64,000 nt of DNA from Verrucomicrobiales bacterium. GTDB taxonomy: Bacteria; Verrucomicrobiota; Verrucomicrobiia; Verrucomicrobiales; DEV007. Below are positions 1 to 64,000 of the stretch, piece after piece. Positions within the stretch are counted from its first letter, which is position 1. Every line of letters begins with the position of its first letter. Position numbers and translations under genes: made by a program. The notes under the pieces were generated by a model. That model was not told where the DNA came from. It worked only from the letters and a program-made list of their open reading frames with translations, and did not search any database. Where the stretch lies: positions 124,001 through 188,000 of the forward strand of contig PAAG01000060.1 in assembly GCA_002698785.1 (NCBI GenBank), given 5' to 3'.

Positions 1-618
1 AAGAAAGACGAGAATGCACCGGTGTTCAATCTTGAGGCAAAGGCGGATGGCAAATTGCTGGAGTTCTTTGTAGAGCAGCGTGCGATCAATGGGACTGCGG
101 CCATGTTTATTGATCTCGACCGATGCACGAGATGTGATGACTGCATTCGGGCCTGTGCAGCGACACATGATGGAAATCCCCGATTCAATCGTATCGGTCC
201 GGATGAACTCCAACTCCAGTTTACCCATGCGTGTATGCATTGCGTGGACCCCGTGTGCATGATCGGATGTCCTACCGGAGCGATTCACAGAGATCCAAAT
301 GGCAACCAGGTAGTGATCAATGAATTTACCTGCATCGGATGCTCCACTTGTGCAGACAACTGCCCGTACGACAATATCCAGATGGTCGAAATTCGGGACG
401 GGAAAGGCGATTTTCTCCCTGGTACTGAGAAAAACGAAAACAACGAATATGTTCGTGCACGTCCACAGGAAGAACCTGTGCGGAAGGCGACCAAATGCGA
501 TCTTTGCATTGATCAATTGACCGGACCGGCATGTTACAACGCGTGTCCACACGATGCTCTTGTCAGGGCTGATATGGCGAATCCAGATTCTTTTCTGAAA
601 TGGCTGAACAAACGTTGA
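1..618 (+). CDS. Four-cluster 4Fe-4S ferredoxin-type protein, 5' end cut by window
   Basis: The frame is open to base 1, so the true start lies upstream; the GTG at 22 is only the first possible start in view. Four cysteine quartets are visible (CTRCDDCIRAC, CMHCVDPVCMIGC, CIGCSTCADNC, CDLCIDQLTGPACYNAC), enough for four [4Fe-4S] clusters as in the electron-transfer subunits of DmsB/HybA/NrfC-type enzymes. From memory, proteins with the same IDLDRCTRCDDC segment in planctomycetes carry a cyclic-nucleotide-binding domain upstream; whether this one does cannot be seen. It overlaps the next gene, a b-type membrane protein, by 19 bases, which points to translational coupling. Inferred role: cytoplasmic-face electron carrier feeding or draining the membrane protein of the same operon. 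Confidence 0.85.
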   Translation, partial: KKDENAPVFNLEAKADGKLLEFFVEQRAINGTAAMFIDLDRCTRCDDCIRACAATHDGNPRFNRIGPDELQLQFTHACMHCVDPVCMIGCPTGAIHRDPNGNQVVINEFTCIGCSTCADNCPYDNIQMVEIRDGKGDFLPGTEKNENNEYVRARPQEEPVRKATKCDLCIDQLTGPACYNACPHDALVRADMANPDSFLKWLNKR

Positions 619-1436
619 AACCGCTTGTTAGAAAGCTACCGGGGATCGCGATTGTAGTATCCCTGTCCCTGCTTGTGGTAGGAATCTGGCTGCTGCTCAA
701 AACGAGCTTGGCGGGTGCTGCTCTTTATTCTGGACTGGCTCTGTTCGGCCTCATTGTCTTTCTGGCTCTCTTCAGTGCCAGGAAAAAGATCCCCTTCATT
801 CCGCTTCTCCGCGCTTCGACTTGGCTGAAGTGGCATAAGTATCTTGGCTATCTGTCGATCGTTCTCTTTCTGGTGCATGTCGATTTTCGAATGCCAGCAG
901 GTATTCTGGAGACGGTGCTCGCGACTATTTTCGCCACCGTCGCTATCAGCGGTATTGTAGGCTTGGTCCTTTCTCGTGAGATGCCGAAGCTAATGACGAG
1001 AGCTGGAGAGACGCTGATTTACGAAAAGATACCAAGGCACCGGGAAGAGATTCGCGAGAGTGTGAAAAACCTCGTCTTAGAGTCGGAAGAATCCTGCCGT
1101 TCTTCTACCTTGTCGGAGTTTTATTTCGAGCATCTCAGGCACTATCTTGAGGAGCGCCCTGGAATTCTCCACCCGTTTGGTATCGAAAAGCAAAGAACAT
1201 CCTATCGCCTTCTCAACGAACTAGAGGCCAGGATGCGATATCTCTCCGAGGAGGAGAAACCGCTAGCAGAGGAGTTAAAAGATTGGATCGAGACAAAAGA
1301 GAATCTCGATTACCAGGCGTCTTCTCAGCGCATACTTAAGGGATGGCTTTTCGTCCATATTCCGTTGACGATGAGCCTCATTCTTATCGGGCTGGCCCAT
1401 GGGATTCTGGCACTGATTTATGGAGGTAATGGTTAG
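600..1436 (+). CDS. Di-heme-b-like integral membrane protein
   Basis: This 278-residue protein has about five membrane segments (roughly residues 13-35, 39-60, 80-97, 104-127 and 250-274) with a charged, probably cytoplasmic loop at about 130-245. Two histidine pairs, H79/H93 and H253/H267, are each spaced 14 residues within membrane helices, the spacing used by cytochrome b-type proteins to hold two b hemes in a four-helix core. I do not recognise a named family; ferric-reductase-like or NapH/cytochrome-b561-like membrane proteins are the nearest ideas. It overlaps the upstream Fe-S gene and lies 26 bases before the decaheme cytochrome, so it is the natural membrane step between cytoplasmic Fe-S clusters and periplasmic c hemes. 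Confidence 0.8.
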   Translation: MAEQTLKPLVRKLPGIAIVVSLSLLVVGIWLLLKTSLAGAALYSGLALFGLIVFLALFSARKKIPFIPLLRASTWLKWHKYLGYLSIVLFLVHVDFRMPAGILETVLATIFATVAISGIVGLVLSREMPKLMTRAGETLIYEKIPRHREEIRESVKNLVLESEESCRSSTLSEFYFEHLRHYLEERPGILHPFGIEKQRTSYRLLNELEARMRYLSEEEKPLAEELKDWIETKENLDYQASSQRILKGWLFVHIPLTMSLILIGLAHGILALIYGGNG

Positions 1437-1462
1437 TTTTTGTGTGTCTTGTTAGTATTTAG

Positions 1463-4315
1463 ATGGCGAAAAAACTCCAGAAACACGGGCACCGTGAGGT
1501 TGACTACAACCGTCCGAACCGCAAATGGCTATGCGGGCACACATCCTGTGGAAAAGAATGTCCGCTAGGGCCGACTGGGCGTGGCAGTTGCCAGGGAAGC
1601 GGTGAGTGCCTGCCTATTAAAAAGGGTGATCGGTGGAATTGCACACGCTCCGGGGCCCAGGGCGGTGAATGTGAGGGCGGACCTGCAACCGACGGGACTT
1701 GCGGCTGTCCCCTGCCGAAGTGTGTTCCTGTCCGCTCTAATCGATATTTGCGGCGAATTTATGTTGGGGCGGCAGTAGTGGTGACAATTGGTTTTTTGCT
1801 TATCGCCCTGGCTGGAGAACAACACGTGGTAGCGGTGAACCCTGGCCGCCTGACTACGGCCCATGCTGGCGCAAATCTTTCCTGCGAGAGTTGTCATTCT
1901 CAGGGATCTCTATCGGCGCTCTTTTCTCTTGCACAAGAGGACTCGATTCATTCCAGAGCTATGGCAGACAGTAGGCTTTGCCTCGATTGTCATGGAGAGG
2001 AGATTGGGGAGTGGAGTGGCGAGGCCCGCTTTGCCCATGGATGGGATGAGGAGGAGCGTGCTGCTGTGTCAGTTGCTGGTGTAGAAAAGGCATCCTTTGT
2101 GGATACACCCGTTGCTGTCTGGTTGGCTTCAAAGAGCTCAATCCGACAGGAGGGGCTGGAGGGGCAGCTTGCCTGTTCGACTTGTCATCAGGAGCACCAT
2201 GGATCGGACGCTTCGCTCACCGTTTTATCGAATAATCAGTGTCAGGTTTGCCATCAGGACCAGTTTCACGGATTTGGGGACGGGCATCCTACGTTCGCAG
2301 AAATCGGCTATCCGTATTCGAGACGGACGCGGATTCACTTTGATCATGAGACCCATTTTGGTGGGCATTTCAACAAGCGCATCAAATTCAAGGAAGGTGT
2401 CGAATATGACTGGCCTCCTGCAGATGGAGAGTCATGTCGCGTTTGTCACGAGACTGATCCAAATGGCGAATACATGAAGTTGAAAGGCTATGAGGCCACT
2501 TGTGCGAAGTGCCACGACGACAACTTCGTGAGAGGAGGGTACCGGATGACTCTGCTGGCTATTCCCGAGATCGAAACGGAAAAGGTTACTGGTATCTGGC
2601 CGACCTCAGGACATGGGCTCAATGCTACCACTCGATTGTTGCTGAGTGATGATACTCGGGAGTATCTGCGTGGATTAGGGGAGGCAAGTAGTGAGAGTGA
2701 CAATGATCGAATCAAGAAGGAGGAGAGGCACGGGGAGATCTGGCTAAACGATGAGTCACGTAGAGAGGCCGCTGATATTGTGGCGGCTGATTTGCAGGAA
2801 TTACTTTTTCAATTGTGGAACGACGGGAACGATGTCTTGGGGCAACGCCTCGAAGCGGCCGGATTTCTGAGCAAAAAGGATCATTTATCTGCAATCAGCG
2901 GTATTCCCGCGGCGGTCTTCCGTGAACTACTTTTTCCCGGAGAACAAGATGGGATAGGTGCAGTTGCTTTCCCTGCTCTGGACCTAACGACGCTCAATCA
3001 AAAGCTGGGAGAAAGGGATCGTTCTATCGGGCTTTGGCCGAAGGCTTCTGCAAAACTGACGCCGTTGATGGTTGAATTTCTTTCTCATCGGGATTTGGAA
3101 TACGCCTTGAGTCGCCTTATCGACGACGAGGAGGATGGCGCGATCAGCATCGCGAAGGATGGGAGTATTTCCTTGGAAGATTTGAGTGGTGCTTCAAATG
3201 CTGAAATCCAGGCGGTGGAAGCAGTTGCGTGGGAGATTAAGACAATTTTTGTCGAACTGGACAAAAAGGAGGAACCGTTCCTGAAGCGTTTGGAGGCGTT
3301 GCGTGGTGGTATCCTTGATGTGGGAGATTCGGAAACGGTTCTCGAAAAGATATTTCCCTCGGCCCGGCGGGACACCGCTTTCCTCTCCGGGATTGAGAAG
3401 GAAGTAGAGAGATATCGGCAAGGGTTTGACCCTCCGAAAGTGAGCGAAGGCGGAAGTTTAAACGCAGGAAGTTCCGGAGCGGCAACTGAGGATGACTCTT
3501 TCGCGGATGACGATTTTGGTGCGGGTGATGATGATTTTGGGAGCACCGATGATTCTGCTGACGATAGCTTCGGTAGCGAAGAGAAGGGAGAAAACTCTGA
3601 CGATTCGTTCGGAGCTGCAGATGATGATTTTGCTGCTCCTACGGAGGAAAAAGTTGTAGAACAAACTGAAGAGAAGAGTTCAGGGTTTCGAGTTTTTCAG
3701 ATCGCGTCGATCGATCGTTGGCAAGGTTCCGGGGGGTGGGCATATGATCAAAACGCAATCTCTTATGCGGCGCAGAGACACTCCGACCCAGTAATGAAGG
3801 CATGGATAGAAGCAGCCTTGGCCGCATCGAATTCGGATGATCCCGAGGTCAAAGCGGATGGTATGCGGGTCCTGAATCATACGCTCGATTGGAAAAACGG
3901 CGTTGAATCGGAGAACACAGGGAGTTGTCTCCAATGCCATACGATTGATCGTGATTCGGAAACAAAGAAGCTCGCAGTGAATTGGTTCGGGGCCTACGGG
4001 ACGAGTGAACAAAGCAATCGAAAGCCCAATCTGACTCGTTTTTCCCATCAGAAGCATGTCATTTCCCTCGACTGTCTGCATTGTCACCAGCCGAAGGAAG
4101 ACGGAGATTTTGGCGATTTTTTCCCAAGAGGCGGGGCGAATGATGCTTCGGTTATTGGACCGGAAAAATACCTTCCTACTTCGATGACTCCTGGCGAATT
4201 CTCACCGAATTTCCTGGAGATGAACGAAAAGGCTCTATGTGCTACCTGCCATCAGGAGAATCTGGCAGGGAACAGTTGCTTGCAATGCCATTCATACCAT
4301 ACTCTAGATCACTAA
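1463..4315 (+). CDS. Membrane-anchored decaheme c-type cytochrome with Cys-rich cytoplasmic head
   Basis: This 950-residue protein has three parts. Residues 1-90 hold ten cysteines (24, 29, 33, 43, 49, 60, 70, 80, 82, 87) that are not CXXCH motifs and lie before a single membrane helix at about 99-118, so they should be cytoplasmic and could bind Fe-S clusters or metal. After the helix come six CXXCH heme motifs (CESCH, CLDCH, CSTCH, CQVCH, CRVCH, CAKCH), a long heme-free middle, an acidic stretch built on DDDFG, then four more (CLQCH, CLHCH, CATCH, CLQCH). Ten covalent hemes are inferred. The same DDDFG word is repeated in the next cytochrome, suggesting that the two share a partner. No SD is visible before the ATG. 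Confidence 0.88.
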   Translation: MAKKLQKHGHREVDYNRPNRKWLCGHTSCGKECPLGPTGRGSCQGSGECLPIKKGDRWNCTRSGAQGGECEGGPATDGTCGCPLPKCVPVRSNRYLRRIYVGAAVVVTIGFLLIALAGEQHVVAVNPGRLTTAHAGANLSCESCHSQGSLSALFSLAQEDSIHSRAMADSRLCLDCHGEEIGEWSGEARFAHGWDEEERAAVSVAGVEKASFVDTPVAVWLASKSSIRQEGLEGQLACSTCHQEHHGSDASLTVLSNNQCQVCHQDQFHGFGDGHPTFAEIGYPYSRRTRIHFDHETHFGGHFNKRIKFKEGVEYDWPPADGESCRVCHETDPNGEYMKLKGYEATCAKCHDDNFVRGGYRMTLLAIPEIETEKVTGIWPTSGHGLNATTRLLLSDDTREYLRGLGEASSESDNDRIKKEERHGEIWLNDESRREAADIVAADLQELLFQLWNDGNDVLGQRLEAAGFLSKKDHLSAISGIPAAVFRELLFPGEQDGIGAVAFPALDLTTLNQKLGERDRSIGLWPKASAKLTPLMVEFLSHRDLEYALSRLIDDEEDGAISIAKDGSISLEDLSGASNAEIQAVEAVAWEIKTIFVELDKKEEPFLKRLEALRGGILDVGDSETVLEKIFPSARRDTAFLSGIEKEVERYRQGFDPPKVSEGGSLNAGSSGAATEDDSFADDDFGAGDDDFGSTDDSADDSFGSEEKGENSDDSFGAADDDFAAPTEEKVVEQTEEKSSGFRVFQIASIDRWQGSGGWAYDQNAISYAAQRHSDPVMKAWIEAALAASNSDDPEVKADGMRVLNHTLDWKNGVESENTGSCLQCHTIDRDSETKKLAVNWFGAYGTSEQSNRKPNLTRFSHQKHVISLDCLHCHQPKEDGDFGDFFPRGGANDASVIGPEKYLPTSMTPGEFSPNFLEMNEKALCATCHQENLAGNSCLQCHSYHTLDH

Positions 4316-4342
4316 GACGGAACCCGTTTGCTCAACGCGCAT

Positions 4343-7000
4343 ATGTTTCTTTCCCGCACATTCAAGTCGTCCTCGATCTTTTTGGAAAGATCGATGTTGC
4401 TTGTGCCGGTAGCCCTCTTTTTTCTCGGTGGGGCATCGACTATTGTTCAGTCTGATGACGAGAAGGTCATGTTGGTCGCTGTGCCGGTTGATGCGGATTC
4501 CGGGGAAGAGCCAGAAGACGACGAGTTTGGAGCGGAATCACAGGACGACGACTTCGGCGGGGAGATGAAAGACGATGACTTTGGTGGCGAGCCAGAGGAT
4601 GATGACTTTGGATCGGAATCGAAAGATGATGATTTCGGGGGAGAGATGAAGGATGACAATTTTGGCGCGGAGTCTGAAGATGATGACTTCGGTATGCCAA
4701 AAAAGGAAGGGGACGAAAAAGCGATCAACAAGCTACATCTTCTTTTTCAGGATGACCTTGTCGTGAAACGGAACGATGAGGAAGAAAAGAAGCCGGAGAA
4801 GGAGAAGGTGTATGCCTCGGCAGCAGAAGCACATCTCACTTTCCTGAAGGCTCTCGAGACAGAGAAGCGCTTTCCGAGTGCTGCGACATGTGGAGCCTGT
4901 CACCCCGATCACTACAGGGAATGGTCCGTTTCAGCTCACGCTTACGCACAACTAAGTCCCGTCTTCAATACCATGCATGCAGAGATTGTGTCGCGCACTG
5001 CTGGCACGAATGGGGATTTCTGTATTCGCTGTCACACCCAGGTAGGCATGCAGCGAGACGAACCGCTTTTTACCAGTAACCTGAAGCGGCATCCGGCCTC
5101 AATCGAGGGAATCACCTGCATTGTCTGTCACCGAGTCGAGAAAAACTACGGGAAAGTCAGTGGCAGGACTCACATCGAAAAGGGCGATATATTTTCCCCT
5201 GTGTATGGACCTGCCGGCAATAAGATTCTCATGGAGACTCTTCAGCAGGAGGAGTTTTCCCGTCTCAATACAGACCCTTCAAAGGAAGGGACGGACGTGC
5301 ACGCAGACGTGAAAAAATTCGACCCTATCGCGAAGTCGGGCTTCTGCGGTTCTTGCCACGATGTGAATCTCTACAACGGGTTTCGCCTTGAAGAGGCGTT
5401 TACGCAGTTCAAGAACTCTCCTGCGGCAGACAAAGAGCAATCCTGTCATGACTGTCACATGGGGAAAATTCCTGGAGCCGTCGCACCGGGAGCGGATAAG
5501 ATTGCTGATCCACATTCGTTTGATTCAATCAACTACGACCGAGGTCCGGGCGCCCGCGTAGGCGGAGAAGTCTGGGCTGAAAAGGATAAGGAAGAAACTG
5601 GTATCTACGGGCTCCCCACGAAACCGCGGAAGCGCACCAATCATATGTTTGCCGGGCCAGACTATTCGATCGTTCACCCAGCAATTTTCCCCCACTCCGA
5701 GCCACTTCGACAGAAAATGTGGGACGTAGAACGTGAGGTTCCGGGCACAGGGAAAACGGAACGTGTCGGAATGAAACATCTAATCACGTTCAAGTGGGAA
5801 GAAGGGTGGGGAAATCCGAAGAGTTGGTTCGAGAAAAACATAGCCAAAAACCCAGAGCTTGAGGAAGACATGCCCTGGCCATGGGACGACCCTATTGTCC
5901 GGCAAGACATGCGGAAAGAACTTAACAATTCGTTCCGGCTATTGAATGAGATTGATAAGCAGCGTCATCAGATCCTGAGGCGCGCTCTTCAATTCGAGGA
6001 TTTCAAAGTTACGCAGAATGATGCCAAAGGAATCGAGTTTGCTCTGGAGGTTCGGAATAATACCGACGGCCACGGTGTGCCGACTGGATTCGACGCGGAG
6101 CGACTCATGTTTTTGCAGGTGACTGTGAACGATCGTCACGGAAGGACGGTGTTTGCTTCTGGTGACCGGGATCCAAACGGGGACGTTCGAGATTTACACT
6201 CTGCTTTCGTGCATCACAGGGCAGAAAAGTCCGGAGCTTGGTTGGCGTCCAGTGGATGGAAAGAAGAAGTAGGCCTGAAGTTGCAGCCGGAAGATAAATA
6301 CTGGGTTCTGGACAAGCAGCTTTTCAGTCTGCAATCGAAGTTCCTGACAAGGAACCATCGTGGAGGGGAACGGGAGCAGATCCTGGCGGTTAACCATTCA
6401 GTCGACCCGCTTCCCTATATCCGTCCCGACACTCGGGCAGGAATATTAGTCGGGCGTCCGGCTGCGGCTCGGAAGCAGGCAAAAGGGATTCCTCCTCTGG
6501 ACTCGCGATGGGCAAAGTACAAGATCGATAAAGACAAGCTGACAGGCGCAGCTCCCTACACCGTGAACTTCAAATTCATCTGCCAAATGGTGCCGGTGAA
6601 TCTGATCAAAGATATTTCGGACCAAGGGTTCGATTACAACCTGTCTCCACGGGAAGTTGGGAAAAGAGTGGTGTATGGTCACCCTACTTCAGGATCTTCT
6701 TCTGATAGTGTCAGGAGGGGAGGAGCCCTTACCATATGGGATAAGACGGTAGTGCTGGGTGAGGCTCCCTACGAGACGAATTTCCGTCCCAGTGAATCAG
6801 AAGTGATGGCAGCTCCGAATCCTCCATTTCCTTATCTTGATCCAGATACTTTTGGAGGTCTGGAAGGTGGTGGCTTGGTGCCGTATGTGCCGCCGGAAGA
6901 GCTCCCCAGCGGTGGAAACAGCGATTCGACAAAACCCAATCCTCTCCTGCCTAAACCCGAGGTAATCGGAGACCCGAACGAAGACGATAGTTTCGAGTGA
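4343..7000 (+). CDS. Pentaheme cytochrome c554-like protein with DDDFG repeats
   Basis: ATG 4343 is preferred over an in-frame TTG at 4328; an ATG at 4394 (MLLVPVALFFLGG) would also give a signal peptide. After the signal comes a run of seven roughly nine-residue acidic repeats of the type E-x-x-D-D-D-F-G, then five heme motifs: CGACH, CIRCH, CIVCH, CGSCH and CHDCH. The spacing and words such as HYREWSVSAHAYA fit the cytochrome c554/c' multiheme superfamily. The C-terminal half is heme-free and includes the segment NNTDGHGVPTGF, which resembles a motif I associate with these proteins. The gene lies 27 bases after the decaheme gene and touches the porin gene, so a periplasmic relay to the outer-membrane barrel is inferred. 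The electron donor or acceptor is unknown. Confidence 0.85.
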   Translation: MFLSRTFKSSSIFLERSMLLVPVALFFLGGASTIVQSDDEKVMLVAVPVDADSGEEPEDDEFGAESQDDDFGGEMKDDDFGGEPEDDDFGSESKDDDFGGEMKDDNFGAESEDDDFGMPKKEGDEKAINKLHLLFQDDLVVKRNDEEEKKPEKEKVYASAAEAHLTFLKALETEKRFPSAATCGACHPDHYREWSVSAHAYAQLSPVFNTMHAEIVSRTAGTNGDFCIRCHTQVGMQRDEPLFTSNLKRHPASIEGITCIVCHRVEKNYGKVSGRTHIEKGDIFSPVYGPAGNKILMETLQQEEFSRLNTDPSKEGTDVHADVKKFDPIAKSGFCGSCHDVNLYNGFRLEEAFTQFKNSPAADKEQSCHDCHMGKIPGAVAPGADKIADPHSFDSINYDRGPGARVGGEVWAEKDKEETGIYGLPTKPRKRTNHMFAGPDYSIVHPAIFPHSEPLRQKMWDVEREVPGTGKTERVGMKHLITFKWEEGWGNPKSWFEKNIAKNPELEEDMPWPWDDPIVRQDMRKELNNSFRLLNEIDKQRHQILRRALQFEDFKVTQNDAKGIEFALEVRNNTDGHGVPTGFDAERLMFLQVTVNDRHGRTVFASGDRDPNGDVRDLHSAFVHHRAEKSGAWLASSGWKEEVGLKLQPEDKYWVLDKQLFSLQSKFLTRNHRGGEREQILAVNHSVDPLPYIRPDTRAGILVGRPAAARKQAKGIPPLDSRWAKYKIDKDKLTGAAPYTVNFKFICQMVPVNLIKDISDQGFDYNLSPREVGKRVVYGHPTSGSSSDSVRRGGALTIWDKTVVLGEAPYETNFRPSESEVMAAPNPPFPYLDPDTFGGLEGGGLVPYVPPEELPSGGNSDSTKPNPLLPKPEVIGDPNEDDSFE

Positions 7001-8541
7001 TGCCAATCAGACGAAATTGTAGACCAGAATCACGGCAGGCGATTGCTTTTGCGATTGTCGCTGGGGTGCTATCTGCACTTTCGGGCATATTGATTTCTGC
7101 AGACAACAGCGATTTGTATCTGAGTGACGAAGTCGTGCCCTATCAGGAATTGGGCGAAGGTTTTGTAAAACGGCCCAAGCCAATTACAGAAGTCATTGAA
7201 GACAAAGTGTATCCTCAAAATATCGAGCGCGATCGCCTCATTGAAGAAGCTCACGAGACTGGTGATTACTCGAAGCTGGAGGATGCTCCGGAGCGCAAGT
7301 TCCTGTTCGGAGGAAACCCGTTTCTGGGTTCAGGAGAGATCGATGAGGGATTTGAGATGCCATCGGGAGCTGTATGGCAACCGGTTTTCCTTATGTATGG
7401 AGAAGTTCGGACTGCACTCCAGACTTTTGATAATGGATTGGTTGATGTGACAGAGTGGAGTAACCGCATTGACCTTTTCGGCAACCTTTATCTGACCCCT
7501 ACTGAGCGGTTTCTCTTTCAGTTTCGTCCGCTTGATCGAGACGGAGGTTTCACGGGATACGAGTTCCGAGGAATGGATGAAGGGTTTTATGAGAATTTCA
7601 GCGCTCGAGTTCAGACCTTTTTCTTCGAAGGGGATTTCGGAGAGTTGTTTCCGAATCTCGATCCGGATGACTTTGGGCACTATGACTATGGTCTTGCGGT
7701 TGGGCGGCAGCCACTGAACTTTCAGGACGGAATTCTGATCAACGACACAATCGATGCAATCGGCATCAGCAGGGCGTCGCTCTTTAATTTTGGAGCAAAT
7801 GCCACCCGCATCACTGCGATCGCTGGGTTTAACCAAGTTCATAGAGGGGATAATGTCAGGGACCCTGACGCGGCAATCTTCGGTATTCTGACCTCGATGG
7901 ATTACACTGCCTCAACACTCGAGGTAGATTTCCTCTATGTGGATGGAGATCCTCGAACTGGTGGCGACGGGGTGTATGCCGGTATTGGAGATACCCGCCG
8001 AATTGGCGAATGGAATTCGACAACGCGACTGAACGGAAGCTGGGCCCTGCAACGAGAGACTCCTGCGGTGGGCACCGGCGGAGTGTTGACCTCACAGCTA
8101 TCGCGGACAATGCGCTACAACGACGACATTTTCTACTTCGATACCTTTTGGGGATTTGGAGATTTTACCTCTGCGGCGCGAGATCCAGCCTTCGGAGGAC
8201 CGCTTGGGACGATCGGGATTCTATATGCTTCACCTGGGCTCGGTCAGTATGGAGCACCCATGGGAAATCAGGTTGGGGATGCTGTTGGATTTGGGATGGG
8301 ATACCAGCACTTTCTCGGCGGAAAGCGTAAGGCTCAGATCATAGGTGAGCTGGGTGGTCGGGCTGCAACTGATTCCGGAGAAGAGTCCTCACTCGGCTTC
8401 GGTCTCCGTTACCAGCGCGCCATGAGCCAGCACTCGATTCTCCAGTTGGATGGTTTTGTCGCAGGCTATGATGACGAAAGCCGACCTCTCCGTGGTGACT
8501 CGGGATATGGCTTGCGGTGCGAGTGGAGAATCAAATTCTGA
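7000..8541 (+). CDS. Outer-membrane beta-barrel (porin-like) protein of the cytochrome operon
   Basis: This is a 513-residue protein with an N-terminal signal segment (AFAIVAGVLSALSGILISA). Alternating amphipathic strands rich in aromatic residues and glycine run to the C terminus, which ends in ...RCEWRIKF with the terminal phenylalanine typical of barrels inserted by the BAM machinery. It resembles alginate-export or porin-like barrels in general appearance only. ATG 7000 overlaps the stop of the pentaheme gene (TGATG), so the two are likely translated together. A barrel beside two periplasmic multiheme cytochromes is the arrangement of porin-cytochrome electron conduits; that role is inferred and no extracellular cytochrome is encoded within this window. 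Confidence 0.8.
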   Translation: MPIRRNCRPESRQAIAFAIVAGVLSALSGILISADNSDLYLSDEVVPYQELGEGFVKRPKPITEVIEDKVYPQNIERDRLIEEAHETGDYSKLEDAPERKFLFGGNPFLGSGEIDEGFEMPSGAVWQPVFLMYGEVRTALQTFDNGLVDVTEWSNRIDLFGNLYLTPTERFLFQFRPLDRDGGFTGYEFRGMDEGFYENFSARVQTFFFEGDFGELFPNLDPDDFGHYDYGLAVGRQPLNFQDGILINDTIDAIGISRASLFNFGANATRITAIAGFNQVHRGDNVRDPDAAIFGILTSMDYTASTLEVDFLYVDGDPRTGGDGVYAGIGDTRRIGEWNSTTRLNGSWALQRETPAVGTGGVLTSQLSRTMRYNDDIFYFDTFWGFGDFTSAARDPAFGGPLGTIGILYASPGLGQYGAPMGNQVGDAVGFGMGYQHFLGGKRKAQIIGELGGRAATDSGEESSLGFGLRYQRAMSQHSILQLDGFVAGYDDESRPLRGDSGYGLRCEWRIKF

Positions 8542-8556
8542 CTTGAATCGATACTC

Positions 8557-9867
8557 ATGCTAGAAATCATTCAGAATCCTGCAGTTGTCATTGGGTGGTT
8601 GCTATGTCTCACCGTTTTGCTTTTGGCCGGGTTAGGGGGGCTTTTGTTGCTTCGCCGTCACCGGCTTCTTTCACTCCAGTTCGAAGCAGAGAACCGCCTT
8701 TTGGAGGAGCAGGTTCGTTCGATTCAGGAAAAACGGAAACTCGAGATTGAGACGAGTGAGGCGTGGAACGGCTTCGCGAATTTTGTGGTGGTGAAAAAGG
8801 TATGCCATGGAGATAGCGGTATCTGTTCTTTCTATCTCAAGCCAAAGGACAAGCGACTCGTCCTGACGCCCTTCCTTCCGGGACAGCATCTGATCTTTCA
8901 ATTGCCGATCGGGAGCCAGCCTATCAAACGCCGTTACAGCCTTTCGGATTGTTCCAATGGCGAATATTATCGGGTTTCAGTAAAGCATGCGTTGGCTCCA
9001 AAAAATAGGCCTGATGCCCCTGCCGGAGTCGGTTCTTCCTACTTTCATGAGATGCTGGAAGAGGAATCTCAGTCACCTTACAAGTGTTTGATTCAGGTCG
9101 CTTGTCCGGCCGGTTCGTTTGTTCTCGACCCTGCCGAAACCAGGCCACTGGTTTTGATAGGCGGGGGAGTTGGAGTCACACCCATGCTGAGCATGTTTAA
9201 CAGTATTCTTGAAAAGAGTGAGTCTCGAGAGGTTTGGTTTTTTTACGGAATCAGGAATGCGGAAGAGTCTGTATTGTTCGACGAAGGCATGCTGCATCCC
9301 TCGTTTGAGAAAGAGGCGGGACAGCGAGAGAATATTCACGTTTTCGTTTACTATTCCGCTGTGAAGACGAAGGAGGAACTCTCTGCGATTCAGGTTCCGC
9401 CGGGTGTGGGGAGATGTGGCGGTCGAATCACATTGGACGCAATCAAGAGCCACCTCGATAGTAACAATTACCTTTTTTACATCTGTGGCCCGGATGCCAT
9501 GATGAACGATCTGGAGGAAGGACTCGTCGCTTGGGGCGTCCCCGAAGAGGATGTGTTGACAGAGCGGTTTGCTCCTCCTTCAACTAAAGCGGTGAAACAT
9601 ACTGACGGCGCACCCCGCAAGATTACCTTTGCGAAGTCAGGCAAAGAAGTTGAGTTCACTGCCGATGATTCGACCATCCTGGAAGTGGCAGAGCGTGCGG
9701 GTGTCCCGATTGCATACGACTGTCGAGCAGGTTCGTGTGGAACTTGCAAAGTGGGACTAGTGTCAGGAAAAGTAGAAGAAGCTTTCCGCACCAACTACAA
9801 GTGCTCTCCAGGATCATGTCTGTCCTGTGCTTGCCTGCCGGACACAGACATTGTGCTGGATTGCTAG
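8557..9867 (+). CDS. NqrF-like membrane-anchored flavin / 2Fe-2S oxidoreductase
   Basis: This 436-residue protein has an N-terminal membrane helix (about 10-30), a ferredoxin-reductase FAD domain with RRYSLSD, an NAD(P)-binding part with GGGVGVTPMLSMF and ICGPDAMM, and a C-terminal plant-type 2Fe-2S domain (CRAGSCGTC, fourth Cys in the segment SCLSCACLP). NqrF of the Na+-pumping quinone reductase has the same parts in a different order (2Fe-2S first); this order, FAD then 2Fe-2S at the end, is that of oxygenase reductases such as the phenylacetyl-CoA epoxidase reductase. No other nqr gene is present, so it is not NqrF itself. As the last gene of the operon it could pass electrons between NAD(P)H and the membrane or periplasmic carriers. 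Confidence 0.87.
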   Translation: MLEIIQNPAVVIGWLLCLTVLLLAGLGGLLLLRRHRLLSLQFEAENRLLEEQVRSIQEKRKLEIETSEAWNGFANFVVVKKVCHGDSGICSFYLKPKDKRLVLTPFLPGQHLIFQLPIGSQPIKRRYSLSDCSNGEYYRVSVKHALAPKNRPDAPAGVGSSYFHEMLEEESQSPYKCLIQVACPAGSFVLDPAETRPLVLIGGGVGVTPMLSMFNSILEKSESREVWFFYGIRNAEESVLFDEGMLHPSFEKEAGQRENIHVFVYYSAVKTKEELSAIQVPPGVGRCGGRITLDAIKSHLDSNNYLFYICGPDAMMNDLEEGLVAWGVPEEDVLTERFAPPSTKAVKHTDGAPRKITFAKSGKEVEFTADDSTILEVAERAGVPIAYDCRAGSCGTCKVGLVSGKVEEAFRTNYKCSPGSCLSCACLPDTDIVLDC

Positions 9868-9878
9868 AGTCCGCGGCC

Positions 9879-10739
9879 TTACACGGCCTCCACCACGACT
9901 GCCGTGGTATTGTCTTTTCCTGAGTTGCAGACGCTCTGGTAAACGATTGATTCCGCGGCAGAGCGCTCACCATATCTGTCAGGGCGATTTCGGACAATGT
10001 CGTCGATGTTTGGATCTGATAGACCGTCCGTCAACCCGTCCGAACAGATCACAAACCGGTCGCCAGGCTCGAAGCCGATGGAACCAATCTGTGGCTCTAT
10101 CGTCGTACATTTTGCGTTCAGTGATTGGCTGAGGATGTTCTTCTTTGGATGGAAACGAGCCTGTGAAGGAGTGAGTCTACCTGTCCGGACAAGCCATGCT
10201 GTGTAGGTGTGATCTTCGGAAACCTGCTTCATTTTTCCGTCGACGGGGAGATAGTAAATTCGACTGTCTCCTACGTGGCAGAAGTGCATCCAGTCGGGGG
10301 CGAACCAGCAGAGGCTCAAGGTTGCGCCCATTCCTTCCAACTCGGAATAAGCTTCGCCAAGTCGTTTGATCTCATCGAGAATTCGATGGCAAAGTTCCTC
10401 CAGAAGGTCGGGAGCGCCGCGGTGCATACCCTGGGCCTCCAGGCGAAATGCAGTTGGCAATAGTTCCGTGATTTTCTCTACAGCAATCCGGCTCGCGAAT
10501 TCTCCTGCATTGTGGCCTCCCATCCCGTCACTAACAGCGAAGATCATGTCGCCTTCATCAAATCCCGCTTTCCCGATTTTTCCCAGTCGTCGCACTTCCT
10601 TAGCGTCCATCTCGAGCGCGAGGAAGGCGTCTTCATTGTCTTTACGCACTCGCCCAATATCGGTTGTCGCCGACCAACTGAGTCCCGTAGCGACATTCTC
10701 GGATTCTGGCGGTGATTCGATTTCGTTCTGGTTCGACAT
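9879..10739 (-). CDS. PP2C-family protein serine/threonine phosphatase
   Basis: This 286-residue protein carries the metal-binding motifs of bacterial PP2C (PPM) phosphatases in order: RKDNEDAF, SDGMGGHNAGE, GMGATL, CHVGDSRIYY, SDGLTDGL and GKDNTTAV. The catalytic aspartates for two Mn/Mg ions are present. It should remove phosphate from Ser/Thr proteins in the cytoplasm. It follows the kinase-like gene at 10769 on the same strand with a 29-base gap, so the two probably form an operon and a writer/eraser pair. Its stop faces the stop of the reductase at 9867 across 11 bases. Confidence 0.93.
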   Translation of the reverse strand: MSNQNEIESPPESENVATGLSWSATTDIGRVRKDNEDAFLALEMDAKEVRRLGKIGKAGFDEGDMIFAVSDGMGGHNAGEFASRIAVEKITELLPTAFRLEAQGMHRGAPDLLEELCHRILDEIKRLGEAYSELEGMGATLSLCWFAPDWMHFCHVGDSRIYYLPVDGKMKQVSEDHTYTAWLVRTGRLTPSQARFHPKKNILSQSLNAKCTTIEPQIGSIGFEPGDRFVICSDGLTDGLSDPNIDDIVRNRPDRYGERSAAESIVYQSVCNSGKDNTTAVVVEAV

Positions 10740-10768
10740 AAATTTTGTGCAGCAAGAGTGACTACGTA

Positions 10769-11218
10769 TCAGGCTTCCTCTTCGAGCCTTTTCAACCGCT
10801 CTCTTTCAGCCTCGGCATCTTGGATTTCCAGACCTTCGCCGGTGGAAAGGATGGTAGCAAACTCAAAGTCGATAACGCAAAACCTTCCTTTCCTTTGATC
10901 GTAGGTGATGTTGCGCTCGGCCTGATCATTGTGCCTGACATCAAATTTCTCGAGTTTTCTGAACAGCTCCTCTGCTTTCTTTTTTCGCAAAGATGTCGGA
11001 CGACTCCCGCAATTCGAAGTTACCAGATAGAGTTCTTCGGGTTGTTCTTCGAGAATTTGCGGAACGAAATCGCAACCTTGGTCTTCAAGATGGTGGAGAA
11101 CTCGACACTCGTTCTCGTATCTCTCTTTAGCGAGAGGCCCTCGATACCATTTGTGGACTCGACCGTCGTAGCCGACACGGACCAGCGCCACTTTCGAGTC
11201 TTTCACTGCATCTGCCAT
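10769..11218 (-). CDS. Small kinase-like protein paired with the PP2C phosphatase
   Basis: At 149 residues this is far shorter than a normal Ser/Thr kinase (about 260). A catalytic-loop-like segment (VRHNDQAERN, H-x-D with Asn six after the Asp) is followed by VIDFEFA, which stands where DFG sits in kinases. The N-terminal half holds short strands (VALVRVGYDGRVHKWYRG) that could be a shortened ATP lobe, and the C terminus is a charged helix (EAERERLKRLEEEA). RIO or aminoglycoside-kinase-like folds are alternatives. Encoded just upstream of a PP2C phosphatase on the same strand. Activity is not certain because the glycine loop is not recognisable. Confidence 0.65.
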   Translation of the reverse strand: MADAVKDSKVALVRVGYDGRVHKWYRGPLAKERYENECRVLHHLEDQGCDFVPQILEEQPEELYLVTSNCGSRPTSLRKKKAEELFRKLEKFDVRHNDQAERNITYDQRKGRFCVIDFEFATILSTGEGLEIQDAEAERERLKRLEEEA

Positions 11219-11407
11219 GTGTGAGTGCTCTTGGAAATCTTGGATGCTGGTTGCGTATTGGCAATAAATCTTTCTTCAGGTTCGTAGATCTTTTGCTCAG
11301 GATTGCCAATAATGACAAAACTACCATCACCTGAGCAGTCTGGCACCATTCGCCGGTGACAGGAAGTCGGTTGCGGATCGAGGAGTCCTCCTTTTCTTTT
11401 CTTGGTA

Positions 11408-11737
11408 ATGAAGAAAGAGAATCTGTTCGAGGGAGTTCCGGATATTTTGTCGGAGGAGATCTTCGAAACACTCGGTAAAGGGAAAGGGGAGTTTTTCATC
11501 GAAAGAATCGTCTCTGATGGGCATCGCTCATCTGCTGGTTTCTGGTATGATCAGGAAACAACGGAATGGGTAGTTCTGTTGAAGGGCTCCGCGGAGATTC
11601 AATTCCGTGACTCTGAGGAAAATGTAGTGCTCCGACCTGGGGACTGGTTGGAAATTCCGGCCCGGGTGGAGCATAGAGTGGAATCGACCTCGCCAACGGA
11701 GAAGACTTTTTGGCTGGCTGTTCATTGGCGGGGATAA
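11408..11737 (+). CDS. Single-domain cupin protein
   Basis: This 109-residue protein reads as one cupin barrel: the segment VVLLKGSAEIQF followed by LRPGDWLEIPARVEHRVES gives the G(X)5..E..PxG and PAGxxH-like strands, with EHRV as a probable metal-site histidine. ATG 11408 is chosen over the TTG six bases earlier. Substrate unknown; small cupins of this type include sugar-phosphate isomerase-like and redox-metal proteins. It is tail to tail with the rhodanese gene, one base apart. Confidence 0.75.
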   Translation: MKKENLFEGVPDILSEEIFETLGKGKGEFFIERIVSDGHRSSAGFWYDQETTEWVVLLKGSAEIQFRDSEENVVLRPGDWLEIPARVEHRVESTSPTEKTFWLAVHWRG

Positions 11738-11738
11738 A

Positions 11739-12251
11739 CTAGGGCTTTTTCTTCTTTGGGATCTCGGGGTTGAGCCACCGGCCCCATTTCTGGCTGAAGG
11801 GATGAACGTCTTTCGTCTCACTCGTTCGATTAACCAGTATTCGTCCTTCATTAGCCCACAAAAATAGCCCTCCCCGAAGATTCGATACATCCTTGTATCC
11901 CAGTTCAAGTAGCTCCTTACCCACGATTTCGCTCCTTTTTCCGACAGAGCAGTAAACGACGATTTTCTTGTCTTTGGGGACTTTTTTCAGCAGGGAAAAG
12001 TTCGTGTCGGGATATCCGATCCATTCAGCACCCAGCAAGTGGCTCACCTCATATTCTATCTTTTTTCGAGCGTCCAAGAGAACGAACTGATTTTTTTCCT
12101 TCTCCATCATTTGGGAGAGGTCATCGGGAGAAATTTGGGGAACATTACCATCCAGCAGGCCGTCGAGCATGGCTTCGAATTTCGAGGGGGGAGTGTCGGC
12201 ATTTCCAAACATTGGAAAAAGTAAAGCAAAGAAGAGGAGGAGGCGTTTCAT
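11739..12251 (-). CDS. Exported rhodanese-domain sulfurtransferase-like protein
   Basis: The 170-residue protein starts with a signal peptide (MKRLLLFFALLFPMFGNA) followed by one rhodanese domain. The catalytic loop is CSVGKRSE, with the cysteine in the normal place (YCSVGKRS), and LLDARKKIEYEVSHLLGA is the usual early rhodanese segment. It should act in the periplasm on persulfide or as a binding module; the physiological partner is unknown. It reads away from pdxA, with which it shares a 36-base divergent intergenic space. Confidence 0.88.
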   Translation of the reverse strand: MKRLLLFFALLFPMFGNADTPPSKFEAMLDGLLDGNVPQISPDDLSQMMEKEKNQFVLLDARKKIEYEVSHLLGAEWIGYPDTNFSLLKKVPKDKKIVVYCSVGKRSEIVGKELLELGYKDVSNLRGGLFLWANEGRILVNRTSETKDVHPFSQKWGRWLNPEIPKKKKP

Positions 12252-12287
12252 ACTGGAAATAGGTTACGTCCGAGAATCCTCTGTGGA

Positions 12288-13304
12288 ATGTGTGGCAGTG
12301 TGAGCCTAGACTGGGGTGTGTCACTTCCCCGTATAGCTGTGACGATGGGTGATCCCGCTGGCGTTGGACCAGAGTTGGCCCTGATGATGTTGGCAAATCC
12401 GGATATTTCTGCGATTTGTCAGCCCATTGTATTCGGCGATGTGGAAGTGCTTCGGGCGGCAGCTACTGCGACCGGGTTAGTACTGCCCGACACAGTGGCG
12501 ATAGCGGAAGACTTGGAAAAACTTCGCGAGGGACCAGCGATCTATGACATTGGTGCGATCGCACCAAAGGAGTTTTCTCCAGGCGAAATAGGTGAGGCCG
12601 CCGGAGGTGCAGCGTACTCCTACATCGATCATTCGATTAACGCTGCCACCAGTGGACTCGTGGATGCTGTCACCACATTGCCCATCAATAAGGAGGCCCT
12701 ACACATGGCGGGGATTCACTTTCCTGGGCATACGGAAATTTTTGCTACCCGAACGGGTGCTAGCAGGTCTTGTATGATGCAGTATTCAGAGAAGATCACC
12801 TGCACGTTTGTCACTGTCCATGTGGGGTATGCTGAAGTGCCGGAGCTTCTCACGACCGACCGAGTTCTCGATGTGATCCAACTGACAGCCGAAGCATTGA
12901 GGAGAATCCGGAAACGCAATCCTCGAATAGTCGTCTTGGGCTTGAATCCTCACGCTGGAGAGAACGGGCTATTCGGAGAGCGAGAAGAAGAGCGTCTCAT
13001 CATCCCGGCAATTGAGGCGGCAAAAGTGCAGGGGATGGACATCTATGGTCCGGTGCCCCCCGATACCGCATTCATTCCAGCTAGCTTGGAAAAAAACGAC
13101 GCATTTGTCTGCATGACGCACGATCAAGGGCATATCCCGGTCAAGGCTCTGGCTTTCGATTCGGCTGTGAACACTACCCTTGGATTACCCGTTGTCCGGA
13201 CGAGTGTTGATCATGGCACTGCTTTCGACATTGCTTGGACCGGTAAAGCAAATCCAGGCAGCCTCTATGCGGCGATTCGGCTCGCGACCCGATTGTCTTG
13301 CTGA
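12288..13304 (+). CDS. pdxA: 4-hydroxythreonine-4-phosphate dehydrogenase
   Basis: The protein has family-typical length (338 residues) and motifs: MGDPAGVGPE at the N terminus, FPGHTEIFA, GLNPHAGENGLFG, MTHDQGHIPVK and RTSVDHGTAFDIA, which include the three metal-binding histidines. It oxidises 4-phosphohydroxy-L-threonine with NAD(P)+ in the DXP-dependent route to pyridoxal phosphate. ATG 12288 is kept, but a GTG at 12318 (giving MSLPRIAVTMGDP) fits the usual family start better. It stands alone; no other pdx gene is nearby. Confidence 0.95.
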   Translation: MCGSVSLDWGVSLPRIAVTMGDPAGVGPELALMMLANPDISAICQPIVFGDVEVLRAAATATGLVLPDTVAIAEDLEKLREGPAIYDIGAIAPKEFSPGEIGEAAGGAAYSYIDHSINAATSGLVDAVTTLPINKEALHMAGIHFPGHTEIFATRTGASRSCMMQYSEKITCTFVTVHVGYAEVPELLTTDRVLDVIQLTAEALRRIRKRNPRIVVLGLNPHAGENGLFGEREEERLIIPAIEAAKVQGMDIYGPVPPDTAFIPASLEKNDAFVCMTHDQGHIPVKALAFDSAVNTTLGLPVVRTSVDHGTAFDIAWTGKANPGSLYAAIRLATRLSC

Positions 13305-13626
13305 AATCTGACGAGTTTGATAGATTTTAGCAATTTTGCGCAAGAAAACACGAGGAAACGGTGGGAAATCGACTCATTTAATATTAATTATAATTTCCAT
13401 ATAATTAATATCGGGTTACATTGGCTTCGGTAGAGTCACTGATCTTCCAGATACTTTTTGAGTTTTGCCAGATAAATGACTTTCCGACCCGTTCCTGCAA
13501 CTCCTCGAAAGTGTCGTCTTTAAAAAGATTCTGCATTTTGAAGGGAGCTAATCGGCGCGGGAAGGATTTCAGGCGTGACTACATAAGTTCAGGAAAAATT
13601 GGTGATCGCCTCTCGGTTCGTGAAAC
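13305..13626. other. Intergenic region with AT-rich tract before the exopolysaccharide locus
   Basis: No convincing gene. At 13375-13412 there is a nearly pure A/T stretch (words TTAATATTAATTATAAT and TATAATTAATAT). A 69-codon open frame from 13421 has no family resemblance and no start signal and is not called. The tract probably contains the promoter of the glycosyltransferase gene at 13627; similar tracts precede the BY-kinase gene and the PEP-CTERM gene. Confidence 0.5.
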
Positions 13627-15219
13627 ATGACACCTTTCCAACAATTCGGCTTCCTGTTTGCCATTGCTTTTGCGGTGGTTTTTGCCGGTGTTGTTGCCTT
13701 GCGTCGATTCTGGCGTTCTCCCTTGGGGGTGGATGGGGCTGATGGTTTTCGAAAGGATCAGAAAACACCAGTCATTCGACTCGGTGGATTGCCTCTGTAT
13801 GCTGCATTTATCGTCGGCTACTTGTTTTCCGGCGAATCTTTGTCTCTCTCCGGTAGCGGACACTTGCCAGTGGAGTTTCTCCTTTTGGCAACCGCAATGT
13901 TTCTTGTCGGACTGCTGGACGATCTTTTCGGCTTGCCGGCTAAGTTGAAGTTCGGGGCGCAACTGACTGTCGCCTTGATTGCTTACCTTTCAGAAATGCG
14001 GATCGACATTATATCGAATCCGTTCGGTGGTGGTGCATTAGAGCTTGGGGGATTCGGCATACTGGTCACGGTATTCTGGTTCGTCGCACTTCCGAATTTG
14101 ATCAATTTAATCGACGGGATGGACGGTCTCGCAGGCGGCGTTGCTCTTTTCCTATCAGGAACTCTCGCTGCGATCGGAATCTTCACGGGAAATACCGCTC
14201 TTGCTTACATCAGCATGGCGATGATGGGGGGATTGGTTGCGTTTCTCTTCTTCAATCTGCCTCCCGCCCGTATCTACATGGGAGACGGGGGGGCTTACCT
14301 GCTGGGCTTTTACATCGCGGCTACCTCGCTGATCTCCTCTAACAAAGGTTCAGTGATCGGTGCGATTCTGGTTGTCGTCATCGCTCTTGGATTTCCGATT
14401 CTGGACACCGCGCTTGCGATGGTCAGGCGTTCTCTCGCCGGTTTACCGGTCACTGCTCCGGATGCAAGGCATATCCATCACCGCCTTCAGACTCTCGGGT
14501 TTTCAAAACGATCAATTCTACTCGTTCTCTACGGGGTCTTCTTTTCCCTAAATCTCCTCGGCATTGCAGTTTTTGCATTCGAAGGGTATGCGCTTCCGAT
14601 AGCTGGAATGATTGTCGTTGTGGCGATGCTTATGGGGTTGAGAATTATTGGCCTCCCGCATACTCCTGCCGAAGCAAAGAAAGTGATTCGAGAAGTCCTG
14701 GCGGCGCGGAAAGACATTCGCTACGCGTATTCTCTTGCGCAGGTGCTCGAGCATGATCTCGACCGAGCTCCCTCGGGAGAGGTTTACTGGGGCCACCTTC
14801 GCAACGCTCTGGCACGGTTGGGGATTACCCCTTGTAATGAAGAGGCGCAAGACAGAGAGGGAAATGGCGATCGCTCTGTTCTAGTCCTTCCGGTTTCCGA
14901 TGAATTATCGTGGCACCTGGATTGTCCCGTTCCACAGAACCGAAAAAAACAATGGGACAGGATCGTTCGCTGTTTCCAGCTCCCGCTCGCAAACGGCATG
15001 CGCAAGTGGGGAACTCCCGAAGATATGGGGCTCCGCTTGGCGGTTGAGAAGGCTACAGGAACGGAAAAAGCTCAGGCAACTCGGACCGAGCATATGCCCG
15101 CAGGAATCGCATCGAGTCAGGAATTCGGGCATGCACGGCTGATGTCTCTCTCACACAAGCGATTGAGAATTGGTGAAACGAAAACCTCGGTGGGAAAATT
15201 CTGGTCTGCTCGAAAATGA
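13627..15219 (+). CDS. Polyprenyl-phosphate GlcNAc-1-phosphate transferase family protein (WecA/TagO-like) with C-terminal extension
   Basis: Residues 1-350 form a multi-spanning glycosyltransferase family 4 (MraY/WecA) core: LLDDLFG (DDxxD-like), NLINLIDGMDGLAGG, IYMGDGGAYLLG and the cytoplasmic RHIHHRL motif are all present. Such enzymes move a sugar-1-phosphate from a UDP-sugar to undecaprenyl phosphate and start exopolysaccharide or O-antigen assembly. About 170 extra soluble residues follow the last membrane segment; they do not match anything I know. It is the first gene of the plus-strand exopolysaccharide run and its stop overlaps the next start (ATGA). Confidence 0.92.
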   Translation: MTPFQQFGFLFAIAFAVVFAGVVALRRFWRSPLGVDGADGFRKDQKTPVIRLGGLPLYAAFIVGYLFSGESLSLSGSGHLPVEFLLLATAMFLVGLLDDLFGLPAKLKFGAQLTVALIAYLSEMRIDIISNPFGGGALELGGFGILVTVFWFVALPNLINLIDGMDGLAGGVALFLSGTLAAIGIFTGNTALAYISMAMMGGLVAFLFFNLPPARIYMGDGGAYLLGFYIAATSLISSNKGSVIGAILVVVIALGFPILDTALAMVRRSLAGLPVTAPDARHIHHRLQTLGFSKRSILLVLYGVFFSLNLLGIAVFAFEGYALPIAGMIVVVAMLMGLRIIGLPHTPAEAKKVIREVLAARKDIRYAYSLAQVLEHDLDRAPSGEVYWGHLRNALARLGITPCNEEAQDREGNGDRSVLVLPVSDELSWHLDCPVPQNRKKQWDRIVRCFQLPLANGMRKWGTPEDMGLRLAVEKATGTEKAQATRTEHMPAGIASSQEFGHARLMSLSHKRLRIGETKTSVGKFWSARK

Positions 15220-16478
15220 AAACGTCCGCCTTCAAACGACCAGGTATTCGCCTGATGGCGGTCCTGGCTGCTGCTCCCGGGCTTATGGCCTCTGACGTTG
15301 TTTTGCCAGAGTGGGGAAAAGAGACGGTAGCGTATGACCCAGATCAGGTGAAAGTCCTCGACGAAGATCCGGGACTCTTTCCTAAAGATCTGTTTCATGT
15401 CGATGGTCGAGTCGGGGCATCCTACATGTACGATTCCAATGCAAACCTTCGGCGAAGAGGGAAGGGAAGTAGCATAGGAGTCATCGATTTCGGCTTTGAT
15501 ATTTCGAACGGAAAAGAGGGCGCGTTGGGAGGCTTTTACAATTTCGGATACTCCGGAAACTATTTCAGTTACGATGACCCCGCAGCAGATACGGGAGGAA
15601 GTCCACTCGACCATAAGTTGAATCTGACGATGGGTATCAATCGTGCGAAAACCAAATTCCGGATCTCTACTGCTTACTTTAGCAACAACGGGAACTCGGT
15701 GGATCTGGAGCGTTTGGATCGGGAGACTCGGCGTGCTGACAGTGGAGACTTTTCGATCAATATGGGAGTGACTCGTCAGCTTCCTCACGGTTCTTTGGAA
15801 GCCTCCACGGGATTTAGCTCTAGAGACTTTGCCGTAAGGGGATTGAACGATGGCAGAAACACCTATGGTGATGTGGCGTGGTACTACCGGCCTGGCTTCG
15901 CACCCAAGACCGATCTCGGTATTGGTGTGAGATTCGGTTCCGATGAGGTGGAAGGACGCCGTGACCAGAACTTCGTGGCACCATCATTTCGGTGGAGATA
16001 TCGTATGAGCGCGAAAACGTCGATCAAGAGTTCAATCGGTCGTGAGTATCGTGACTATGGAAATATCGACCGTGGGGCTCTCGTATATTCCCACGGTGTG
16101 ACGTGGGCTCCTTCTTCCAGAACGACGGTGGATGTGACTGTTAGTCGCTCCGTATCTCCCTCTTATATTCGTGGAAATGGAAACTACGAGGCGACCCAGG
16201 TATATGCCCGCCTTTCTCAAAGAATTGGCAAACGCTTGACTGCATCAACCTATGTCGGGACAGAGGATGCCGACTACATCCAGCCTCGCTCAGGCGCTGT
16301 CCGCCGTAACGAGGAATTTTTGAAATTGGGAGCAAGCCTTTCGCACCCAGTGCGTCTCGGGGATAAGTTAAATGGATCTGCGACAGTGTTTTACAACTAT
16401 ACTGGGAACGACTCTTCGAATCAGAATCTCGAATACGATCAGCACACAACTGGTGTTCGGGTAGGATTCGCTTTTTAG
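15216..16478 (+). CDS. Outer-membrane beta-barrel protein of the exopolysaccharide locus
   Basis: This 420-residue protein has a signal peptide (residues about 1-25, ending near MASD). A short linker is followed by a barrel: GRVGASYMYDSNANL is a typical first strand, and alternating strands run to the C-terminal VGFAF with terminal Phe. It overlaps the transferase stop by four bases. Outer-membrane proteins of this type (the EpsL-like group of exosortase-linked systems) are found in bacterial exopolysaccharide loci with PEP-CTERM proteins; a role in secretion of the polymer is inferred from position. Confidence 0.8.
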   Translation: MKTSAFKRPGIRLMAVLAAAPGLMASDVVLPEWGKETVAYDPDQVKVLDEDPGLFPKDLFHVDGRVGASYMYDSNANLRRRGKGSSIGVIDFGFDISNGKEGALGGFYNFGYSGNYFSYDDPAADTGGSPLDHKLNLTMGINRAKTKFRISTAYFSNNGNSVDLERLDRETRRADSGDFSINMGVTRQLPHGSLEASTGFSSRDFAVRGLNDGRNTYGDVAWYYRPGFAPKTDLGIGVRFGSDEVEGRRDQNFVAPSFRWRYRMSAKTSIKSSIGREYRDYGNIDRGALVYSHGVTWAPSSRTTVDVTVSRSVSPSYIRGNGNYEATQVYARLSQRIGKRLTASTYVGTEDADYIQPRSGAVRRNEEFLKLGASLSHPVRLGDKLNGSATVFYNYTGNDSSNQNLEYDQHTTGVRVGFAF

Positions 16479-16502
16479 GAACGCCCCATAGGGATTGTCA
16501 CA

Positions 16503-16976
16503 ATGATCAAGAAGCATCTACTTTTCGCAATCTTCGCCGGGATGACACTCAGTGGCGAAGCTGATACTGTGGAGAAGGCATTGAACCTCAGTTCGGGCAT
16601 CAAAGGGGTAATCTACGTTGACCAGAATGAAAACGATATCCTTGATCAGGAAGATACCTTGCTTCGCAACGCCGAGATTTCGGTGGTCGATGTATCGGAC
16701 GAACAAGCAAACATCGTGAAATCAGGGCTCTCGGATGAAAGGGGAAATTTCAAAATACTCGGGATTCGCTCAGGGAACTACCGGTTGCGCGTCGTGAGCA
16801 AAGTTGCTGACCCTATCGTGACAGATGCCTTTGAATTAGTCGGTGGTGAAGATGGGTTGGAATTTAAGATCAACGTTCTTGAGAAAAAGCAATCCCTCCA
16901 TCATTTCAAAGATAGAGCGGTGGAACCGGAAAACGTCGATGCCGACGAGGTTTCTGAAGCTTCTCCCCAGCCCTGA
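16503..16976 (+). CDS. Secreted SdrD B-like domain protein
   Basis: The 157-residue protein has a short hydrophobic leader (LLFAIFAGMTLSGEA) and then one domain with GVIYVDQNENDILDQEDTLL, the calcium-binding opening of SdrD B-type repeats, followed by LSDERGNFKILGIRSGNYRL. The acidic tail carries no sorting signal. It is 24 bases behind the barrel gene, so probably in the same transcript. Function unknown; a surface or periplasmic structural protein of the polysaccharide machine is the simplest guess. Confidence 0.72.
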   Translation: MIKKHLLFAIFAGMTLSGEADTVEKALNLSSGIKGVIYVDQNENDILDQEDTLLRNAEISVVDVSDEQANIVKSGLSDERGNFKILGIRSGNYRLRVVSKVADPIVTDAFELVGGEDGLEFKINVLEKKQSLHHFKDRAVEPENVDADEVSEASPQP

Positions 16977-17115
16977 GAGACCTGCGCAAGTTTCCCCAGC
17001 CTCAGAGCTTTCTGGTCAGGCTCTCGTGGAATTCTGAGATAAGGCAAACCGCAAGACCTTTGATAATTAAGTTATTGTAATTATAAATTATTATGGTAAT
17101 TTTAGTTTAGCTTTA

Positions 17116-19233
17116 ATGATTGATCATCATCAGCAGCCTTTGGAAGAGAACCTGCACTCAAATCCTCAAGCGCGAGGATTGCAGGACTATGTCCGTTGGT
17201 TCATTCATCGATTTTGGATTCTTCCCATCACAATCGTTTCGGGAATCCTGATCGGTCATTATGTGTACACTCACACGCCCCATACATACCAGTCATCTGC
17301 GACCATTGAGGTGCTCCGAATCAAAAAGGACGACGCCGACGTCGACGAAGATGAGGTCCTGAGAATGAATGGTGTCGCGGAGATGATGTCCGCTTCGGAA
17401 AAGCTCCGTATGCCTGCGCTCTACACTCAGGTAGCAAAGAGTTACCTTTTCGAAAACCGAGATGATGTTTTTCCCGACCGATTTCATCTGCCTTGGGAAA
17501 AACGGCAGAATCCCACTCGCGAAGATATCAGTGACGTTTCGCTGGGAAACATGATGCGCGGATGGGTGAGTGTTCGCTGGCGCCCGGATACCAAGCTTCT
17601 CGATATTCACGTCACTCACACCAATCCTGAGGTGGCACGTGATGTACTCGTCGCGTTGCTCTCCGAATATGAGAGGATGACAGAGTCCAAGGTGGCAGAC
17701 TCTTCTGAGTATGCGCTGGACTACATCCTCGAAAATACCAACCGCATCAGAAAGGGAATTCTCGATCTCGAACGAGCGATCGAGCTCTACAATAATTGCC
17801 AGGATTTGATCACTGAGATCAAGCTGGTCGAGAGCCGCATCGCAGGAATGGAGAAACGGTATCTGCCGAAATGGCCAGCGTTGGTGGAGTCCAAGGAACA
17901 CAGCAAGATTCTCAAACAGCGATTCTCAGCGGAGTTGGAGCGCGTGTTGAGATTGTCGGAAGAAGAGCGCCAATTCTGGGAAGACGCAGGCACTTCAATC
18001 GCCGATGTCGAGGGCGAAGAACTGGCTACCGACCAGATGCAGATTGTCGCGACTCGTTCTCGATCTCTAGGAAGGGAACTGGAATCGGAACAGGACATTT
18101 ACAACAACCTGATTGCGAAACTCAAAGAGGGGAACGTGACCAAAAACTTCGCGGGAAAGCAATTTGATATTGTCCAGCCAGCCAGTCTGCCCGGTGGTCC
18201 CATTGGACCAAACAAGAAAAGTATAATGTCCAAATATACAATGGGCGGTGTTGCGGTTGGTGTTGCACTGATCCTTCTGATGGGCTTCCTTGATTTAACT
18301 ATCCGGACTGTTTCCGAACTCGAGGGAATGACAGGGAAGCCGGTTCTCGGGGCGATCCCTGATGAGAAAAATCCTGGAGAAGGAGTCCTCGTATTGAATT
18401 GCAAAGACACCCCCCTCCAGGCAGAAGCGATACGAACGTTACGAGCTGGTCTCACCTTTCTAGGAACCCCTGAGTCAAAGCGAACGTTCCTCATTACAAG
18501 CTCCGTTCCCAACGAAGGCAAGAGCTGGGTTGCTTCGAATCTCGCATTGGCTTTTGCCAAGCAGAACGAGAGAACCCTTTTGATCGATGGTGACCTCCGC
18601 CGTCCGAGAATTCACAAAATCTTTGGTTTTGATAGGGATGAGGCTGGCTTGTCTGATCACCTCTCTCTAAGAACTCCGTTGAACAAGGTGGTTAAGCCAA
18701 CTGATAAATCGGGAAAGTTGTACGTTCTCCTTGCAGGAAGTCCCTCCGCGAGCCCTTCAGAACTTTTGGCGAGCAAGGCTCTGCCTGCACTAGTTGATAA
18801 GTTAGGGAAATACTTTGATCGCATCATCATTGACTCCGCACCGATCGTTTCGGTCAGTGACACATATCCGCTGGCAAAAATCGCACAGTCTGTTGTCTTG
18901 GTGTGTCGGATGAGCATGACGTCGCGCAGCTCGATCATGCGTGCGCTCCGTATTCTCAAGGTTAATCAATCGGACCCCGTCGGAATTGTTGCAAATGGAC
19001 TTCCCGTTGCAAAGACAAAGACGGGGCACGACTACTACTACTCCTATCCGGGAAGTGGAAGCTATGGCAGTGGGAATAACTCGGACACTGAAAAAATCAA
19101 GACTACCAGGGTCCGTGTTCCCCTGTTTCAAAACATCCTGAACTTAGGGAGCAAAATGAAGGATCATGACTTCTTCTCGAAGAAACAGAAACGACCACGA
19201 CGCCGGAATAGGCGGCGCCCATCGCGTCGATAG
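17116..19233 (+). CDS. Chain-length/tyrosine autokinase (Wzc/BY-kinase) of exopolysaccharide export
   Basis: The 705-residue protein has a Wzz-type N-terminal part with two membrane helices (about 33-53 and 375-395) around a long coiled periplasmic region, and a C-terminal BY-kinase domain: Walker A SSVPNEGKS, Walker A' LLIDGDLRRP, Walker B IIIDSAP. The usual C-terminal tyrosine cluster is present as HDYYYSYPGSGSY. It should set polymer length and control the polymerase by cycles of autophosphorylation. A 50-base AT-rich stretch lies before its ATG with no SD. The last 68 bases overlap the next gene in another frame. Confidence 0.93.
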   Translation: MIDHHQQPLEENLHSNPQARGLQDYVRWFIHRFWILPITIVSGILIGHYVYTHTPHTYQSSATIEVLRIKKDDADVDEDEVLRMNGVAEMMSASEKLRMPALYTQVAKSYLFENRDDVFPDRFHLPWEKRQNPTREDISDVSLGNMMRGWVSVRWRPDTKLLDIHVTHTNPEVARDVLVALLSEYERMTESKVADSSEYALDYILENTNRIRKGILDLERAIELYNNCQDLITEIKLVESRIAGMEKRYLPKWPALVESKEHSKILKQRFSAELERVLRLSEEERQFWEDAGTSIADVEGEELATDQMQIVATRSRSLGRELESEQDIYNNLIAKLKEGNVTKNFAGKQFDIVQPASLPGGPIGPNKKSIMSKYTMGGVAVGVALILLMGFLDLTIRTVSELEGMTGKPVLGAIPDEKNPGEGVLVLNCKDTPLQAEAIRTLRAGLTFLGTPESKRTFLITSSVPNEGKSWVASNLALAFAKQNERTLLIDGDLRRPRIHKIFGFDRDEAGLSDHLSLRTPLNKVVKPTDKSGKLYVLLAGSPSASPSELLASKALPALVDKLGKYFDRIIIDSAPIVSVSDTYPLAKIAQSVVLVCRMSMTSRSSIMRALRILKVNQSDPVGIVANGLPVAKTKTGHDYYYSYPGSGSYGSGNNSDTEKIKTTRVRVPLFQNILNLGSKMKDHDFFSKKQKRPRRRNRRRPSRR

Positions 19234-20593
19234 ATGGCTTCCGTTGCTACCCCTCATTTGTGCTCTTTTCTACGCACCGCTGGCATTCGGGGGGACAACT
19301 CAACAGACAGCCTCCATAATTGACGCACTCTTGTTCGCGTCCTTTGCAGGATGGCTCATTGGGTTGCTGTTGTTTTTACGATTGCCTTCCTTGCCCGGAG
19401 TTTTCTGGGGCTCGATCGGTGTTTTGTTAGTAATAGGAGGCTGTGCTATCGCAAACCCCGGGTTTGTGCGAGTACCGGGTAGCTGGCAGCTTCTTCCCAT
19501 CCAGGAAGAGCAATGGTTGATCCCTTCGACGGTTGATCAAAAAACCTCTCTGGCCTCGATGATACATTGGGGAGCGTTGCTTTCCGCAGTAGTGGTTGTG
19601 GCCGACCTCAGTTCGCACAGGGGAGTGCGATGGCTTCTGCTCAAGATGGTTGCCCTCTCGGGCCTTCTTGTGTCATTAGTAGGAATTCTCCAGAAAGCCG
19701 CGGAAAGCGATGCAATGCTGTGGGCAACTTCCGAGGAGTCGGGGAAAGTATTTTTCGGAGCGTTTCGCTATCATACGAACGCGGCAGCCTTTCTGGCGAT
19801 GTCATGGCCAGCCTCGGCTGCGTTGTGGATTAGAAGTTTCTCCACGCGGGGGCATCCAATCCTGCGGTCACTTTGGTTCATTTCTTTCTTTTTTACCTGG
19901 TTAGGAATGTTTGTGAATACCTCCAAGATCGGACATCTCGTGGCTCTGGGTGGCGTCGCGATCCTGGTTGTCGCGTTCCGTAAGACGTTCTTTCAAAGTT
20001 CTTATACCGCCGTGCAAAAGCTACTCTCAGCCATGGTGCTTTTGGTAATGGGAGTGTGTGCAGTCTATCCGGCGTTTTCACTGATCAGTGATAGGTGGGC
20101 GGAAGCCGTTACCACAGGGGGGAGTTTGTCAGGGCGCTTGAATGCATACAGCGCTTGCACGGAAGCGATAGCGGAAGGTGGTATCTGGGGCTATGGGCCT
20201 GGAACGTTCTCTCTGATCTTTCCGTATTTTACGGGAGCGTCGATGGAAGCACTCGGTGGATTTTGGAGACACGCCCACCAGGATTACTTGCAATTCCTGA
20301 TTGAATGGGGGTGGGGCGGTTTCGTGACTGTGGCAGTCTTGGTCTTTGGGGGTGTTTGGATTGGGTGTCGAATTGTGCGAGACGCACATCAGGAGGGAAG
20401 GAAAGACATTTCTGCTACGATTGGACTGATGGCGTTGGGTAGTGTGCTCTTGATTGCCGCGTTTGACTTTCCTCTCCAGATCCCTGCCATCCAGCTTCTC
20501 TTTGTTGTCTACCTCGCAGGAATGTGGGCTCGAGGCGGGGGCAAGGAAGTCGCTCCCTACTCCGCTACGGAGTCGGAACCACAGGTCGCCTGA
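19166..20593 (+). CDS. O-antigen ligase / Wzy-type polysaccharide polymerase
   Basis: The 475-residue multi-spanning protein has about ten hydrophobic segments and a large extracytoplasmic loop with SGRLNAYSACTEAIAEG, GYGPGTFSL and FWRHAHQDYLQFLIEWG, the Wzy_C/O-antigen-ligase signature including the H-x-H-x-D-Y motif. It should polymerise or ligate undecaprenyl-linked repeat units at the periplasmic face. The chosen ATG lies inside the BY-kinase gene; the first hydrophobic segment begins only after the overlap, so a slightly later non-ATG start is possible. Confidence 0.88.
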   Translation: MTSSRRNRNDHDAGIGGAHRVDRWLPLLPLICALFYAPLAFGGTTQQTASIIDALLFASFAGWLIGLLLFLRLPSLPGVFWGSIGVLLVIGGCAIANPGFVRVPGSWQLLPIQEEQWLIPSTVDQKTSLASMIHWGALLSAVVVVADLSSHRGVRWLLLKMVALSGLLVSLVGILQKAAESDAMLWATSEESGKVFFGAFRYHTNAAAFLAMSWPASAALWIRSFSTRGHPILRSLWFISFFFTWLGMFVNTSKIGHLVALGGVAILVVAFRKTFFQSSYTAVQKLLSAMVLLVMGVCAVYPAFSLISDRWAEAVTTGGSLSGRLNAYSACTEAIAEGGIWGYGPGTFSLIFPYFTGASMEALGGFWRHAHQDYLQFLIEWGWGGFVTVAVLVFGGVWIGCRIVRDAHQEGRKDISATIGLMALGSVLLIAAFDFPLQIPAIQLLFVVYLAGMWARGGGKEVAPYSATESEPQVA

Positions 20594-20606
20594 GAATCAT
20601 GATCAA

Positions 20607-22343
20607 TTACGATTCGGGATTTTCCTCCAAATCGGGCAGATTCAGACGAGAGCGGAAAAAGTCTCTCTCTTCTTCCAGCATCTTTTCCCAATCTATCTTT
20701 GTGATTCGAGAGCGGGCTTCTTCCTGTTTTCCTGACTGATGTAAAACGAGAGCAATTACAGCTCTGTCAGATTCAGATAAACGTCCCTCTGATTCGTCTT
20801 CGGTAATGATAGGCTGCACCGTGTTCCAAGCCTCGCTTGGTGAGCCCTCTTCGAGATACGAAAGGGCAAGGGTGGTTTTGAGAGTCGGGATTTCAGGAAA
20901 CCGAGTCACCAAATCCTTAGCATATTTTGAAAGGTTCCTGCCCGCCGACTCCTCAAGTATCAACTGAAGCCAGATCACATTGTTCCTCAATGTCGGGTTA
21001 TCGGGTTCGGATTGAAGCTGTTGACGTGATACAGACAAGAGGGATCGCGTATCGTTCTCCTCAATCAAACGGATGAATAGAGGCGCAATGTCCTGAGTCG
21101 GTATCGTGACAGGAGAAGGGCGAAGAAGTGTTTCGCGAAGAGCACGTTCGCAGATATCTTTGTTTCCTGCTTTCTGAGCGAAGTTTGCCAGCTTCAACAG
21201 CATCGCTCTTCCGCTATTGAGCTTGGCTTGGTTGAACGCTTGTTCCCAGTAATTGCGAGCATTGGCTGGATGCCCGAGGGCTTCCTCGACGGTCGCGAGA
21301 AGGCTGTAAGAAGCTGCTGGCGGCAATCCTGGATGAGGTTCTTGTAATCGAGCTCGAGCTGATGTCCAGTCTTTCTCACGAATATCTCTTTGGACGAGTA
21401 GTGAAAAATGGCGACTCGATTCCATTGCCTTTTCTTCAGGGACCACACGCGGAATCCAGTTGAACCAACGATTCTCAAGAAACCAGTTTCCCAATTCCAG
21501 AGGGTGGCTTTCGCCGAATTGATCGACTATATCGTTCAGGTATTTGTCAGTCTTTTCCGGATCTGAAAGAACCTTTAGTCGTGTCGCGATCAGGTGAGAG
21601 CCAACGGGAATCTCGTTGCCTTCCTGCTCCCAACGTTTCAATTTCTCATCGACTCCCGAGAACCGGTTCAGTTCGATACGGCTCAAAGGAATCGTGTCGA
21701 GCAGAGCAAGAGCACCGAGTGCCGTATTGAGGTCACCGCTGAGCAAATCAGCTATGATGTCTTGGGCAGTTTCCGCCAGTTCTGGTTTGGATGTCGCGAA
21801 GGTGGAAAGTGCGGTCGCTTCTAGAAGGCGGTCCTCATTGTTGCCCCGGGCCTCCCGCAGTTTTTGAGAGAGGGCGAGCGCACGGGTTGGGTCTCCCCGG
21901 AAAAGCGAATATCGCACGCCCAGAGCTAGTGCCTCTGGTTTCTGTAGCTCTTCGTCTGATAGTCGAGTGAGCTGATTTTTGAACCTTACGACATCTCCGA
22001 TATCGAGGTAGAACTGCAGGACTTTTGCTCGATCATTGATGGTGGCACTTGGGTGATCGTAGAGCGATTGGGCCGTATGGATCAGTGAAGGGGACTTCAG
22101 TGCTTTCTCGCATTCAAAAACCTGTCGAACAAATTCGATTTTACCTGGCTGTAATTGGAGGGCCGCAACGGCGAGACGTTTCGCATCGTCCCAGTTTTCC
22201 TCTTCTCCTGCTTCGATAGAGTTCTCAAGGTGGGATGCTGCTCGATAACTTTTCAAACGATAGGCGATGCCATTTCGCTTCCAATACACCAGCCCTGCTG
22301 CAGGGATTGCGAGAATCAATCCAAGAAGAATCAATCGCCTCAT
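20607..22343 (-). CDS. TPR-repeat protein with N-terminal membrane anchor
   Basis: The 578-residue protein begins with a single helix (MRRLILLGLILAIPAAGLVYW) and continues as pairs of short alpha helices of TPR type throughout, for instance WDDAKRLAVAALQLQPGKIE and LEEGSPSEAWNTVQPIITED. It should face the periplasm as a scaffold. Its ATG overlaps the stop of the PEP-CTERM gene by four bases, so the two are co-translated. Exosortase loci often carry large TPR proteins (PrsT-like); that link is an inference. Confidence 0.82.
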   Translation of the reverse strand: MRRLILLGLILAIPAAGLVYWKRNGIAYRLKSYRAASHLENSIEAGEEENWDDAKRLAVAALQLQPGKIEFVRQVFECEKALKSPSLIHTAQSLYDHPSATINDRAKVLQFYLDIGDVVRFKNQLTRLSDEELQKPEALALGVRYSLFRGDPTRALALSQKLREARGNNEDRLLEATALSTFATSKPELAETAQDIIADLLSGDLNTALGALALLDTIPLSRIELNRFSGVDEKLKRWEQEGNEIPVGSHLIATRLKVLSDPEKTDKYLNDIVDQFGESHPLELGNWFLENRWFNWIPRVVPEEKAMESSRHFSLLVQRDIREKDWTSARARLQEPHPGLPPAASYSLLATVEEALGHPANARNYWEQAFNQAKLNSGRAMLLKLANFAQKAGNKDICERALRETLLRPSPVTIPTQDIAPLFIRLIEENDTRSLLSVSRQQLQSEPDNPTLRNNVIWLQLILEESAGRNLSKYAKDLVTRFPEIPTLKTTLALSYLEEGSPSEAWNTVQPIITEDESEGRLSESDRAVIALVLHQSGKQEEARSRITKIDWEKMLEEERDFFRSRLNLPDLEENPES

Positions 22344-23233
22344 TGAACTGACTCTTTTGCAGTAACCTTCTTTTTCCGAAATCGAACAACGAGTGCAAGC
22401 GCAAGAACACAGAGGCAGGGAACGACTGTGGATGGTTCTGGTACCGCTCGGAGATTGCTGACAAAAACAAAATTTGCTCCAGGATCACCCGGGGTGCCTC
22501 CACCGGTCTCGCCGCCAGCAAAGTCGATACTCGCACCGCCTTGGTTCTGCAGCGAGTTGCCCCGTCCCAGGCTGCCGTCAAAACTGTCACTCGTCAGAAA
22601 CTGATAGGCACCGGGATCAGTCTCCTCCATATCGATGATGAAATCACCGAAATCGCCGGGCTTACTGTCATAGCCGACTGCTGAAAAGATGTCATCGAAT
22701 CCGGAACCGTCAGATGGTTTGGATGTGCTCAACCAAACAGCATCTCCATTTTGCGAGAGCCAGAACGGGGAAAGTGGGTAGGAACCATCGAAACCCACTC
22801 CTCCCGAGAAAGTGAGGTTCCATGACTCGTGGTCTGATGGATCAGCGGAATTCGGACTGTAGTTAAAATCGGTCGCCATTCCCGCTCCACCAACCGTGAT
22901 GATAGTTCCAGCGAGGATCACGTCTGATGTAGAAGTGAACGCATCTACATTCGAAATGATTTCGGTCGCGTTGAATTTATTCTCGATTTCGACGGTGTTC
23001 GTACTTGGGTTGGAATCCCCAAACCAGATGGAATCCAGTTCTGCGAGTGTCATGTCGGACGTCACGACAAACTCGACGAAGTCGTCCATACCAACCACCC
23101 CGGATCGATGAATCTCATTGATCAGCAGGCCAGCTTTCAGCATTGGTGTGGCTGCTAAAAACAGGGCAACGCACCCAAGAAGACAGGCCGCTTGGGAGGT
23201 TTTTTGAAAAGCAGATGTGTTACGAATGCGCAT
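22340..23233 (-). CDS. PEP-CTERM sorted surface protein with lamin-tail-like domain
   Basis: The 297-residue protein has a signal peptide (about 1-35), a domain opening with LLINEIHRSG and DDFVEFVVTSD, as in lamin-tail domains, and a textbook PEP-CTERM: VPEPS, a hydrophobic stretch, then RFRKKK. PEP-CTERM proteins are cut by exosortase, which is not in the window. The domain resembles those of secreted nucleases or surface adhesins but shows no catalytic motif. It is the first gene of a two-gene minus-strand operon and has an AT-rich upstream tract at 23251-23298. Confidence 0.88.
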   Translation of the reverse strand: MRIRNTSAFQKTSQAACLLGCVALFLAATPMLKAGLLINEIHRSGVVGMDDFVEFVVTSDMTLAELDSIWFGDSNPSTNTVEIENKFNATEIISNVDAFTSTSDVILAGTIITVGGAGMATDFNYSPNSADPSDHESWNLTFSGGVGFDGSYPLSPFWLSQNGDAVWLSTSKPSDGSGFDDIFSAVGYDSKPGDFGDFIIDMEETDPGAYQFLTSDSFDGSLGRGNSLQNQGGASIDFAGGETGGGTPGDPGANFVFVSNLRAVPEPSTVVPCLCVLALALVVRFRKKKVTAKESVQ

Positions 23234-23311
23234 TGGCGCCGAAAGACCGGAAAATTGAATAGTAATTTACACTAATTAAGTATAAATACAATATTTTCGA
23301 GAGAGAGGGCG

Positions 23312-24133
23312 TCAGAGGTAAACGTTTTCCGCATTTCCTCCCAGAGTTGCTTCTCTCTCCTGTTCTGAGAGGGACGAAAGAAGTTGCTTAGTCGCTTCGC
23401 GCCACTCTTTGTAGGTCCCGGCAAGCGTCAGCACTGGCCAGTCGGATCCCCAGAGAATTCGATTCGGTCCAAAATGTTGGAAAAGATGATCTACTACTGG
23501 GACCAGATCGCCCACAGTCCAGTCTTCCCTTGCCTCCGTCACCAGCCCGGAAAGTTTGCAATAGACTTGAGGATACTTCGCCGCCTGGGCCATGTCGTCG
23601 AACCAACTTTTCTCAACTCCATCACGAAGCGTCGGCTTGGCTGCGTGATCAATCACAATGACTAGCTCCGGATGGCGCTCCAGCACAGGCAACAGCCGAG
23701 GCAAATGGCGTGGGAGCAAAAGTGCGTCGAATACCAGGTCATGCTCGATCATAGCTTCGAAAGCCGGTGCCAGGGACTCTTGCGCCAGCCAGTTATCGTC
23801 AGGCAAATCTTGAACCATTGGTCTCAGACCGAGGAGTTTGGGATCCTGTGCAAGCCTCGCAATATTTTCCGCAACGGAGTCGCTTTCGAAATCCGTCCAT
23901 CCCACTACACCGGCGATGAAGTCGTTCTCCTCTGCCAACTTCAGCATGAAATGCGTCTCCTCCTCCGTCGGGGCGGCTTGAACCAGTATGGTCTTGTTCA
24001 CTCCGTTTTTCTCTAACAATGGCAGGAGGTCTTCTGGAAGGAAATCTCGGTAAAGGGTTTTCAGTTCCGGAGTCAACCAACCGTAGTCGCCTCGGTCAAT
24101 TTTCCAAAAATGCTGATGTGCGTCAATAGTCAT
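23312..24133 (-). CDS. Amidohydrolase-2 family lactonase, probable L-fuconolactonase
   Basis: The 273-residue TIM-barrel protein opens with IDAHQHFWK, the first metal/substrate histidines of the family, and has VIDHAAKP, VYCKLSGLV and RILWGSDWPVL, all typical of L-fuconate or L-rhamnono-lactone lactonases. It should open a sugar 1,5-lactone. Its start overlaps the stop of an aldo-keto reductase by four bases; dehydrogenase plus lactonase are the first two steps of non-phosphorylative L-fucose breakdown. L-rhamnose cannot be excluded. Confidence 0.88.
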   Translation of the reverse strand: MTIDAHQHFWKIDRGDYGWLTPELKTLYRDFLPEDLLPLLEKNGVNKTILVQAAPTEEETHFMLKLAEENDFIAGVVGWTDFESDSVAENIARLAQDPKLLGLRPMVQDLPDDNWLAQESLAPAFEAMIEHDLVFDALLLPRHLPRLLPVLERHPELVIVIDHAAKPTLRDGVEKSWFDDMAQAAKYPQVYCKLSGLVTEAREDWTVGDLVPVVDHLFQHFGPNRILWGSDWPVLTLAGTYKEWREATKQLLSSLSEQEREATLGGNAENVYL

Positions 24134-25155
24134 GGGGTAGGGGCATTGTCAGGGATTAGATTGGCCTGGCGCAATTCGGCCCACAGGTCAGAGGGGATCT
24201 CCGAATGCAGATCATCTACCTGAGCCTCAACCTCAGTTGATCGAGCCGCGCCCAGCACAACAGCTGATACCGCGGGATGACCAAACACAAATTGGATCGC
24301 CACCTGCCGCAAGGGAATTCCAAATCGCTCGCACACTTCCTCCAATTTTCTCACTTTCTCCAACACGTCGGGTGGGGCTGGAGCATAGTTGTAGCGCGCT
24401 CCATCGATGGTGCCTGTCGCCAGAATTCCGGAATTAAAAACGCCTCCCAGGATCACTCCCACATTCCTTTCTTCGGCCTTGGGGAGGAACGTTTCCAAGG
24501 CAGGTTGTTCCAGCAGGGAATAACGCCCGGCGAGTAGCACAACATCAATGTCGCAATCGTCGAGAAACCGAGCTGCCATATCCGCCTCGTTAATTCCGAT
24601 TCCAAAGCCACTAATCGTTCCCTCATTACGCAGTTTTGTCAGGGCTTTTACCGCGCCTTCTTTCGCTTCAGCGTATCGTTGTTCCAGCGCATCTTCATGG
24701 GTCCACACATCGACGTCATGAATCAAGGCAATGTCGATCCTGTCTCGGCCCAGGCGCAGAAGAGACTGCTCGAGTGAGCGCATTGTCCCATCATAGGAAT
24801 AGTCGATCGATACACCATGGTTGATACCTCCCGCAAAGACCGCCCGATCACCCGGAGGAGAAAAGGGATCAGTCACGCGCCCGACTTTCGTGCAGATCAC
24901 GACTTCTGCATCCGGCACGTGACGTAGAGCCGCACCAATCCGCAACTCCGACAGCCCATGTCCATAGAGCGGCGACATATCCAGGAGGTTCACTCCTGCG
25001 TTGATTGCGGTGACCACTGTTTCGATCGCCGTTTCCTCATCAAGGATCTCATACAAATCAGCGATCGGAGCTCCGCCGAAACCTAATGTAGCGACATCAA
25101 TCCCTGTGCGCCCGAGCACGCGGTGTGGAAGCGGCTGTCCTATATCCCTTGGCAT
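24130..25155 (-). CDS. Aldo-keto reductase, probable L-fucose (D-threo-aldose) dehydrogenase
   Basis: The 341-residue protein has the AKR catalytic tetrad: Asp and Tyr in LLDMSPLYGHGLSE, Lys in ICTKVGR and His in ALIHDVD. RVLGRTGIDVATLGFGGAPI is the usual start of the D-threo-aldose 1-dehydrogenase branch, which oxidises L-fucose with NAD(P)+. Coupled to the lactonase behind it. No transporter, dehydratase or aldolase of the pathway is in the window, so the rest must be elsewhere. Confidence 0.87.
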   Translation of the reverse strand: MPRDIGQPLPHRVLGRTGIDVATLGFGGAPIADLYEILDEETAIETVVTAINAGVNLLDMSPLYGHGLSELRIGAALRHVPDAEVVICTKVGRVTDPFSPPGDRAVFAGGINHGVSIDYSYDGTMRSLEQSLLRLGRDRIDIALIHDVDVWTHEDALEQRYAEAKEGAVKALTKLRNEGTISGFGIGINEADMAARFLDDCDIDVVLLAGRYSLLEQPALETFLPKAEERNVGVILGGVFNSGILATGTIDGARYNYAPAPPDVLEKVRKLEEVCERFGIPLRQVAIQFVFGHPAVSAVVLGAARSTEVEAQVDDLHSEIPSDLWAELRQANLIPDNAPTP

Positions 25156-25261
25156 ACGAAAACTGTTCTAGCGGGAGGAAAGACGTGACGCAAGAAACAA
25201 GATTCCTCTCTCATCCGGAGTCCGGTTGTCCTGTTCCAGCCAAAGCCTCGTAACCCCTAGT

Positions 25262-25468
25262 ATGGAAGACAAAACAGAAAATATTGAAAAGGAGATCGAA
25301 GAACGCGGTCACATCGCACCCGAGAAGGAGTCCATGATCGATCACATGCCGGAGTATGCAGGGCAGAAGCAGATCTTGCACAGTGCCGACAAAGACGACG
25401 AAGAGTCTACCTACCACTCGAAAACCAGTCTCAGAGAGATGGAAAGAGCAGAGGAGCGCGATTCCTGA
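25262..25468 (+). CDS. Small charged protein of unknown function
   Basis: The 68-residue protein starting at ATG 25262 is rich in Glu, Lys and Asp (MEDKTENIEKEIEERG, then DHMPEYAGQKQI) with no membrane or signal segment. I do not recognise a family. A longer reading from 25226 adds 12 residues. The opposite-strand open frame over the same bases looks like a shadow. It lies between the fucose operon and a small secreted protein read from the other strand. Confidence 0.5.
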   Translation: MEDKTENIEKEIEERGHIAPEKESMIDHMPEYAGQKQILHSADKDDEESTYHSKTSLREMERAEERDS

Positions 25469-25482
25469 TCGCGAACTGAACT

Positions 25483-25962
25483 TCAGTTGCTACTGTCGTT
25501 CGGGGCCTCCTCGGAATCAGGACTGTCGTCACTCGACTTGGCTTTCTCTTTCGACCAGACAGCTTGATACCTCGCAACGCCGTCGGCATCCACGAAGACC
25601 TGAAGCGCCGTGCGCTCGTAGCCCGCGCTCTGATACTTGTAGTCTAGCGAATAGAACTTCTCGTAAGGGAGCATCGCATTGGTGCCATAGATTCGAGGCT
25701 TCTCAGCAGGGCTTTCTCTTTCTATCCATCGTATCTGCGAAGCCCCCTTGTAGTTTCGACCTTCCTGATACACCCAGTGTCGACCTTCCTCTTTCGCTTC
25801 ATATATCAACTGCATATCTGAGACTAAATGCCAGTCGGAGAACTCTGATTCGTAGATCGCTTCCTTACATTCGAAATAGCCGTCAGCGTGGCGGTAGGGC
25901 TCTTCAGCCGGGCTTGTCATAACAAAAAGGGAAAGCAGTGAGAAAAGGGCAAAAGGCCTCAT
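25483..25962 (-). CDS. Small secreted protein of unknown function
   Basis: The 159-residue protein has a signal peptide (MRPFALFSLLSLFVMTSPAE) and a mature part rich in Tyr, Glu and Ser with an acidic tail (SSDDSPDSEEAPNDSS). No catalytic motif is visible; the segment YHADGYFECKEAIYE-like start and beta-rich pattern suggest a small beta domain. Neighbours give no clue. Confidence 0.7.
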   Translation of the reverse strand: MRPFALFSLLSLFVMTSPAEEPYRHADGYFECKEAIYESEFSDWHLVSDMQLIYEAKEEGRHWVYQEGRNYKGASQIRWIERESPAEKPRIYGTNAMLPYEKFYSLDYKYQSAGYERTALQVFVDADGVARYQAVWSKEKAKSSDDSPDSEEAPNDSSN

Positions 25963-26061
25963 GGAACTACGACGTGGTTACCTCGGAACGTGAAAACTCG
26001 CAGGAGAAATGTCAATTGCATTCCTCTCTTGCTGAGGTCGCTGCAAGCGATGGACCGGGCG

Positions 26062-26814
26062 TCACCTTTCCAGCACAAGATCCGTCCGGTTCACAAACTC
26101 CACGTCGCCGACTTCGGTTGTGAATTTTTTCGGTGTTGGCTTCGTGACTGGAGCAGGGCCTGATGCCTTGAAATTCTCGACTTCGAAAGAGCTGTTCGCG
26201 GCCATCCATTCGATCAGTTGGAGGGTGCGAGCCCACGCGAGTTCCTTTCCGCCCTCTTGATCTGGAGCGTAGTAGCTGTTCACAGTGACCTTTTTCTTGT
26301 CGTTCAATTCGATGAACTCGATCACCCTCTTCAACGTTGGCTCGGCGAGGTCGTCGACGATGGTCGGCGCACTTTCTTCAAAGAGGTCGTCGGTTGGCAG
26401 TCCGATACGTGCCTGAGACGCAGCATCGGCGATTCGCAGTTCACGGCGAAGTTCTGCAAGCCGCTTGATTTTGGCTTCATCGATAATCTCGACCTCTCCC
26501 TCGACCTTTTGCATTGCGACTACCGATCCTGATGTCTCTGCATCCGCGACGGGGGTGGACTGCCGGGACACATTTCCCGAGCTCGGTAAAGTGGTAGGCG
26601 TGGTCACTCGCGAGATGCTCGATTTCCCTGGAAACGGGTTGGCCGAAGGAGTTGCGGGGGGTGACGGGGCCGTCGTCGTGGCAGATTCGCTGTCCGTATC
26701 ATCCAAGGTGCTGGACGACTGGGCCGGAACGGTGACCTGTGCAAATCCCGTCACAATAGACAGGCAGCAAATGGCAAGAAATCCGGCGAGGAAGGCTAGG
26801 GGAGTCGTTTTCAT
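26062..26814 (-). CDS. Secreted protein with Ser/Thr/Pro-rich linker and OmpA-like C-terminal segment
   Basis: ATG at 26814 is chosen because it places MKTTPLAFLAGFLAICCLSI as a proper signal peptide; an in-frame ATG at 26886 would bury it. After it come about 75 residues rich in Ser, Thr and Pro, then a helical region (EAKIKRLAELRRELRIADAA) and VTVNSYYAPDQEGGKELAWARTLQLIEWM, which resembles the OmpA peptidoglycan-binding pattern only loosely. It could be a periplasmic or cell-envelope protein. Divergent from the SNF2 gene. Confidence 0.65.
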   Translation of the reverse strand: MKTTPLAFLAGFLAICCLSIVTGFAQVTVPAQSSSTLDDTDSESATTTAPSPPATPSANPFPGKSSISRVTTPTTLPSSGNVSRQSTPVADAETSGSVVAMQKVEGEVEIIDEAKIKRLAELRRELRIADAASQARIGLPTDDLFEESAPTIVDDLAEPTLKRVIEFIELNDKKKVTVNSYYAPDQEGGKELAWARTLQLIEWMAANSSFEVENFKASGPAPVTKPTPKKFTTEVGDVEFVNRTDLVLER

Positions 26815-26978
26815 AGCGGTTTCGTGGGTAGAAGTGGTTGATTGGACGAATCGTGTGGCGTTTTGATGCCGAAGGAAACGTGCCATAGTATTCTTGCTGC
26901 AACTTGCAATGTGTGTGACACCATCGGACCGCTACCGAGTTCCCTCGTGCCCCAATTCATCGATTTTTCTCTCAATAT

Positions 26979-29672
26979 ATGACTCCCGAATCCATCGCCA
27001 CTTTCCTCCGAGAAGAGACGTGGCAGCGCGTTTTCGACGGTTCGGCGCTGGCTCAGGGACGCGCCCTCGTTGCCGGTAAGCTCGTTCGGGAGGTAAAAGG
27101 GGAGACGATTGAGACAGGCGACATCGAGATCACTGGCAGCGTCACCGAGAAAGACGGCTCCAGCTATCAGCCTGTGGTAATCCTCTGGGAAGAAGGGGCC
27201 AGTTTGAGTCTGGAGGGGGAATGCAGCTGCGGGCCCAACTGCTCCCATGCGGCGGCCCTTCTTTTCTACCTTCTCAAAGGAAAAGGCGAGCGTATCGATC
27301 GTGCTTTTGGCGGGGCACCGCTCGCAGAAAAAATGACCGATGGTCGCTCTCTCACCGTTGATGAGCCTGCGAAATCCGAGCCCAAATCGGAAAAAGCGAA
27401 AGCGACGGTATCTGGTCCATCCTTCCTCCTCCGCGTCGAGCCGCGCCCTGAAGGCGAACGTGCCACTTGGCTTCCCGAAATTTATGCGACTGCCTTCGCC
27501 ATATATGATGGCCATAGGGTCCCACTTAATCCAGCCGGGAACCTCCCGCCCGTAGTCCTCCCTGAGAAGAAGATCACTCGCGATAGAGCGGCCGAGACCG
27601 AAGCGCTGAATCTCCTTTACGCCCTGCACCTTATCCCTGGAGCCGAAGAGCCACCGCAATCGCTGAAGAAACTCGACCGCCCCGATGTCGAAGGCACGCT
27701 CTGGGCGCCTGATAAAAGTGAATGGCCGCATCCGGAGTTCTACTGGATGCGTTTTCGCCACGACGGAGTCGAAGCCCTGGAAAAACGTGGATGGGAAATC
27801 CGCTTCGCTCCCGGTGTTGGACACAAGCCGCTCGTGTTCCAAACCGAGGGGTGGAAAGCTGACATCGTCGAAGAGGGAAAAGGCTGGTTCCATCTCTCTG
27901 CGGGCTTCGAGATCGATGGCGAAGAGTTCGAGCTTCAGCCTATCCTCGCCGCTTTGGTGAAAAACAACTTTCTCGAAGTTACCGCCGATATGCCGAGCGG
28001 ACAGGAATTCATGATTTACCTGCCCGACGGACGAGGTCTCGTTCTTCCGGTTGGTCGCTTTCGGCATCTTCTGAAAGTTCTCGGCGAGTTGCTTGAGTTC
28101 AAATTCGGCAATGGTCCTGTAAAACTCACAGGTCTCGATGCGGCTTTGCTAGTCCGTGATTCTGACGAAGAGGATGAAAGCGAAGTTCTGCCCATCAGTG
28201 CCCCGGAGCCGGTGATGGAGCTGTCCATAAAAGTGCGCGACTTTGAGAAGATCGAGCGCGTCCCGACGCCGCCCGGACTTCAGGCGGATCTCCGCGAATA
28301 CCAGCTCGATGGTTACCACTGGATGCAGTTTCTCATTGAGAATGGTCTCCACGGGATCCTCGCTGACGATATGGGGCTCGGTAAAACGCTCCAGACCCTG
28401 ACACATATCCTTGCCGAGATCGAGTGCGGCCGTTCGCAGGGGCTGCCTTCCCTCGTCATTGCTCCCACCAGTGTCGTTTACAATTGGCAGCGCGAGGCGC
28501 AGAAATTCACGCCCGACCTGAACATTCTTATCCTCCAAGGGGCCGAGCGAAAGGCACGCTTTCGCAAGATCCCGCAGGCCGATCTCGTCCTTACCTCCTA
28601 CGCACTCCTTCACCGGGATATCGACAAGCTGCTCCAGCATGAGTTCCACATTGCTGCCCTCGATGAAGCTCAGCACATCAAAAACCCAGGTGCGCAGACC
28701 ACTCAGGCCGCCCTTCGTCTCAACGCACGTCATCGCCTCTGCCTTTCGGGTACGCCTATGGAGAACCATCTCGGAGAGCTCTGGAGCCTCATGCATTTCT
28801 TAATGCCCGGTCTTCTCGGTAGCTACGATACTTTCAAGACCACCTACCAGAACGCGATCGAGAAACAGGGGAGCGATGAAAAACGCCAGGCTCTCGCTAG
28901 ACGAATCGGTCCCGTCATCCTTCGGCGGACGAAGCACGATGTAGCCAAAGAACTCCCGCCCAAGACCGAGATCGTTCATCCCATCGAGATGAATGATGCG
29001 CAAAAGGATCTCTACGAGACAGTTCGTTCCACCATGGACAAGCAGGTTCGGCAGGCCCTCGCCATCCGAGGACAGGAGGCCCAGATCGTTTTCCTCGAAG
29101 CACTTTTGAAACTCCGTCAGATTTGTTGTCATCCGTCCTTGTTGCGCGACCAGGCCCGCAACGAGGACTCCGCCAAGTTCGACTACCTGGTGGATCTGTT
29201 AGAGACCTTTCGGGAAGAAGGGCACCGCGTCCTCGTTTTCTCCCAGTTCACCTCCATGCTCGAACTCATCGAGGCCCATCTCCAGCGCGAAGAAGTCACC
29301 TACCTGAAACTTACTGGCGCGACCAAAGACCGACAAGATCTCGTCGAGAGATTCCAAGGTGGAGAAGGGGAGGTTTTTCTGATTTCCCTGAAAGCCGGAG
29401 GCACCGGCCTTACCCTCACCGGAGCAGACACCGTCATCCATTACGATCCCTGGTGGAACCCCGCCGCTGAAAACCAAGCCACCGACCGCGCCTACCGCAT
29501 TGGCCAGGACAAACCCGTTTTCGTCCACAAACTCATCTGCATGAACACCGTCGAAGAACGAATCCAGCAAATGCAGGAGAAGAAGGATGTTCTCGCTACC
29601 GATTTATTGGCGGGTGCGACCTCGAAGCTGAACCTCACTCCTGAGAGTTTGGCCGCTCTCCTCGGAGAATAG
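26979..29672 (+). CDS. SWIM zinc-finger SNF2-family ATPase
   Basis: The 897-residue protein has a SWIM zinc motif at about residues 86-95 (CSCGPNCSH) and a C-terminal SNF2 ATPase: motif I DDMGLGKTLQT, motif II DEAQ (the Asp-Glu-Ala-Gln form), motif III LSGTPMENHLGELWS, then VFSQFTSMLELI, and motif VI DPWWNPAAENQATDRAYRIGQ. Such proteins translocate on double-stranded DNA or act on RNA polymerase like RapA. SWIM-SNF2 proteins of this size are widespread in Verrucomicrobiota and others and are not in themselves a defence marker. No partner gene is adjacent. Confidence 0.92.
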   Translation: MTPESIATFLREETWQRVFDGSALAQGRALVAGKLVREVKGETIETGDIEITGSVTEKDGSSYQPVVILWEEGASLSLEGECSCGPNCSHAAALLFYLLKGKGERIDRAFGGAPLAEKMTDGRSLTVDEPAKSEPKSEKAKATVSGPSFLLRVEPRPEGERATWLPEIYATAFAIYDGHRVPLNPAGNLPPVVLPEKKITRDRAAETEALNLLYALHLIPGAEEPPQSLKKLDRPDVEGTLWAPDKSEWPHPEFYWMRFRHDGVEALEKRGWEIRFAPGVGHKPLVFQTEGWKADIVEEGKGWFHLSAGFEIDGEEFELQPILAALVKNNFLEVTADMPSGQEFMIYLPDGRGLVLPVGRFRHLLKVLGELLEFKFGNGPVKLTGLDAALLVRDSDEEDESEVLPISAPEPVMELSIKVRDFEKIERVPTPPGLQADLREYQLDGYHWMQFLIENGLHGILADDMGLGKTLQTLTHILAEIECGRSQGLPSLVIAPTSVVYNWQREAQKFTPDLNILILQGAERKARFRKIPQADLVLTSYALLHRDIDKLLQHEFHIAALDEAQHIKNPGAQTTQAALRLNARHRLCLSGTPMENHLGELWSLMHFLMPGLLGSYDTFKTTYQNAIEKQGSDEKRQALARRIGPVILRRTKHDVAKELPPKTEIVHPIEMNDAQKDLYETVRSTMDKQVRQALAIRGQEAQIVFLEALLKLRQICCHPSLLRDQARNEDSAKFDYLVDLLETFREEGHRVLVFSQFTSMLELIEAHLQREEVTYLKLTGATKDRQDLVERFQGGEGEVFLISLKAGGTGLTLTGADTVIHYDPWWNPAAENQATDRAYRIGQDKPVFVHKLICMNTVEERIQQMQEKKDVLATDLLAGATSKLNLTPESLAALLGE

Positions 29673-29764
29673 TGTATGGAGTTCCTCCTTCAGGAGGCGG
29701 CAGTGTTCGAAAGTAATCTTGAGGTTCTCCTTAGGATCATCACTGTTGATTCGTTAGAAGTGTG

Positions 29765-30157
29765 ATGAACGCTGTCGCTTTTTCCCTCCTCTCAGCCCTG
29801 ACTCTGTTCAGCTCAATTCAAGCATCTGACTTGTATGCCCCTCTTGCGGAAAAGGCAGAGAGAAACAAAATCGACGACTTCATAGCGGTCGCCTCCGTTT
29901 CAATAGATTACGATCGTCCGCTCAGCGATAGTCCTCTGTTACGGCAGATGGTCGGAGAGTTGCATTTTCTCGTAATCCCTGGGGGAGATACGACTCTGGG
30001 AGTCTCAACGTTATGGTGCTGTCCTGATGATTACAGTGAGGCGGCAGCTTGGTTGAAGAGAGAATGGAAGAAGTTTCCGGAAGTGAACGGCCTTATTGAT
30101 GATGAAAGATACTACTTCGATCGCAGAGAGCGTGAGGATGGGGGCGAAAAGCGCTGA
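29765..30157 (+). CDS. Small secreted protein of unknown function
   Basis: The 130-residue protein begins with a hydrophobic leader (MNAVAFSLLSALTLFSSIQAS) and has no recognised domain; it holds adjacent cysteines (LWCCPDD) and ends in a charged helix. ATG 29765 is preferred over the GTG just before it. It is close before the DUF1330-like gene but separated by about 190 bases in which I see no gene. Confidence 0.55.
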   Translation: MNAVAFSLLSALTLFSSIQASDLYAPLAEKAERNKIDDFIAVASVSIDYDRPLSDSPLLRQMVGELHFLVIPGGDTTLGVSTLWCCPDDYSEAAAWLKREWKKFPEVNGLIDDERYYFDRREREDGGEKR

Positions 30158-30348
30158 TAACCAATTGGTAAGAGGCTGCCTGGGGACGTTCTTTTCTTGC
30201 TTTCTGCTACCGGAAAACACGGTCGGTTCGCAGAATACGAAGAGAAGAAAGCCACAGGTCTTATTCCTGAAAAGGCGCCTGAGCAATAGTGATCGACACT
30301 CCCGGCGATCCTGACTACGTTCGACTTGTGATTCGGCGAGCGAAAAGT

Positions 30349-31227
30349 ATGAAGGGCAAATCCAGCGTGCTGCTGGGAGGGGTTGCTATCTTCGTGATCT
30401 CGATTTTGCTTTCACACTCCGGCTTCGGAGAAGAGGGGGCGCCGGACATTTCTCTGGAGGCTTCTCAGTTCGCCCTGCTCGAATCGATTCCTGACGAACA
30501 CCCCGTGTTTGTTATGACCCTCCTCCAGTTTGATCGCGAGGAAGGCATTGCGTCATGTCGCGACTTTGTAGACCTCACCGTCCCTCATCTCCGACAACTT
30601 GGTGGTGAACTTATCTTTTACGGCGAAGCTCAGCGTTTTGATATTGAGGACCAGGGTGCTCACGAAATTTTCGGATTCCGCCCGAATCCGTGGGATGCGC
30701 TTTTGGTCACGCGTTTCCCCTCGCGAAGAGATGTTCGAGCTTTTTGTGAAAAGGAAGAGTATCAAGCGGCTGTTGATAGTCTTCAGGCGAGCGTGAAAGA
30801 TGCCGTTGTCTACGCCCTCAATGGGACCGGATACAAAAACATCCGCAGAAGTTCTGCCGAGACATTCGGCCCGCCCGATTTTCCTGCAGAGGACACTCTC
30901 TACATGCTGAACCTTCTTCATTTCAAGCATGAGGGAGGCCACGAAGACTACGTCGAAAATTACGGTAAGAAAGCCATGCCTCTGATTCGAAAGAGGGGAG
31001 GCGACATACTCTTCGGGCTTCATCCCGAACAGCTTCTCATTGGGGAGGAGGAATACGAGCGCGTGATCCTGGTTCGATACCCCTCTTCAGATGTGTTCGC
31101 CGAGATGATGCTCAGCGACGAGTATCAGGCCGTGGCGCACTTTCGCGAGGAGGCCATCGACATCGGGCATCTCTACGGTTTCAGCAATGCGTTTGAGGAG
31201 TTGAAGCTTGGTGAATGGAAGGAGTAG
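30349..31227 (+). CDS. Exported tandem DUF1330-like (dimeric alpha-beta barrel) protein
   Basis: ATG 30349 gives a signal segment (SSVLLGGVAIFVISILLSHSG) and a 292-residue protein; an upstream GTG would add 20 residues. Two copies of a ferredoxin-like alpha-beta unit follow, each with the DUF1330 pattern: WDALLVTRFPSRRDVRAF and EEYQAA in the first, RVILVRYPSSDVFAEM and DEYQAVAHFREEA in the second. Small stand-alone DUF1330 proteins are usually cytoplasmic single units, so an exported pair is unusual. Function unknown. The end overlaps a long reading of the sulfatase frame but not its likely start. Confidence 0.72.
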   Translation: MKGKSSVLLGGVAIFVISILLSHSGFGEEGAPDISLEASQFALLESIPDEHPVFVMTLLQFDREEGIASCRDFVDLTVPHLRQLGGELIFYGEAQRFDIEDQGAHEIFGFRPNPWDALLVTRFPSRRDVRAFCEKEEYQAAVDSLQASVKDAVVYALNGTGYKNIRRSSAETFGPPDFPAEDTLYMLNLLHFKHEGGHEDYVENYGKKAMPLIRKRGGDILFGLHPEQLLIGEEEYERVILVRYPSSDVFAEMMLSDEYQAVAHFREEAIDIGHLYGFSNAFEELKLGEWKE

Positions 31228-31328
31228 GGACTCGCTTCTGTTTTCTTCTTTTAAATCTCACACGAAAAGTTCTCCCGTGCATACGCTCCGCAAATTCCTT
31301 GAGCGTGTGGCGGTTTTCGGCCCAGAAT

Positions 31329-32834
31329 ATGGGCATGGTAAAACCCTTTCTCCAGATTGCAGTTTTCGCATTTGCCTTTGTCGCAGTAGTGGCCACCGCC
31401 CAAGACAAGCGCCCGAACATCCTTTTCATTATTGCGGACGACCAGTCTCCGTTTGATCTGCAGGTCTACAATGATCGCTCCATTCTTGAAACGCCCGTCA
31501 TTTCAAAGCTGGCAGAAGACGGAATGGTCTTTGATGGGGCCTACCAGATGGGCTCTTGGACAGGTGGCGTCTGCACGGCTTCACGAAGGATGATCATGTC
31601 AGGGCGCACGCTCTGGCACACACCAGATAAGCCGAAGCGCAAACCGATGAATCCGAATCAGGGAAATGACGCTCTCGTCCCGCCGGACCTCGTCGACTAC
31701 ACCATGCCGGTTGTTTTTAACAAAGCTGGATACAAGACCGTTCGGACCTGTAAGAAAGGCAACAGCTACGACGAAGCGAATCTGCTCTTTTCCATCGTGA
31801 ATGAAGCGACAAAGCGTGGTGGAACTCCAGAGACGGGCAGCCCTTGGCACGCCGAGCAGGTGCTCGAATACCTGAAGAATCGCGAGCAGGCGAAAGAAGA
31901 AGAGCCTTTCCTCATCTACTACGGCTTTTCTCATCCACATGACGAACGAGACGGCACACCGGAGTTGCTCGCCAAATACGGTTCTACCAACCACACTGAC
32001 AAGACATCTCTCCCGCCTGCGAACGATAATCAGCCGCCTCTGCCGATCAACTACCTGCCGGAACATCCTTTCCATCATGGTCACCCCGACCTTCGTGACG
32101 AGGTCGCTGTCAGTGGTGTGTGGGAGCGCCGCGACGAGCAGACCATGCGCAACGAGCTAGGCCGGCAGTTTGCCTGTAGCGAATACATCGATCAGCAGAT
32201 CGGTCGCGTTCTCGAAAAGCTCGAAGCCATGGGAGAACTGGAAAACACTTACATCTTCTACACGGCCGACCATGGTATGGCCATCGGACGTCACGGACTC
32301 CAAGGGAAGCAGAATCTCTACGAGCACACCTGGCGTGTCCCTTTTATTGTGAAAGGCCCTGGCATCAAACCCGGTTCTCGCGTGCAGGGAAATATCTACT
32401 TGTTAGACACCCTCGCTACCATGTGTGACATCGCGGGAATTCCTTCACCCAAGACCAACGAGGGTATCAGTTACAAGCCCGTTTTGATGGGCGAAAAAGA
32501 CTCCATCCGCGATGTCATGTATGGCGCTTACAGCGGGGGCACTAAGCCGGGAATGCGCAGCGTGAAGAAGGGCGATTGGAAGCTCATCAAGTACGATGTG
32601 CTCGATGGCAAAGTCCGCGAGACCCAACTTTTCAACCTCGCCGAAAACCCGAATGAATTTCTGGAACAGCATCGCGAGGGAGACGCGGCGCACATGACTG
32701 GTTTTAAACCTGAAGAGAATCAAAAAGATCTCGCCGAGAGTCCAGAATACGCCGAGCAACTCGCCGAAATGGAATCCCTTTTGAAAAAGGAAATGCAACG
32801 CCTCGACGATCCCTACACTCTCTGGGATCAGTAG
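31329..32834 (+). CDS. Secreted type I sulfatase-like protein with CTASR active-site motif
   Basis: The start at 31329 (or 31335) makes a signal peptide (FLQIAVFAFAFVAVVATAQ). The alkaline-phosphatase-fold sulfatase core follows: RPNILFIIADDQ with the metal-binding aspartates, GGVCTASRRMIMSGRTLWH as the formylglycine region, and TYIFYTADHGMAIGRHG with the second metal site. The normal motif is C-x-P-x-R; here Ala replaces Pro, which some sulfatases tolerate. It likely removes sulfate from a polysaccharide or sugar in the periplasm. About 80 bases separate it from the dimethylformamidase-like gene. Confidence 0.87.
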   Translation: MGMVKPFLQIAVFAFAFVAVVATAQDKRPNILFIIADDQSPFDLQVYNDRSILETPVISKLAEDGMVFDGAYQMGSWTGGVCTASRRMIMSGRTLWHTPDKPKRKPMNPNQGNDALVPPDLVDYTMPVVFNKAGYKTVRTCKKGNSYDEANLLFSIVNEATKRGGTPETGSPWHAEQVLEYLKNREQAKEEEPFLIYYGFSHPHDERDGTPELLAKYGSTNHTDKTSLPPANDNQPPLPINYLPEHPFHHGHPDLRDEVAVSGVWERRDEQTMRNELGRQFACSEYIDQQIGRVLEKLEAMGELENTYIFYTADHGMAIGRHGLQGKQNLYEHTWRVPFIVKGPGIKPGSRVQGNIYLLDTLATMCDIAGIPSPKTNEGISYKPVLMGEKDSIRDVMYGAYSGGTKPGMRSVKKGDWKLIKYDVLDGKVRETQLFNLAENPNEFLEQHREGDAAHMTGFKPEENQKDLAESPEYAEQLAEMESLLKKEMQRLDDPYTLWDQ

Positions 32835-32913
32835 GGCCACAACATCTTCCCGCCATTGTAGAAGCGAGCGTGAGCGAGCATCATCGAAGCCTATCGGACC
32901 GATTCTAGAATAA

Positions 32914-34428
32914 ATGCCCACTCGCAGAAAATTCCTCGAAACTGGCGCTGCAATCCCTGCGATGGCGTCCGCAACTTCGAGCCTTTCTGCGCAGGGTGGC
33001 GGTCCGGATCTCATCAATTCGGAGAATGCCAAACCCGGAGCCCTCGATTGGCAACTCACTCGGGTTCGTCTCGATGCTCGCGATGGTTTCCGCGCCCCCG
33101 ATGTCGAGGGTTACTGCTCGAAGCAATCCGTGGCCGCGGGGGAGTCGCTCGACATTTTCATCAGCACCAAGCGAGAGGCCGAAGTCACCTTGGAGATCTT
33201 CCGCACTGGGTATTACGAGGGCAGGGGGGCACGCCTCATGCAGACCATTGAGGGCCTTCCCGGTAAGCCGCAACCCGTTCCGGAATTGCAACGCGGCGAC
33301 CGTCATCTCGTCGAGTGCCAGTGGGAAAAGGCGACTACGATCACGATTCCGGACGACTGGATCAGCGGAGTTTACCTGGGGCGCCTAACCGTTCCGGATG
33401 AAACCGGTCACGGCTACTGGCAGAGCTACATCGTCTTCATCGTAAAGGACGATCGCCCGGCCGATATTTGCCTGCAATGTTCCGACAACACGTGGCAGGC
33501 CTACAATCGCTGGCCTACGAAATACTCCGTCTACACCCATCCAAAGGGCAACCAGGGGCCTTGGGCCGATGTCTCATTTGATCGTCCCTACGCGAAATAC
33601 GCGCAGATTTACGAGAATCCTCAGTCGATCGGTTCTGGTGAGTGGCTCTGTTTCGAGTTTCCGATGGGATACTGGCTGGAGAAAGAGGGCTACGACGTCA
33701 CCTACTGCTCCAACTCGGACATGATCGATCCGGAATACGCTCGGCCGGATCGCTTCAAAGCATTCCTCAGCAACGGCCACGACGAATACTGGGACATTCG
33801 GGAATATGAGAATGTCGTGAAACTCCGCGACACCGGCACGAACCTGCTTTTCTTCTCCGGAAATTCTGTGTGTTGGGTAACACCGATGACTCCCTCCACG
33901 GATGGGCGTGAAAATCGCATCATGTTTCGCGGTGGGCCCTACGGTGGCGACTACAAATACGCGACTGCCCGGGAAAGAGACGAGGGACCATTTCCACATC
34001 GAGGACCTGACGAAGGCTACCTCATGGGCTCCAGAAACGTCGACCCTGTCAATGGTGGCGGCGACTGGATCTGCCAGATGCCCGATCATTGGATTTTCGA
34101 GGGAACGGGCATGAAAAAGGGGGATTCCATCCCCGGCTTGATTGGATGGGAATACCACGGCGATCCTCCGAAGGATATCGAGGGGCTGGAGGTGGTGGCT
34201 TCAGGCACTGCCATACAGGGGGGCGTAAACCCTCAGAGCTGGACTGCCACCATTTATCCAGGGCCCAAAGGCAACTTCGTTTTCAATGCATCCACCATTT
34301 TCTGGTGTCAGGGACTCGCTTCTCCACCCGGTCATATGCTCCCATGGTCCCACTGGTCACGGCCTCATGGGCCGGATGAGAGGGTTCAGAAAATCACCGC
34401 AAACCTATTAAATCGCGCCATCGGGTAG
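32914..34428 (+). CDS. Tat-exported N,N-dimethylformamidase large-subunit-like protein
   Basis: The 504-residue protein opens with a twin-arginine leader (TRRKFLETGAAIPAMASA). The rest matches the pattern I know for the C-terminal part of the dimethylformamidase beta subunit family, including the words TGYYEGRGARLM, SDNTWQAYNRW and LSNGHDEYWDIREYENV, where Tyr/His/Glu residues of the mononuclear iron site lie. The lectin-like N-terminal region of the true enzyme is missing and no alpha subunit is adjacent. Related proteins in sugar-degradation clusters have no assigned substrate. A role in carbohydrate use is inferred from the sulfatase next door. Confidence 0.72.
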   Translation: MPTRRKFLETGAAIPAMASATSSLSAQGGGPDLINSENAKPGALDWQLTRVRLDARDGFRAPDVEGYCSKQSVAAGESLDIFISTKREAEVTLEIFRTGYYEGRGARLMQTIEGLPGKPQPVPELQRGDRHLVECQWEKATTITIPDDWISGVYLGRLTVPDETGHGYWQSYIVFIVKDDRPADICLQCSDNTWQAYNRWPTKYSVYTHPKGNQGPWADVSFDRPYAKYAQIYENPQSIGSGEWLCFEFPMGYWLEKEGYDVTYCSNSDMIDPEYARPDRFKAFLSNGHDEYWDIREYENVVKLRDTGTNLLFFSGNSVCWVTPMTPSTDGRENRIMFRGGPYGGDYKYATARERDEGPFPHRGPDEGYLMGSRNVDPVNGGGDWICQMPDHWIFEGTGMKKGDSIPGLIGWEYHGDPPKDIEGLEVVASGTAIQGGVNPQSWTATIYPGPKGNFVFNASTIFWCQGLASPPGHMLPWSHWSRPHGPDERVQKITANLLNRAIG

Positions 34429-34502
34429 ACATTTCTGCAATTCTTGGGTTGAGTATCGGTTCTGATTTCAATACGTTACCCCCGCTGAGAGAGGCGCGAA
34501 GA

Positions 34503-35168
34503 ATGTCGACGCCAATAGAAGAAAAAAGTGTGCTCGTTGTCGACGATCACCCCATTATCCGTGAAGGGATTGCATCCTTACTGCAATCCGATCCGTCGAT
34601 CCGTGTCTGTTGCCAAGTAGGAACTGCTGCTGCGGCCGCAGATTGTATTGAGCGACGGCAGCCGAAACTGGTGGTGACCGACGTGTCGTTGCCCGATCGG
34701 AATGGGATCGAGTTGATTCGCGATACACTGGCCCGATTTCCCAACATTCTCTTTCTCGTCGTGTCTATGCATGACGAAACGCTCTACGCCGAACGGGTCC
34801 TCCGGGCTGGTGCCAAGGGCTACATCATGAAGGAAGCTGCCTCCGATGAGTTGATGGATGCCGTGAAGACAGTGATGGAAGGGGACCTTTATGTGAGTCC
34901 GCAGATGGCCTCCATTTTATTGAAGCGTCTGTCGGGTGACAGAAAAGAAGAGCGCTCCAGCGAGTCTTCTATTCTCCAGGTTCTCAGTGACCGGGAACTA
35001 CAGGTGTTCGAGCTGGTCGGGCGAGCGCTCTCAAATCAAGCTATTGCAGACAAGCTTGGGATCAGTGCTCGAACGGTTGATGCGCATAAGACGCGCATTA
35101 AAGAAAAGCTGAACCTTCCTGATAACAACGCACTGCTGCGTTTCGCTGTTCAGTGGCTGGAAAGTTGA
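34503..35168 (+). CDS. NarL/LuxR-type two-component response regulator
   Basis: ATG 34503 (221 residues) follows a purine-rich GAGAGAGG and is preferred to an upstream TTG. The receiver domain has VVDDH with acidic D14/D15, phospho-acceptor D60 (VVTDVSLPD), the switch Ser in VVSMHDE and Lys in GAKGYIMKEA. A GerE-type helix-turn-helix closes it (LSDRELQVFELVGRALSNQAIADKLGISARTVDAHK). The kinase at 36538 has the HisKA_3 fold that pairs with this class, so it is the likely partner. Its DNA targets may be the three dyads at 36057, 36270 and 36512. Confidence 0.92.
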   Translation: MSTPIEEKSVLVVDDHPIIREGIASLLQSDPSIRVCCQVGTAAAAADCIERRQPKLVVTDVSLPDRNGIELIRDTLARFPNILFLVVSMHDETLYAERVLRAGAKGYIMKEAASDELMDAVKTVMEGDLYVSPQMASILLKRLSGDRKEERSSESSILQVLSDRELQVFELVGRALSNQAIADKLGISARTVDAHKTRIKEKLNLPDNNALLRFAVQWLES

Positions 35169-35182
35169 TTTTTAAAAAGGAA

Positions 35183-35214
35183 GCGGCCCGCAGGGGTCCC
35201 ATCCTGCGGGCCGC
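35183..35214. terminator. Perfect 12-bp stem-loop behind the response regulator gene
   Basis: GCGGCCCGCAGG at 35183-35194 pairs perfectly with CCTGCGGGCCGC at 35203-35214 around an 8-base loop, 15 bases after the stop of the response regulator. There is no T run after it on either strand, so it may end transcription of both converging genes with help, or protect the 3' end. Confidence 0.6.
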
Positions 35215-35278
35215 AGCTCGATGAATCGGAACCCCGAAAGATCCCGATGATGTGCATTACATCCAAGTCACCGAGTGA

Positions 35279-35824
35279 TTAACCAAACACCTGTAATACG
35301 CTCTCGCAGCAGGGCTGCTCGATGCGGGAAAGCTGGAAGCGTTTGTCGGCTTCGCTGCTGGAATAAAATTCTTCGTCTCGCTTCAGTTCGTTGGACATCA
35401 TGCTTACGATTTCGGAGCTGAGTTCTTCCTTCCAAAGCCGTTGCCAGTGAAAGTCCAAGCCGGGCAGGGCTGCGATCGATTCGGTAAGCAATTTCCAGAA
35501 TCGAAAGGCCTCTTTCGGGTCGTTGTCTTCGATGAAGCAAGCCAGTGTTCCTCCAGAAAAGCTCGATTTTGTTTCTGCCCAGTGTCTGAGCCATTCAACG
35601 ATCTCAGGACCGAACGAGCTTCCCTGAGTGATCCAGAGAATGACTAGGTCGTAAGAATCCGTAGGCAGGTCATCCGAGGTTTGCGGAGATACTTGCGCCG
35701 CGCTGAATGAAAAGCTTGGATCTCCGATCTCGTCGAAAATCTGGCGACATCCTGCTTCGATGCGGTCCCAGGCTTGTGGGGCGTCGAAGATGGCTAGTGC
35801 CTTTCTGTCGTGTTTTGAAATCAT
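35279..35824 (-). CDS. Cytoplasmic protein of unknown function next to the small-RNA cluster
   Basis: The 181-residue protein has no signal or membrane segment. The pattern KALAIFDAPQAWDRIEAGC followed by DSYDLVILWITQGS looks like an alpha/beta fold of receiver-like or Rossmann type but without conserved acidic pockets. I do not recognise the family. It is read from the minus strand and begins 91 bases after the end of the third small-RNA gene, so weak termination there could let transcription run into it. Confidence 0.6.
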   Translation of the reverse strand: MISKHDRKALAIFDAPQAWDRIEAGCRQIFDEIGDPSFSFSAAQVSPQTSDDLPTDSYDLVILWITQGSSFGPEIVEWLRHWAETKSSFSGGTLACFIEDNDPKEAFRFWKLLTESIAALPGLDFHWQRLWKEELSSEIVSMMSNELKRDEEFYSSSEADKRFQLSRIEQPCCESVLQVFG

Positions 35825-35914
35825 TTCGAGTTTGCGATGGCTGCCTCTCTTGGGAGAGATCTCGACCGCGGTCGGGGGTTAACAAAGAGCTGGGCTTTTT
35901 TCGGGGAGAGGGGG

Positions 35915-35954
35915 AAGAGAAGCTCGCTTCCCGGGTTGAAGAGGGAAGCGAGCT
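35915..35954 (-). terminator. Terminator hairpin of small RNA C
   Basis: On the minus strand AGCTCGCTTCCC and GGGAAGCGAGCT form a perfect 12-bp stem with a 10-base loop. The following bases TCTCTTCCCC are pyrimidine-rich but hold few T's, so termination may leak into the gene at 35824. Confidence 0.6.
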
Positions 35955-35998
35955 ACACTCACGGTCGAAGGAGGAGGAAAAAGTTTTCTTCCGTGAAC
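35915..35998 (-). ncRNA. Predicted small RNA C (third of three tandem anti-SD RNAs)
   Basis: An 84-nt minus-strand transcript is predicted. Its start G at 35998 lies 7 bases after the -10 box TACTCT (36005-36010, with TG one base before it). A 5' hairpin GTTCACGG/CCGTGAGT (with two wobbles at the base) encloses a loop containing CTTTTTCCTCCTCCTTCG, which includes CCUCCUU, identical to the 16S rRNA anti-SD core. A perfect 12-bp terminator stem follows at 35921-35954 but only a poor T run (TCTCTTCC). Same architecture as copies at 36129 and 36373. Expression and targets are inferred. Confidence 0.68.
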
Positions 35999-36004
35999 AG
36001 GAAT

Positions 36005-36071
36005 AGAGTAGCACTGTCGCTATTTTTGAAAATTGGGAGGGTTTCCAATCATGTCCTACGGATTTCCCCTA
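36005..36071 (-). promoter_or_regulatory. Promoter and operator of small RNA C
   Basis: Minus strand: a 15-bp imperfect dyad TAGGGGAAATCCGTA at 36057-36071, a conserved CTCCCAATTTTCAA block, and an extended -10 TGCTACTCT ending at 36005. The dyad centre (36064) is 66 bases from the predicted start. A further palindrome GTGACAGACCTGTCAC lies just beyond at 36076-36091. Confidence 0.6.
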
Positions 36072-36075
36072 CAAT

Positions 36076-36091
36076 GTGACAGACCTGTCAC
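36076..36091. promoter_or_regulatory. Second palindrome upstream of small RNA C
   Basis: GTGACAG-AC-CTGTCAC is a perfect 7-bp-arm inverted repeat found only before copy C, 78-93 bases upstream of its predicted start. It could be an extra regulator site. A loosely similar GTGAC...GTCAC dyad sits at 54857-54873 before the primase gene. Confidence 0.4.
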
Positions 36092-36128
36092 GAGGACGAA
36101 TGATGAAGCTCGTCACAAGGGGCATCAC

Positions 36129-36167
36129 AAAAAAAAGCTCGCTTCCCCGGTTAGGGAGAAGCGAGCT
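36129..36167 (-). terminator. Terminator hairpin of small RNA B
   Basis: On the minus strand a 13-bp stem (one U-G pair) is closed by a short TAACC-type loop and runs straight into TTTTTTTT. This is the clearest intrinsic terminator in the window. Confidence 0.85.
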
Positions 36168-36211
36168 GAATTCACGTTAGAGAGAGAGGAGGAAAAAATT
36201 CTATCGTGAAC
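36129..36211 (-). ncRNA. Predicted small RNA B (second of three tandem anti-SD RNAs)
   Basis: An 83-nt minus-strand transcript is predicted from G 36211, 7 bases after the -10 box TACTCT (36218-36223). The 5' stem GTTCACGATAGA/TCTAACGTGAAT has one A-A mismatch and one G-U pair; the 18-nt loop is pyrimidine only apart from its first base and contains TTTTTTCCTCCTCTC. The terminator stem AGCTCGCTTCTCC/GGGGAAGCGAGCT (13 bp, one wobble) is followed by eight T's, an excellent intrinsic terminator, which fixes the strand. Confidence 0.75.
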
Positions 36212-36217
36212 GGGAAT

Positions 36218-36284
36218 AGAGTAGCACTCGGGGAATAATTGAAAATTGAGAGCTTTTCGCATCGAGTACTAGGGGATTTCCGTA
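36218..36284 (-). promoter_or_regulatory. Promoter and operator of small RNA B
   Basis: Minus strand: imperfect dyad TACGGAAATCCCCTA at 36270-36284, conserved CTCTCAATTTTCAA block, extended -10 TGCTACTCT. The dyad centre (36277) is again 66 bases from the predicted start G at 36211. Confidence 0.65.
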
Positions 36285-36372
36285 CAAGCGAGTGAATTTG
36301 AGAATGAGCGCCTTTCAGGAGATTCGGGAAGAGGTCAGGCCATCGTGAGACCAGAAATTTTCCTGAGTGTAC

Positions 36373-36411
36373 AAAAAGAAGCTCGCTCCCCCCTCATGGA
36401 GAGAAGCGAGC
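36373..36411 (-). terminator. Terminator hairpin of small RNA A
   Basis: On the minus strand a 13-bp stem with loop CATGA is followed by TTCTTTTTG. The outer seven pairs (GCTCGCT/AGCGAGC) are shared by all three copies; the inner pairs are kept by wobbles. Confidence 0.8.
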
Positions 36412-36455
36412 AATGTTCACGGCAGAAGGAGGGCTGGAGAGGCTCTGCCGCGAAC
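36373..36455 (-). ncRNA. Predicted small RNA A (first of three tandem anti-SD RNAs)
   Basis: An 83-nt minus-strand transcript is predicted from G 36455, 7 bases after the -10 box TATTCT. Its 5' stem GTTCGCGGCAGA/TCTGCCGTGAAC is 12 bp with one G-U pair; the loop contains CCAGCCCTCCT and, with the stem edge, CCTCCTT, identical to the 16S anti-SD core. The terminator stem GCTCGCTTCTCTC/GGGGGGAGCGAGC (13 bp, three wobbles) is followed by TTCTTTTT. Stem sequences differ from B and C while pairing is kept, which supports an RNA function. Confidence 0.75.
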
Positions 36456-36461
36456 AGGTTT

Positions 36462-36530
36462 AGAATACAGTTTCGCTGAGAATTGAAAATCGGGAGGTTT
36501 GCGTATCGCATTGTACGGAAATTCCGTACA
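36462..36530 (-). promoter_or_regulatory. Promoter and perfect 19-bp operator of small RNA A
   Basis: TGTACGGAATTTCCGTACA (36512-36530, minus strand) is a perfect palindrome with 9-bp arms, 7 bases beyond the stop codon of the kinase gene. Its centre (36521) is 66 bases before the predicted start. CTCCCGATTTTCAA and the -10 TGTATTCT follow. The palindrome resembles the GacA box TGTAAG-N6-CTTACA in form, as expected for a NarL/LuxR regulator. Confidence 0.7.
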
Positions 36531-36537
36531 GTATGCG

Positions 36538-39500
36538 CTAGATGGAAAACTGCTCTGGGCGAAGTGGAAGACCGGCCTGATTGAGTAACTGCACGGAACC
36601 GATGGGAATAGTGGCTTCTACGGTGCAGCCTTTGCCGTCTGTATCGATGATGGAGATAGATCCTCCAAGGTGTTCTGCCCTCTCCCGTATACCCCGCAGC
36701 CCGAATTTGTCCTTCATCTTTGCCAGCTCTTTCATCTTGATACCCTTGCCGTTGTCGGAGACTCGAAGCAGAAGGGCATCGTTTTTTCGTTCGAGAGTAA
36801 TGTTCACACGATCTGCTTCCGAATGTCGGATTACGTTCGTCAGCAATTCCTGTGTGATGCGATAAATCGCCACATCTCGGTTCATCTCCTGTTCGGGAAA
36901 GTCCTCTGTAGAAACTTCGAGGCTACACGGAATATTCGTATGTTTTTCGAACTGGTCGACTTGCCACTTGAGGGCTTGAGGCAGCTCCAGATCATCGAGA
37001 ATTGCCGGGCGCAACTCAGCGCAGATTCGTCGCATGTCAGGAAGCGTGTCGTCGATAATCTCCGAGATGCGCTCTGCCAGTTCTACCTGTTTCGGATTGG
37101 CCGATCCTTCGAGTAGTTGATTCTGTAGACTTCGCGAATGCATTTTCAGGCCCGTCAGGGCTCCTCCCAACTGATCGTGTAGTTCTCTTGCGATCCGGGT
37201 GCGCTCTCGTTCCTCGGCATCGAGCGCATCCTGCCGAAGTTCGTGCAGGGCCTTGCTCTGATTCATCCTCTCAAGTGCGTTGGCAAATATCTCGCCAGCG
37301 ATTCGAAGCTCATCGACAAGAACCGCTGACCAGGAAAGTGGATTCGCGTATGTGCTGAAACCGAAGCTACCGACCAGCTCGTTTTCCACGAACATCGGAA
37401 CTACCCCGATACTCGTCCATTTCATTTTCTTGAAGAGGGCTTTCTCCGGGGCAGCGTAGTCAGGCAATTCGTCGGGGTTCAGCACGATGCTGGGTTCGCC
37501 GCGGAAGTAATTTTCTTTCACCCAGGGGAACTTGTGAGGATAAATGCGATGCATCTCCTTGCTCATTGGCCCGACACCTTCGTCGTACCACTCGTAGGCG
37601 AGGTCGACGTGAAACTCGGGGTCATTAAGATCTCCGTTCTGCTGAGCGAGGTAGATGTGAGCGCGTTGTGCCTCGATGGCGACCGCGACCTCGCCAAGTA
37701 TATCCTCAAGCTCCATGCCGATGCTCGCTGGATTCAACGAGATGAGTCGTGCAGAAATTTTTGAAAGAACTCCGGAGACAGCCTGTCGTTTCCCTAGTTC
37801 TTTGTTAGCGGTAGCGATCTGTGCCGTCCTTCGGGAAACAGTATCTTCAAGCTCTTTCTGTTTCCGTTCCTTTTCCCCGCGAGTTCGGATGAGCCGGATG
37901 ATTTGAAGAAATCCGATCACGCCCGCGACGAGCAATGCAAAGGTAATAAGAGTGGAACTGTGGTCCGGGCGAATCCGTACAGGGATCTCCAGGGCCTCTG
38001 AATGTTTCAGGTCGGGATCGATGGCTTCGACCAGGAACGTATGGGTTCCCACATTGGGGGTGGGAATGACCGCCATCTGGGATCTGGTGTATTCCCATGA
38101 TCCCCCGTCGAGTTTGTATCGGTAGGCCATGTGGCCGGGAAGCGCCCTCGACGTCTGACTTCGGAATTGCACGGGCAGGCTCTCCTGCGTATTGAGAGCG
38201 GTGATGACGCTGGGGTTGGGATCGCCCCCCAGTGAATTTGCATATGATAGTGAAGGTGGCGTGGGATTGATCTCGTATCGGAAGACATCAATTCCTGCGA
38301 GAAGAAACGCTTCGTTCTCTGAGGTGAAGACGATCTTTTTCACCTCTGCGGCCCTGTCTCGAAATCCGAATGCCTGCTGCCAGATTTGTCCGTCGGTCAC
38401 AAAAATCCCATCTTTATGTCCCATCCAGCGATTTCCTTTTTCTCCAAAGGTAATTGAGTCAACAGAGAAGGCGCTGACCGGGGGGCCTAGATCAGGCTCC
38501 GGAGGAGCGATAAAGCGGTCACCGTTGAACACAGCCGGTGCGGAGCCGTAGCCTCCTGCCCAGATTCTTCCATCCCCATCTTCCGCCAGGCAAGTTACAG
38601 TCTCTGCATTGAACCCTTCCAGTCGCTTGATTTCACCTTCATGAAGACGAAAAATGTCCTGCTTGTTCTCGACCAGGAAGACGCTCCCGTCTTTGGCACA
38701 GAGGAGGAATGTGATTGGGCGTTTCCGTAGAAAAAATTCTTTCTCCCCATTTTTGTCGATTCGAACCAGCCCCGTTGCGGCCCCCGCCCAGATCGCCCCA
38801 TCGACGCCTTCTTCCAGGCAGCAGATTTCTCTGATCTTTGGCCCCTGAGTGTCGTCCACCGGGCGAAATCGGTCGCCATCGAGGTAGGCGATCTCTCGCC
38901 TTGTTCCCACCCAGATCTTTCCAGAGCTATCTTCGAGAATGGTGTTCACCATATTCGTGAAGAGACCACTTTCCTGGTTGTAGACACGCGGAGTGGGGCT
39001 GGTTACGAGGACGCCCCGCGAAGTGGCGCACCAGAGGGCGCCGGTGTCTTTCCTGACGGTGAAATCATTCACCGCATATCTCGAATCCAGGTTTTCCGGA
39101 AAGAATGGATCGTAGGGCTGGACCGGGCTGCTTGCGAGGACGCGTTCTCTTCCCACAAGCCAGAGGACTCCATAACGATCGAGCAGCGTGTCTTTGATTG
39201 TGCCTGCTTCGAAGGCACTGGCTAGTTCGCGAAGCGAAAGAGAGCCATCCGTTTTCTCTTCGATGAGGAAGCGATAGAACCATCGGGATTCGGAGATCCC
39301 AACGTGAAGGAGCTTTCTTCCTGATGCATCCACGTCGCAACTCAAATGAGTGATCTTTCGAAAAGGGGGAAGCGCGTCCGTACTTACTTCGAGTACTTCC
39401 AGGGTGTCTCTGTCGACTTTCAGGAGTTGTCCATCCGTCACATCTGGCGCACCACTCGTACCGATCCATATCGAATCGTCCGGGTCGAAAGCGAGCGCAG

Positions 39501-41049
39501 TTACATTTTCTTTCTCATTTTCAAATGCCAATGGGGCATGCCTGAATCCGCTCTCTGATTCGCGTACGAAAAGGCCCGCCGAAGTTCCTATCCATATCGA
39601 GCCTTCGTTATCGAATGCGATTTGACTAACACGACCAGTATCGAGTGATTCTTTGGAGAAGGACATGTCCGGTGCCACGCGAAGCAATCCATCGTCCTGA
39701 CCGATCCAGAACCCTCCTTCACTTTTGTCTGCCAGGATGGGGATAGGAATGTGTTTGCTCGACCAGCTTAGCGAGACGCCCTGTTCGGGTCCGTATTCGG
39801 TAAGTTCATCGAAATTTCGAATCAGACTTACTCGCCCTTGCTCGGCGAGACAGACAGCTCCGGTTTCGCTATCGATCGCGATGCCCATGTATCCCGAAGA
39901 TCCCGAAATGGGGCGCCACGGGAAAGAGTGAACTGTGTTGTTAGACATGTGGGTCACGCCGGAAAGACCAGAGATCCAGATGCCTCCCTCCGGATCTTCA
40001 GCAATGCCCGTTCCCGGATTAGAAAAGAACCCCTGGGTGACTCCGTAGGAGTAAAATTCGTCCCGGTTGATCGGTGGCGGAGCGATCAGTGAAGTGGAGT
40101 TCCATTCTATTTTCGAGACTGTGGGTGTGCTCGATCTCAGGATGATCGATTCTTGCGTGGATTTGCCAGATACCACTTTTGTGTTGCGCCCCTGGGTTTC
40201 GTCGATGTCCCACGAGGGAACGAGGAAATGGCTGCCTGTGGGGAGAATGTGCTCGGTGAGAGGCTCGAGGGTCAACCGAGCCGTCCTGGCACCAGACGCA
40301 CCGTCCAGATACAGGTCGAGTAATGGGCTGATATCGGGGTGGGGAAGATCTGACAAGGTAAAGTGAAACGTGCCTGTGGAAAATTCAGACGAAGCGAGGA
40401 TGATGTCGCCGAGGCTGGATTTGATGTCGTGGTGTTTTTGTCTGCGTCCCCACGAAATGAAGGAGTATTCACCCTTTCGGTCGGTGTCTCGGTAAATAAG
40501 TCCGAGTCCGACGATAGGGTTCTCGAGCCCGTTGAGATTGTATCCAGGTGTTTCGGATAGCGGAATTCGCCACTCGTATGCGCGCGTCCGCGCCTCTTCA
40601 TTGGTGAGAGCCGCCACCCTCATCTCGGGACCGGGAAAGGCACTGTCGGGGTCTCTCACGGTGAGGGGTATTTCTGATGCCTCGGGGAATGAAACACGCA
40701 ACGCTGGTGCGTCGCTACGGTCGTGCCTGACATCCAGGTACAGAGTCCCGTGGTCGGCCCGACTCAAAACGTCGTCTTGAATTTCGATTGCGAGAAAAAG
40801 CACATTGTTGCTTTGATTCCACATCGCGCGAAACTCGGCTGTGAAATCTCCCTCTTCCGAATTGTCGTCTTCGTAATGCTCGATGCGCTGAACGGAGATT
40901 TCCGTGGGCCAGTCATCGAATTTACCATCGATCTTTACAGGTCGGTCGTGGTGCGTTGCTATGCCCACAACGCCGTTGTCTGCCAGGACACAGGTAGTTG
41001 AAAGGCTGAGTGCTAGAGCCAGGAAAAGAATACGCCAATAACGTCCCAT
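36538..41049 (-). CDS. Sensor histidine kinase with CBM9-like domain, beta-propeller and HisKA_3
   Basis: ATG 41049 (1503 residues) is preferred since it gives a signal peptide (RILFLALALSLSTTCVLA); the frame is open 65 codons further. Order: CBM9-like domain (VKIDGKFDDWPTEI, about 30-220), a propeller of two-component-regulator repeats (words such as DNEGSIWIGTSAGLF, DSSGKIWVGTRREI), a Y_Y_Y-type domain (HMAYRYKLDGGSWEY), one membrane helix (LITFALLVAGVIGFLQII), a GAF-like region, HisKA_3 with H1291 (RIARELHDQLGG), and the ATPase with N about 1405 and DNGKG. It probably senses a periplasmic carbohydrate or derivative and phosphorylates the NarL-type regulator at 34503. Behind the hybrid kinase by 44 bases on the same strand. 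Confidence 0.92.
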   Translation of the reverse strand: MGRYWRILFLALALSLSTTCVLADNGVVGIATHHDRPVKIDGKFDDWPTEISVQRIEHYEDDNSEEGDFTAEFRAMWNQSNNVLFLAIEIQDDVLSRADHGTLYLDVRHDRSDAPALRVSFPEASEIPLTVRDPDSAFPGPEMRVAALTNEEARTRAYEWRIPLSETPGYNLNGLENPIVGLGLIYRDTDRKGEYSFISWGRRQKHHDIKSSLGDIILASSEFSTGTFHFTLSDLPHPDISPLLDLYLDGASGARTARLTLEPLTEHILPTGSHFLVPSWDIDETQGRNTKVVSGKSTQESIILRSSTPTVSKIEWNSTSLIAPPPINRDEFYSYGVTQGFFSNPGTGIAEDPEGGIWISGLSGVTHMSNNTVHSFPWRPISGSSGYMGIAIDSETGAVCLAEQGRVSLIRNFDELTEYGPEQGVSLSWSSKHIPIPILADKSEGGFWIGQDDGLLRVAPDMSFSKESLDTGRVSQIAFDNEGSIWIGTSAGLFVRESESGFRHAPLAFENEKENVTALAFDPDDSIWIGTSGAPDVTDGQLLKVDRDTLEVLEVSTDALPPFRKITHLSCDVDASGRKLLHVGISESRWFYRFLIEEKTDGSLSLRELASAFEAGTIKDTLLDRYGVLWLVGRERVLASSPVQPYDPFFPENLDSRYAVNDFTVRKDTGALWCATSRGVLVTSPTPRVYNQESGLFTNMVNTILEDSSGKIWVGTRREIAYLDGDRFRPVDDTQGPKIREICCLEEGVDGAIWAGAATGLVRIDKNGEKEFFLRKRPITFLLCAKDGSVFLVENKQDIFRLHEGEIKRLEGFNAETVTCLAEDGDGRIWAGGYGSAPAVFNGDRFIAPPEPDLGPPVSAFSVDSITFGEKGNRWMGHKDGIFVTDGQIWQQAFGFRDRAAEVKKIVFTSENEAFLLAGIDVFRYEINPTPPSLSYANSLGGDPNPSVITALNTQESLPVQFRSQTSRALPGHMAYRYKLDGGSWEYTRSQMAVIPTPNVGTHTFLVEAIDPDLKHSEALEIPVRIRPDHSSTLITFALLVAGVIGFLQIIRLIRTRGEKERKQKELEDTVSRRTAQIATANKELGKRQAVSGVLSKISARLISLNPASIGMELEDILGEVAVAIEAQRAHIYLAQQNGDLNDPEFHVDLAYEWYDEGVGPMSKEMHRIYPHKFPWVKENYFRGEPSIVLNPDELPDYAAPEKALFKKMKWTSIGVVPMFVENELVGSFGFSTYANPLSWSAVLVDELRIAGEIFANALERMNQSKALHELRQDALDAEERERTRIARELHDQLGGALTGLKMHSRSLQNQLLEGSANPKQVELAERISEIIDDTLPDMRRICAELRPAILDDLELPQALKWQVDQFEKHTNIPCSLEVSTEDFPEQEMNRDVAIYRITQELLTNVIRHSEADRVNITLERKNDALLLRVSDNGKGIKMKELAKMKDKFGLRGIRERAEHLGGSISIIDTDGKGCTVEATIPIGSVQLLNQAGLPLRPEQFSI

Positions 41050-41093
41050 CTCGAAAACGTAACACGAACGGAGAGGGCCATCACTAGAAAAGA

Positions 41094-43289
41094 TCAAGGG
41101 CGGGAACTGGCGCTTTGCTCCGATGATCTGCGTGCTGGCAGTGAATGCAAAAGTTCTCGGAGCTGATCCGGATTCACCGGTTTCACGAGATGCCGATCGA
41201 ACCCGGCTTCGTCGGATTTCTGCATGTCGCTCTCTCTTCCCCAACCACTGATAGCGACCAGGTGGATCTCATCTCCGCCTTCCATCGCGCGTATGCGACG
41301 GGCTGCTTCGTGACCGTCCATGTTGGGCATGCCTATGTCCATTAGGACGATGTTAGGGTGAAAGTTGTGAGCTGCTTCGACCGCTTCAACGCCATCACTG
41401 GCCACCTCGACTTCGTAACCTTCCATCTCAAAGATCATCTGCATCGCGAAAGTCGCTGTTTCGTTATCATCCGCGATCAGAATCTTCCGATCTCGCGGTG
41501 GCTCGAACGAAAGTTTCGCCTGCACGGTTGCAGGTGGTTCGCTGGCGCGAAGGCTTCGCTGCTCTGGTGACTGGCTGAGAAGGGGGAATCGCACTGTGAA
41601 AGTACTACCCTTGTCTGTTCCCTCGCTCTCGACTGATATCGTTCCCTGGTGAATCTCGACCAATGATCGAACCAGGGTCAGGCCGATACCCAGACCGTTG
41701 GAAACGTCATTCCCTCGATGCATGAACTGTTCGAACATGGAGAAAATCTGTTCCTGCCTGTCGGGAGGAATGCCGTATCCGTTGTCCCGCACCGTGACTA
41801 CGGCATGGTCTTTTTCCGTAGTAACTTCGAGTGAAATCTTGCCGTTACCTTTTGGGGTGTATTTGGCGGCGTTGTTCAGGAGGTTTGAGAAGATCTGGGT
41901 GAGCCGATGGGGATCACCGAATATCATGACCTTTTCCTGATCGTCCGGCAGCTTAAGTTCGAAGTGATGGTTCGCCGCCTTGATGAACGGCATACTTGCA
42001 TCCACTGCATTTCGAAGTTCGATGATGAGATCGAGTTCTTCGAGTCGCACGTTGACCTTGCCCCTCGTGATACGGGAGACATCGAGCAGATCGTCTATCA
42101 AACGTACCATCTGCTCTGTCTGGCGAACCATCATCGCCATGGTCTCTTCGGTTCTGGCTGGATCGTCTTTGGCGAGTTTCAGCACTTCCAGTCCCGATCG
42201 GATTGGAGCCAGGGGATTGCGGAGCTCGTGGGCGAGAGAGGCGAGAAACTCGTCTTTTCTCCGGTCGCCTTCTTTCAATTCCTGGTTGCGAAGTGCCTCG
42301 TCTTCGAAGGCTCGGGCCCGGAAAATCGCTGAAGACACGGCTCCACGGAGCATCTCGAGAAAGCTGGCATAGTCTTCGTCGTAAGGGCGCAACGGATTCA
42401 AAGCAGCAACCAAGACTCCACAGATTTCTTTTGTTCCCGTTCCACCAAGCGGAATCAATGCGACCTGGGTAGGTGGTGTATTCCAATCTCCCGTGGGGAA
42501 TGAGCTGTCGTCGACTTCTTCAATGATGATTTCACTTCCGTCACCAACCTTGTCGAATGGCCATACGCTACTTTCTGAAAAGCGTGCTTCGGGCAGGGCG
42601 GTCGGGTGTGCAGGGTCGATGGCGACCGTCTGCTTGAGAATTAGTTTTCCCGTATCCTCTGCATCAATTCCGTAGAGAAGGCCAAATGGAATATCGAGTG
42701 TGTTCGTTTGCAGGGCATTGCGGACATCCACGCAGACCTCCTCCCGGGTCATAGCACCCTTGGTGCAATCGAAGATCTCCTGTATGAGCTTGTGGCGACG
42801 GTTCATCACGACCCGCTTCGTGGCATCTTTCGCGATCCCGAGAATGCCACGGATAGTCTCCGATGAATCTATGATGGGAGTGTGAGAATAGGAGTAATAC
42901 GTTTCTTCAGGGTATCCGTATCGGTTCAGGATAAAGAGGCGATCCTCTTCCTTGCGTCCCTGTTCGGTTGTCCGAATTTCGTCAACCATCGGGGCAACGT
43001 CATCCCAGACTTCTCTCCATACTTCCGATGCAGGTTGTAGGAGGCAGTTCGGGTGTTTCTCACCGACGAGTGGAATATACGCGTCGTTATAAAAATGAAT
43101 CAGATCGTCGCCCCACCAGATGAACATGCCCTGTGGAGAGTGCAGGAGCAGGTGGACGGTCGTTTTCAGCGCATCGGGCCAGTCCTGCGGAGGTCCCAGT
43201 GGATGGGTAGCCCAATCCAAAGCCTGCAGGCTTTGTGCGATCTCTCCGTCGCCTTGGAGAAATGTTGGAATGGTGGTCAGATCCGACAT
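41094..43289 (-). CDS. Hybrid histidine kinase: PAS, GAF, HisKA, ATPase, receiver
   Basis: The 731-residue protein has no membrane segment. A PAS-like region (WGDDLIHFYNDAYIPLVG) comes first, then a GAF-like region, HisKA with H354 (SLAHELRNPLAPI), the ATPase (FSNLLNNAAKYTP, VRDNGYGIP, GLGIGLTLVRSL), and a C-terminal receiver with phospho-acceptor D651 (VLMDIGMPNMDG) and Lys in HLVKPVNP. It is the first gene of the pair with the large membrane kinase, so the two may share output. The mRNA just before its ATG reads CACCTCCTT, an anti-SD word where an SD would be expected. Confidence 0.92.
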   Translation of the reverse strand: MSDLTTIPTFLQGDGEIAQSLQALDWATHPLGPPQDWPDALKTTVHLLLHSPQGMFIWWGDDLIHFYNDAYIPLVGEKHPNCLLQPASEVWREVWDDVAPMVDEIRTTEQGRKEEDRLFILNRYGYPEETYYSYSHTPIIDSSETIRGILGIAKDATKRVVMNRRHKLIQEIFDCTKGAMTREEVCVDVRNALQTNTLDIPFGLLYGIDAEDTGKLILKQTVAIDPAHPTALPEARFSESSVWPFDKVGDGSEIIIEEVDDSSFPTGDWNTPPTQVALIPLGGTGTKEICGVLVAALNPLRPYDEDYASFLEMLRGAVSSAIFRARAFEDEALRNQELKEGDRRKDEFLASLAHELRNPLAPIRSGLEVLKLAKDDPARTEETMAMMVRQTEQMVRLIDDLLDVSRITRGKVNVRLEELDLIIELRNAVDASMPFIKAANHHFELKLPDDQEKVMIFGDPHRLTQIFSNLLNNAAKYTPKGNGKISLEVTTEKDHAVVTVRDNGYGIPPDRQEQIFSMFEQFMHRGNDVSNGLGIGLTLVRSLVEIHQGTISVESEGTDKGSTFTVRFPLLSQSPEQRSLRASEPPATVQAKLSFEPPRDRKILIADDNETATFAMQMIFEMEGYEVEVASDGVEAVEAAHNFHPNIVLMDIGMPNMDGHEAARRIRAMEGGDEIHLVAISGWGRESDMQKSDEAGFDRHLVKPVNPDQLRELLHSLPARRSSEQSASSRP

Positions 43290-43517
43290 AAGGAGGTGCG
43301 AAGGGGAACAAACAGCCGTGCTAGTTCTACGACAAGGGGAATCTAAGGGGATTCAAAATACCGAATAACGTGCGTTTTGCCCGGTTTTTGGCCGTTCTGA
43401 GGGGCGTAGTGGCGTGAATACAGCCGCTACCACCGTTGACGCAGAGGAGGGCGCAAGCCTAGCCTCGGGTGCTTATCTGCTCGCAAACCGTTTGCCCAAC
43501 CCCCACTCGCGACTTCC

Positions 43518-46500
43518 ATGAAACCCTTTTTTGTATCCCTGTTCTTCGCTTTGTCTGCCTGTCTCTCGATCCAAGGGGAGGAAAAATCCGACATCGACTC
43601 TGCGAAAGTAACGGCATTGTTAGGATCGTATCAGGAAGCCTTTGGTCATTCCGCTACCGGGCTCGCGTATCACAATCGCCTCGATGGTCCCAACGGTGAT
43701 GCCGTGCTGAGCTCGCCCGAGGAGATCGCCCGGCAGGAAGTCCGTGGAAAGTCGATGCCATGGGGATACGGGAGTGGCATCCAGGACATCGCGCTGGAAA
43801 ACGGGCAGGTCCTTTTCGCCCTGTGCGAGGCATACGATGCGACAGGCGACGAGTACTTTGCCGCCGAGGCACGACGCCTTTTCGACGCCATGCAGATCCT
43901 CGCGCGCATCAGTCCTGAGCCCGGCTTTGTGCCTCGCGGACCGCATCCCGATGGGAAAAGCTATTACCCCGATTCCTCCCGCGATCAGCACGCTGCCTAC
44001 ATCGAGGCGCTCTGGCGTTTTGGGAAGACCACGATCGCGACCGAAGAGGACAAGGCCTTCATCGCAGACACGCTCGACAAGATCGCCCGTCGCATGGAGA
44101 AAAACGATTGGAAGATCATGAACGAAGACAGCAGCGCTCGTGCGCACGTCGGCTTCACCTGGAAGCAGTTCACCACCGTCGGCGCCATTTCTCTGCTCAG
44201 CTCTCTCGCGCAGGTAGCCGATGCCACAGGCGATCCCCACTGGCAGGAACTCTATCAAACCTACAGCGATGAGAAAGACGGAGAACGCTGGACGAAATGG
44301 CTCGCGCCCGAAGCTCTCGAGATCGGCCCGCCGCTGACCTTGTATTCCAACCAGTTTTCCCAGGCCCTGACAGCCCTGCGTCGCATTGAAAAAGATCCCG
44401 CTCGGAAAAAGCAACTCGCCGAGTTCCAACGACGCTGGGCAGAAAGAGCGCTCGAGGCCAATGTCTTCGATCCGGAAAAATGGCGGCGTCTCGACTGGGC
44501 GGCCGATCGGGGAGAGGAAGAAATGCAGGCCCTTATCGATCCTATCGGACTCGACCTGACAAAGACCTACACCGTGCTCGATCTCTACGATGGCTACGAC
44601 CGCAGTCTGTGGGAGCATCCGGATTCGAAAACGCAGGGCGTCATGCACAAGCTGTGCTTTGGCCTTTGCACCGTCGCTCTGCATGGAGCCCTGCTTTCCG
44701 ATGATCCTGAGCTGCGCGAACGAGTGCTCCCGATCGTCGGGAGAATGGTGAAGGAGTTTTCCAAACACCACCAGAACTACCGTGGTGGCGAGAATTTCAA
44801 CCGCACCGTCATCCTCGGGCTGCTTGCCCTGGGGGAATCGCCACATGCCGCTGCGACATCGATACCCGAGATGCCTTTGGCGAAGTCGACCGGCTGGGGG
44901 CCGTGCATGGATGTCACCATCGTAGGAGACCGTCTCTACGCCATTGGAAAAGGAAAACTCTACACCGCCGACATTACCGATCCGAAAAATCCGAAGAAGC
45001 TGGGCGAGCTATCCGGTCTCGGGAATTCGCGCCAGATCGTTGTCGGGGAGGGGATCGCCTACATCACCGCTCGGGAGGATGGCGTCTTCATCGTCGATGT
45101 GAAAGACCCTGCCAAACCCACCTTGCTCTGTCACTACGACTCGATCGAGCTCGCTACCGGTGTCGATCTCGCGGGTGATATTCTCTTCGTTGCCCAGCGT
45201 CACTACGGTATCGAGCAGGTCGATGTATCCGATCCGAAAAATCCACGCCACCTCAGCTCCATTCGCACCGGGGAAGCGCAGTCGATCTTTTATCACGATG
45301 GCTTTGTCTACACCGGCGTGTGGGGGACCTCCGAAGTCGTCGTCGTCGACATGCACGACGCCCGCTCTCCGAAGATCGTTTCCAAAACCCCGCTCGATGG
45401 ATACGGCGATGGGCTCTGTGTGCATGATGGGATGCTCTACGCCGCCACTGGCCATCATTCCCGCGAGCCCCATCGGGAAGAAGGCGATCCCGGATATGGT
45501 CGCGGGCATGGGCTGGAGATCTTCGACCTTTCTGACCCTGCCAAGCCCACCTTTGTCAGTCGGGTCAAGTTCCCGAAATTCTACGCCATCGGTTTTGATA
45601 TGTGGGACGTCTCCGTTGTGAATGGCCATGCCTTTGTCGCCGACACACACAATGGCATCTTCGTCGTCGATGTTCGCGATCCCAAGGCGCCGGCCATCGT
45701 GGGGCGGACTCAGCTCGACATTCCCGAGGGTAAAGATGAGCCTGCCCTTTTTGGTGGGCTTGCTGTAGGGGATGGCATCATCTATGGCGCCGGAGGCTGG
45801 ACCGACCTGCACCTCATCGATGCGCCCGAGATCGCGAGCCCCATTGCCAAAGAGCCAGGAAAGCTCCCCGTGATCGGTCCCGAAGTCGAGCCTGACAATG
45901 AACGAATCCTTGCCGCCTATCGTCCCGAGGGCCAGGTCTGGAGTGTGGCGATGGCCGACGACCTTCCCTACGCCGTTGCCGCCTGTGGCAGTGCCGGAAT
46001 CCATGTCGTCCGCGTCGGAGAAGGAACGCTCGAGCCTGTCTCCGTCGTGCCGACCGACGACTTCACCACCTGCGTGTGTATCCAGGGGCGCACCGTCTTC
46101 GCGGCCGAGGGAACCGGGGGGATGTCCATCTGGGATCTCTCGCCCGACGGCCAGCTCACCCGCAAGGGCGTCTACGATGCCAAAGGGAAACGCGTGCGCT
46201 ACGTCGCCGTTCCTAAGCCGGGGAAACACGCCCTCCTCGAGGTCGGTTCCGGTCGTCTCCACATCGTCGACCTGTCTGACCCCACCCAGCCCCGCGTTGT
46301 CCTCGAGGATTCCCAGCACGGACTCTTCTACGGCTACCAGCTACTCGATCATCTCGTTGAGGGGCGCTACGCCGGAGCGTTCTGGCATGTGTCAGGACTG
46401 CACTGGTACGACCTTTCCACCGACCCGCCCACCTATCAGGGCAACCACCCGACCGGTCGCTTTGGCATGACCGAGGGGCTCGTACCGTTTCAGGGGGAAC

Positions 46501-46811
46501 TCCTCGCCACGCGGGGCAGGGGATACGTTCGTTTTGACTTCGAAGAGGACGGAGACTTCACCGACCTACCCATCCAGCGAGTCCCCGACACCTGGCTCGT
46601 CGGCAAGCCCACCCTGTATGAAAACCATCTCTACGTCGCCGATCGCGTGTTCGGCAGAGTCTTCATCGTTGATGTGAAAGACCCTGACAATCCCACCCTC
46701 ATCGATTCCTTTGAAACACCCGGCAATCCCGGACGCATCAAAACCACCCAATACGGCTACCTGCTACCGAATGGGTATGAGGGGCTGTCACTTTGTCGAA
46801 AGGTGGAGTGA
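43518..46811 (+). CDS. Secreted protein with alpha-toroid domain and LVIVD beta-propeller
   Basis: The 1097-residue protein has a signal peptide (FFVSLFFALSACLSIQG). Residues about 30-440 are helical with paired helices (DIALENGQVLFALCEAYDAT, DQHAAYIEALWRFG), like an (alpha/alpha)6 toroid of glycoside hydrolases or lyases, though I cannot name catalytic residues. The rest carries LVIVD-type repeats, for example LYTADITDPKNPKKLGEL and GVFIVDVKDPAKPTLL, and DNPTLIDSFETPGNP near the end. A polysaccharide-active or binding surface protein is inferred. Divergent from the kinase operon by 228 bases. Confidence 0.78.
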   Translation: MKPFFVSLFFALSACLSIQGEEKSDIDSAKVTALLGSYQEAFGHSATGLAYHNRLDGPNGDAVLSSPEEIARQEVRGKSMPWGYGSGIQDIALENGQVLFALCEAYDATGDEYFAAEARRLFDAMQILARISPEPGFVPRGPHPDGKSYYPDSSRDQHAAYIEALWRFGKTTIATEEDKAFIADTLDKIARRMEKNDWKIMNEDSSARAHVGFTWKQFTTVGAISLLSSLAQVADATGDPHWQELYQTYSDEKDGERWTKWLAPEALEIGPPLTLYSNQFSQALTALRRIEKDPARKKQLAEFQRRWAERALEANVFDPEKWRRLDWAADRGEEEMQALIDPIGLDLTKTYTVLDLYDGYDRSLWEHPDSKTQGVMHKLCFGLCTVALHGALLSDDPELRERVLPIVGRMVKEFSKHHQNYRGGENFNRTVILGLLALGESPHAAATSIPEMPLAKSTGWGPCMDVTIVGDRLYAIGKGKLYTADITDPKNPKKLGELSGLGNSRQIVVGEGIAYITAREDGVFIVDVKDPAKPTLLCHYDSIELATGVDLAGDILFVAQRHYGIEQVDVSDPKNPRHLSSIRTGEAQSIFYHDGFVYTGVWGTSEVVVVDMHDARSPKIVSKTPLDGYGDGLCVHDGMLYAATGHHSREPHREEGDPGYGRGHGLEIFDLSDPAKPTFVSRVKFPKFYAIGFDMWDVSVVNGHAFVADTHNGIFVVDVRDPKAPAIVGRTQLDIPEGKDEPALFGGLAVGDGIIYGAGGWTDLHLIDAPEIASPIAKEPGKLPVIGPEVEPDNERILAAYRPEGQVWSVAMADDLPYAVAACGSAGIHVVRVGEGTLEPVSVVPTDDFTTCVCIQGRTVFAAEGTGGMSIWDLSPDGQLTRKGVYDAKGKRVRYVAVPKPGKHALLEVGSGRLHIVDLSDPTQPRVVLEDSQHGLFYGYQLLDHLVEGRYAGAFWHVSGLHWYDLSTDPPTYQGNHPTGRFGMTEGLVPFQGELLATRGRGYVRFDFEEDGDFTDLPIQRVPDTWLVGKPTLYENHLYVADRVFGRVFIVDVKDPDNPTLIDSFETPGNPGRIKTTQYGYLLPNGYEGLSLCRKVE

Positions 46812-46827
46812 GGGGTGACACGGAGGC

Positions 46828-48054
46828 TTATCTCTTCTTTCCACCGATCCGTTTGTAGTCGTCAGGAATCTTCAACGCTTCTTTGGAGAGGACGCGCCGA
46901 TATTCCTTTTCCGTAGGGCTATGATAGAGAGTCATCTTGCCATCGACCCAGGCGATGTCGTAAACGGTGTTTGGCTTCTTTTTACTCTGCGATTCCAGGA
47001 CTAGTTTCCCATTCTCAACCCACCATCTGGTCCCACTTTCGTTGATGAAGGCAGAGCGGGGGCCGTGTTGCAGCATGAGAATTTCACCAAAGCATTTGCC
47101 GTCTTCCGACAGAGTGAGGAAGGCGTGGAACTCTGAGTTGACTCGTTCACCTGTGGATATGACCTCCGATTCGTGCCTGTCATATCCCCAATACCAGATG
47201 CCTGTCAGGTAAGTTTCGAGTTGAGTGGGATCGAAGGAATTCGCGAGGACGGGAGCGTCCATGGGCTCGGCCCTCATCGGTGGGGGAGTGATGTCTTCGA
47301 TGAGTCCTGTTGGGACTAGCGGATACACATTCAAATAATCAAATGTCGCCGCCTCCCCATCGTATTGCATGTCGAGCTCGGAGGCTTTCAGGTTTGCTGA
47401 TGTGGCAGAGAAGACATCGATCACGCTCCGACCGGTTCGATTGAGCTCGGCGAGTAGAGCCATCGTGAAGGGACTATGCGCGTCTCCGATCAATCCATCA
47501 GGCACCGATTTTCCCGGCGCGCCGGCATAGACGAGTAGGGAGCCCACGGCAAGGTCCTTCTGGCTGACACCCGGGGCACTGCCACGAATCTCCCGGCTTT
47601 CGGGAAACGGATTGTCCCGGCAGCAGTCGAGGACCATCATTTTGATCTTTGCGTTCGATTTCCCGATACTCGCGAGAACCGACTTCAGAGGCAGCGCGAA
47701 TTTGTCCAGGTCATCCGGGTGCTCCACCTTCGCATCGACAGGGAGGATGTAGTTTTCCCCTTTTCTTTCGACACCGTGGCCGGCATAGAAAAAGAGAATC
47801 GTGTCGGCCTCTTCCGCCTCCTCGCTGAACCTCTCGATGTGCCGCTTGAGATCGACGAGGCGTGCGTCGGCCAGGAAAGTCGTGCGATATCCCGTCGCGC
47901 CCAGGATCGTGCCAACAGCGCGCGCATCGTTGAGAGCGTTCGTGAGAGTATCTACATGGAGATATTCGTTGTTGCCCACGACCAGGGCGTGTCGCTTTTG
48001 GCCGAAGACCGGTGTGGCGAATCCCAGAATCAAAAGGAGAAAGAGTATCCTCAT
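46828..48054 (-). CDS. Exported caspase-like (peptidase C14) protein
   Basis: The 408-residue protein has a signal peptide (MRILFLLLILGFATPVFG) and a p20-type caspase domain: RHALVVGNNEYL start, catalytic His in FFYAGHGVE, catalytic Cys in MVLDCCRDNPF. Such metacaspase-like proteins cut after basic residues when active. The C-terminal 170 residues form an unrelated beta-rich part with several Trp (GIWYWGYDRHE, TRWWVENGKL). Being exported separates it from the cytoplasmic caspases of defence systems. A possible SD (AAAGGA) lies 11 bases before the ATG. Confidence 0.88.
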   Translation of the reverse strand: MRILFLLLILGFATPVFGQKRHALVVGNNEYLHVDTLTNALNDARAVGTILGATGYRTTFLADARLVDLKRHIERFSEEAEEADTILFFYAGHGVERKGENYILPVDAKVEHPDDLDKFALPLKSVLASIGKSNAKIKMMVLDCCRDNPFPESREIRGSAPGVSQKDLAVGSLLVYAGAPGKSVPDGLIGDAHSPFTMALLAELNRTGRSVIDVFSATSANLKASELDMQYDGEAATFDYLNVYPLVPTGLIEDITPPPMRAEPMDAPVLANSFDPTQLETYLTGIWYWGYDRHESEVISTGERVNSEFHAFLTLSEDGKCFGEILMLQHGPRSAFINESGTRWWVENGKLVLESQSKKKPNTVYDIAWVDGKMTLYHSPTEKEYRRVLSKEALKIPDDYKRIGGKKR

Positions 48055-48302
48055 CGTGATGCGTCCTTTCTGTTTTGCGCAGGGAGTAAGTAGATAGATT
48101 CTTTGAGCGCTCGATTTCTGCGCACATCGAGTAGGTATTTTTAACTAGACCTCGGAAAGCGCCGGGGCAAGCCGAACTTCCGTGACTTTCCACAATGGGT
48201 GGGGAAACGCGGTCGATCCGGCCCTTTTCCTATTTACGGCCGTTACGATATCCTTCCCGAACGAAAGAACCGTGTGATGTTATAATCGTGCGACTTCAGC
48301 CG

Positions 48303-49193
48303 CTACTCACGCAGCACCTTGTGCTTCGTCACTTTGCCGAGCGTGCCGGCGATGTCGATCGCGCGGACCTTGATCTTGTTTCTGCCCGGCTTCAGCTTTG
48401 CCCGATAGCGGAAGGCACCGCTCGTGGTCAGCATCTTCTTCTTGCGACCGACCTGGACGATTACCTTCTCGGTGGGGAGTATTCCGACGACCTTTCCTTT
48501 GATCGCGATGCGAGACCTGGACGTTGTCGAGCGTTTCCCCTTTGGCTTCTTCAATTTTACCTTGGGTCTTCCTTTCGGGACGATGTCAATGCTGAAGGAA
48601 TCGAAGCAAGGATAGACGTCGTCCTCATTATTCCGGATCACCTGGATTCTCAGGTTCCCGGTTTTCGTGGGTGCGGTGAAAGTGAAAGAGCGCTTCTGCC
48701 AGGGATTGACCTCTGTTCCAAGGAAGGTGGTATTGGCACCTACGAAAAATCCATAGAGGTCGCCCGGTTCATTTAAAACCGAGACTTCAATATTGCAGAA
48801 TTTAAGACCGGCTTGTGAATTGAATCCACATACATAGTAGGTGCACCTGTATTCCACCCCTGGGATGAATCCATCAAGTTCCTGTATGATGACGCTGTTG
48901 TCACCCATCTGATTCGGATCGCCGGCGGGATTGTTCCCGACAGGCATGGCCAGGAAGTCGACTCCGGATTGAGCCGCTCGCGAAACTCCGTCCGTGTAGA
49001 TCTGCGAATTTCCCATGATCAACGACCAGGCACCATAGGATGCGGGTGCCTCCTGCGTCATCGGGGTCGACAGGGAGTAGCCTTCAAAAGAGGCATCTTC
49101 GATCACGATCGGCCCCGCCCACGACACCGTGGCGAATGGAGAAAGGAGCAAAGCAGCGGCGAATACGGCGAGAGGGCGTGGTATCTGTTTCAT
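48303..49193 (-). CDS. Secreted two-domain protein with jelly-roll and Ig-like parts
   Basis: The 296-residue protein has a signal peptide (LAVFAAALLLSPFATVSWA). IVIEDASFEGYSL and later FDSFSIDIV frame a jelly-roll domain of carbohydrate-binding or DUF642-like type, and the C-terminal part (SRIAIKGKVVGILPTEKVIV, RAKLKPGRNKIKVRAIDIAG) reads as a glucodextranase-type Ig-like domain. It has no PEP-CTERM tail. Function unknown; surface binding is inferred. Confidence 0.7.
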   Translation of the reverse strand: MKQIPRPLAVFAAALLLSPFATVSWAGPIVIEDASFEGYSLSTPMTQEAPASYGAWSLIMGNSQIYTDGVSRAAQSGVDFLAMPVGNNPAGDPNQMGDNSVIIQELDGFIPGVEYRCTYYVCGFNSQAGLKFCNIEVSVLNEPGDLYGFFVGANTTFLGTEVNPWQKRSFTFTAPTKTGNLRIQVIRNNEDDVYPCFDSFSIDIVPKGRPKVKLKKPKGKRSTTSRSRIAIKGKVVGILPTEKVIVQVGRKKKMLTTSGAFRYRAKLKPGRNKIKVRAIDIAGTLGKVTKHKVLRE

Positions 49194-49514
49194 GGGACAT
49201 AGAAGGAAGAAAGCACCAGGAATGGTACTTTCAGGAAACAGGGGACTCCACTATACAGCAATAAAAATACCAGAAAAGTGCAAATGGGGAAATCCTGAAT
49301 TATTGCCGTGACATCCCGCGAGGAGCCACCACCCCCGTCCCCCGTTTAGCCTTGACGCGATGTTTTGCGGATACCTAGACTTCTTTGCGAAACCGCCCAT
49401 CCCGTATTCGATCCGCCGCAGACAGGTCGGCGAGAAGTGCCGACTCTGATCTCGTTGAAACGGGCCCCTGCCAGCATCACCCTGACACAACACCTTATCA
49501 AAGAGAACACCCCC
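49194..49514. other. Divergent intergenic region without a gene
   Basis: The region separates two genes reading outward. An open frame continues upstream of ATG 49515 but without a signal peptide, so it is not called. A possible promoter for the plus-strand gene is TTGACG at 49352-49357 with TAGACT at 49376-49381 (18-base spacer). Nothing else is evident. Confidence 0.4.
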
Positions 49515-50216
49515 ATGAAGCCCCGATATCTCATCGCAGTCATGACCTTGCTCCCCGTGGTGGGGCTCGCCGAGTTGCCGAAGGAAAGCGCCGACATCAT
49601 CGATAAGCTGAAGAGCTGGGAACTGGAAAAGCAAGTCGAGCTGCAACGGGAAATGAAAGCGAAGCGGGCACAGGTCGTGGAAGTCCTGCAGAGGCACTGG
49701 GAGGAAGCCGCGAAGGACGGCAATGCAACCGCCGCGCTCGCGATCGAGGAAGAGATTGCCCGCCTCATTCCGTCTGCCGAAGAACGCCCGAAGCTGGGAT
49801 CTGACATGAGAGACAAACCCGTGAAGCCCCCGCGCGAGGCGCATCGCGGCAAACACTCGTATTATCTCTGGATCGACAAAGAGGTGAGCTGGACCGAGGC
49901 ACAGGCCCAGTGCGAGAGGCTCGGCGGCAACCTCGTCTGTATCGAGAGCGACGAAGAATGGCAGGAAATCATGCAGTTTCGGGACGACCAGGGATACCGG
50001 GGCAGGCGTTTCTGGATCGGATTCGCCGCCCCCGCCGGGGAGAACGACTACCAATGGGTGAACGGCAGCGAGAAAGACTTTGAGAACTGGGGCGCATCAC
50101 CCCAGAGCAAACCCGAGACCACCGGCGTCGCCGCCGGGATGAACGGATCCTGGCTTGCCTACCCCAAAGACCAGACCCAGGGCGTGGTTGGATTTATTTG
50201 TGAGTGGCCGAAGTAG
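49515..50216 (+). CDS. Secreted C-type-lectin-fold protein
   Basis: ATG 49515 (233 residues) provides the signal peptide (RYLIAVMTLLPVVGLAE). A charged coiled coil follows (about 25-85), then a C-type lectin-like domain: SWTEAQAQCERLGGNLVCIES, FWIGFAAP, YQWVNGSEKDFENWG and GFICEWPK contain the conserved Cys, WIG and final Cys/W. Sugar or protein ligand unknown. It is followed by 216 bases without a gene before the island. Confidence 0.85.
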   Translation: MKPRYLIAVMTLLPVVGLAELPKESADIIDKLKSWELEKQVELQREMKAKRAQVVEVLQRHWEEAAKDGNATAALAIEEEIARLIPSAEERPKLGSDMRDKPVKPPREAHRGKHSYYLWIDKEVSWTEAQAQCERLGGNLVCIESDEEWQEIMQFRDDQGYRGRRFWIGFAAPAGENDYQWVNGSEKDFENWGASPQSKPETTGVAAGMNGSWLAYPKDQTQGVVGFICEWPK

Positions 50217-50432
50217 GGGTGGGAGGTGGTCGCTACGTTTGCTGTGGTATCCACCGTTAAATGGGTTTTGCCCATATTGATTACGATTGTTTTGTAGTGA
50301 CGCGACTAACTGTTGGTGTGGAGCTTTGGATAGGATTGATTCCTCGGAAGGGAATTATGTCTAATTGGAATGAATCAAGATAGCATGATTCACTAAGAAA
50401 TAATTGAACAGGCAATAGCTCGCAGGTCGCTC

Positions 50433-50819
50433 TTATTTCACCTCTTCTCGAATATCGAGAGACTTGAGAATTTTGTTAGCAAGACCTCGTGATATCTTTT
50501 GTGGAATAATGGCGTGGGAAGGGTATCCATCAAGAGGGTCAGGCTCCACACTCAACCGAGTCGGATTGGCCTCAAAATTCGACCCGATATCCATAAGGCT
50601 CTGAACATTTATGATCCCGATTCTATCGAGAAGTCTCTCAGGAGGCTTTTCAACATTCTTTCGAAAAACTGTCCAAGTGTCTTCGAGGGGAGTGATGCTA
50701 AGCCTGCTTACTGAAGTCTCAGCTCCTTTAAACAAACTTGCGGAAAGTATCCCGGTTTCTGCATCCCATTTGTCAGAGCAAATTGCTCTCGCAATGTCTT
50801 CGGTTCCTGAAACAGACAT
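50433..50819 (-). CDS. Third protein of the AT-richer TIGR04255 operon, unknown function
   Basis: The 128-residue protein (MSVSGTEDIARAICSDKWDAE start) has no signal, membrane segment or motif I can name. It lies 8 bases after the stop of the gene at 50828 and is the last of three same-strand genes whose base composition is lower in G+C than the neighbours. SISSLDIREEV-like ending is helical. Operon and composition suggest acquired DNA; the function may be defence or regulation but nothing in the sequence proves it. Confidence 0.62.
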   Translation of the reverse strand: MSVSGTEDIARAICSDKWDAETGILSASLFKGAETSVSRLSITPLEDTWTVFRKNVEKPPERLLDRIGIINVQSLMDIGSNFEANPTRLSVEPDPLDGYPSHAIIPQKISRGLANKILKSLDIREEVK

Positions 50820-50827
50820 AATAAATT

Positions 50828-51295
50828 TCAGCCAGCGAAGAACCTATCGATGATTTCATCGAGACGGTCATAGGAATACTGATCGTCTATTCCCGATCCT
50901 TCGATGTAAACTTCAAAGTCCTTTGGTCCAAACTCGATTTGAACCTGTTCATCCGCATCATCTAGCCAAACCAATTCAAGGTTGCCCTCGTCGGTGAGAA
51001 ATACTGAAGCTTTTGAATCTTTCGGTATCCGTAGTTTCTCAAGTGCTTCAAAGAATCTGTCCTGAGACCGAGGCGAAAGTGGACGTTGTTTCGATTCTCC
51101 CCACTGATCAGAAAAGCACGTGCGAAAATATTGCCATCGACCCCATCCATTGATTCCCAGTTTTCGCAAGATTGTCTGTTCACGCGCTGCATTGCCAGGT
51201 TCGAACTTCGTTATTCTCGAACGCGCCGGCTCGTCTGTGAAATCCAAGAAATTATCGGAATAGTGATAGGAACGCGGATTATCGGTGACAGTCAT
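50828..51295 (-). CDS. Second protein of the TIGR04255 operon, unknown function
   Basis: The 155-residue protein begins MTVTDNPRSYHYSDNFLDFT and has two recognisable halves: a helical one (ALEKLRIPKDSKASVFL) and a beta one (NLELVWLDDADEQVQIEFGP). No catalytic motif is seen. It is 9 bases behind the TIGR04255 gene and 8 before the next, so the three are co-transcribed and possibly form one complex. Confidence 0.65.
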   Translation of the reverse strand: MTVTDNPRSYHYSDNFLDFTDEPARSRITKFEPGNAAREQTILRKLGINGWGRWQYFRTCFSDQWGESKQRPLSPRSQDRFFEALEKLRIPKDSKASVFLTDEGNLELVWLDDADEQVQIEFGPKDFEVYIEGSGIDDQYSYDRLDEIIDRFFAG

Positions 51296-51304
51296 ATTGT
51301 TTTC

Positions 51305-52060
51305 TCAGGATCGTTCTTCAAATTCCGGATTTAGAGTTTGAAGAAACTCCTCTTTTAATAAACCAAAAAATACCTCCTTATTCAAGCGGTGTGCATCGTC
51401 GAATTTGTCTAACCCATTCTCAAATAGGTCAAACTTGGAGGCCGAGAGGGAAACATCCAAGTCTAAAATGCTGCCTGTTCTTGCTTCTCCTTTGGTCTCG
51501 ACGAACACACTATTGTTGAGCGTTAATCTGGACAGAAAATCTTCTCTGTTGAAGACAGTTGTGAGGTTCATCTCGGTCCCAGTCATGGGAACGCCAGCAC
51601 AGTTTGTCTCAATCACTAGATTTTGAAACAGATCACCCTCGAAAAAATCGATATATCGCATCCCTAACCGCTCACCTTCATCGACAAAATCTGCTGATTC
51701 TATCTGGGAAATCAGCCATTCAATTTCATTTCTGACTCGATTCCAACCTGGGTAATTTTCATTGGATCGAAGTGAAATTACGCGAGGACCCAGATGGATC
51801 TCGAACTCCTTCCCCACAAACTTGGACAAGGGCTTATGAGAAAAACGGGGTTCGCTCTTGCGGATTTCATCCGGCAGATTGCTTAGGGGTAGCGGTTCCG
51901 GGCGGCCATATTTATCTCTGATTTTCGGGAAAAGCAGCCCAGGTATCAAAGTCCAGCCTGCGGAGGTGATGAACCGAATTTCCAAAACCGCTTCAATAAT
52001 AGGGCACGGAGATATCTTTATTGGGAGGCGGTCTGGTATGGGGATTGCGAAGTTACTCAT
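51305..52060 (-). CDS. TIGR04255 family protein
   Basis: The 251-residue protein shows the family pattern I recall: an N-terminal CPIIEAVLEIRF segment, GERLGMRYIDFFE in the middle and a C-terminal AHRLNKEVFFGLLKEEFLQ followed by LNPEF. Members are scattered across bacteria, of about this length, with no known activity. It is the first gene of a three-gene operon whose other members are unknown. Together with the sporadic distribution and lower G+C this makes a candidate accessory (defence-like) system. Confidence 0.8.
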   Translation of the reverse strand: MSNFAIPIPDRLPIKISPCPIIEAVLEIRFITSAGWTLIPGLLFPKIRDKYGRPEPLPLSNLPDEIRKSEPRFSHKPLSKFVGKEFEIHLGPRVISLRSNENYPGWNRVRNEIEWLISQIESADFVDEGERLGMRYIDFFEGDLFQNLVIETNCAGVPMTGTEMNLTTVFNREDFLSRLTLNNSVFVETKGEARTGSILDLDVSLSASKFDLFENGLDKFDDAHRLNKEVFFGLLKEEFLQTLNPEFEERS

Positions 52061-52205
52061 TTAGAGTCATTGGAATCTTGTGCGCTAGGAAGGTGCTGCA
52101 AGTGATTTCTGAGGAGGGAACGACAAAATCATAGCATTTTAGTTCACGTTTTTACGTTTTTCCCCAATCACTGTTATATTTTGAGAATCTGCGGCACCCG
52201 GGCCA

Positions 52206-52256
52206 CCCCCAAAACCCCCAAAAAGGGTATTTTGACGATTTTGGGGGTTTTGGGGG
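52206..52256. repeat. C/G-run inverted repeat A behind the DUF3987 gene
   Basis: CCCCCAAAACCCCCAAAA (52206-52223) and its exact reverse complement (52239-52256) form an 18-bp perfect inverted repeat around 15 bases. It sits 6 bases past the stop of the DUF3987 gene. Its reverse complement shares a 27-base start with repeat B at 53728. The G-runs could fold as a quadruplex and the hairpin could end transcription. Confidence 0.75.
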
Positions 52257-52262
52257 CTGGGG

Positions 52263-53837
52263 TCAGGTTTGTTTTGTTAAGCGGGCGATGGTGGATCTGC
52301 GACCGGGACCTTCGGTGGGTTGATCGAGGACTTCGATCTTCACGCTGCAGGAGGCGATGTCTTTCACTTCGTCGGCGGAGAAGCTGTGGTTCTTTCTCAA
52401 ATGACGTAGTGTCAGGGTGTGTTCGGGCGCGGTCTTCAGGATCTCGATGAGGCGTTGTTCGCGATCGGCTTTCAGGGCGGCTCGCTTGGCTTGCAGCAGG
52501 TGGAGTGCCTCGCCAGCAAACCAGTGGGTGAGACGTATGGCATTCTCTGCGGTCTTTCTCCTCACCGGCTTCTGGTCGGCATAGCGTCCGTGCTCGGCAA
52601 TGTGGAGGATGAGGGTGATCTTCCACGCCATCTCTGGCCAGCGGGAGACAAAGGGCTTCACGTCGTAGAGGACTCCTCCCTCGCTGCGGTGGCGGCGGTT
52701 CTCATTGTCGTAGTAGCGAAGTAGCTCGGAGGCTTCGTGCCCTACCTGAAGCATGATGGGAGCTTCCTCCCGGTCGTGGTAGTGCTCGATGAGGGTCGTG
52801 ATCTGCTCGCGCCAGTCTTCCTTCATTTCTTCGGAGAAGATGGGCATCTGTTCCGGGATGAGGGCTGGCTGGGCGCGTGTGTCGAAGAAGAGAAAGCGCG
52901 GCAGGAATCCGCTGTCGATCTTTTCTTCCTCTTCGAGCATGGAGTGAAAGCAGTCGGGCTGGATCATCCAGAGGACGGAGAGGCACGGGCGCTTCAGGTG
53001 GTAGAGGTCGTGGCCTTTGCGGTTCACCTTGCTGGTCGATCCGGAGAAGCCCGCGCAATACAAGTCGACATCGGAGTCTCCCTGCCCATAGCGACCGTCC
53101 ACGATGTCGAGGATGCCCCGCGCCTCGGAAGAGAGGGAAATAAGTGCCTCGCCGGGTTGGTTTGCCAGGGACATGCTGAGCATCTCGCGAGTGACGTTGC
53201 CACAGGTGAGCTCGGGTTCCTTTCTAAGCTCGGCTTCGAGCTCTGCCTTTTCGTGTTCCAGCAGGTAGAGTTCTTCTTTCTGGTCGGGATCGAGAAAGGA
53301 GGTCTTGCTGTGCTTGCGGTCGAAGTCCTTTCGCTGTTTCTCGATGCGTTGGATGTCGCTGAGCAGACGGGGACGCACTTCGAGTTTCCACGTGTCGTGG
53401 CGGTCGCGATCGAGTTCGACCAGGGGAAAGGCGGCCAGGCTCATGACGAGGTCTTTTCCTGTGCCGCTGGATGCGATGGGGAGTAGGAAAAGATTTCCCC
53501 TCAGTGGTGCCAGGTAGGTGGGGATCTCGACACCGGCGCCCAGAGATCCTGACAAGATACCGAGAACGGTCGCTCCCGCGAGTGACTCGGGCACGAGGGC
53601 CACGCGTGTGATCTCCCGGATGTAGTCCGCAACCGGTCCGGGAAAGGCATCGGTCGGGAACGCTACGGTGGGTAATGTGTCGGGGGAGTCGACCTCCTCA
53701 ACGTTTTCGTTTTCCACCGCAGGCCTGCCCCCAAAACCCCCAAAATCGTCAAAAAGGGTCGATTTCGGGGTTTTTGGGGATTTTGGGGGTGGATTCTCCG
53801 CCGCAAAATAGGTGATGTGACGTCCGTTTTGTATCAT
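52263..53837 (-). CDS. DUF3987-type replication/helicase-like protein of a mobile element
   Basis: The 524-residue protein has a P-loop-like LLPIASSGTGKDLVM and the block EMLSMSLANQPGEALISLSSEARGILDIV, characteristic of DUF3987 proteins, which accompany primases in integrated plasmids, phages and satellites. A helix-rich C terminus (TLRHLRKNHSFSADEVKDIAS) resembles a winged helix. Residues about 17-37 (PKSPKTPKSTLFDDF and GGFGG) are encoded by repeat B, so the repeat has been taken into the reading frame. Its ATG overlaps the primase stop by four bases. Confidence 0.82.
   Translation of the reverse strand: MIQNGRHITYFAAENPPPKSPKTPKSTLFDDFGGFGGRPAVENENVEEVDSPDTLPTVAFPTDAFPGPVADYIREITRVALVPESLAGATVLGILSGSLGAGVEIPTYLAPLRGNLFLLPIASSGTGKDLVMSLAAFPLVELDRDRHDTWKLEVRPRLLSDIQRIEKQRKDFDRKHSKTSFLDPDQKEELYLLEHEKAELEAELRKEPELTCGNVTREMLSMSLANQPGEALISLSSEARGILDIVDGRYGQGDSDVDLYCAGFSGSTSKVNRKGHDLYHLKRPCLSVLWMIQPDCFHSMLEEEEKIDSGFLPRFLFFDTRAQPALIPEQMPIFSEEMKEDWREQITTLIEHYHDREEAPIMLQVGHEASELLRYYDNENRRHRSEGGVLYDVKPFVSRWPEMAWKITLILHIAEHGRYADQKPVRRKTAENAIRLTHWFAGEALHLLQAKRAALKADREQRLIEILKTAPEHTLTLRHLRKNHSFSADEVKDIASCSVKIEVLDQPTEGPGRRSTIARLTKQT
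53728..53789. repeat. C/G-run inverted repeat B inside the DUF3987 coding region
   Basis: The segment starts with CCCCCAAAACCCCCAAAA and TCGTCAAAA and ends with GGGGATTTTGGGGG, so it is itself a near-palindrome and an inverted copy of repeat A. Read in frame on the minus strand it codes for the Pro/Lys/Thr and Phe/Gly-rich stretch near the N terminus. Confidence 0.75.
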
Positions 53838-54847
53838 AGGAGTATGCTTTCTATCTCGGTTATTTGTTTTTTTGCTAATAAAGTGCAGTCGTTGAGGTCG
53901 GTGACGGGCTGGCCGTCCTCGCGGGTAAGGCCGGGAAAGGTGAAGCCGCTGATCTCGGCGGCGCCGGCGTGGTGGATTTCCTCGGCCCAGCGACAGGCCG
54001 CTGCTTCGCCTCCGCCATCGGGATCGGCGTGGGGATAGAGTTTCACCTGCCGTCCGGCGAAGTGCCGAAGCGATTCGGGGTGCAGGTGGTGGTTCTCTCG
54101 CCCTAACATAGCCACGGGAAGCGCATCCATCGCGTGCATGGTGTAGAGAAAGTGGTAGGCGGCGAGGAGATCGGGACCGCCCTCGACGACCATGATCTTT
54201 TTGAAGAGGTGCGGCTTTGTGTGGAGCGGGCGTAGGCCGACGGGCCAGCTCTTGTCGCTGCCGTATAGGGTGTGGGCCTTGCGCTGGGGGAGCTTCTCCG
54301 TTTTGGGAAAGGGCTGGCCGTCCATGCGGCGGGCCTCAGCGACACGGCGGCTCTCGTCGATCACGATCCAGCAGGGAAAGCGGTGCACCGTCCCGAAGCG
54401 CAGCACACCCATCTCCACGGCGAGATCGACCGAGCACACATCGAGGTGGCGAATGTCTGCCACAGCCTGCCAGTCGTCTACCGTTCCTCGGCGCAGGTCG
54501 GTAGGGAGGTGGAGTCGTTTCTTTTTCTCGCTGGGGGCTGTGTCAGGGGGAGAAAGGGGCTGACCGCCAGCCATCTCCACAAAACGCTTTGTCGCGTCCT
54601 GCTGGGAAAGGTCGAGGAAATGCTGGAGCAGGGTGATGCCGTCGCCCTTCATGCCGCAGGCGTGGCATTTGTAGCCGGTGAGCCGGTAGCAGAAGCTCAT
54701 CGAGGGATGGCGGTCGCCATTGTTGTGGCGGTCGGGCCACCAGCAGGTGAAGGCTTTGCCGTCGCGGTCGGGAATGGGACCGGGGAGTCCCAGTCGCCGC
54801 GCCAGCTCAGGAAGGGGGAGGCGGGCTTTGGCTTCGGTGATCGTCAT
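53834..54847 (-). CDS. CHC2-type primase with Toprim-like domain
   Basis: The 337-residue protein has a DnaG-like zinc domain: CWWPDRH, then DRHPSMSF, then YKCHACGMKGDGITL. A Toprim fold follows with MVVEGGPDLLAAY (catalytic Glu) and PHADPDGGGEAA (Asp-x-Asp). It should make RNA primers for replication of the element. Overlap with the DUF3987 gene and the order primase then helicase-like protein match replication modules of satellites. No integrase or capsid gene is near. Confidence 0.88.
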   Translation of the reverse strand: MTITEAKARLPLPELARRLGLPGPIPDRDGKAFTCWWPDRHNNGDRHPSMSFCYRLTGYKCHACGMKGDGITLLQHFLDLSQQDATKRFVEMAGGQPLSPPDTAPSEKKKRLHLPTDLRRGTVDDWQAVADIRHLDVCSVDLAVEMGVLRFGTVHRFPCWIVIDESRRVAEARRMDGQPFPKTEKLPQRKAHTLYGSDKSWPVGLRPLHTKPHLFKKIMVVEGGPDLLAAYHFLYTMHAMDALPVAMLGRENHHLHPESLRHFAGRQVKLYPHADPDGGGEAAACRWAEEIHHAGAAEISGFTFPGLTREDGQPVTDLNDCTLLAKKQITEIESILL

Positions 54848-54856
54848 GGGAAGTCG

Positions 54857-54904
54857 GTGACTGACATTGTCACAATCTCACTTCCCCGAATTTATTGGAT
54901 TATA
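54857..54904 (-). promoter_or_regulatory. Probable promoter and palindrome before the primase operon
   Basis: A consensus -10 TATAAT on the minus strand (54899-54904) lies about 50 bases upstream of the primase ATG. Between them GTGACTGACATTGTCAC (54857-54873) forms a dyad with GTGAC/GTCAC arms, in a repressor position. No good -35 box was found. Confidence 0.42.
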
Positions 54905-55202
54905 GGTGTGATGGCAAGAAATAAAATATACGCAGGTGTAATATACCAATGGTGGAGGAGGTAGAATGTAGGAGTTAGGAGATGGAATGGAGTTAGTTCG
55001 GAAGCCACCAAGGAGGAACGGCTTTCCAGCCGTTCGCGGAAGAAAAGAAACGTAGAACCGACCTCCCGGTCCGTTTGGCGAAAGCCCTGCCCAGAGCCAA
55101 CCCGCCGACAGATCCAGACGAGAAAACGGACTGGGAAGTCCGTTCTACGGGATGGCATGTTTGAGTGGGGGAGGAGGAGGGGTGGAGGAACGCAGGCGCT
55201 AT
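54905..55202. repeat. Three short hairpin repeats in a gene-free stretch
   Basis: Three related palindromes occur: GAACGGCTTTCCAGCCGTTC (55016-55035), AACCGACCTCCCGGTCCGTT (55056-55075, one mismatch) and AACGGACTGGGAAGTCCGTT (55125-55144). All follow AACGGnCT-NNNN-AGnCCGTT. They look like REP-type dispersed hairpins. No gene is seen here. Confidence 0.7.
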
Positions 55203-55324
55203 GGCTCTGCATCAAAGCCTAACTGCTTCGTGTTAATTCGTTACATTCGTGAAGCGAACGCAGTGAGCGCATTCGTGTTAAAACGGAAAGTGAACACGAA
55301 TGGCCACGAAACAGGGCTTCTGCC
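55203..55324. repeat. Copy R1 of the 128-bp repeat
   Basis: A copy starts with GGCTCTGCATCAAAGCCT, passes AGCGAACGCAGTGAGCGCAT and ends near ACGAATGGCCACGAAACAGG. It is separated from copies R2/R3 by the broken GxxExxY gene. Confidence 0.8.
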
Positions 55325-55414
55325 TGCTATAGCTCTGTGGCAGAGCCTAACAGTATCGTGCGAACCGTGTCGATTCGGGTTGAAAGTAACTAATGTCGCA
55401 CATACCTACAGCGC

Positions 55415-55777
55415 ATGGACAATTTCAGAGACGGGACCTACGAGATTATAGGCTGTGCGATGCATGTTCATCGGTCGATCGGTTCGGGGCTTCGAGAAAA
55501 GCCTTATGAGAATGCGATGATGATTGCTCTTCGGAAAGCTGGAATTCCTGCTACACAGCGACGCGCTTACCCGATCACTTATTAGGGCTCGGTCGTGGGT
55601 GATTGTATTCCCGATATCACGGCGGGCGATGTCTTGCTTGAATTAATGTCAGTCGAATCGGTCGGCGAGTCTGAGCGAGCACAAATGCTCAATTACTTGC
55701 GCATTGCGAATAAGGAAGTCGGATTGGTAATCAATTTTCGGAATGCGAAAATTGAGTTCGAACGACTCGTTCGTTGA
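55415..55777 (+). pseudogene. GxxExxY-family gene interrupted by an in-frame TAG
   Basis: From ATG 55415 the frame reads DGTYEIIGCAMHVHRSIGSG, LREKPYENAMMIALRKAG and YPITY, then TAG at 55583-55585, then continues without frameshift as GDCIPDITAGDVL, ERAQMLNYLRIANKEVG and INFRNAKIEFERLV to the stop at 55775. This is the full family, with Gly-x-x-Glu-x-x-Tyr in GLREKPY. The family resembles PD-(D/E)XK nucleases and has no clear function. A single stop points to a recent inactivation (or readthrough). Flanked by repeats R1 and R2. Confidence 0.82.
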
Positions 55778-55834
55778 TGTGATTCGATTTCTGTGAGAAA
55801 CGAATTGCCACGAAACAGGTCTTCTGCTTTCCGG

Positions 55835-56087
55835 GGCTCTGCATCAAAGCCTATCCACTTCGTGCTAATTCATTTCATTCGTGAAGCGAACGCAGTGAGC
55901 GCATTCGTGTTAGAACAGAAAAAGAACACGAATGGCCACGAAACAGGGCTTCTACTTTCCGGGGCTCTGCATCAAAGCCTATCTGTTTCGTGCTAATTCA
56001 TTTCATTCGTGGAGCGAACGTAGTGAGCGCATTCGTGTTAAAGAAGCAGAAGAACACGAATGGCCACGAAACAGGGCTTTTGCCCAC
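55835..56087. repeat. Tandem copies R2 and R3 of the 128-bp repeat
   Basis: R2 (55835-55962) and R3 (55963-56087) are head to tail with a period of 128 bases and few differences, for example GTGAAGCGAACGCAGTGAGC versus GTGGAGCGAACGTAGTGAGC. The end of a further copy (ATTGCCACGAAACAGGTCTTC, 55804 on) precedes R2. Apparent open frames in them are shared by all copies and are taken as shadows. Confidence 0.82.
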
Positions 56088-56103
56088 TCTGTTCCTCCCC
56101 ACG

Positions 56104-57555
56104 TTACACCCCCAGATCATTCGCCCGCACCTCTGCCAGCTTCGCATCCATCCTCTCGCGAAACTCTTTCACTAGGTCGGCATACTCGGGATCTTTGGCG
56201 AGGTTGGTGTATCCGTCAGGGTCTTTTTTGACGTCGAAGAGTTCGATGCCTTTGGAGGCGTCTTCTTCATACTGCATGTAGGCGTAGTCGTGGGTGCGGA
56301 GGAGGAAGCCTTTGCGCATGGGGGCCACGCTGAAGGCGGCGTCGCGGACTTCGACGGTGGGATCGTCGAGCAGGGGCGAGATGTCTTTTCCCTGGAGGCG
56401 GCTCTGCTCGGGCAGGCCACAGAGGTTCGACAGGGTGGGGTAGAGGTCTAACAATTCCACCAACGAATCGGAAACGGCAGGCTCTTTTCCGGGAACGGAG
56501 ATGATGAGGGGAACGCCGGAGGATTCGTCACGCAGACTCACCTTGGCCCAGAAGTCGTGCTCGCCGAGGTGATACCCGTGGTCGCTGGTAAAGATGATGA
56601 TGGTTTCGTCTGCGATGCCGGCTTCCTCGAGGGCGTCGAGCACTTTGCCGACCTGGGCATCCATGAAGGCGACGGAGGCATAGTAGCCGCCGACGGCTTT
56701 CTTCTGGCGACGGATGTCCATCTTCATGTTCTCGCTGGTCTTGTAGTTGATGCCTGGCTTGGGGATGTCGTCCCAGTCGCCTTCGATCTTGGGCGGGAGC
56801 TCGTTTTTGTCGTAGGGCTTGAAGGGCGGATAGTATTTCCGAGGGGCGACGAAGGGAACGTGCGGGCGGACAAATCCGACGCCGAGCCAGAAGCGTTCGT
56901 CTTTGTGTTTCCCGATCAGCTCGACGGCTTTCTTCGCGGTTTTGCCATCGGAGTGGACGAGGTCGTCTCCATCTGCTTCGACGACGACAAAGGTATTGCC
57001 CCCTACGACGGGTTTCTTCCCGGCAGGATTTCCTTCGAGCGTTTCGCCATCGCCTTTGGCTTTCCATTCGGGGCCGGGGCTGTTGTAGCGTTCGGTCCAG
57101 GAGTGTTCGTCGTCGGAGCCGTTGTAGTCGCCGTATTTGTCTTTGTCGATGTCGTATTCGACTCCACCGGGCACGCCCATGTGGAAGATCTTGCTGACTC
57201 TCGCGGCGTAGTAGCCGTTGTTTTTAAAGTGCTGGGACCACGTGGCCCGGTCGCCGATCTGGGGACGTGGATTGTTGTAGCCGAGGACGCCGGTGGCGTG
57301 CGGGTAGTAGCCAGACATGAAGGAGGCACGCGAGGGCCCGCAGTAGGTGCCCTGGCAATACGCTCGGGTAAAGCGGGTGCCTCGTGCGGCGATGCGATCG
57401 ATATTGGGTGTCTGGCAGGCTTCGTTCCCGTAGCAGGAAAGCGCTGTATAGGTGAGGTCGTCGGAGATGATAAACAGGACGTTGTATTTTCCCTCTTCGG
57501 CCCGGAGCGACGGGATGGTGAGAAAAAGCGCGAGCAGCAGGGTGAGAAATCGCAT
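56104..57555 (-). CDS. Secreted type I sulfatase (iduronate-2-sulfatase-like)
   Basis: The 483-residue protein has a signal peptide (MRFLTLLLALFLTIPSLRAE), YNVLFIISDDL with metal-binding Asp pair, the full formylglycine motif CGPSRASFMSG, HVPFVAPRKYY and TSDHGYHLGEHDFWAK with the second metal site. The layout is that of iduronate-2-sulfatase-type S1 sulfatases. Unlike the sulfatase at 31329 it has the normal C-x-P-x-R. Substrate is not known; sulfated marine polysaccharides are plausible. Confidence 0.92.
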   Translation of the reverse strand: MRFLTLLLALFLTIPSLRAEEGKYNVLFIISDDLTYTALSCYGNEACQTPNIDRIAARGTRFTRAYCQGTYCGPSRASFMSGYYPHATGVLGYNNPRPQIGDRATWSQHFKNNGYYAARVSKIFHMGVPGGVEYDIDKDKYGDYNGSDDEHSWTERYNSPGPEWKAKGDGETLEGNPAGKKPVVGGNTFVVVEADGDDLVHSDGKTAKKAVELIGKHKDERFWLGVGFVRPHVPFVAPRKYYPPFKPYDKNELPPKIEGDWDDIPKPGINYKTSENMKMDIRRQKKAVGGYYASVAFMDAQVGKVLDALEEAGIADETIIIFTSDHGYHLGEHDFWAKVSLRDESSGVPLIISVPGKEPAVSDSLVELLDLYPTLSNLCGLPEQSRLQGKDISPLLDDPTVEVRDAAFSVAPMRKGFLLRTHDYAYMQYEEDASKGIELFDVKKDPDGYTNLAKDPEYADLVKEFRERMDAKLAEVRANDLGV

Positions 57556-57678
57556 GTGTCCCTTTTACCGTCCCGGCCCGATGGCCTCAAGGTCGGCACT
57601 GTACGTGGTTGCGGAAGAGGGGTTGAAATTATGTGAGGATTGGCGGTTATTTGCAGGATTCTCCCCCTGTAAAAGATC

Positions 57679-59478
57679 ATGCCAGTTATCCCTGCCTCCG
57701 AAGCGAAGAGTGAATACGACGTTATTATTGTTGGATCCGGAGCGGGAGGCGGGCAGATGGCCTACACGCTCACGCTGGCCGGCGTAAAGTGCCTGATGCT
57801 GGAGGCGGGGCGCGATTACGATCCTGTCGCGGAGACGCCGATGTTTCACACCGGGGCACAGGCTCCGCTCGGTGGCACCAGCACACCTGAGAAGCCATTC
57901 GGCTTTCACGACGCCACGATCGACGGCGGATGGGAGGTCCCTGGAGAGCCTTACACTCAGGCGAATGAGGATCCGAATGACCAGTTCATGTGGTGGCGGG
58001 CTCGCATGCTCGGCGGACGCACGAACCACTGGGGCCGCATCAGCCTGCGGAATGGACCCTACGATTTCAAACCAAAGTCTCGCGATGGTCTCGGCTTCGA
58101 CTGGCCGGTCACGTATGATGAGATCGATCCCTACTACACGAAGGTCGAGCGCCTCATCGGTGTCTACGGCACGAACGAGGGTCTCGAGAATACTCCGGAC
58201 TCTCCTGATGGTGTTTTGCAGCCGCCTCCGAAGGGTCGTATCGGCGACCTCCTTTCTCAAAAGGCGGGGAAAAAGATCGGCGTTCCTATCGTTCCCATCC
58301 ACCGTGCTGTCCTGACAAAGCCGCAGGATGCGGACACGCTGCCGGGTCTACTTCACCCCGATAATGAGGACGCGCAGAAATACGTGGCCGATTCCATGCG
58401 CTCACGGGCGGCTTGTTTCTGGGCGACGGCATGTGGACGCGGGTGCAGCATCCGTGCGAACTACCAGAGTACGACGGTTCACCTGCCACCGGCTCTCGCA
58501 ACGGGGAACCTCGACATCATTCCCGATGCACACGCTCGCGAGGTGATCGTGAACGACGAAGGCAAGGCAACGGGCGTCCTTTTCATCGACAAGAACACGG
58601 GCAAAGAGGAGCGGGTAAAAGGCAAGACCGTCGTCCTCGCCGCGAGCAGTGGAGAGACGGTGCGTATCCTCCTGAACTCGAAGAGCAATCAATTCCCCGA
58701 AGGTCTCGCGAATCGCAGCGGCCTGGTCGGAAAATACATCATGGACACGGTGGGCTCCGATCTTCGCGGTCAGATCCCGGCCCTGGAAAATCTGCCTCCG
58801 CACAATGACGACGGTGCTGGTGGCTCTCACTTTTACGCTCCGTGGTGGCTCTACGGCGACCAGAAGGCGGGCAAGATGGACTTTGCCCGTGGCTACCACA
58901 TCGAGATCGGGGGAACCCGCTCCATGCCTCGCGGAACCAGCCCGGTCCCCGGACAATACCTGAAGGGGCTCTACGGAACGAAGCTGAAAGAAGAGGCGCG
59001 CCGCTACTACGGCTCGTTCATCGGCTTTGCCTGTCGCGGCGAGATGATCCCGAACGAGGGCTCTTTCGCCGAGCTCGATCCCGAGGTAAAAGACAAATGG
59101 GGCATCCCGGTCGTCAAGTGGCACTGGGAGTGGAGCGACCACGAGCTGAATATGTCCGAACATGCCCAGAGGACCTTCGAAGAACTCATCGACGCCATGG
59201 GCGGAACTCCAATGGGCGGCGGTGGAAAGTCGGGCCGCGATACCATTCTCAACGGCGGAAAAGTGATCCACGAAGTCGGCGGTGCCATCATGGGCGACGA
59301 CGCGGAGAAGTCGGTCTGCAACCGCTGGAACCAGACCTGGGATGTGCCGAACCTTTTCCTCTGCGATGGTTCGCCTTTCCCATCGAACGCAGACAAGAAC
59401 CCGACGGAAACGATCATGGCTCTCGCCTGGCGTTGTGCCGATCACCTCATCGAAGAATCCAGAAAGGGGAACCTCTAA
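57679..59478 (+). CDS. GMC-family FAD oxidoreductase (gluconate-dehydrogenase-like large subunit)
   Basis: The 599-residue protein has an N-terminal dinucleotide motif (DVIIVGSGAGGGQMAYTL), WWRARMLGGRTNHWG typical of the bacterial membrane-linked GMC group, and at the C terminus HEVGGAIMGDD and CDGSPFPSNADKNPTETIMALAWR, with His and Asn in the catalytic region. It oxidises a sugar or polyol and hands electrons on. The following gene is its usual small partner. No Tat signal is seen on this subunit, so it probably travels with the Tat-tagged partner. Confidence 0.9.
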   Translation: MPVIPASEAKSEYDVIIVGSGAGGGQMAYTLTLAGVKCLMLEAGRDYDPVAETPMFHTGAQAPLGGTSTPEKPFGFHDATIDGGWEVPGEPYTQANEDPNDQFMWWRARMLGGRTNHWGRISLRNGPYDFKPKSRDGLGFDWPVTYDEIDPYYTKVERLIGVYGTNEGLENTPDSPDGVLQPPPKGRIGDLLSQKAGKKIGVPIVPIHRAVLTKPQDADTLPGLLHPDNEDAQKYVADSMRSRAACFWATACGRGCSIRANYQSTTVHLPPALATGNLDIIPDAHAREVIVNDEGKATGVLFIDKNTGKEERVKGKTVVLAASSGETVRILLNSKSNQFPEGLANRSGLVGKYIMDTVGSDLRGQIPALENLPPHNDDGAGGSHFYAPWWLYGDQKAGKMDFARGYHIEIGGTRSMPRGTSPVPGQYLKGLYGTKLKEEARRYYGSFIGFACRGEMIPNEGSFAELDPEVKDKWGIPVVKWHWEWSDHELNMSEHAQRTFEELIDAMGGTPMGGGGKSGRDTILNGGKVIHEVGGAIMGDDAEKSVCNRWNQTWDVPNLFLCDGSPFPSNADKNPTETIMALAWRCADHLIEESRKGNL

Positions 59479-59492
59479 TCCGAATTTTCACC

Positions 59493-60161
59493 ATGGAATC
59501 CAATATGGAAGACCACAACTCACCCACTTCTTCACGATTGCCACGACGCCAGGTATTGCAGTGGTTTGCGGCAGCCGCTCCGGTCGCAGCAACAGGATTA
59601 CCGGCCCTCAGCCCCGCCCGGACCGCTCCGGCCCTCGGCACGAAAGGCTACGGCACTGACCCGGATTTGATCAAGGAATACAACCCCGGCGACGTGTGGC
59701 CCCTGACCTTCACCGACGACCAGCGCAAGACCGTAACGGCCCTGTCGGACATCGTTTTACCCGCCGATGAATACGGCCCGGCTGCGAGCACCGTTCGCGT
59801 GCACGATTACTTGGACGAGTGGGTCAGCGCGCCTTATCCCAACCAGCAGCGCGACCGCAAAGTATTCATGCCGGGGCTGGAGAAGTTCGAGGCCTGGGTA
59901 AAGGAGAACCACTCCGCACCCTTTGCCGAGCTTTCTGCCGAGCAGCAGACGGCCGTGTGCGAAGCCATCGCCACGGGTAAAGAGAAAAGCCTCAGTGCAT
60001 TCTTCGACAAGTTCGTCATGCTCGCCTGCGGTGCCTATTACTCCACCATGGAAGGCTGGAAAGCCATCGGCTACGTAGGCAACATCGCATCCGTAACCTT
60101 CGACGGCCCACCACCAGAGGTATTGGAAAAAGTAGGCGTCGAGCAGACTGTGGAGAACTAG
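59493..60161 (+). CDS. Gluconate 2-dehydrogenase subunit 3-like protein with Tat signal
   Basis: ATG 59493 gives 222 residues beginning with a twin-arginine leader (PRRQVLQWFAAAAPVAATG). The mature part includes LTFTDDQRKTVTALSDIVLPADEYGPAAS, here named by its pattern LSDIVLPADE, which marks the subunit-3 family. It lies 14 bases behind the GMC gene. A longer frame from 58842 is the shadow of that gene. The cytochrome c subunit of classic three-part enzymes is absent. Confidence 0.88.
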   Translation: MESNMEDHNSPTSSRLPRRQVLQWFAAAAPVAATGLPALSPARTAPALGTKGYGTDPDLIKEYNPGDVWPLTFTDDQRKTVTALSDIVLPADEYGPAASTVRVHDYLDEWVSAPYPNQQRDRKVFMPGLEKFEAWVKENHSAPFAELSAEQQTAVCEAIATGKEKSLSAFFDKFVMLACGAYYSTMEGWKAIGYVGNIASVTFDGPPPEVLEKVGVEQTVEN

Positions 60162-60228
60162 GGGGCGCGCAGCCTCCACACTTCCGCGGTTGCGGAAAAT
60201 CGCCATCTGGTTTACGACATGCGTGCGC

Positions 60229-61017
60229 ATGGGAGAGCCGGTCTTACAGGTAACCGACCTTACGAAGAGGTTCGGGAAAGTGACTTCGGTCGACGGAATT
60301 TCGTTTGAGCTTCCCAAAGGCGAAATCCTCGGCCTGCTCGGTGCCAACGGCGCCGGGAAAACGACGGCAATCAATATGGTCCTCGGGATCATCAGCCCCA
60401 CGGCGGGGCGGGTGGAAGTATTCGGAAAAGAGCTGTCCTCAGCGCGGATTCCAATCCTGAGACGCATGAATTTCTGCAGCACCTACACCCAGCTGCCCGG
60501 TAACCTGCGAGTTTGGCAGAACCTCAAGGTCTTCGGGAAGCTGTATCGCGTGAAAAACCTGATCCAGCGCATCGACGAGGTCCTCGAGATGCTGGAGATT
60601 TCTCACCTCCGCAACCGGGTGACGGGCGAGCTGTCCGCCGGGGAATCGACTCGCCTCAATCTCTGCAAGGCATTGATGAACCGCCCCGAGCTGCTTCTGC
60701 TCGACGAACCCACTGCCAGCCTCGATCCGGACATCGCGGATAAGGTGCGCAAGGTCGTCAGCCGCATCCGGGAAGAGGAAAACACGACCATCCTTTACAC
60801 GTCGCACAACATGCGGGACGTCGAAGAGGTCTGCGATCGCGTCATTTTCATGCACAAAGGGAAGATCCTTTTCGGAGGAACGACCGAAGAGATGCTCCAG
60901 CATTTCGAAGAAGAATCGCTCGAAGATGTCTTTATCCGCGTGGCGCGGGGAGGGGATATCGAGAATCCCCGAGACCTCACGCCTCCGGCGGAAGCTGATA
61001 GAGAGGAGGGCGTATGA
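60229..61017 (+). CDS. ABC exporter ATP-binding protein
   Basis: From ATG 60229 the 262-residue protein has Walker A GANGAGKTT, a Q-loop region (TYTQLPGNLRVWQN), signature LSAGESTRL (LSGGQ variant), Walker B LLLLDEPTASLDPD and H-loop TSHNMRDVEE. A TTG 39 bases earlier also opens the frame. It pairs with the permease that overlaps its stop. Similar pairs export polysaccharides, drugs or hemes; the substrate cannot be read. Confidence 0.93.
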   Translation: MGEPVLQVTDLTKRFGKVTSVDGISFELPKGEILGLLGANGAGKTTAINMVLGIISPTAGRVEVFGKELSSARIPILRRMNFCSTYTQLPGNLRVWQNLKVFGKLYRVKNLIQRIDEVLEMLEISHLRNRVTGELSAGESTRLNLCKALMNRPELLLLDEPTASLDPDIADKVRKVVSRIREEENTTILYTSHNMRDVEEVCDRVIFMHKGKILFGGTTEEMLQHFEEESLEDVFIRVARGGDIENPRDLTPPAEADREEGV

Positions 61018-61811
61018 GTCTGTCCTCCATCCAGGCGCTCGTTCTTCGCTACCTTTACCTCTACACCCGCACGCCGATCCGCGCGGTGGAGCTGCTTTTC
61101 TGGCCATTGGTGCACCTGCTAGTGTGGGGCTACCTCACGATGTTCCTGAAAGATAACACGGGTGACGACTTTCCCTACGAGATCACCTTCCTGATCGGAG
61201 CCGTGATCCTGTGGGACATCCTGTTTCGTGCGCAGCAGGGGGTGGCGATCTTTTTCCTCGAGGATGTCTGGTCGCGAAACCTGCTCAATATCTTCGCGGC
61301 TCCCGTCACAAACCTGGACTACCTCTGCTCCACCTACGCGGTGGGTATGATGCGTGCCGCGATCACCTCGTGCATGCTGGCCGTTCTCTCGATGATCATT
61401 TACCAGTTCAATATCTTCGTGCTGAACTGGACCTTGATCCCGTTTGTCTTCAACTTGCTGGTATTCGGCTGGGCCTTGGGGATGATCTCGACGGCACTGA
61501 TTGTCCGTTGGGGGCCTGCGGCCGAGACACTCGCCTGGGCGGTGCCTTTCTTTATTCAGCCCTTCGCGGCCGTCTATTATCCTGTCGATGCCTTGCCTGA
61601 GATGCTTCAGTGGGTGGCAAAATCTTTGCCCTGCTCCTACATCTTCGAAGGCATGCGCGATGGACTCAAAACCGGGGAAGTCGATCCTTCCGACCTGCTT
61701 TGGGCCACGGGTCTGAATGTCGTCTATCTCGCCGTCGCCGGAGTTCTGTTCTCCCGAGTCATGAACAAGGCACGAGAGAAAGGTCTGCTGACGAAATTTG
61801 CTTCGCAGTAA
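61014..61811 (+). CDS. ABC-2 type transporter permease
   Basis: The 265-residue protein has six hydrophobic segments and the ABC-2 pattern, including FLIGAVILWDILFRAQQGV and, near the end, PFAAVYYPVDALPEMLQWVAKSLPCSYIFEGMR, which is cut here to the words VYYPVDALP and LPCSYIFEGMR. Its start overlaps the ATPase stop (ATGA). It converges with the next minus-strand gene with one base between stops. Confidence 0.92.
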   Translation: MSLSSIQALVLRYLYLYTRTPIRAVELLFWPLVHLLVWGYLTMFLKDNTGDDFPYEITFLIGAVILWDILFRAQQGVAIFFLEDVWSRNLLNIFAAPVTNLDYLCSTYAVGMMRAAITSCMLAVLSMIIYQFNIFVLNWTLIPFVFNLLVFGWALGMISTALIVRWGPAAETLAWAVPFFIQPFAAVYYPVDALPEMLQWVAKSLPCSYIFEGMRDGLKTGEVDPSDLLWATGLNVVYLAVAGVLFSRVMNKAREKGLLTKFASQ

Positions 61812-61812
61812 T

Positions 61813-62496
61813 TCAGGATCCGAGAAAGAGATATTCCTGCGCCATCAGGTTCAGAGCGCGGCGTGTTTCGCTAAAGCAATCCGCCAACCGAGGATAGACC
61901 GACCGAACGGCAAACTCATCAGCAAGAGGATGATCCCCTGCAGAGAGAAACGCCCCGCGTGCCAGGTCCTCGTAATACCCTAGCCCCGGCGCACCACGGC
62001 GACTTGCCCGGTGTTCGAGGAACTTGGGAAACAGTCCTGTCAGAACAAGAAAGTGATTTCCGCATTCCACTTCGAGGAAAAAGCGGTCGTAATCGCTCAG
62101 CCCTTCCAGCGCATAGAGAAAGTCGACATGATAGGAGAAATCTACCCCAGGACTCTCCAAATCAGCAAGGCCTCCGGAGCCGCCCATGGCATGAGAGGCT
62201 AGGACAGCCGAGACATAGTCTGCGACCTCCACATCATCAATGCCGCCATTCTTCAAGCCCCTGCGGACCATGACAAAGAAATAAAGCTCGGGACTGACGC
62301 CGAGCGGATACGGCAGCTCGATGAGTGCTTGAAAGAGCTTGTCGTGTTCGAGTATCGCGAGCAACGAATCCCTTTCTTCAAACAGTGACTGCAGGCCATT
62401 TCCTGGCGGGGGACTACCCAGTATAAGCTCTTCGATAAAAAGAAAGTCGCGCTGGTTCAGGCGATCGAGACAACTGGTAGGTACCCTGTTCATCAC
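61813..62496 (-). CDS. Cytoplasmic protein of unknown function
   Basis: The 227-residue protein has no signal or membrane segment. It is mostly helical, with words such as LIELPYPLGVSPELYFFVMVR and HPLADEFAVRSVYPRLADCF (given here as PYPLGVSPELYF and VRSVYPRLADCF). I know no family for it. It starts 134 bases from the divergent gene at 62631. Confidence 0.65.
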   Translation of the reverse strand: MMNRVPTSCLDRLNQRDFLFIEELILGSPPPGNGLQSLFEERDSLLAILEHDKLFQALIELPYPLGVSPELYFFVMVRRGLKNGGIDDVEVADYVSAVLASHAMGGSGGLADLESPGVDFSYHVDFLYALEGLSDYDRFFLEVECGNHFLVLTGLFPKFLEHRASRRGAPGLGYYEDLARGAFLSAGDHPLADEFAVRSVYPRLADCFSETRRALNLMAQEYLFLGS

Positions 62497-62569
62497 ATAA
62501 GGAAGACGTTCGATTCCGAATGCCTATGAAAGCATAAGGCGGGCCAACTTTACTGAAGCTTTGGATGTG

Positions 62570-62600
62570 TTGACAAGTTAGAAATCCAAAGTGTTACGAA
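62570..62600 (+). promoter_or_regulatory. Possible sigma-70-type promoter before the gene at 62631
   Basis: TTGACA (62570-62575), a 19-base spacer and TACGAA (62595-62600) stand about 30 bases before ATG 62631. The spacer is longer than ideal. Confidence 0.35.
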
Positions 62601-62630
62601 TAGGCTACCGTGATCGCGAGAAGCAGGGCG

Positions 62631-63605
62631 ATGGGAACTGCATTACACTTACAGGAAATGATCGACTTTTCTTATCTGGAGCGAGGCGCGGTTGGACTCG
62701 CGAATGCACACCTTGCGGGTAGCATGTCAGGGCACCTCGGGGCTGCTGTCATGGCAGGATACTACCTGGGAGAAGTTCGCGCAGATCTCGATCCGGGAGT
62801 GTATCTCGGGGTCGAGCGCGACCTCGAACGAATCATGGCAGGGGAAGAATCGATTTGGTTTAGCCCCTCGAAGGCCGGCGTCACAGTAGACGATCTCTTT
62901 TCAAAACCGAAAGGAGACAAACCCCTCAAGGGTGACGGTTTGGAGTTGCTCGCAAAGGCTGTCGCAAAGAACATCGACCTCACGCGCCAGAGCGGGCACA
63001 ATGTCATCTTTGCCTCGATTGCGATGCGGGCATTGCATTCACATCCCGAGATGGTTGAGCCGGGGTTCGTGAGAGGCTGGGTGAAACTCCTCGATCAGTT
63101 TGATGGTGCCATTCCGGGGCGTGGATTTTACGGTTCTGATAAAGGATGGAAGACCGGCGATAAGGTGGCCGTGTCAGGGGAGGTTGATGAGTCCCTCGGC
63201 TATGACGACCTTGAAGGCATGGCTAATGCGACTATTGATGAATTGATCGCTACAGCCTCGAAAAATACGAAGGGCTTTGGCGGTCTATTCCATCTCATTG
63301 ACCATGCGGCGGCACTGATCGAGATCGAGAATTGTGGTTTTAGCGACCTCGCCCAATCCGGTATTCCTGCCCACCGCCAACACGTGCGACTGCTGCGCTC
63401 GCTGCCCGTGTTGGAAGGCGATCTGATAAAAGCGGAAAAGGATCCTTTCACCGACGAGTATTGGTCGGTGAGGGAATCAGTCCAGTTTTCTGCCTGGCTG
63501 ACACACCGGATAAAGGTCCTCTACGGTGTTAGCGTTCTCCTCAACGAAGCCGATGAGGAAAAGAGGGGTCCGGCGCTCGCAGCGCTTCGCTATTTGATGG
63601 CCTGA
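62631..63605 (+). CDS. Protein of unknown function with alpha-helical pattern
   Basis: ATG 62631 (324 residues) follows an AGGG; an earlier GTG at 62610 adds seven residues. Features: LHLQEMIDFSYLERGAVGLA start, HLAGSMSGHLGAAVMAGYYLG, and FHLIDHAAALIEIENCGFSDL (shown here as SGHLGAAVMAGYYLG and FHLIDHAAALIE). Regular helices with scattered His suggest a soluble all-alpha fold, but no known family is recognised and no catalytic motif seen. Confidence 0.65.
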   Translation: MGTALHLQEMIDFSYLERGAVGLANAHLAGSMSGHLGAAVMAGYYLGEVRADLDPGVYLGVERDLERIMAGEESIWFSPSKAGVTVDDLFSKPKGDKPLKGDGLELLAKAVAKNIDLTRQSGHNVIFASIAMRALHSHPEMVEPGFVRGWVKLLDQFDGAIPGRGFYGSDKGWKTGDKVAVSGEVDESLGYDDLEGMANATIDELIATASKNTKGFGGLFHLIDHAAALIEIENCGFSDLAQSGIPAHRQHVRLLRSLPVLEGDLIKAEKDPFTDEYWSVRESVQFSAWLTHRIKVLYGVSVLLNEADEEKRGPALAALRYLMA

Positions 63606-63615
63606 GTGGCTTCGA

Positions 63616-64000
63616 TCACGTTTCAGGAACGTGATCGAAAAACTCAACGACTCCCGTTTCGAGGGAATACTCAGCACCAACGATGGTGAGACCGTCGTTT
63701 TCGATGAGGTCCTCGATCACCTGCGAGCCGTGGCGAAGATGATCTACCGAAGCCCGGACATTCGCGCGGATGGCTGCCTTGACGAGAGCATCCTTGTCAT
63801 CCGATCCAATGCCGCTTTCGATCAGAGTATCGATCGATGGGCGGATGCGGTCGACAATGGAACTCAGGTTCGGAGAGCGATTTTCTACGGGTGTAGTCAA
63901 TTGATCGACTGTGCCTGTCACCGCTCCACAACTGGAGTGCCCAAGTACGACAACAAGACGTGTGCCGATGTTCTCCGTAGCAAATTCCACGCTTCCGATC
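63616..64000 (-). CDS. Beta-carbonic anhydrase, N-terminal part beyond the window
   Basis: The frame stays open to the window edge (IGSVEFATENIGTRL), so the first part with Cys and the Asp-Arg pair is missing. LVVVLGHSSCGAVTG supplies the zinc-binding His and Cys of beta-class enzymes, and TIVGAEYSLETGVVEFF is the usual end. It interconverts CO2 and bicarbonate. About 10 bases separate its stop from the stop of the gene at 63605. Confidence 0.9.
   Translation of the reverse strand, partial: IGSVEFATENIGTRLVVVLGHSSCGAVTGTVDQLTTPVENRSPNLSSIVDRIRPSIDTLIESGIGSDDKDALVKAAIRANVRASVDHLRHGSQVIEDLIENDGLTIVGAEYSLETGVVEFFDHVPET

Follow-up and report, generated by a model that had tools for sequence, protein, structure and literature searches.

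Sequence features suggest an undescribed small RNA family run by a neighbouring two-component sensor system

Organization of the locus

The 64,000-nucleotide stretch of Verrucomicrobiales DNA analysed here (the window) carries three tandem units on its minus strand, each predicted to specify a small RNA, between the genes of a sensor histidine kinase and a response regulator. The kinase, P0002 (36538..41049, minus strand; 41049 is a chosen ATG in an ORF open from 41244), combines a CBM9-like domain and a Reg_prop propeller with HisKA_3 and HATPase_c domains. The regulator, P0001 (34503..35168, plus strand), is of the NarL/LuxR type, with a receiver and a GerE domain; its ORF opens at 34449, and the ATG at 34503 was chosen by orthologue comparison. 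Against the NCBIfam GacA model (NF007018) P0001 scored 115.8 bits, with a cut-off of 280, which places it outside the UvrY/SirA/GacA family. Directly upstream of P0002 lies the gene of a hybrid kinase with HisKA, HATPase_c and receiver domains (41094-43289, minus strand); the two ORFs overlap as called and do not overlap if P0002 starts at 41049. Sulfatase and DMFA2_C-domain genes (31215-34428, plus strand) are found directly upstream of P0001. Given these adjoining sulfatase genes and the CBM9-like domain of the kinase, the signal that the kinase senses may concern polysaccharides.

The initial annotation had described three minus-strand units, each comprising a palindromic operator, a -10 box, a 5' hairpin with a pyrimidine loop and a terminator hairpin, and all of these elements were located where it had placed them. 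In unit A, the operator (36514..36528, minus strand, TACGGAATTTCCGTA), centred at -66, is followed by a -35-like ATTTTC (36485..36490, at -35..-30), the -10 box TATTCT (36462..36467) and predicted small RNA A (36371..36455), which consists of a 5' hairpin (36415-36455) with the loop CCUCUCCAGCCCUCC (36428-36442), a terminator hairpin (36381-36411) and a U-rich tail. Unit B, on the same strand, comprises the operator TACGGAAATCCCCTA (36270..36284), the ATTTTC element (36241..36246), the -10 box TACTCT (36218..36223) and predicted small RNA B (36128..36211), with its 5' hairpin (36170-36211), loop AUUUUUUCCUCCUCUCUC (36182-36199), terminator hairpin (36136-36167) and U tail. The corresponding minus-strand parts of unit C are the operator TAGGGGAAATCCGTA (36057..36071), ATTTTC (36028..36033), TACTCT (36005..36010) and predicted small RNA C (35913..35998), with a 5' hairpin (35957-35998), the loop AACUUUUUCCUCCUCC (35970-35985) and a terminator hairpin (35921-35954). 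As had been claimed, the operator centres at 36521, 36277 and 36064 lie 66 bp from the predicted starts at 36455, 36211 and 35998, and the -10 boxes occupy -12..-7. The loop words were likewise as described, with CCTCCTT in A, where it extends into the stem, CCTCCT in B and CCTCCTCC in C, and the stem sequence GCTCGCTT is common to all three terminators. Over approximately 195 nt including the promoter, the mean column identity of units A-C is 77%. A plus-strand reading, in which the complement shows AGGAGG loops, was considered and rejected, since the -10 boxes and U-rich tails are found on the minus strand.

Downstream of unit C on the same strand lies the gene of an unannotated 181-aa protein, P0003 (35279..35824, minus strand), for which Pfam and NCBIfam gave no match at E 0.001. 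An AlphaFold2 model based on three sequences (mean pLDDT 78.4) has an alpha/beta fold with five main strands. A Foldseek search returned a flavodoxin as the best match (TM about 0.5) and many flavodoxins among the 50 matches listed; the receptor entries among these are presumably flavodoxin fusions. The fold of P0003 is predicted to be flavodoxin/receiver-like, and P0003 is a possible regulator-like partner.

Conservation of the RNA units and of gene order

A covariance-model search of Verrucomicrobiota genomes, as proposed in the initial annotation, was carried out with a model (R1) built from units A-C. In the genome of origin the three copies scored 93-97 bits and the next match 25.4 bits. 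Nothing convincing was found elsewhere: the best score was 27.7 bits among 55 further relatives and 34.5 bits among another 386 genomes from the phylum sample, a set that partly overlaps those 55. The units that are known in relatives (see below) scored 24.6 and 16.8 bits in genus g209 and 9.2 bits in genome G510; R1 is hence too narrow for its negative results to show absence. Of 28 candidate loci in other genomes, 15 were aligned, and the ten best alignments match chiefly the terminator, with part of helix 1 also aligning in L007, L029 and L031. In one distant genome of the phylum, R1 matched two hairpins (L032:1501-1597) in which most of helix 1 pairs but the loop is not C-rich; these may simply be two terminators.

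Searches with the flanking proteins, by contrast with R1, did identify units in other genera. Homologues of P0003 were detected in 2 of the 287 other genomes of the order sample (E 1e-5), G535 and G467, both of genus g209; in the family, 3 of 74 genomes carry P0003 when the genome of origin is included. A search with a regulator alignment matched 142 of 386 genomes at E 1e-60 and yielded G510, of genus g212. The whole kinase used as query found no relative, with matches elsewhere confined to the kinase domain and none at E 1e-60. Each of these three genomes, from two other genera of the family, has one RNA unit beside orthologues of the kinase and the regulator. P0001 is 69-72% identical to its g209 orthologues, and the C-terminal part of P0002 shares 49-52% identity with the g209 kinases. 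Both g209 genomes have the order seen in the window, that is, kinase, RNA unit, P0003-like gene (L043:7771-8301 and L044:7415-7954) and convergent regulator. The order in G510 is kinase, one RNA unit and convergent regulator, without P0003 in between; the regulator ends right at the second hairpin of the unit, which is followed by no gene. Since G510 has the kinase, the RNA and the regulator without P0003, the module as read from these genomes consists of those three components, with P0003 optional, and is present in the window genome with three RNA copies.

Operator and promoter conservation

Anchored on the operator, the six units from four genomes, which represent three lineages only (three paralogues, two units of one genus and one further unit), align without gaps, and A-11, T-7, A-6, C+3 and a TTT at -34..-32 are invariant in all six. 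The predicted start sites, which remain predictions, fit this alignment across genera. Mean identity between genera drops from 75.8% within the operator to 20.3% immediately upstream, and amounts to 43.5% at -58..-13, 37.9% at -12..-7 and 45.5% at +1..+12; the -10 boxes of the units outside the window (GAAGGT, GAACGT and GAGGAT) retain only A-11 and T-7. In the window, TACGGAAATTCCGTA with at most three mismatches occurs eight times versus 1.13 expected, a number reached in none of 100 shuffles, and five of these eight matches fall at the three operators.

A matrix built from the six operators was used to score other sequences. In the 779 kb scanned of the genome of origin (11%; contigs C3, C22 and C23), the RNA operators scored 22.5, 22.1 and 19.1 and were the only sites above 15.0, the score of the next-best site; at a score of at least 13 there were 11 further sites, compared with 6-12 in shuffled sequence. 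When the whole genome was searched for TACGGAAATTYCGTA, allowing one mismatch, unit A and one other place were returned; this search is narrow enough to miss units B and C. Among related regulator loci outside the matrix, a palindrome scoring at least 12 was present in 11 of 26 (12 of 27 counting G510), some of the 11 being near-identical loci of one genus; three shuffles gave 0.022, 0 and 0.044 sites per kb at this threshold, or about 0-4 in the whole set. Fifteen of the 26 loci were viewed in context and 11 had a site, eight scoring at least 12 and three scoring 6-10, in every case no more than about 125 nt 3' of the regulator gene and ahead of a gene in the same direction. These 11 loci, each with the 15-bp palindrome, are L055, L056, L059, L060, L062, L066, L067, L068, L076, L078 and L079. 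Of the other loci viewed, L057, L065 and L077 were without a palindrome site, and the sequence of L075 ends at the gene. The gene that follows the palindrome in L055 is of the AraC type; it was the one downstream gene tested, the others being judged by eye. The same layout, with the site 3' of the regulator, was seen in 7 of 12 paralogous loci (L081, L084, L087, L088, L092, L094 and L095); L091 and L093 instead have their best site upstream of the regulator. Across the order, the NarL/LuxR-type regulator and the downstream gene in the same direction are a conserved regulator pair of their own.

Since similar palindromes stand beside related regulators, the palindrome is probably the binding site of P0001, and it tends, in the loci compared, to travel with this regulator line. 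Its occurrence beside related regulators suggests that the RNA genes adopted it later. G446 (L080:4855-5641) has the operator TAGGGAAATTCCCTA ahead of a structured leader (z -2.4) and of an ORF that is weakly P0003-like (hhalign probability versus P0003, 56%) and converges with the regulator gene; this arrangement is perhaps the state before the RNA arose. The proposal of the initial annotation that the multi-copy RNA genes are under the neighbouring two-component system is supported by comparative evidence of three kinds, namely the module in four genomes, the conserved spacing of operator and promoter, and the operators of related regulators.

Folding and conserved pairing

RNAs A, B and C are each predicted to fold into two hairpins (z-scores -5.2, -6.2 and -4.7), and none of the 200 dinucleotide shuffles made for each was as stable. 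The units of G535, G467 and G510 gave fold z-scores of -5.0, -4.7 and -5.5. The initial annotation had stated that pairing is kept despite changes in the stems, a claim for which the evidence comes from the other genera rather than from the three copies of the window. In A-C alone, one pair has changed on both sides against a shuffle mean of 0.7 (282 of 500 shuffles reached as high a count), and at 4 of the 13 positions of hairpin 1 one copy lacks pairing. Because this is no better than chance, relatives were sought in other genomes. With the six units of the four genomes, 65 of 74 cells in hairpin 1 are paired and double changes occur at 10 of 13 positions, on arms that were anchored by hand, which favours the structure; when the register was slid by 1-2 positions, 30-41% of cells were paired and 0-4 positions were double-changed. 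An earlier count on alignment A8 (16 of 25 pairs double-changed) was dropped in favour of the hand-anchored arms, because two of its seven rows were reverse-strand terminator matches, and the MAFFT alignment A7, in which the 3' arm is out of register, was not used. Relative to the predicted start, the hairpin begins at +1 in A-C, +2 in g209 and -1 in G510. The second hairpin has no U tract in G535 and a weak one in G510.

Loop motifs, Shine-Dalgarno signal and candidate targets

UUCCYCC is found in the loops of five of the six units, and unit A has GCCCUCC. An exact CCUCC is present in A, B, C and G510, with UUCCCCC in its place in both g209 units, and GGA is absent from all six loops. The initial annotation had proposed that these loops block mRNAs led by a Shine-Dalgarno (SD) sequence in general, a proposal that the genome itself does not bear out. 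Among 539 crude gene calls from the 779 kb, SD 4-mers (GGAG, GAGG, AGGA) occur at -18..-4 of the first ATG in 10.2%, compared with 12.2% in a control window. Run in the same way, the script gave 47.1% versus 3.9% for E. coli K-12 (51 genes), 13.7% versus 13.0% for the loci of family relatives (161 genes) and 12.5% versus 6.2% for the g209 loci (16 genes). GGAGG alone is found at -18..-4 in 2.2% of genes in the genome of origin (control 0.7%) and, at -40..+20, in 5.2%, which is not commoner than in two other windows (6.7% and 8.9%). A 2024 survey describes some Verrucomicrobia, including Akkermansia, as SD-scarce with a conserved CCUCC (PMC10783764). No match to Hfq or CsrA was obtained in the genome of origin, which is 95.9% complete; the same searches found Hfq in 5 and CsrA in 3 of 14 control genomes. 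The scarce SD signal, the lack of Hfq and CsrA matches and the UUCCCCC of the g209 loops together argue for RNAs that act on selected targets rather than for a general block of SD-led genes.

At the regulator start (34484..34505, plus strand, GCUGAGAGAGGCGCGAAGAAUG) lies a candidate site, by prediction only, for pairing with loops A and B: loop A could pair with GCUG(A)GAGAGGC, and loop B with GAGAGAGG plus AAGAA. This lead was picked after three module genes and three loops had been viewed. Among the 539 start regions, that of the regulator ranked 10th for loop A and 5th for B, in the top 2% for both, 49th for C and 7th on the sum, which leaves 4 to 48 other genes ahead of it for single loops and 6 on the sum. 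When the loop ends were set differently and the interval scanned was wider, as in an earlier run, the regulator came 7th for B and fell outside the eight best listed for A and C. The G510 loop GGUUCCUCC could likewise pair with GGAGG(U)AACC, ahead of that genome's regulator start. Of 500 target shuffles, 1 (A), 0 (B), 18 (C), 144 (G535), 27 (G467) and 40 (G510) were as strong, and of 500 loop shuffles 97, 3, 125, 224, 61 and 151, respectively. The regulator of the same genome was the best of four regulators for four of the six loops (A, B, G467 and G510); for loops C (by 0.1 kcal/mol) and G535, the regulator of another genome pairs as well or better. The regulator's own mRNA as a target is a lead rather than an established result, and one that is weak in the other genomes.

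Proposed mechanism and alternative explanations

Taken together, these comparisons suggest an undescribed small RNA family run by the neighbouring two-component sensor system. Each of the three tandem genes would have its own promoter and terminator. Kinase P0002 and regulator P0001 would switch them on, with P0001 binding directly to the palindrome at -66 of each, and the transcripts would be RNAs of about 84 nt with two hairpins, probably independent of Hfq. Their exposed C-rich, UUCCYCC-like loop would pair in trans with G-rich sequence close to the start of selected mRNAs, and a plausible first target would be the regulator's own mRNA, which would result in negative feedback. To this explanation as a whole, regulator-activated RNAs whose loops pair with selected mRNA starts, we assign a probability of roughly 65%. 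Judged from sequence, it is very probable that these are real, regulator-driven RNA genes; action by loop pairing is favoured with less assurance, and feedback on the regulator is a tentative, somewhat doubtful component. More speculative still is a broader reading, in which an undescribed Verrucomicrobiota RNA family serves a two-component system that acts almost wholly through small RNAs, in view of the 779 kb sampled showing strong sites at the three RNA promoters only. The RNAs would then work without Hfq or CsrA in a cell where SD sequences are scarcely used, their loops would feed back on the regulator mRNA, and the site would have been taken over from an older arrangement, one with an AraC-type gene driven by the same regulator line.

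Alternatively, the operator and promoter could serve a P0003 transcript, with the hairpin and terminator as a 5' attenuator and units A and B as duplicated leaders. In three of the four genomes (the genome of origin, G535 and G467) the unit is followed by a P0003-like gene, and the weakly P0003-like ORF of G446 has an operator upstream but no two-hairpin unit that is visible; however, the G510 unit runs into the convergent regulator with no gene after it, and A and B each terminate before the next promoter. We consider this explanation unlikely for the units in general, although in the three genomes the RNA unit may serve in part as a P0003 leader. CrcZ and RsmZ titrate RNA-binding proteins, and the C-rich loops might do the same without any mRNA pairing: several similar copies, strong hairpins, a dedicated two-component system and a short loop motif shared by five of six loops would all suit such a sponge, whereas the genome returned neither CsrA nor Hfq and the loops are without GGA. 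A CsrA sponge was rejected because no CsrA was found and the loops have no GGA; a binder of C-rich RNA is a possible target, and titration overall is rated as quite improbable. A general block of SD-led mRNAs would agree with the CCUCC of all three window loops and G510, with weak Rfam matches, below threshold, to RF02278 and ar14 and with the slight enrichment of GGAGG at -18..-4, but not with the SD 4-mers, unenriched in 539 genes, with the frequency of GGAGG at -40..+20 or with the UUCCCCC of the two g209 units, and is very unlikely. A decaying, non-functional repeat, for which the tandem paralogy of the copies and the lack of a clear R1 homologue in the relatives and phylum samples might be cited, is hardly credible given that relatives in other genera keep the hairpin pairing, with covariation, and a gap-free promoter spacing.

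Should regulator-activated RNAs with pairing loops indeed be encoded here, they would provide a defined RNA family, promoter and controller in a genome in which Hfq and CsrA were not found and SD sequences are hardly used, and would permit a direct test of trans-acting RNAs without the usual chaperone and the usual target site. The locus also suggests how the site of a regulator can be transferred from control of a protein gene to that of RNA genes, with tandem amplification afterwards. A full-text literature search, thin on subscription journals, found by title no two-component-controlled small RNA in Verrucomicrobiota.

Comparison with known systems

At the gathering cut-offs of Rfam 15, no match was obtained in the window, and loci L043, L044 and L099 yielded only two tRNAs, none over the units. 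The best match of the Betaproteobacteria toxic small RNA family RF02278 was to unit B (28.4 bits, cut-off 50); both have a C-rich stretch and a terminator hairpin, and half of the first helix of the model is unpaired here. The ar14 family (RF02344) reached 25 bits, with a cut-off of 58.8. Alpha-r14 RNAs resemble the units in carrying anti-SD motifs (CCUCCUCCC) on variable stems, and are described as having three hairpins, each with the motif (PMC10746234; Rfam RF02344), whereas the units here have two hairpins and their longest such word is CCUCCUCC, in loop C. Unlike Hfq-dependent trans-acting small RNAs, the RNAs of the window belong to a genome in which Hfq was not found at 95.9% completeness.

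RsmY and RsmZ, under GacA, combine a NarL/LuxR-class regulator with an upstream palindrome and several redundant RNAs, and titrate CsrA/RsmA through GGA loops. The initial annotation had drawn this parallel, which applies to the promoter logic only, as no CsrA and no GGA loop were found here and P0001 scores far below the GacA cut-off. CrcZ, under CbrAB, is likewise a small RNA gene that adjoins two-component genes driving it, the arrangement proposed for the window; it is a longer RNA with CA-rich motifs titrating Hfq/Crc.

In the CiaRH csRNAs of Streptococcus, several similar RNAs with two stem-loops are under one response regulator, and an unpaired stretch complementary to translation starts is located between the stem-loops (PMC3091779). 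The RNAs described here are alike in being several and similar, in their two stem-loops and in their one putative regulator; they differ in that the putative pairing stretch lies in the apical loop of hairpin 1, the regulator is of the NarL/LuxR type with a HisKA_3 kinase, and the genes stand in tandem beside the kinase gene, in a different phylum and in a genome with hardly any SD signal. CiaR is an OmpR-type regulator that binds a direct repeat, in contrast to the GerE-domain regulator and inverted repeat of the window. The alphaproteobacterial NfeR1 is reported to be repressed by NtrC and to pair with the ntrB start region, which closes a feedback loop with the two-component system (PMC10746234). 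By the tests applied, the RNAs fall in no known family, and in working they most resemble the CiaRH csRNAs and NfeR1. With no match to Rfam or to GacA at the cut-offs, and closest in working to the CiaRH csRNAs, they are counted among the two-component-controlled small RNA sets, which are their nearest known kind.
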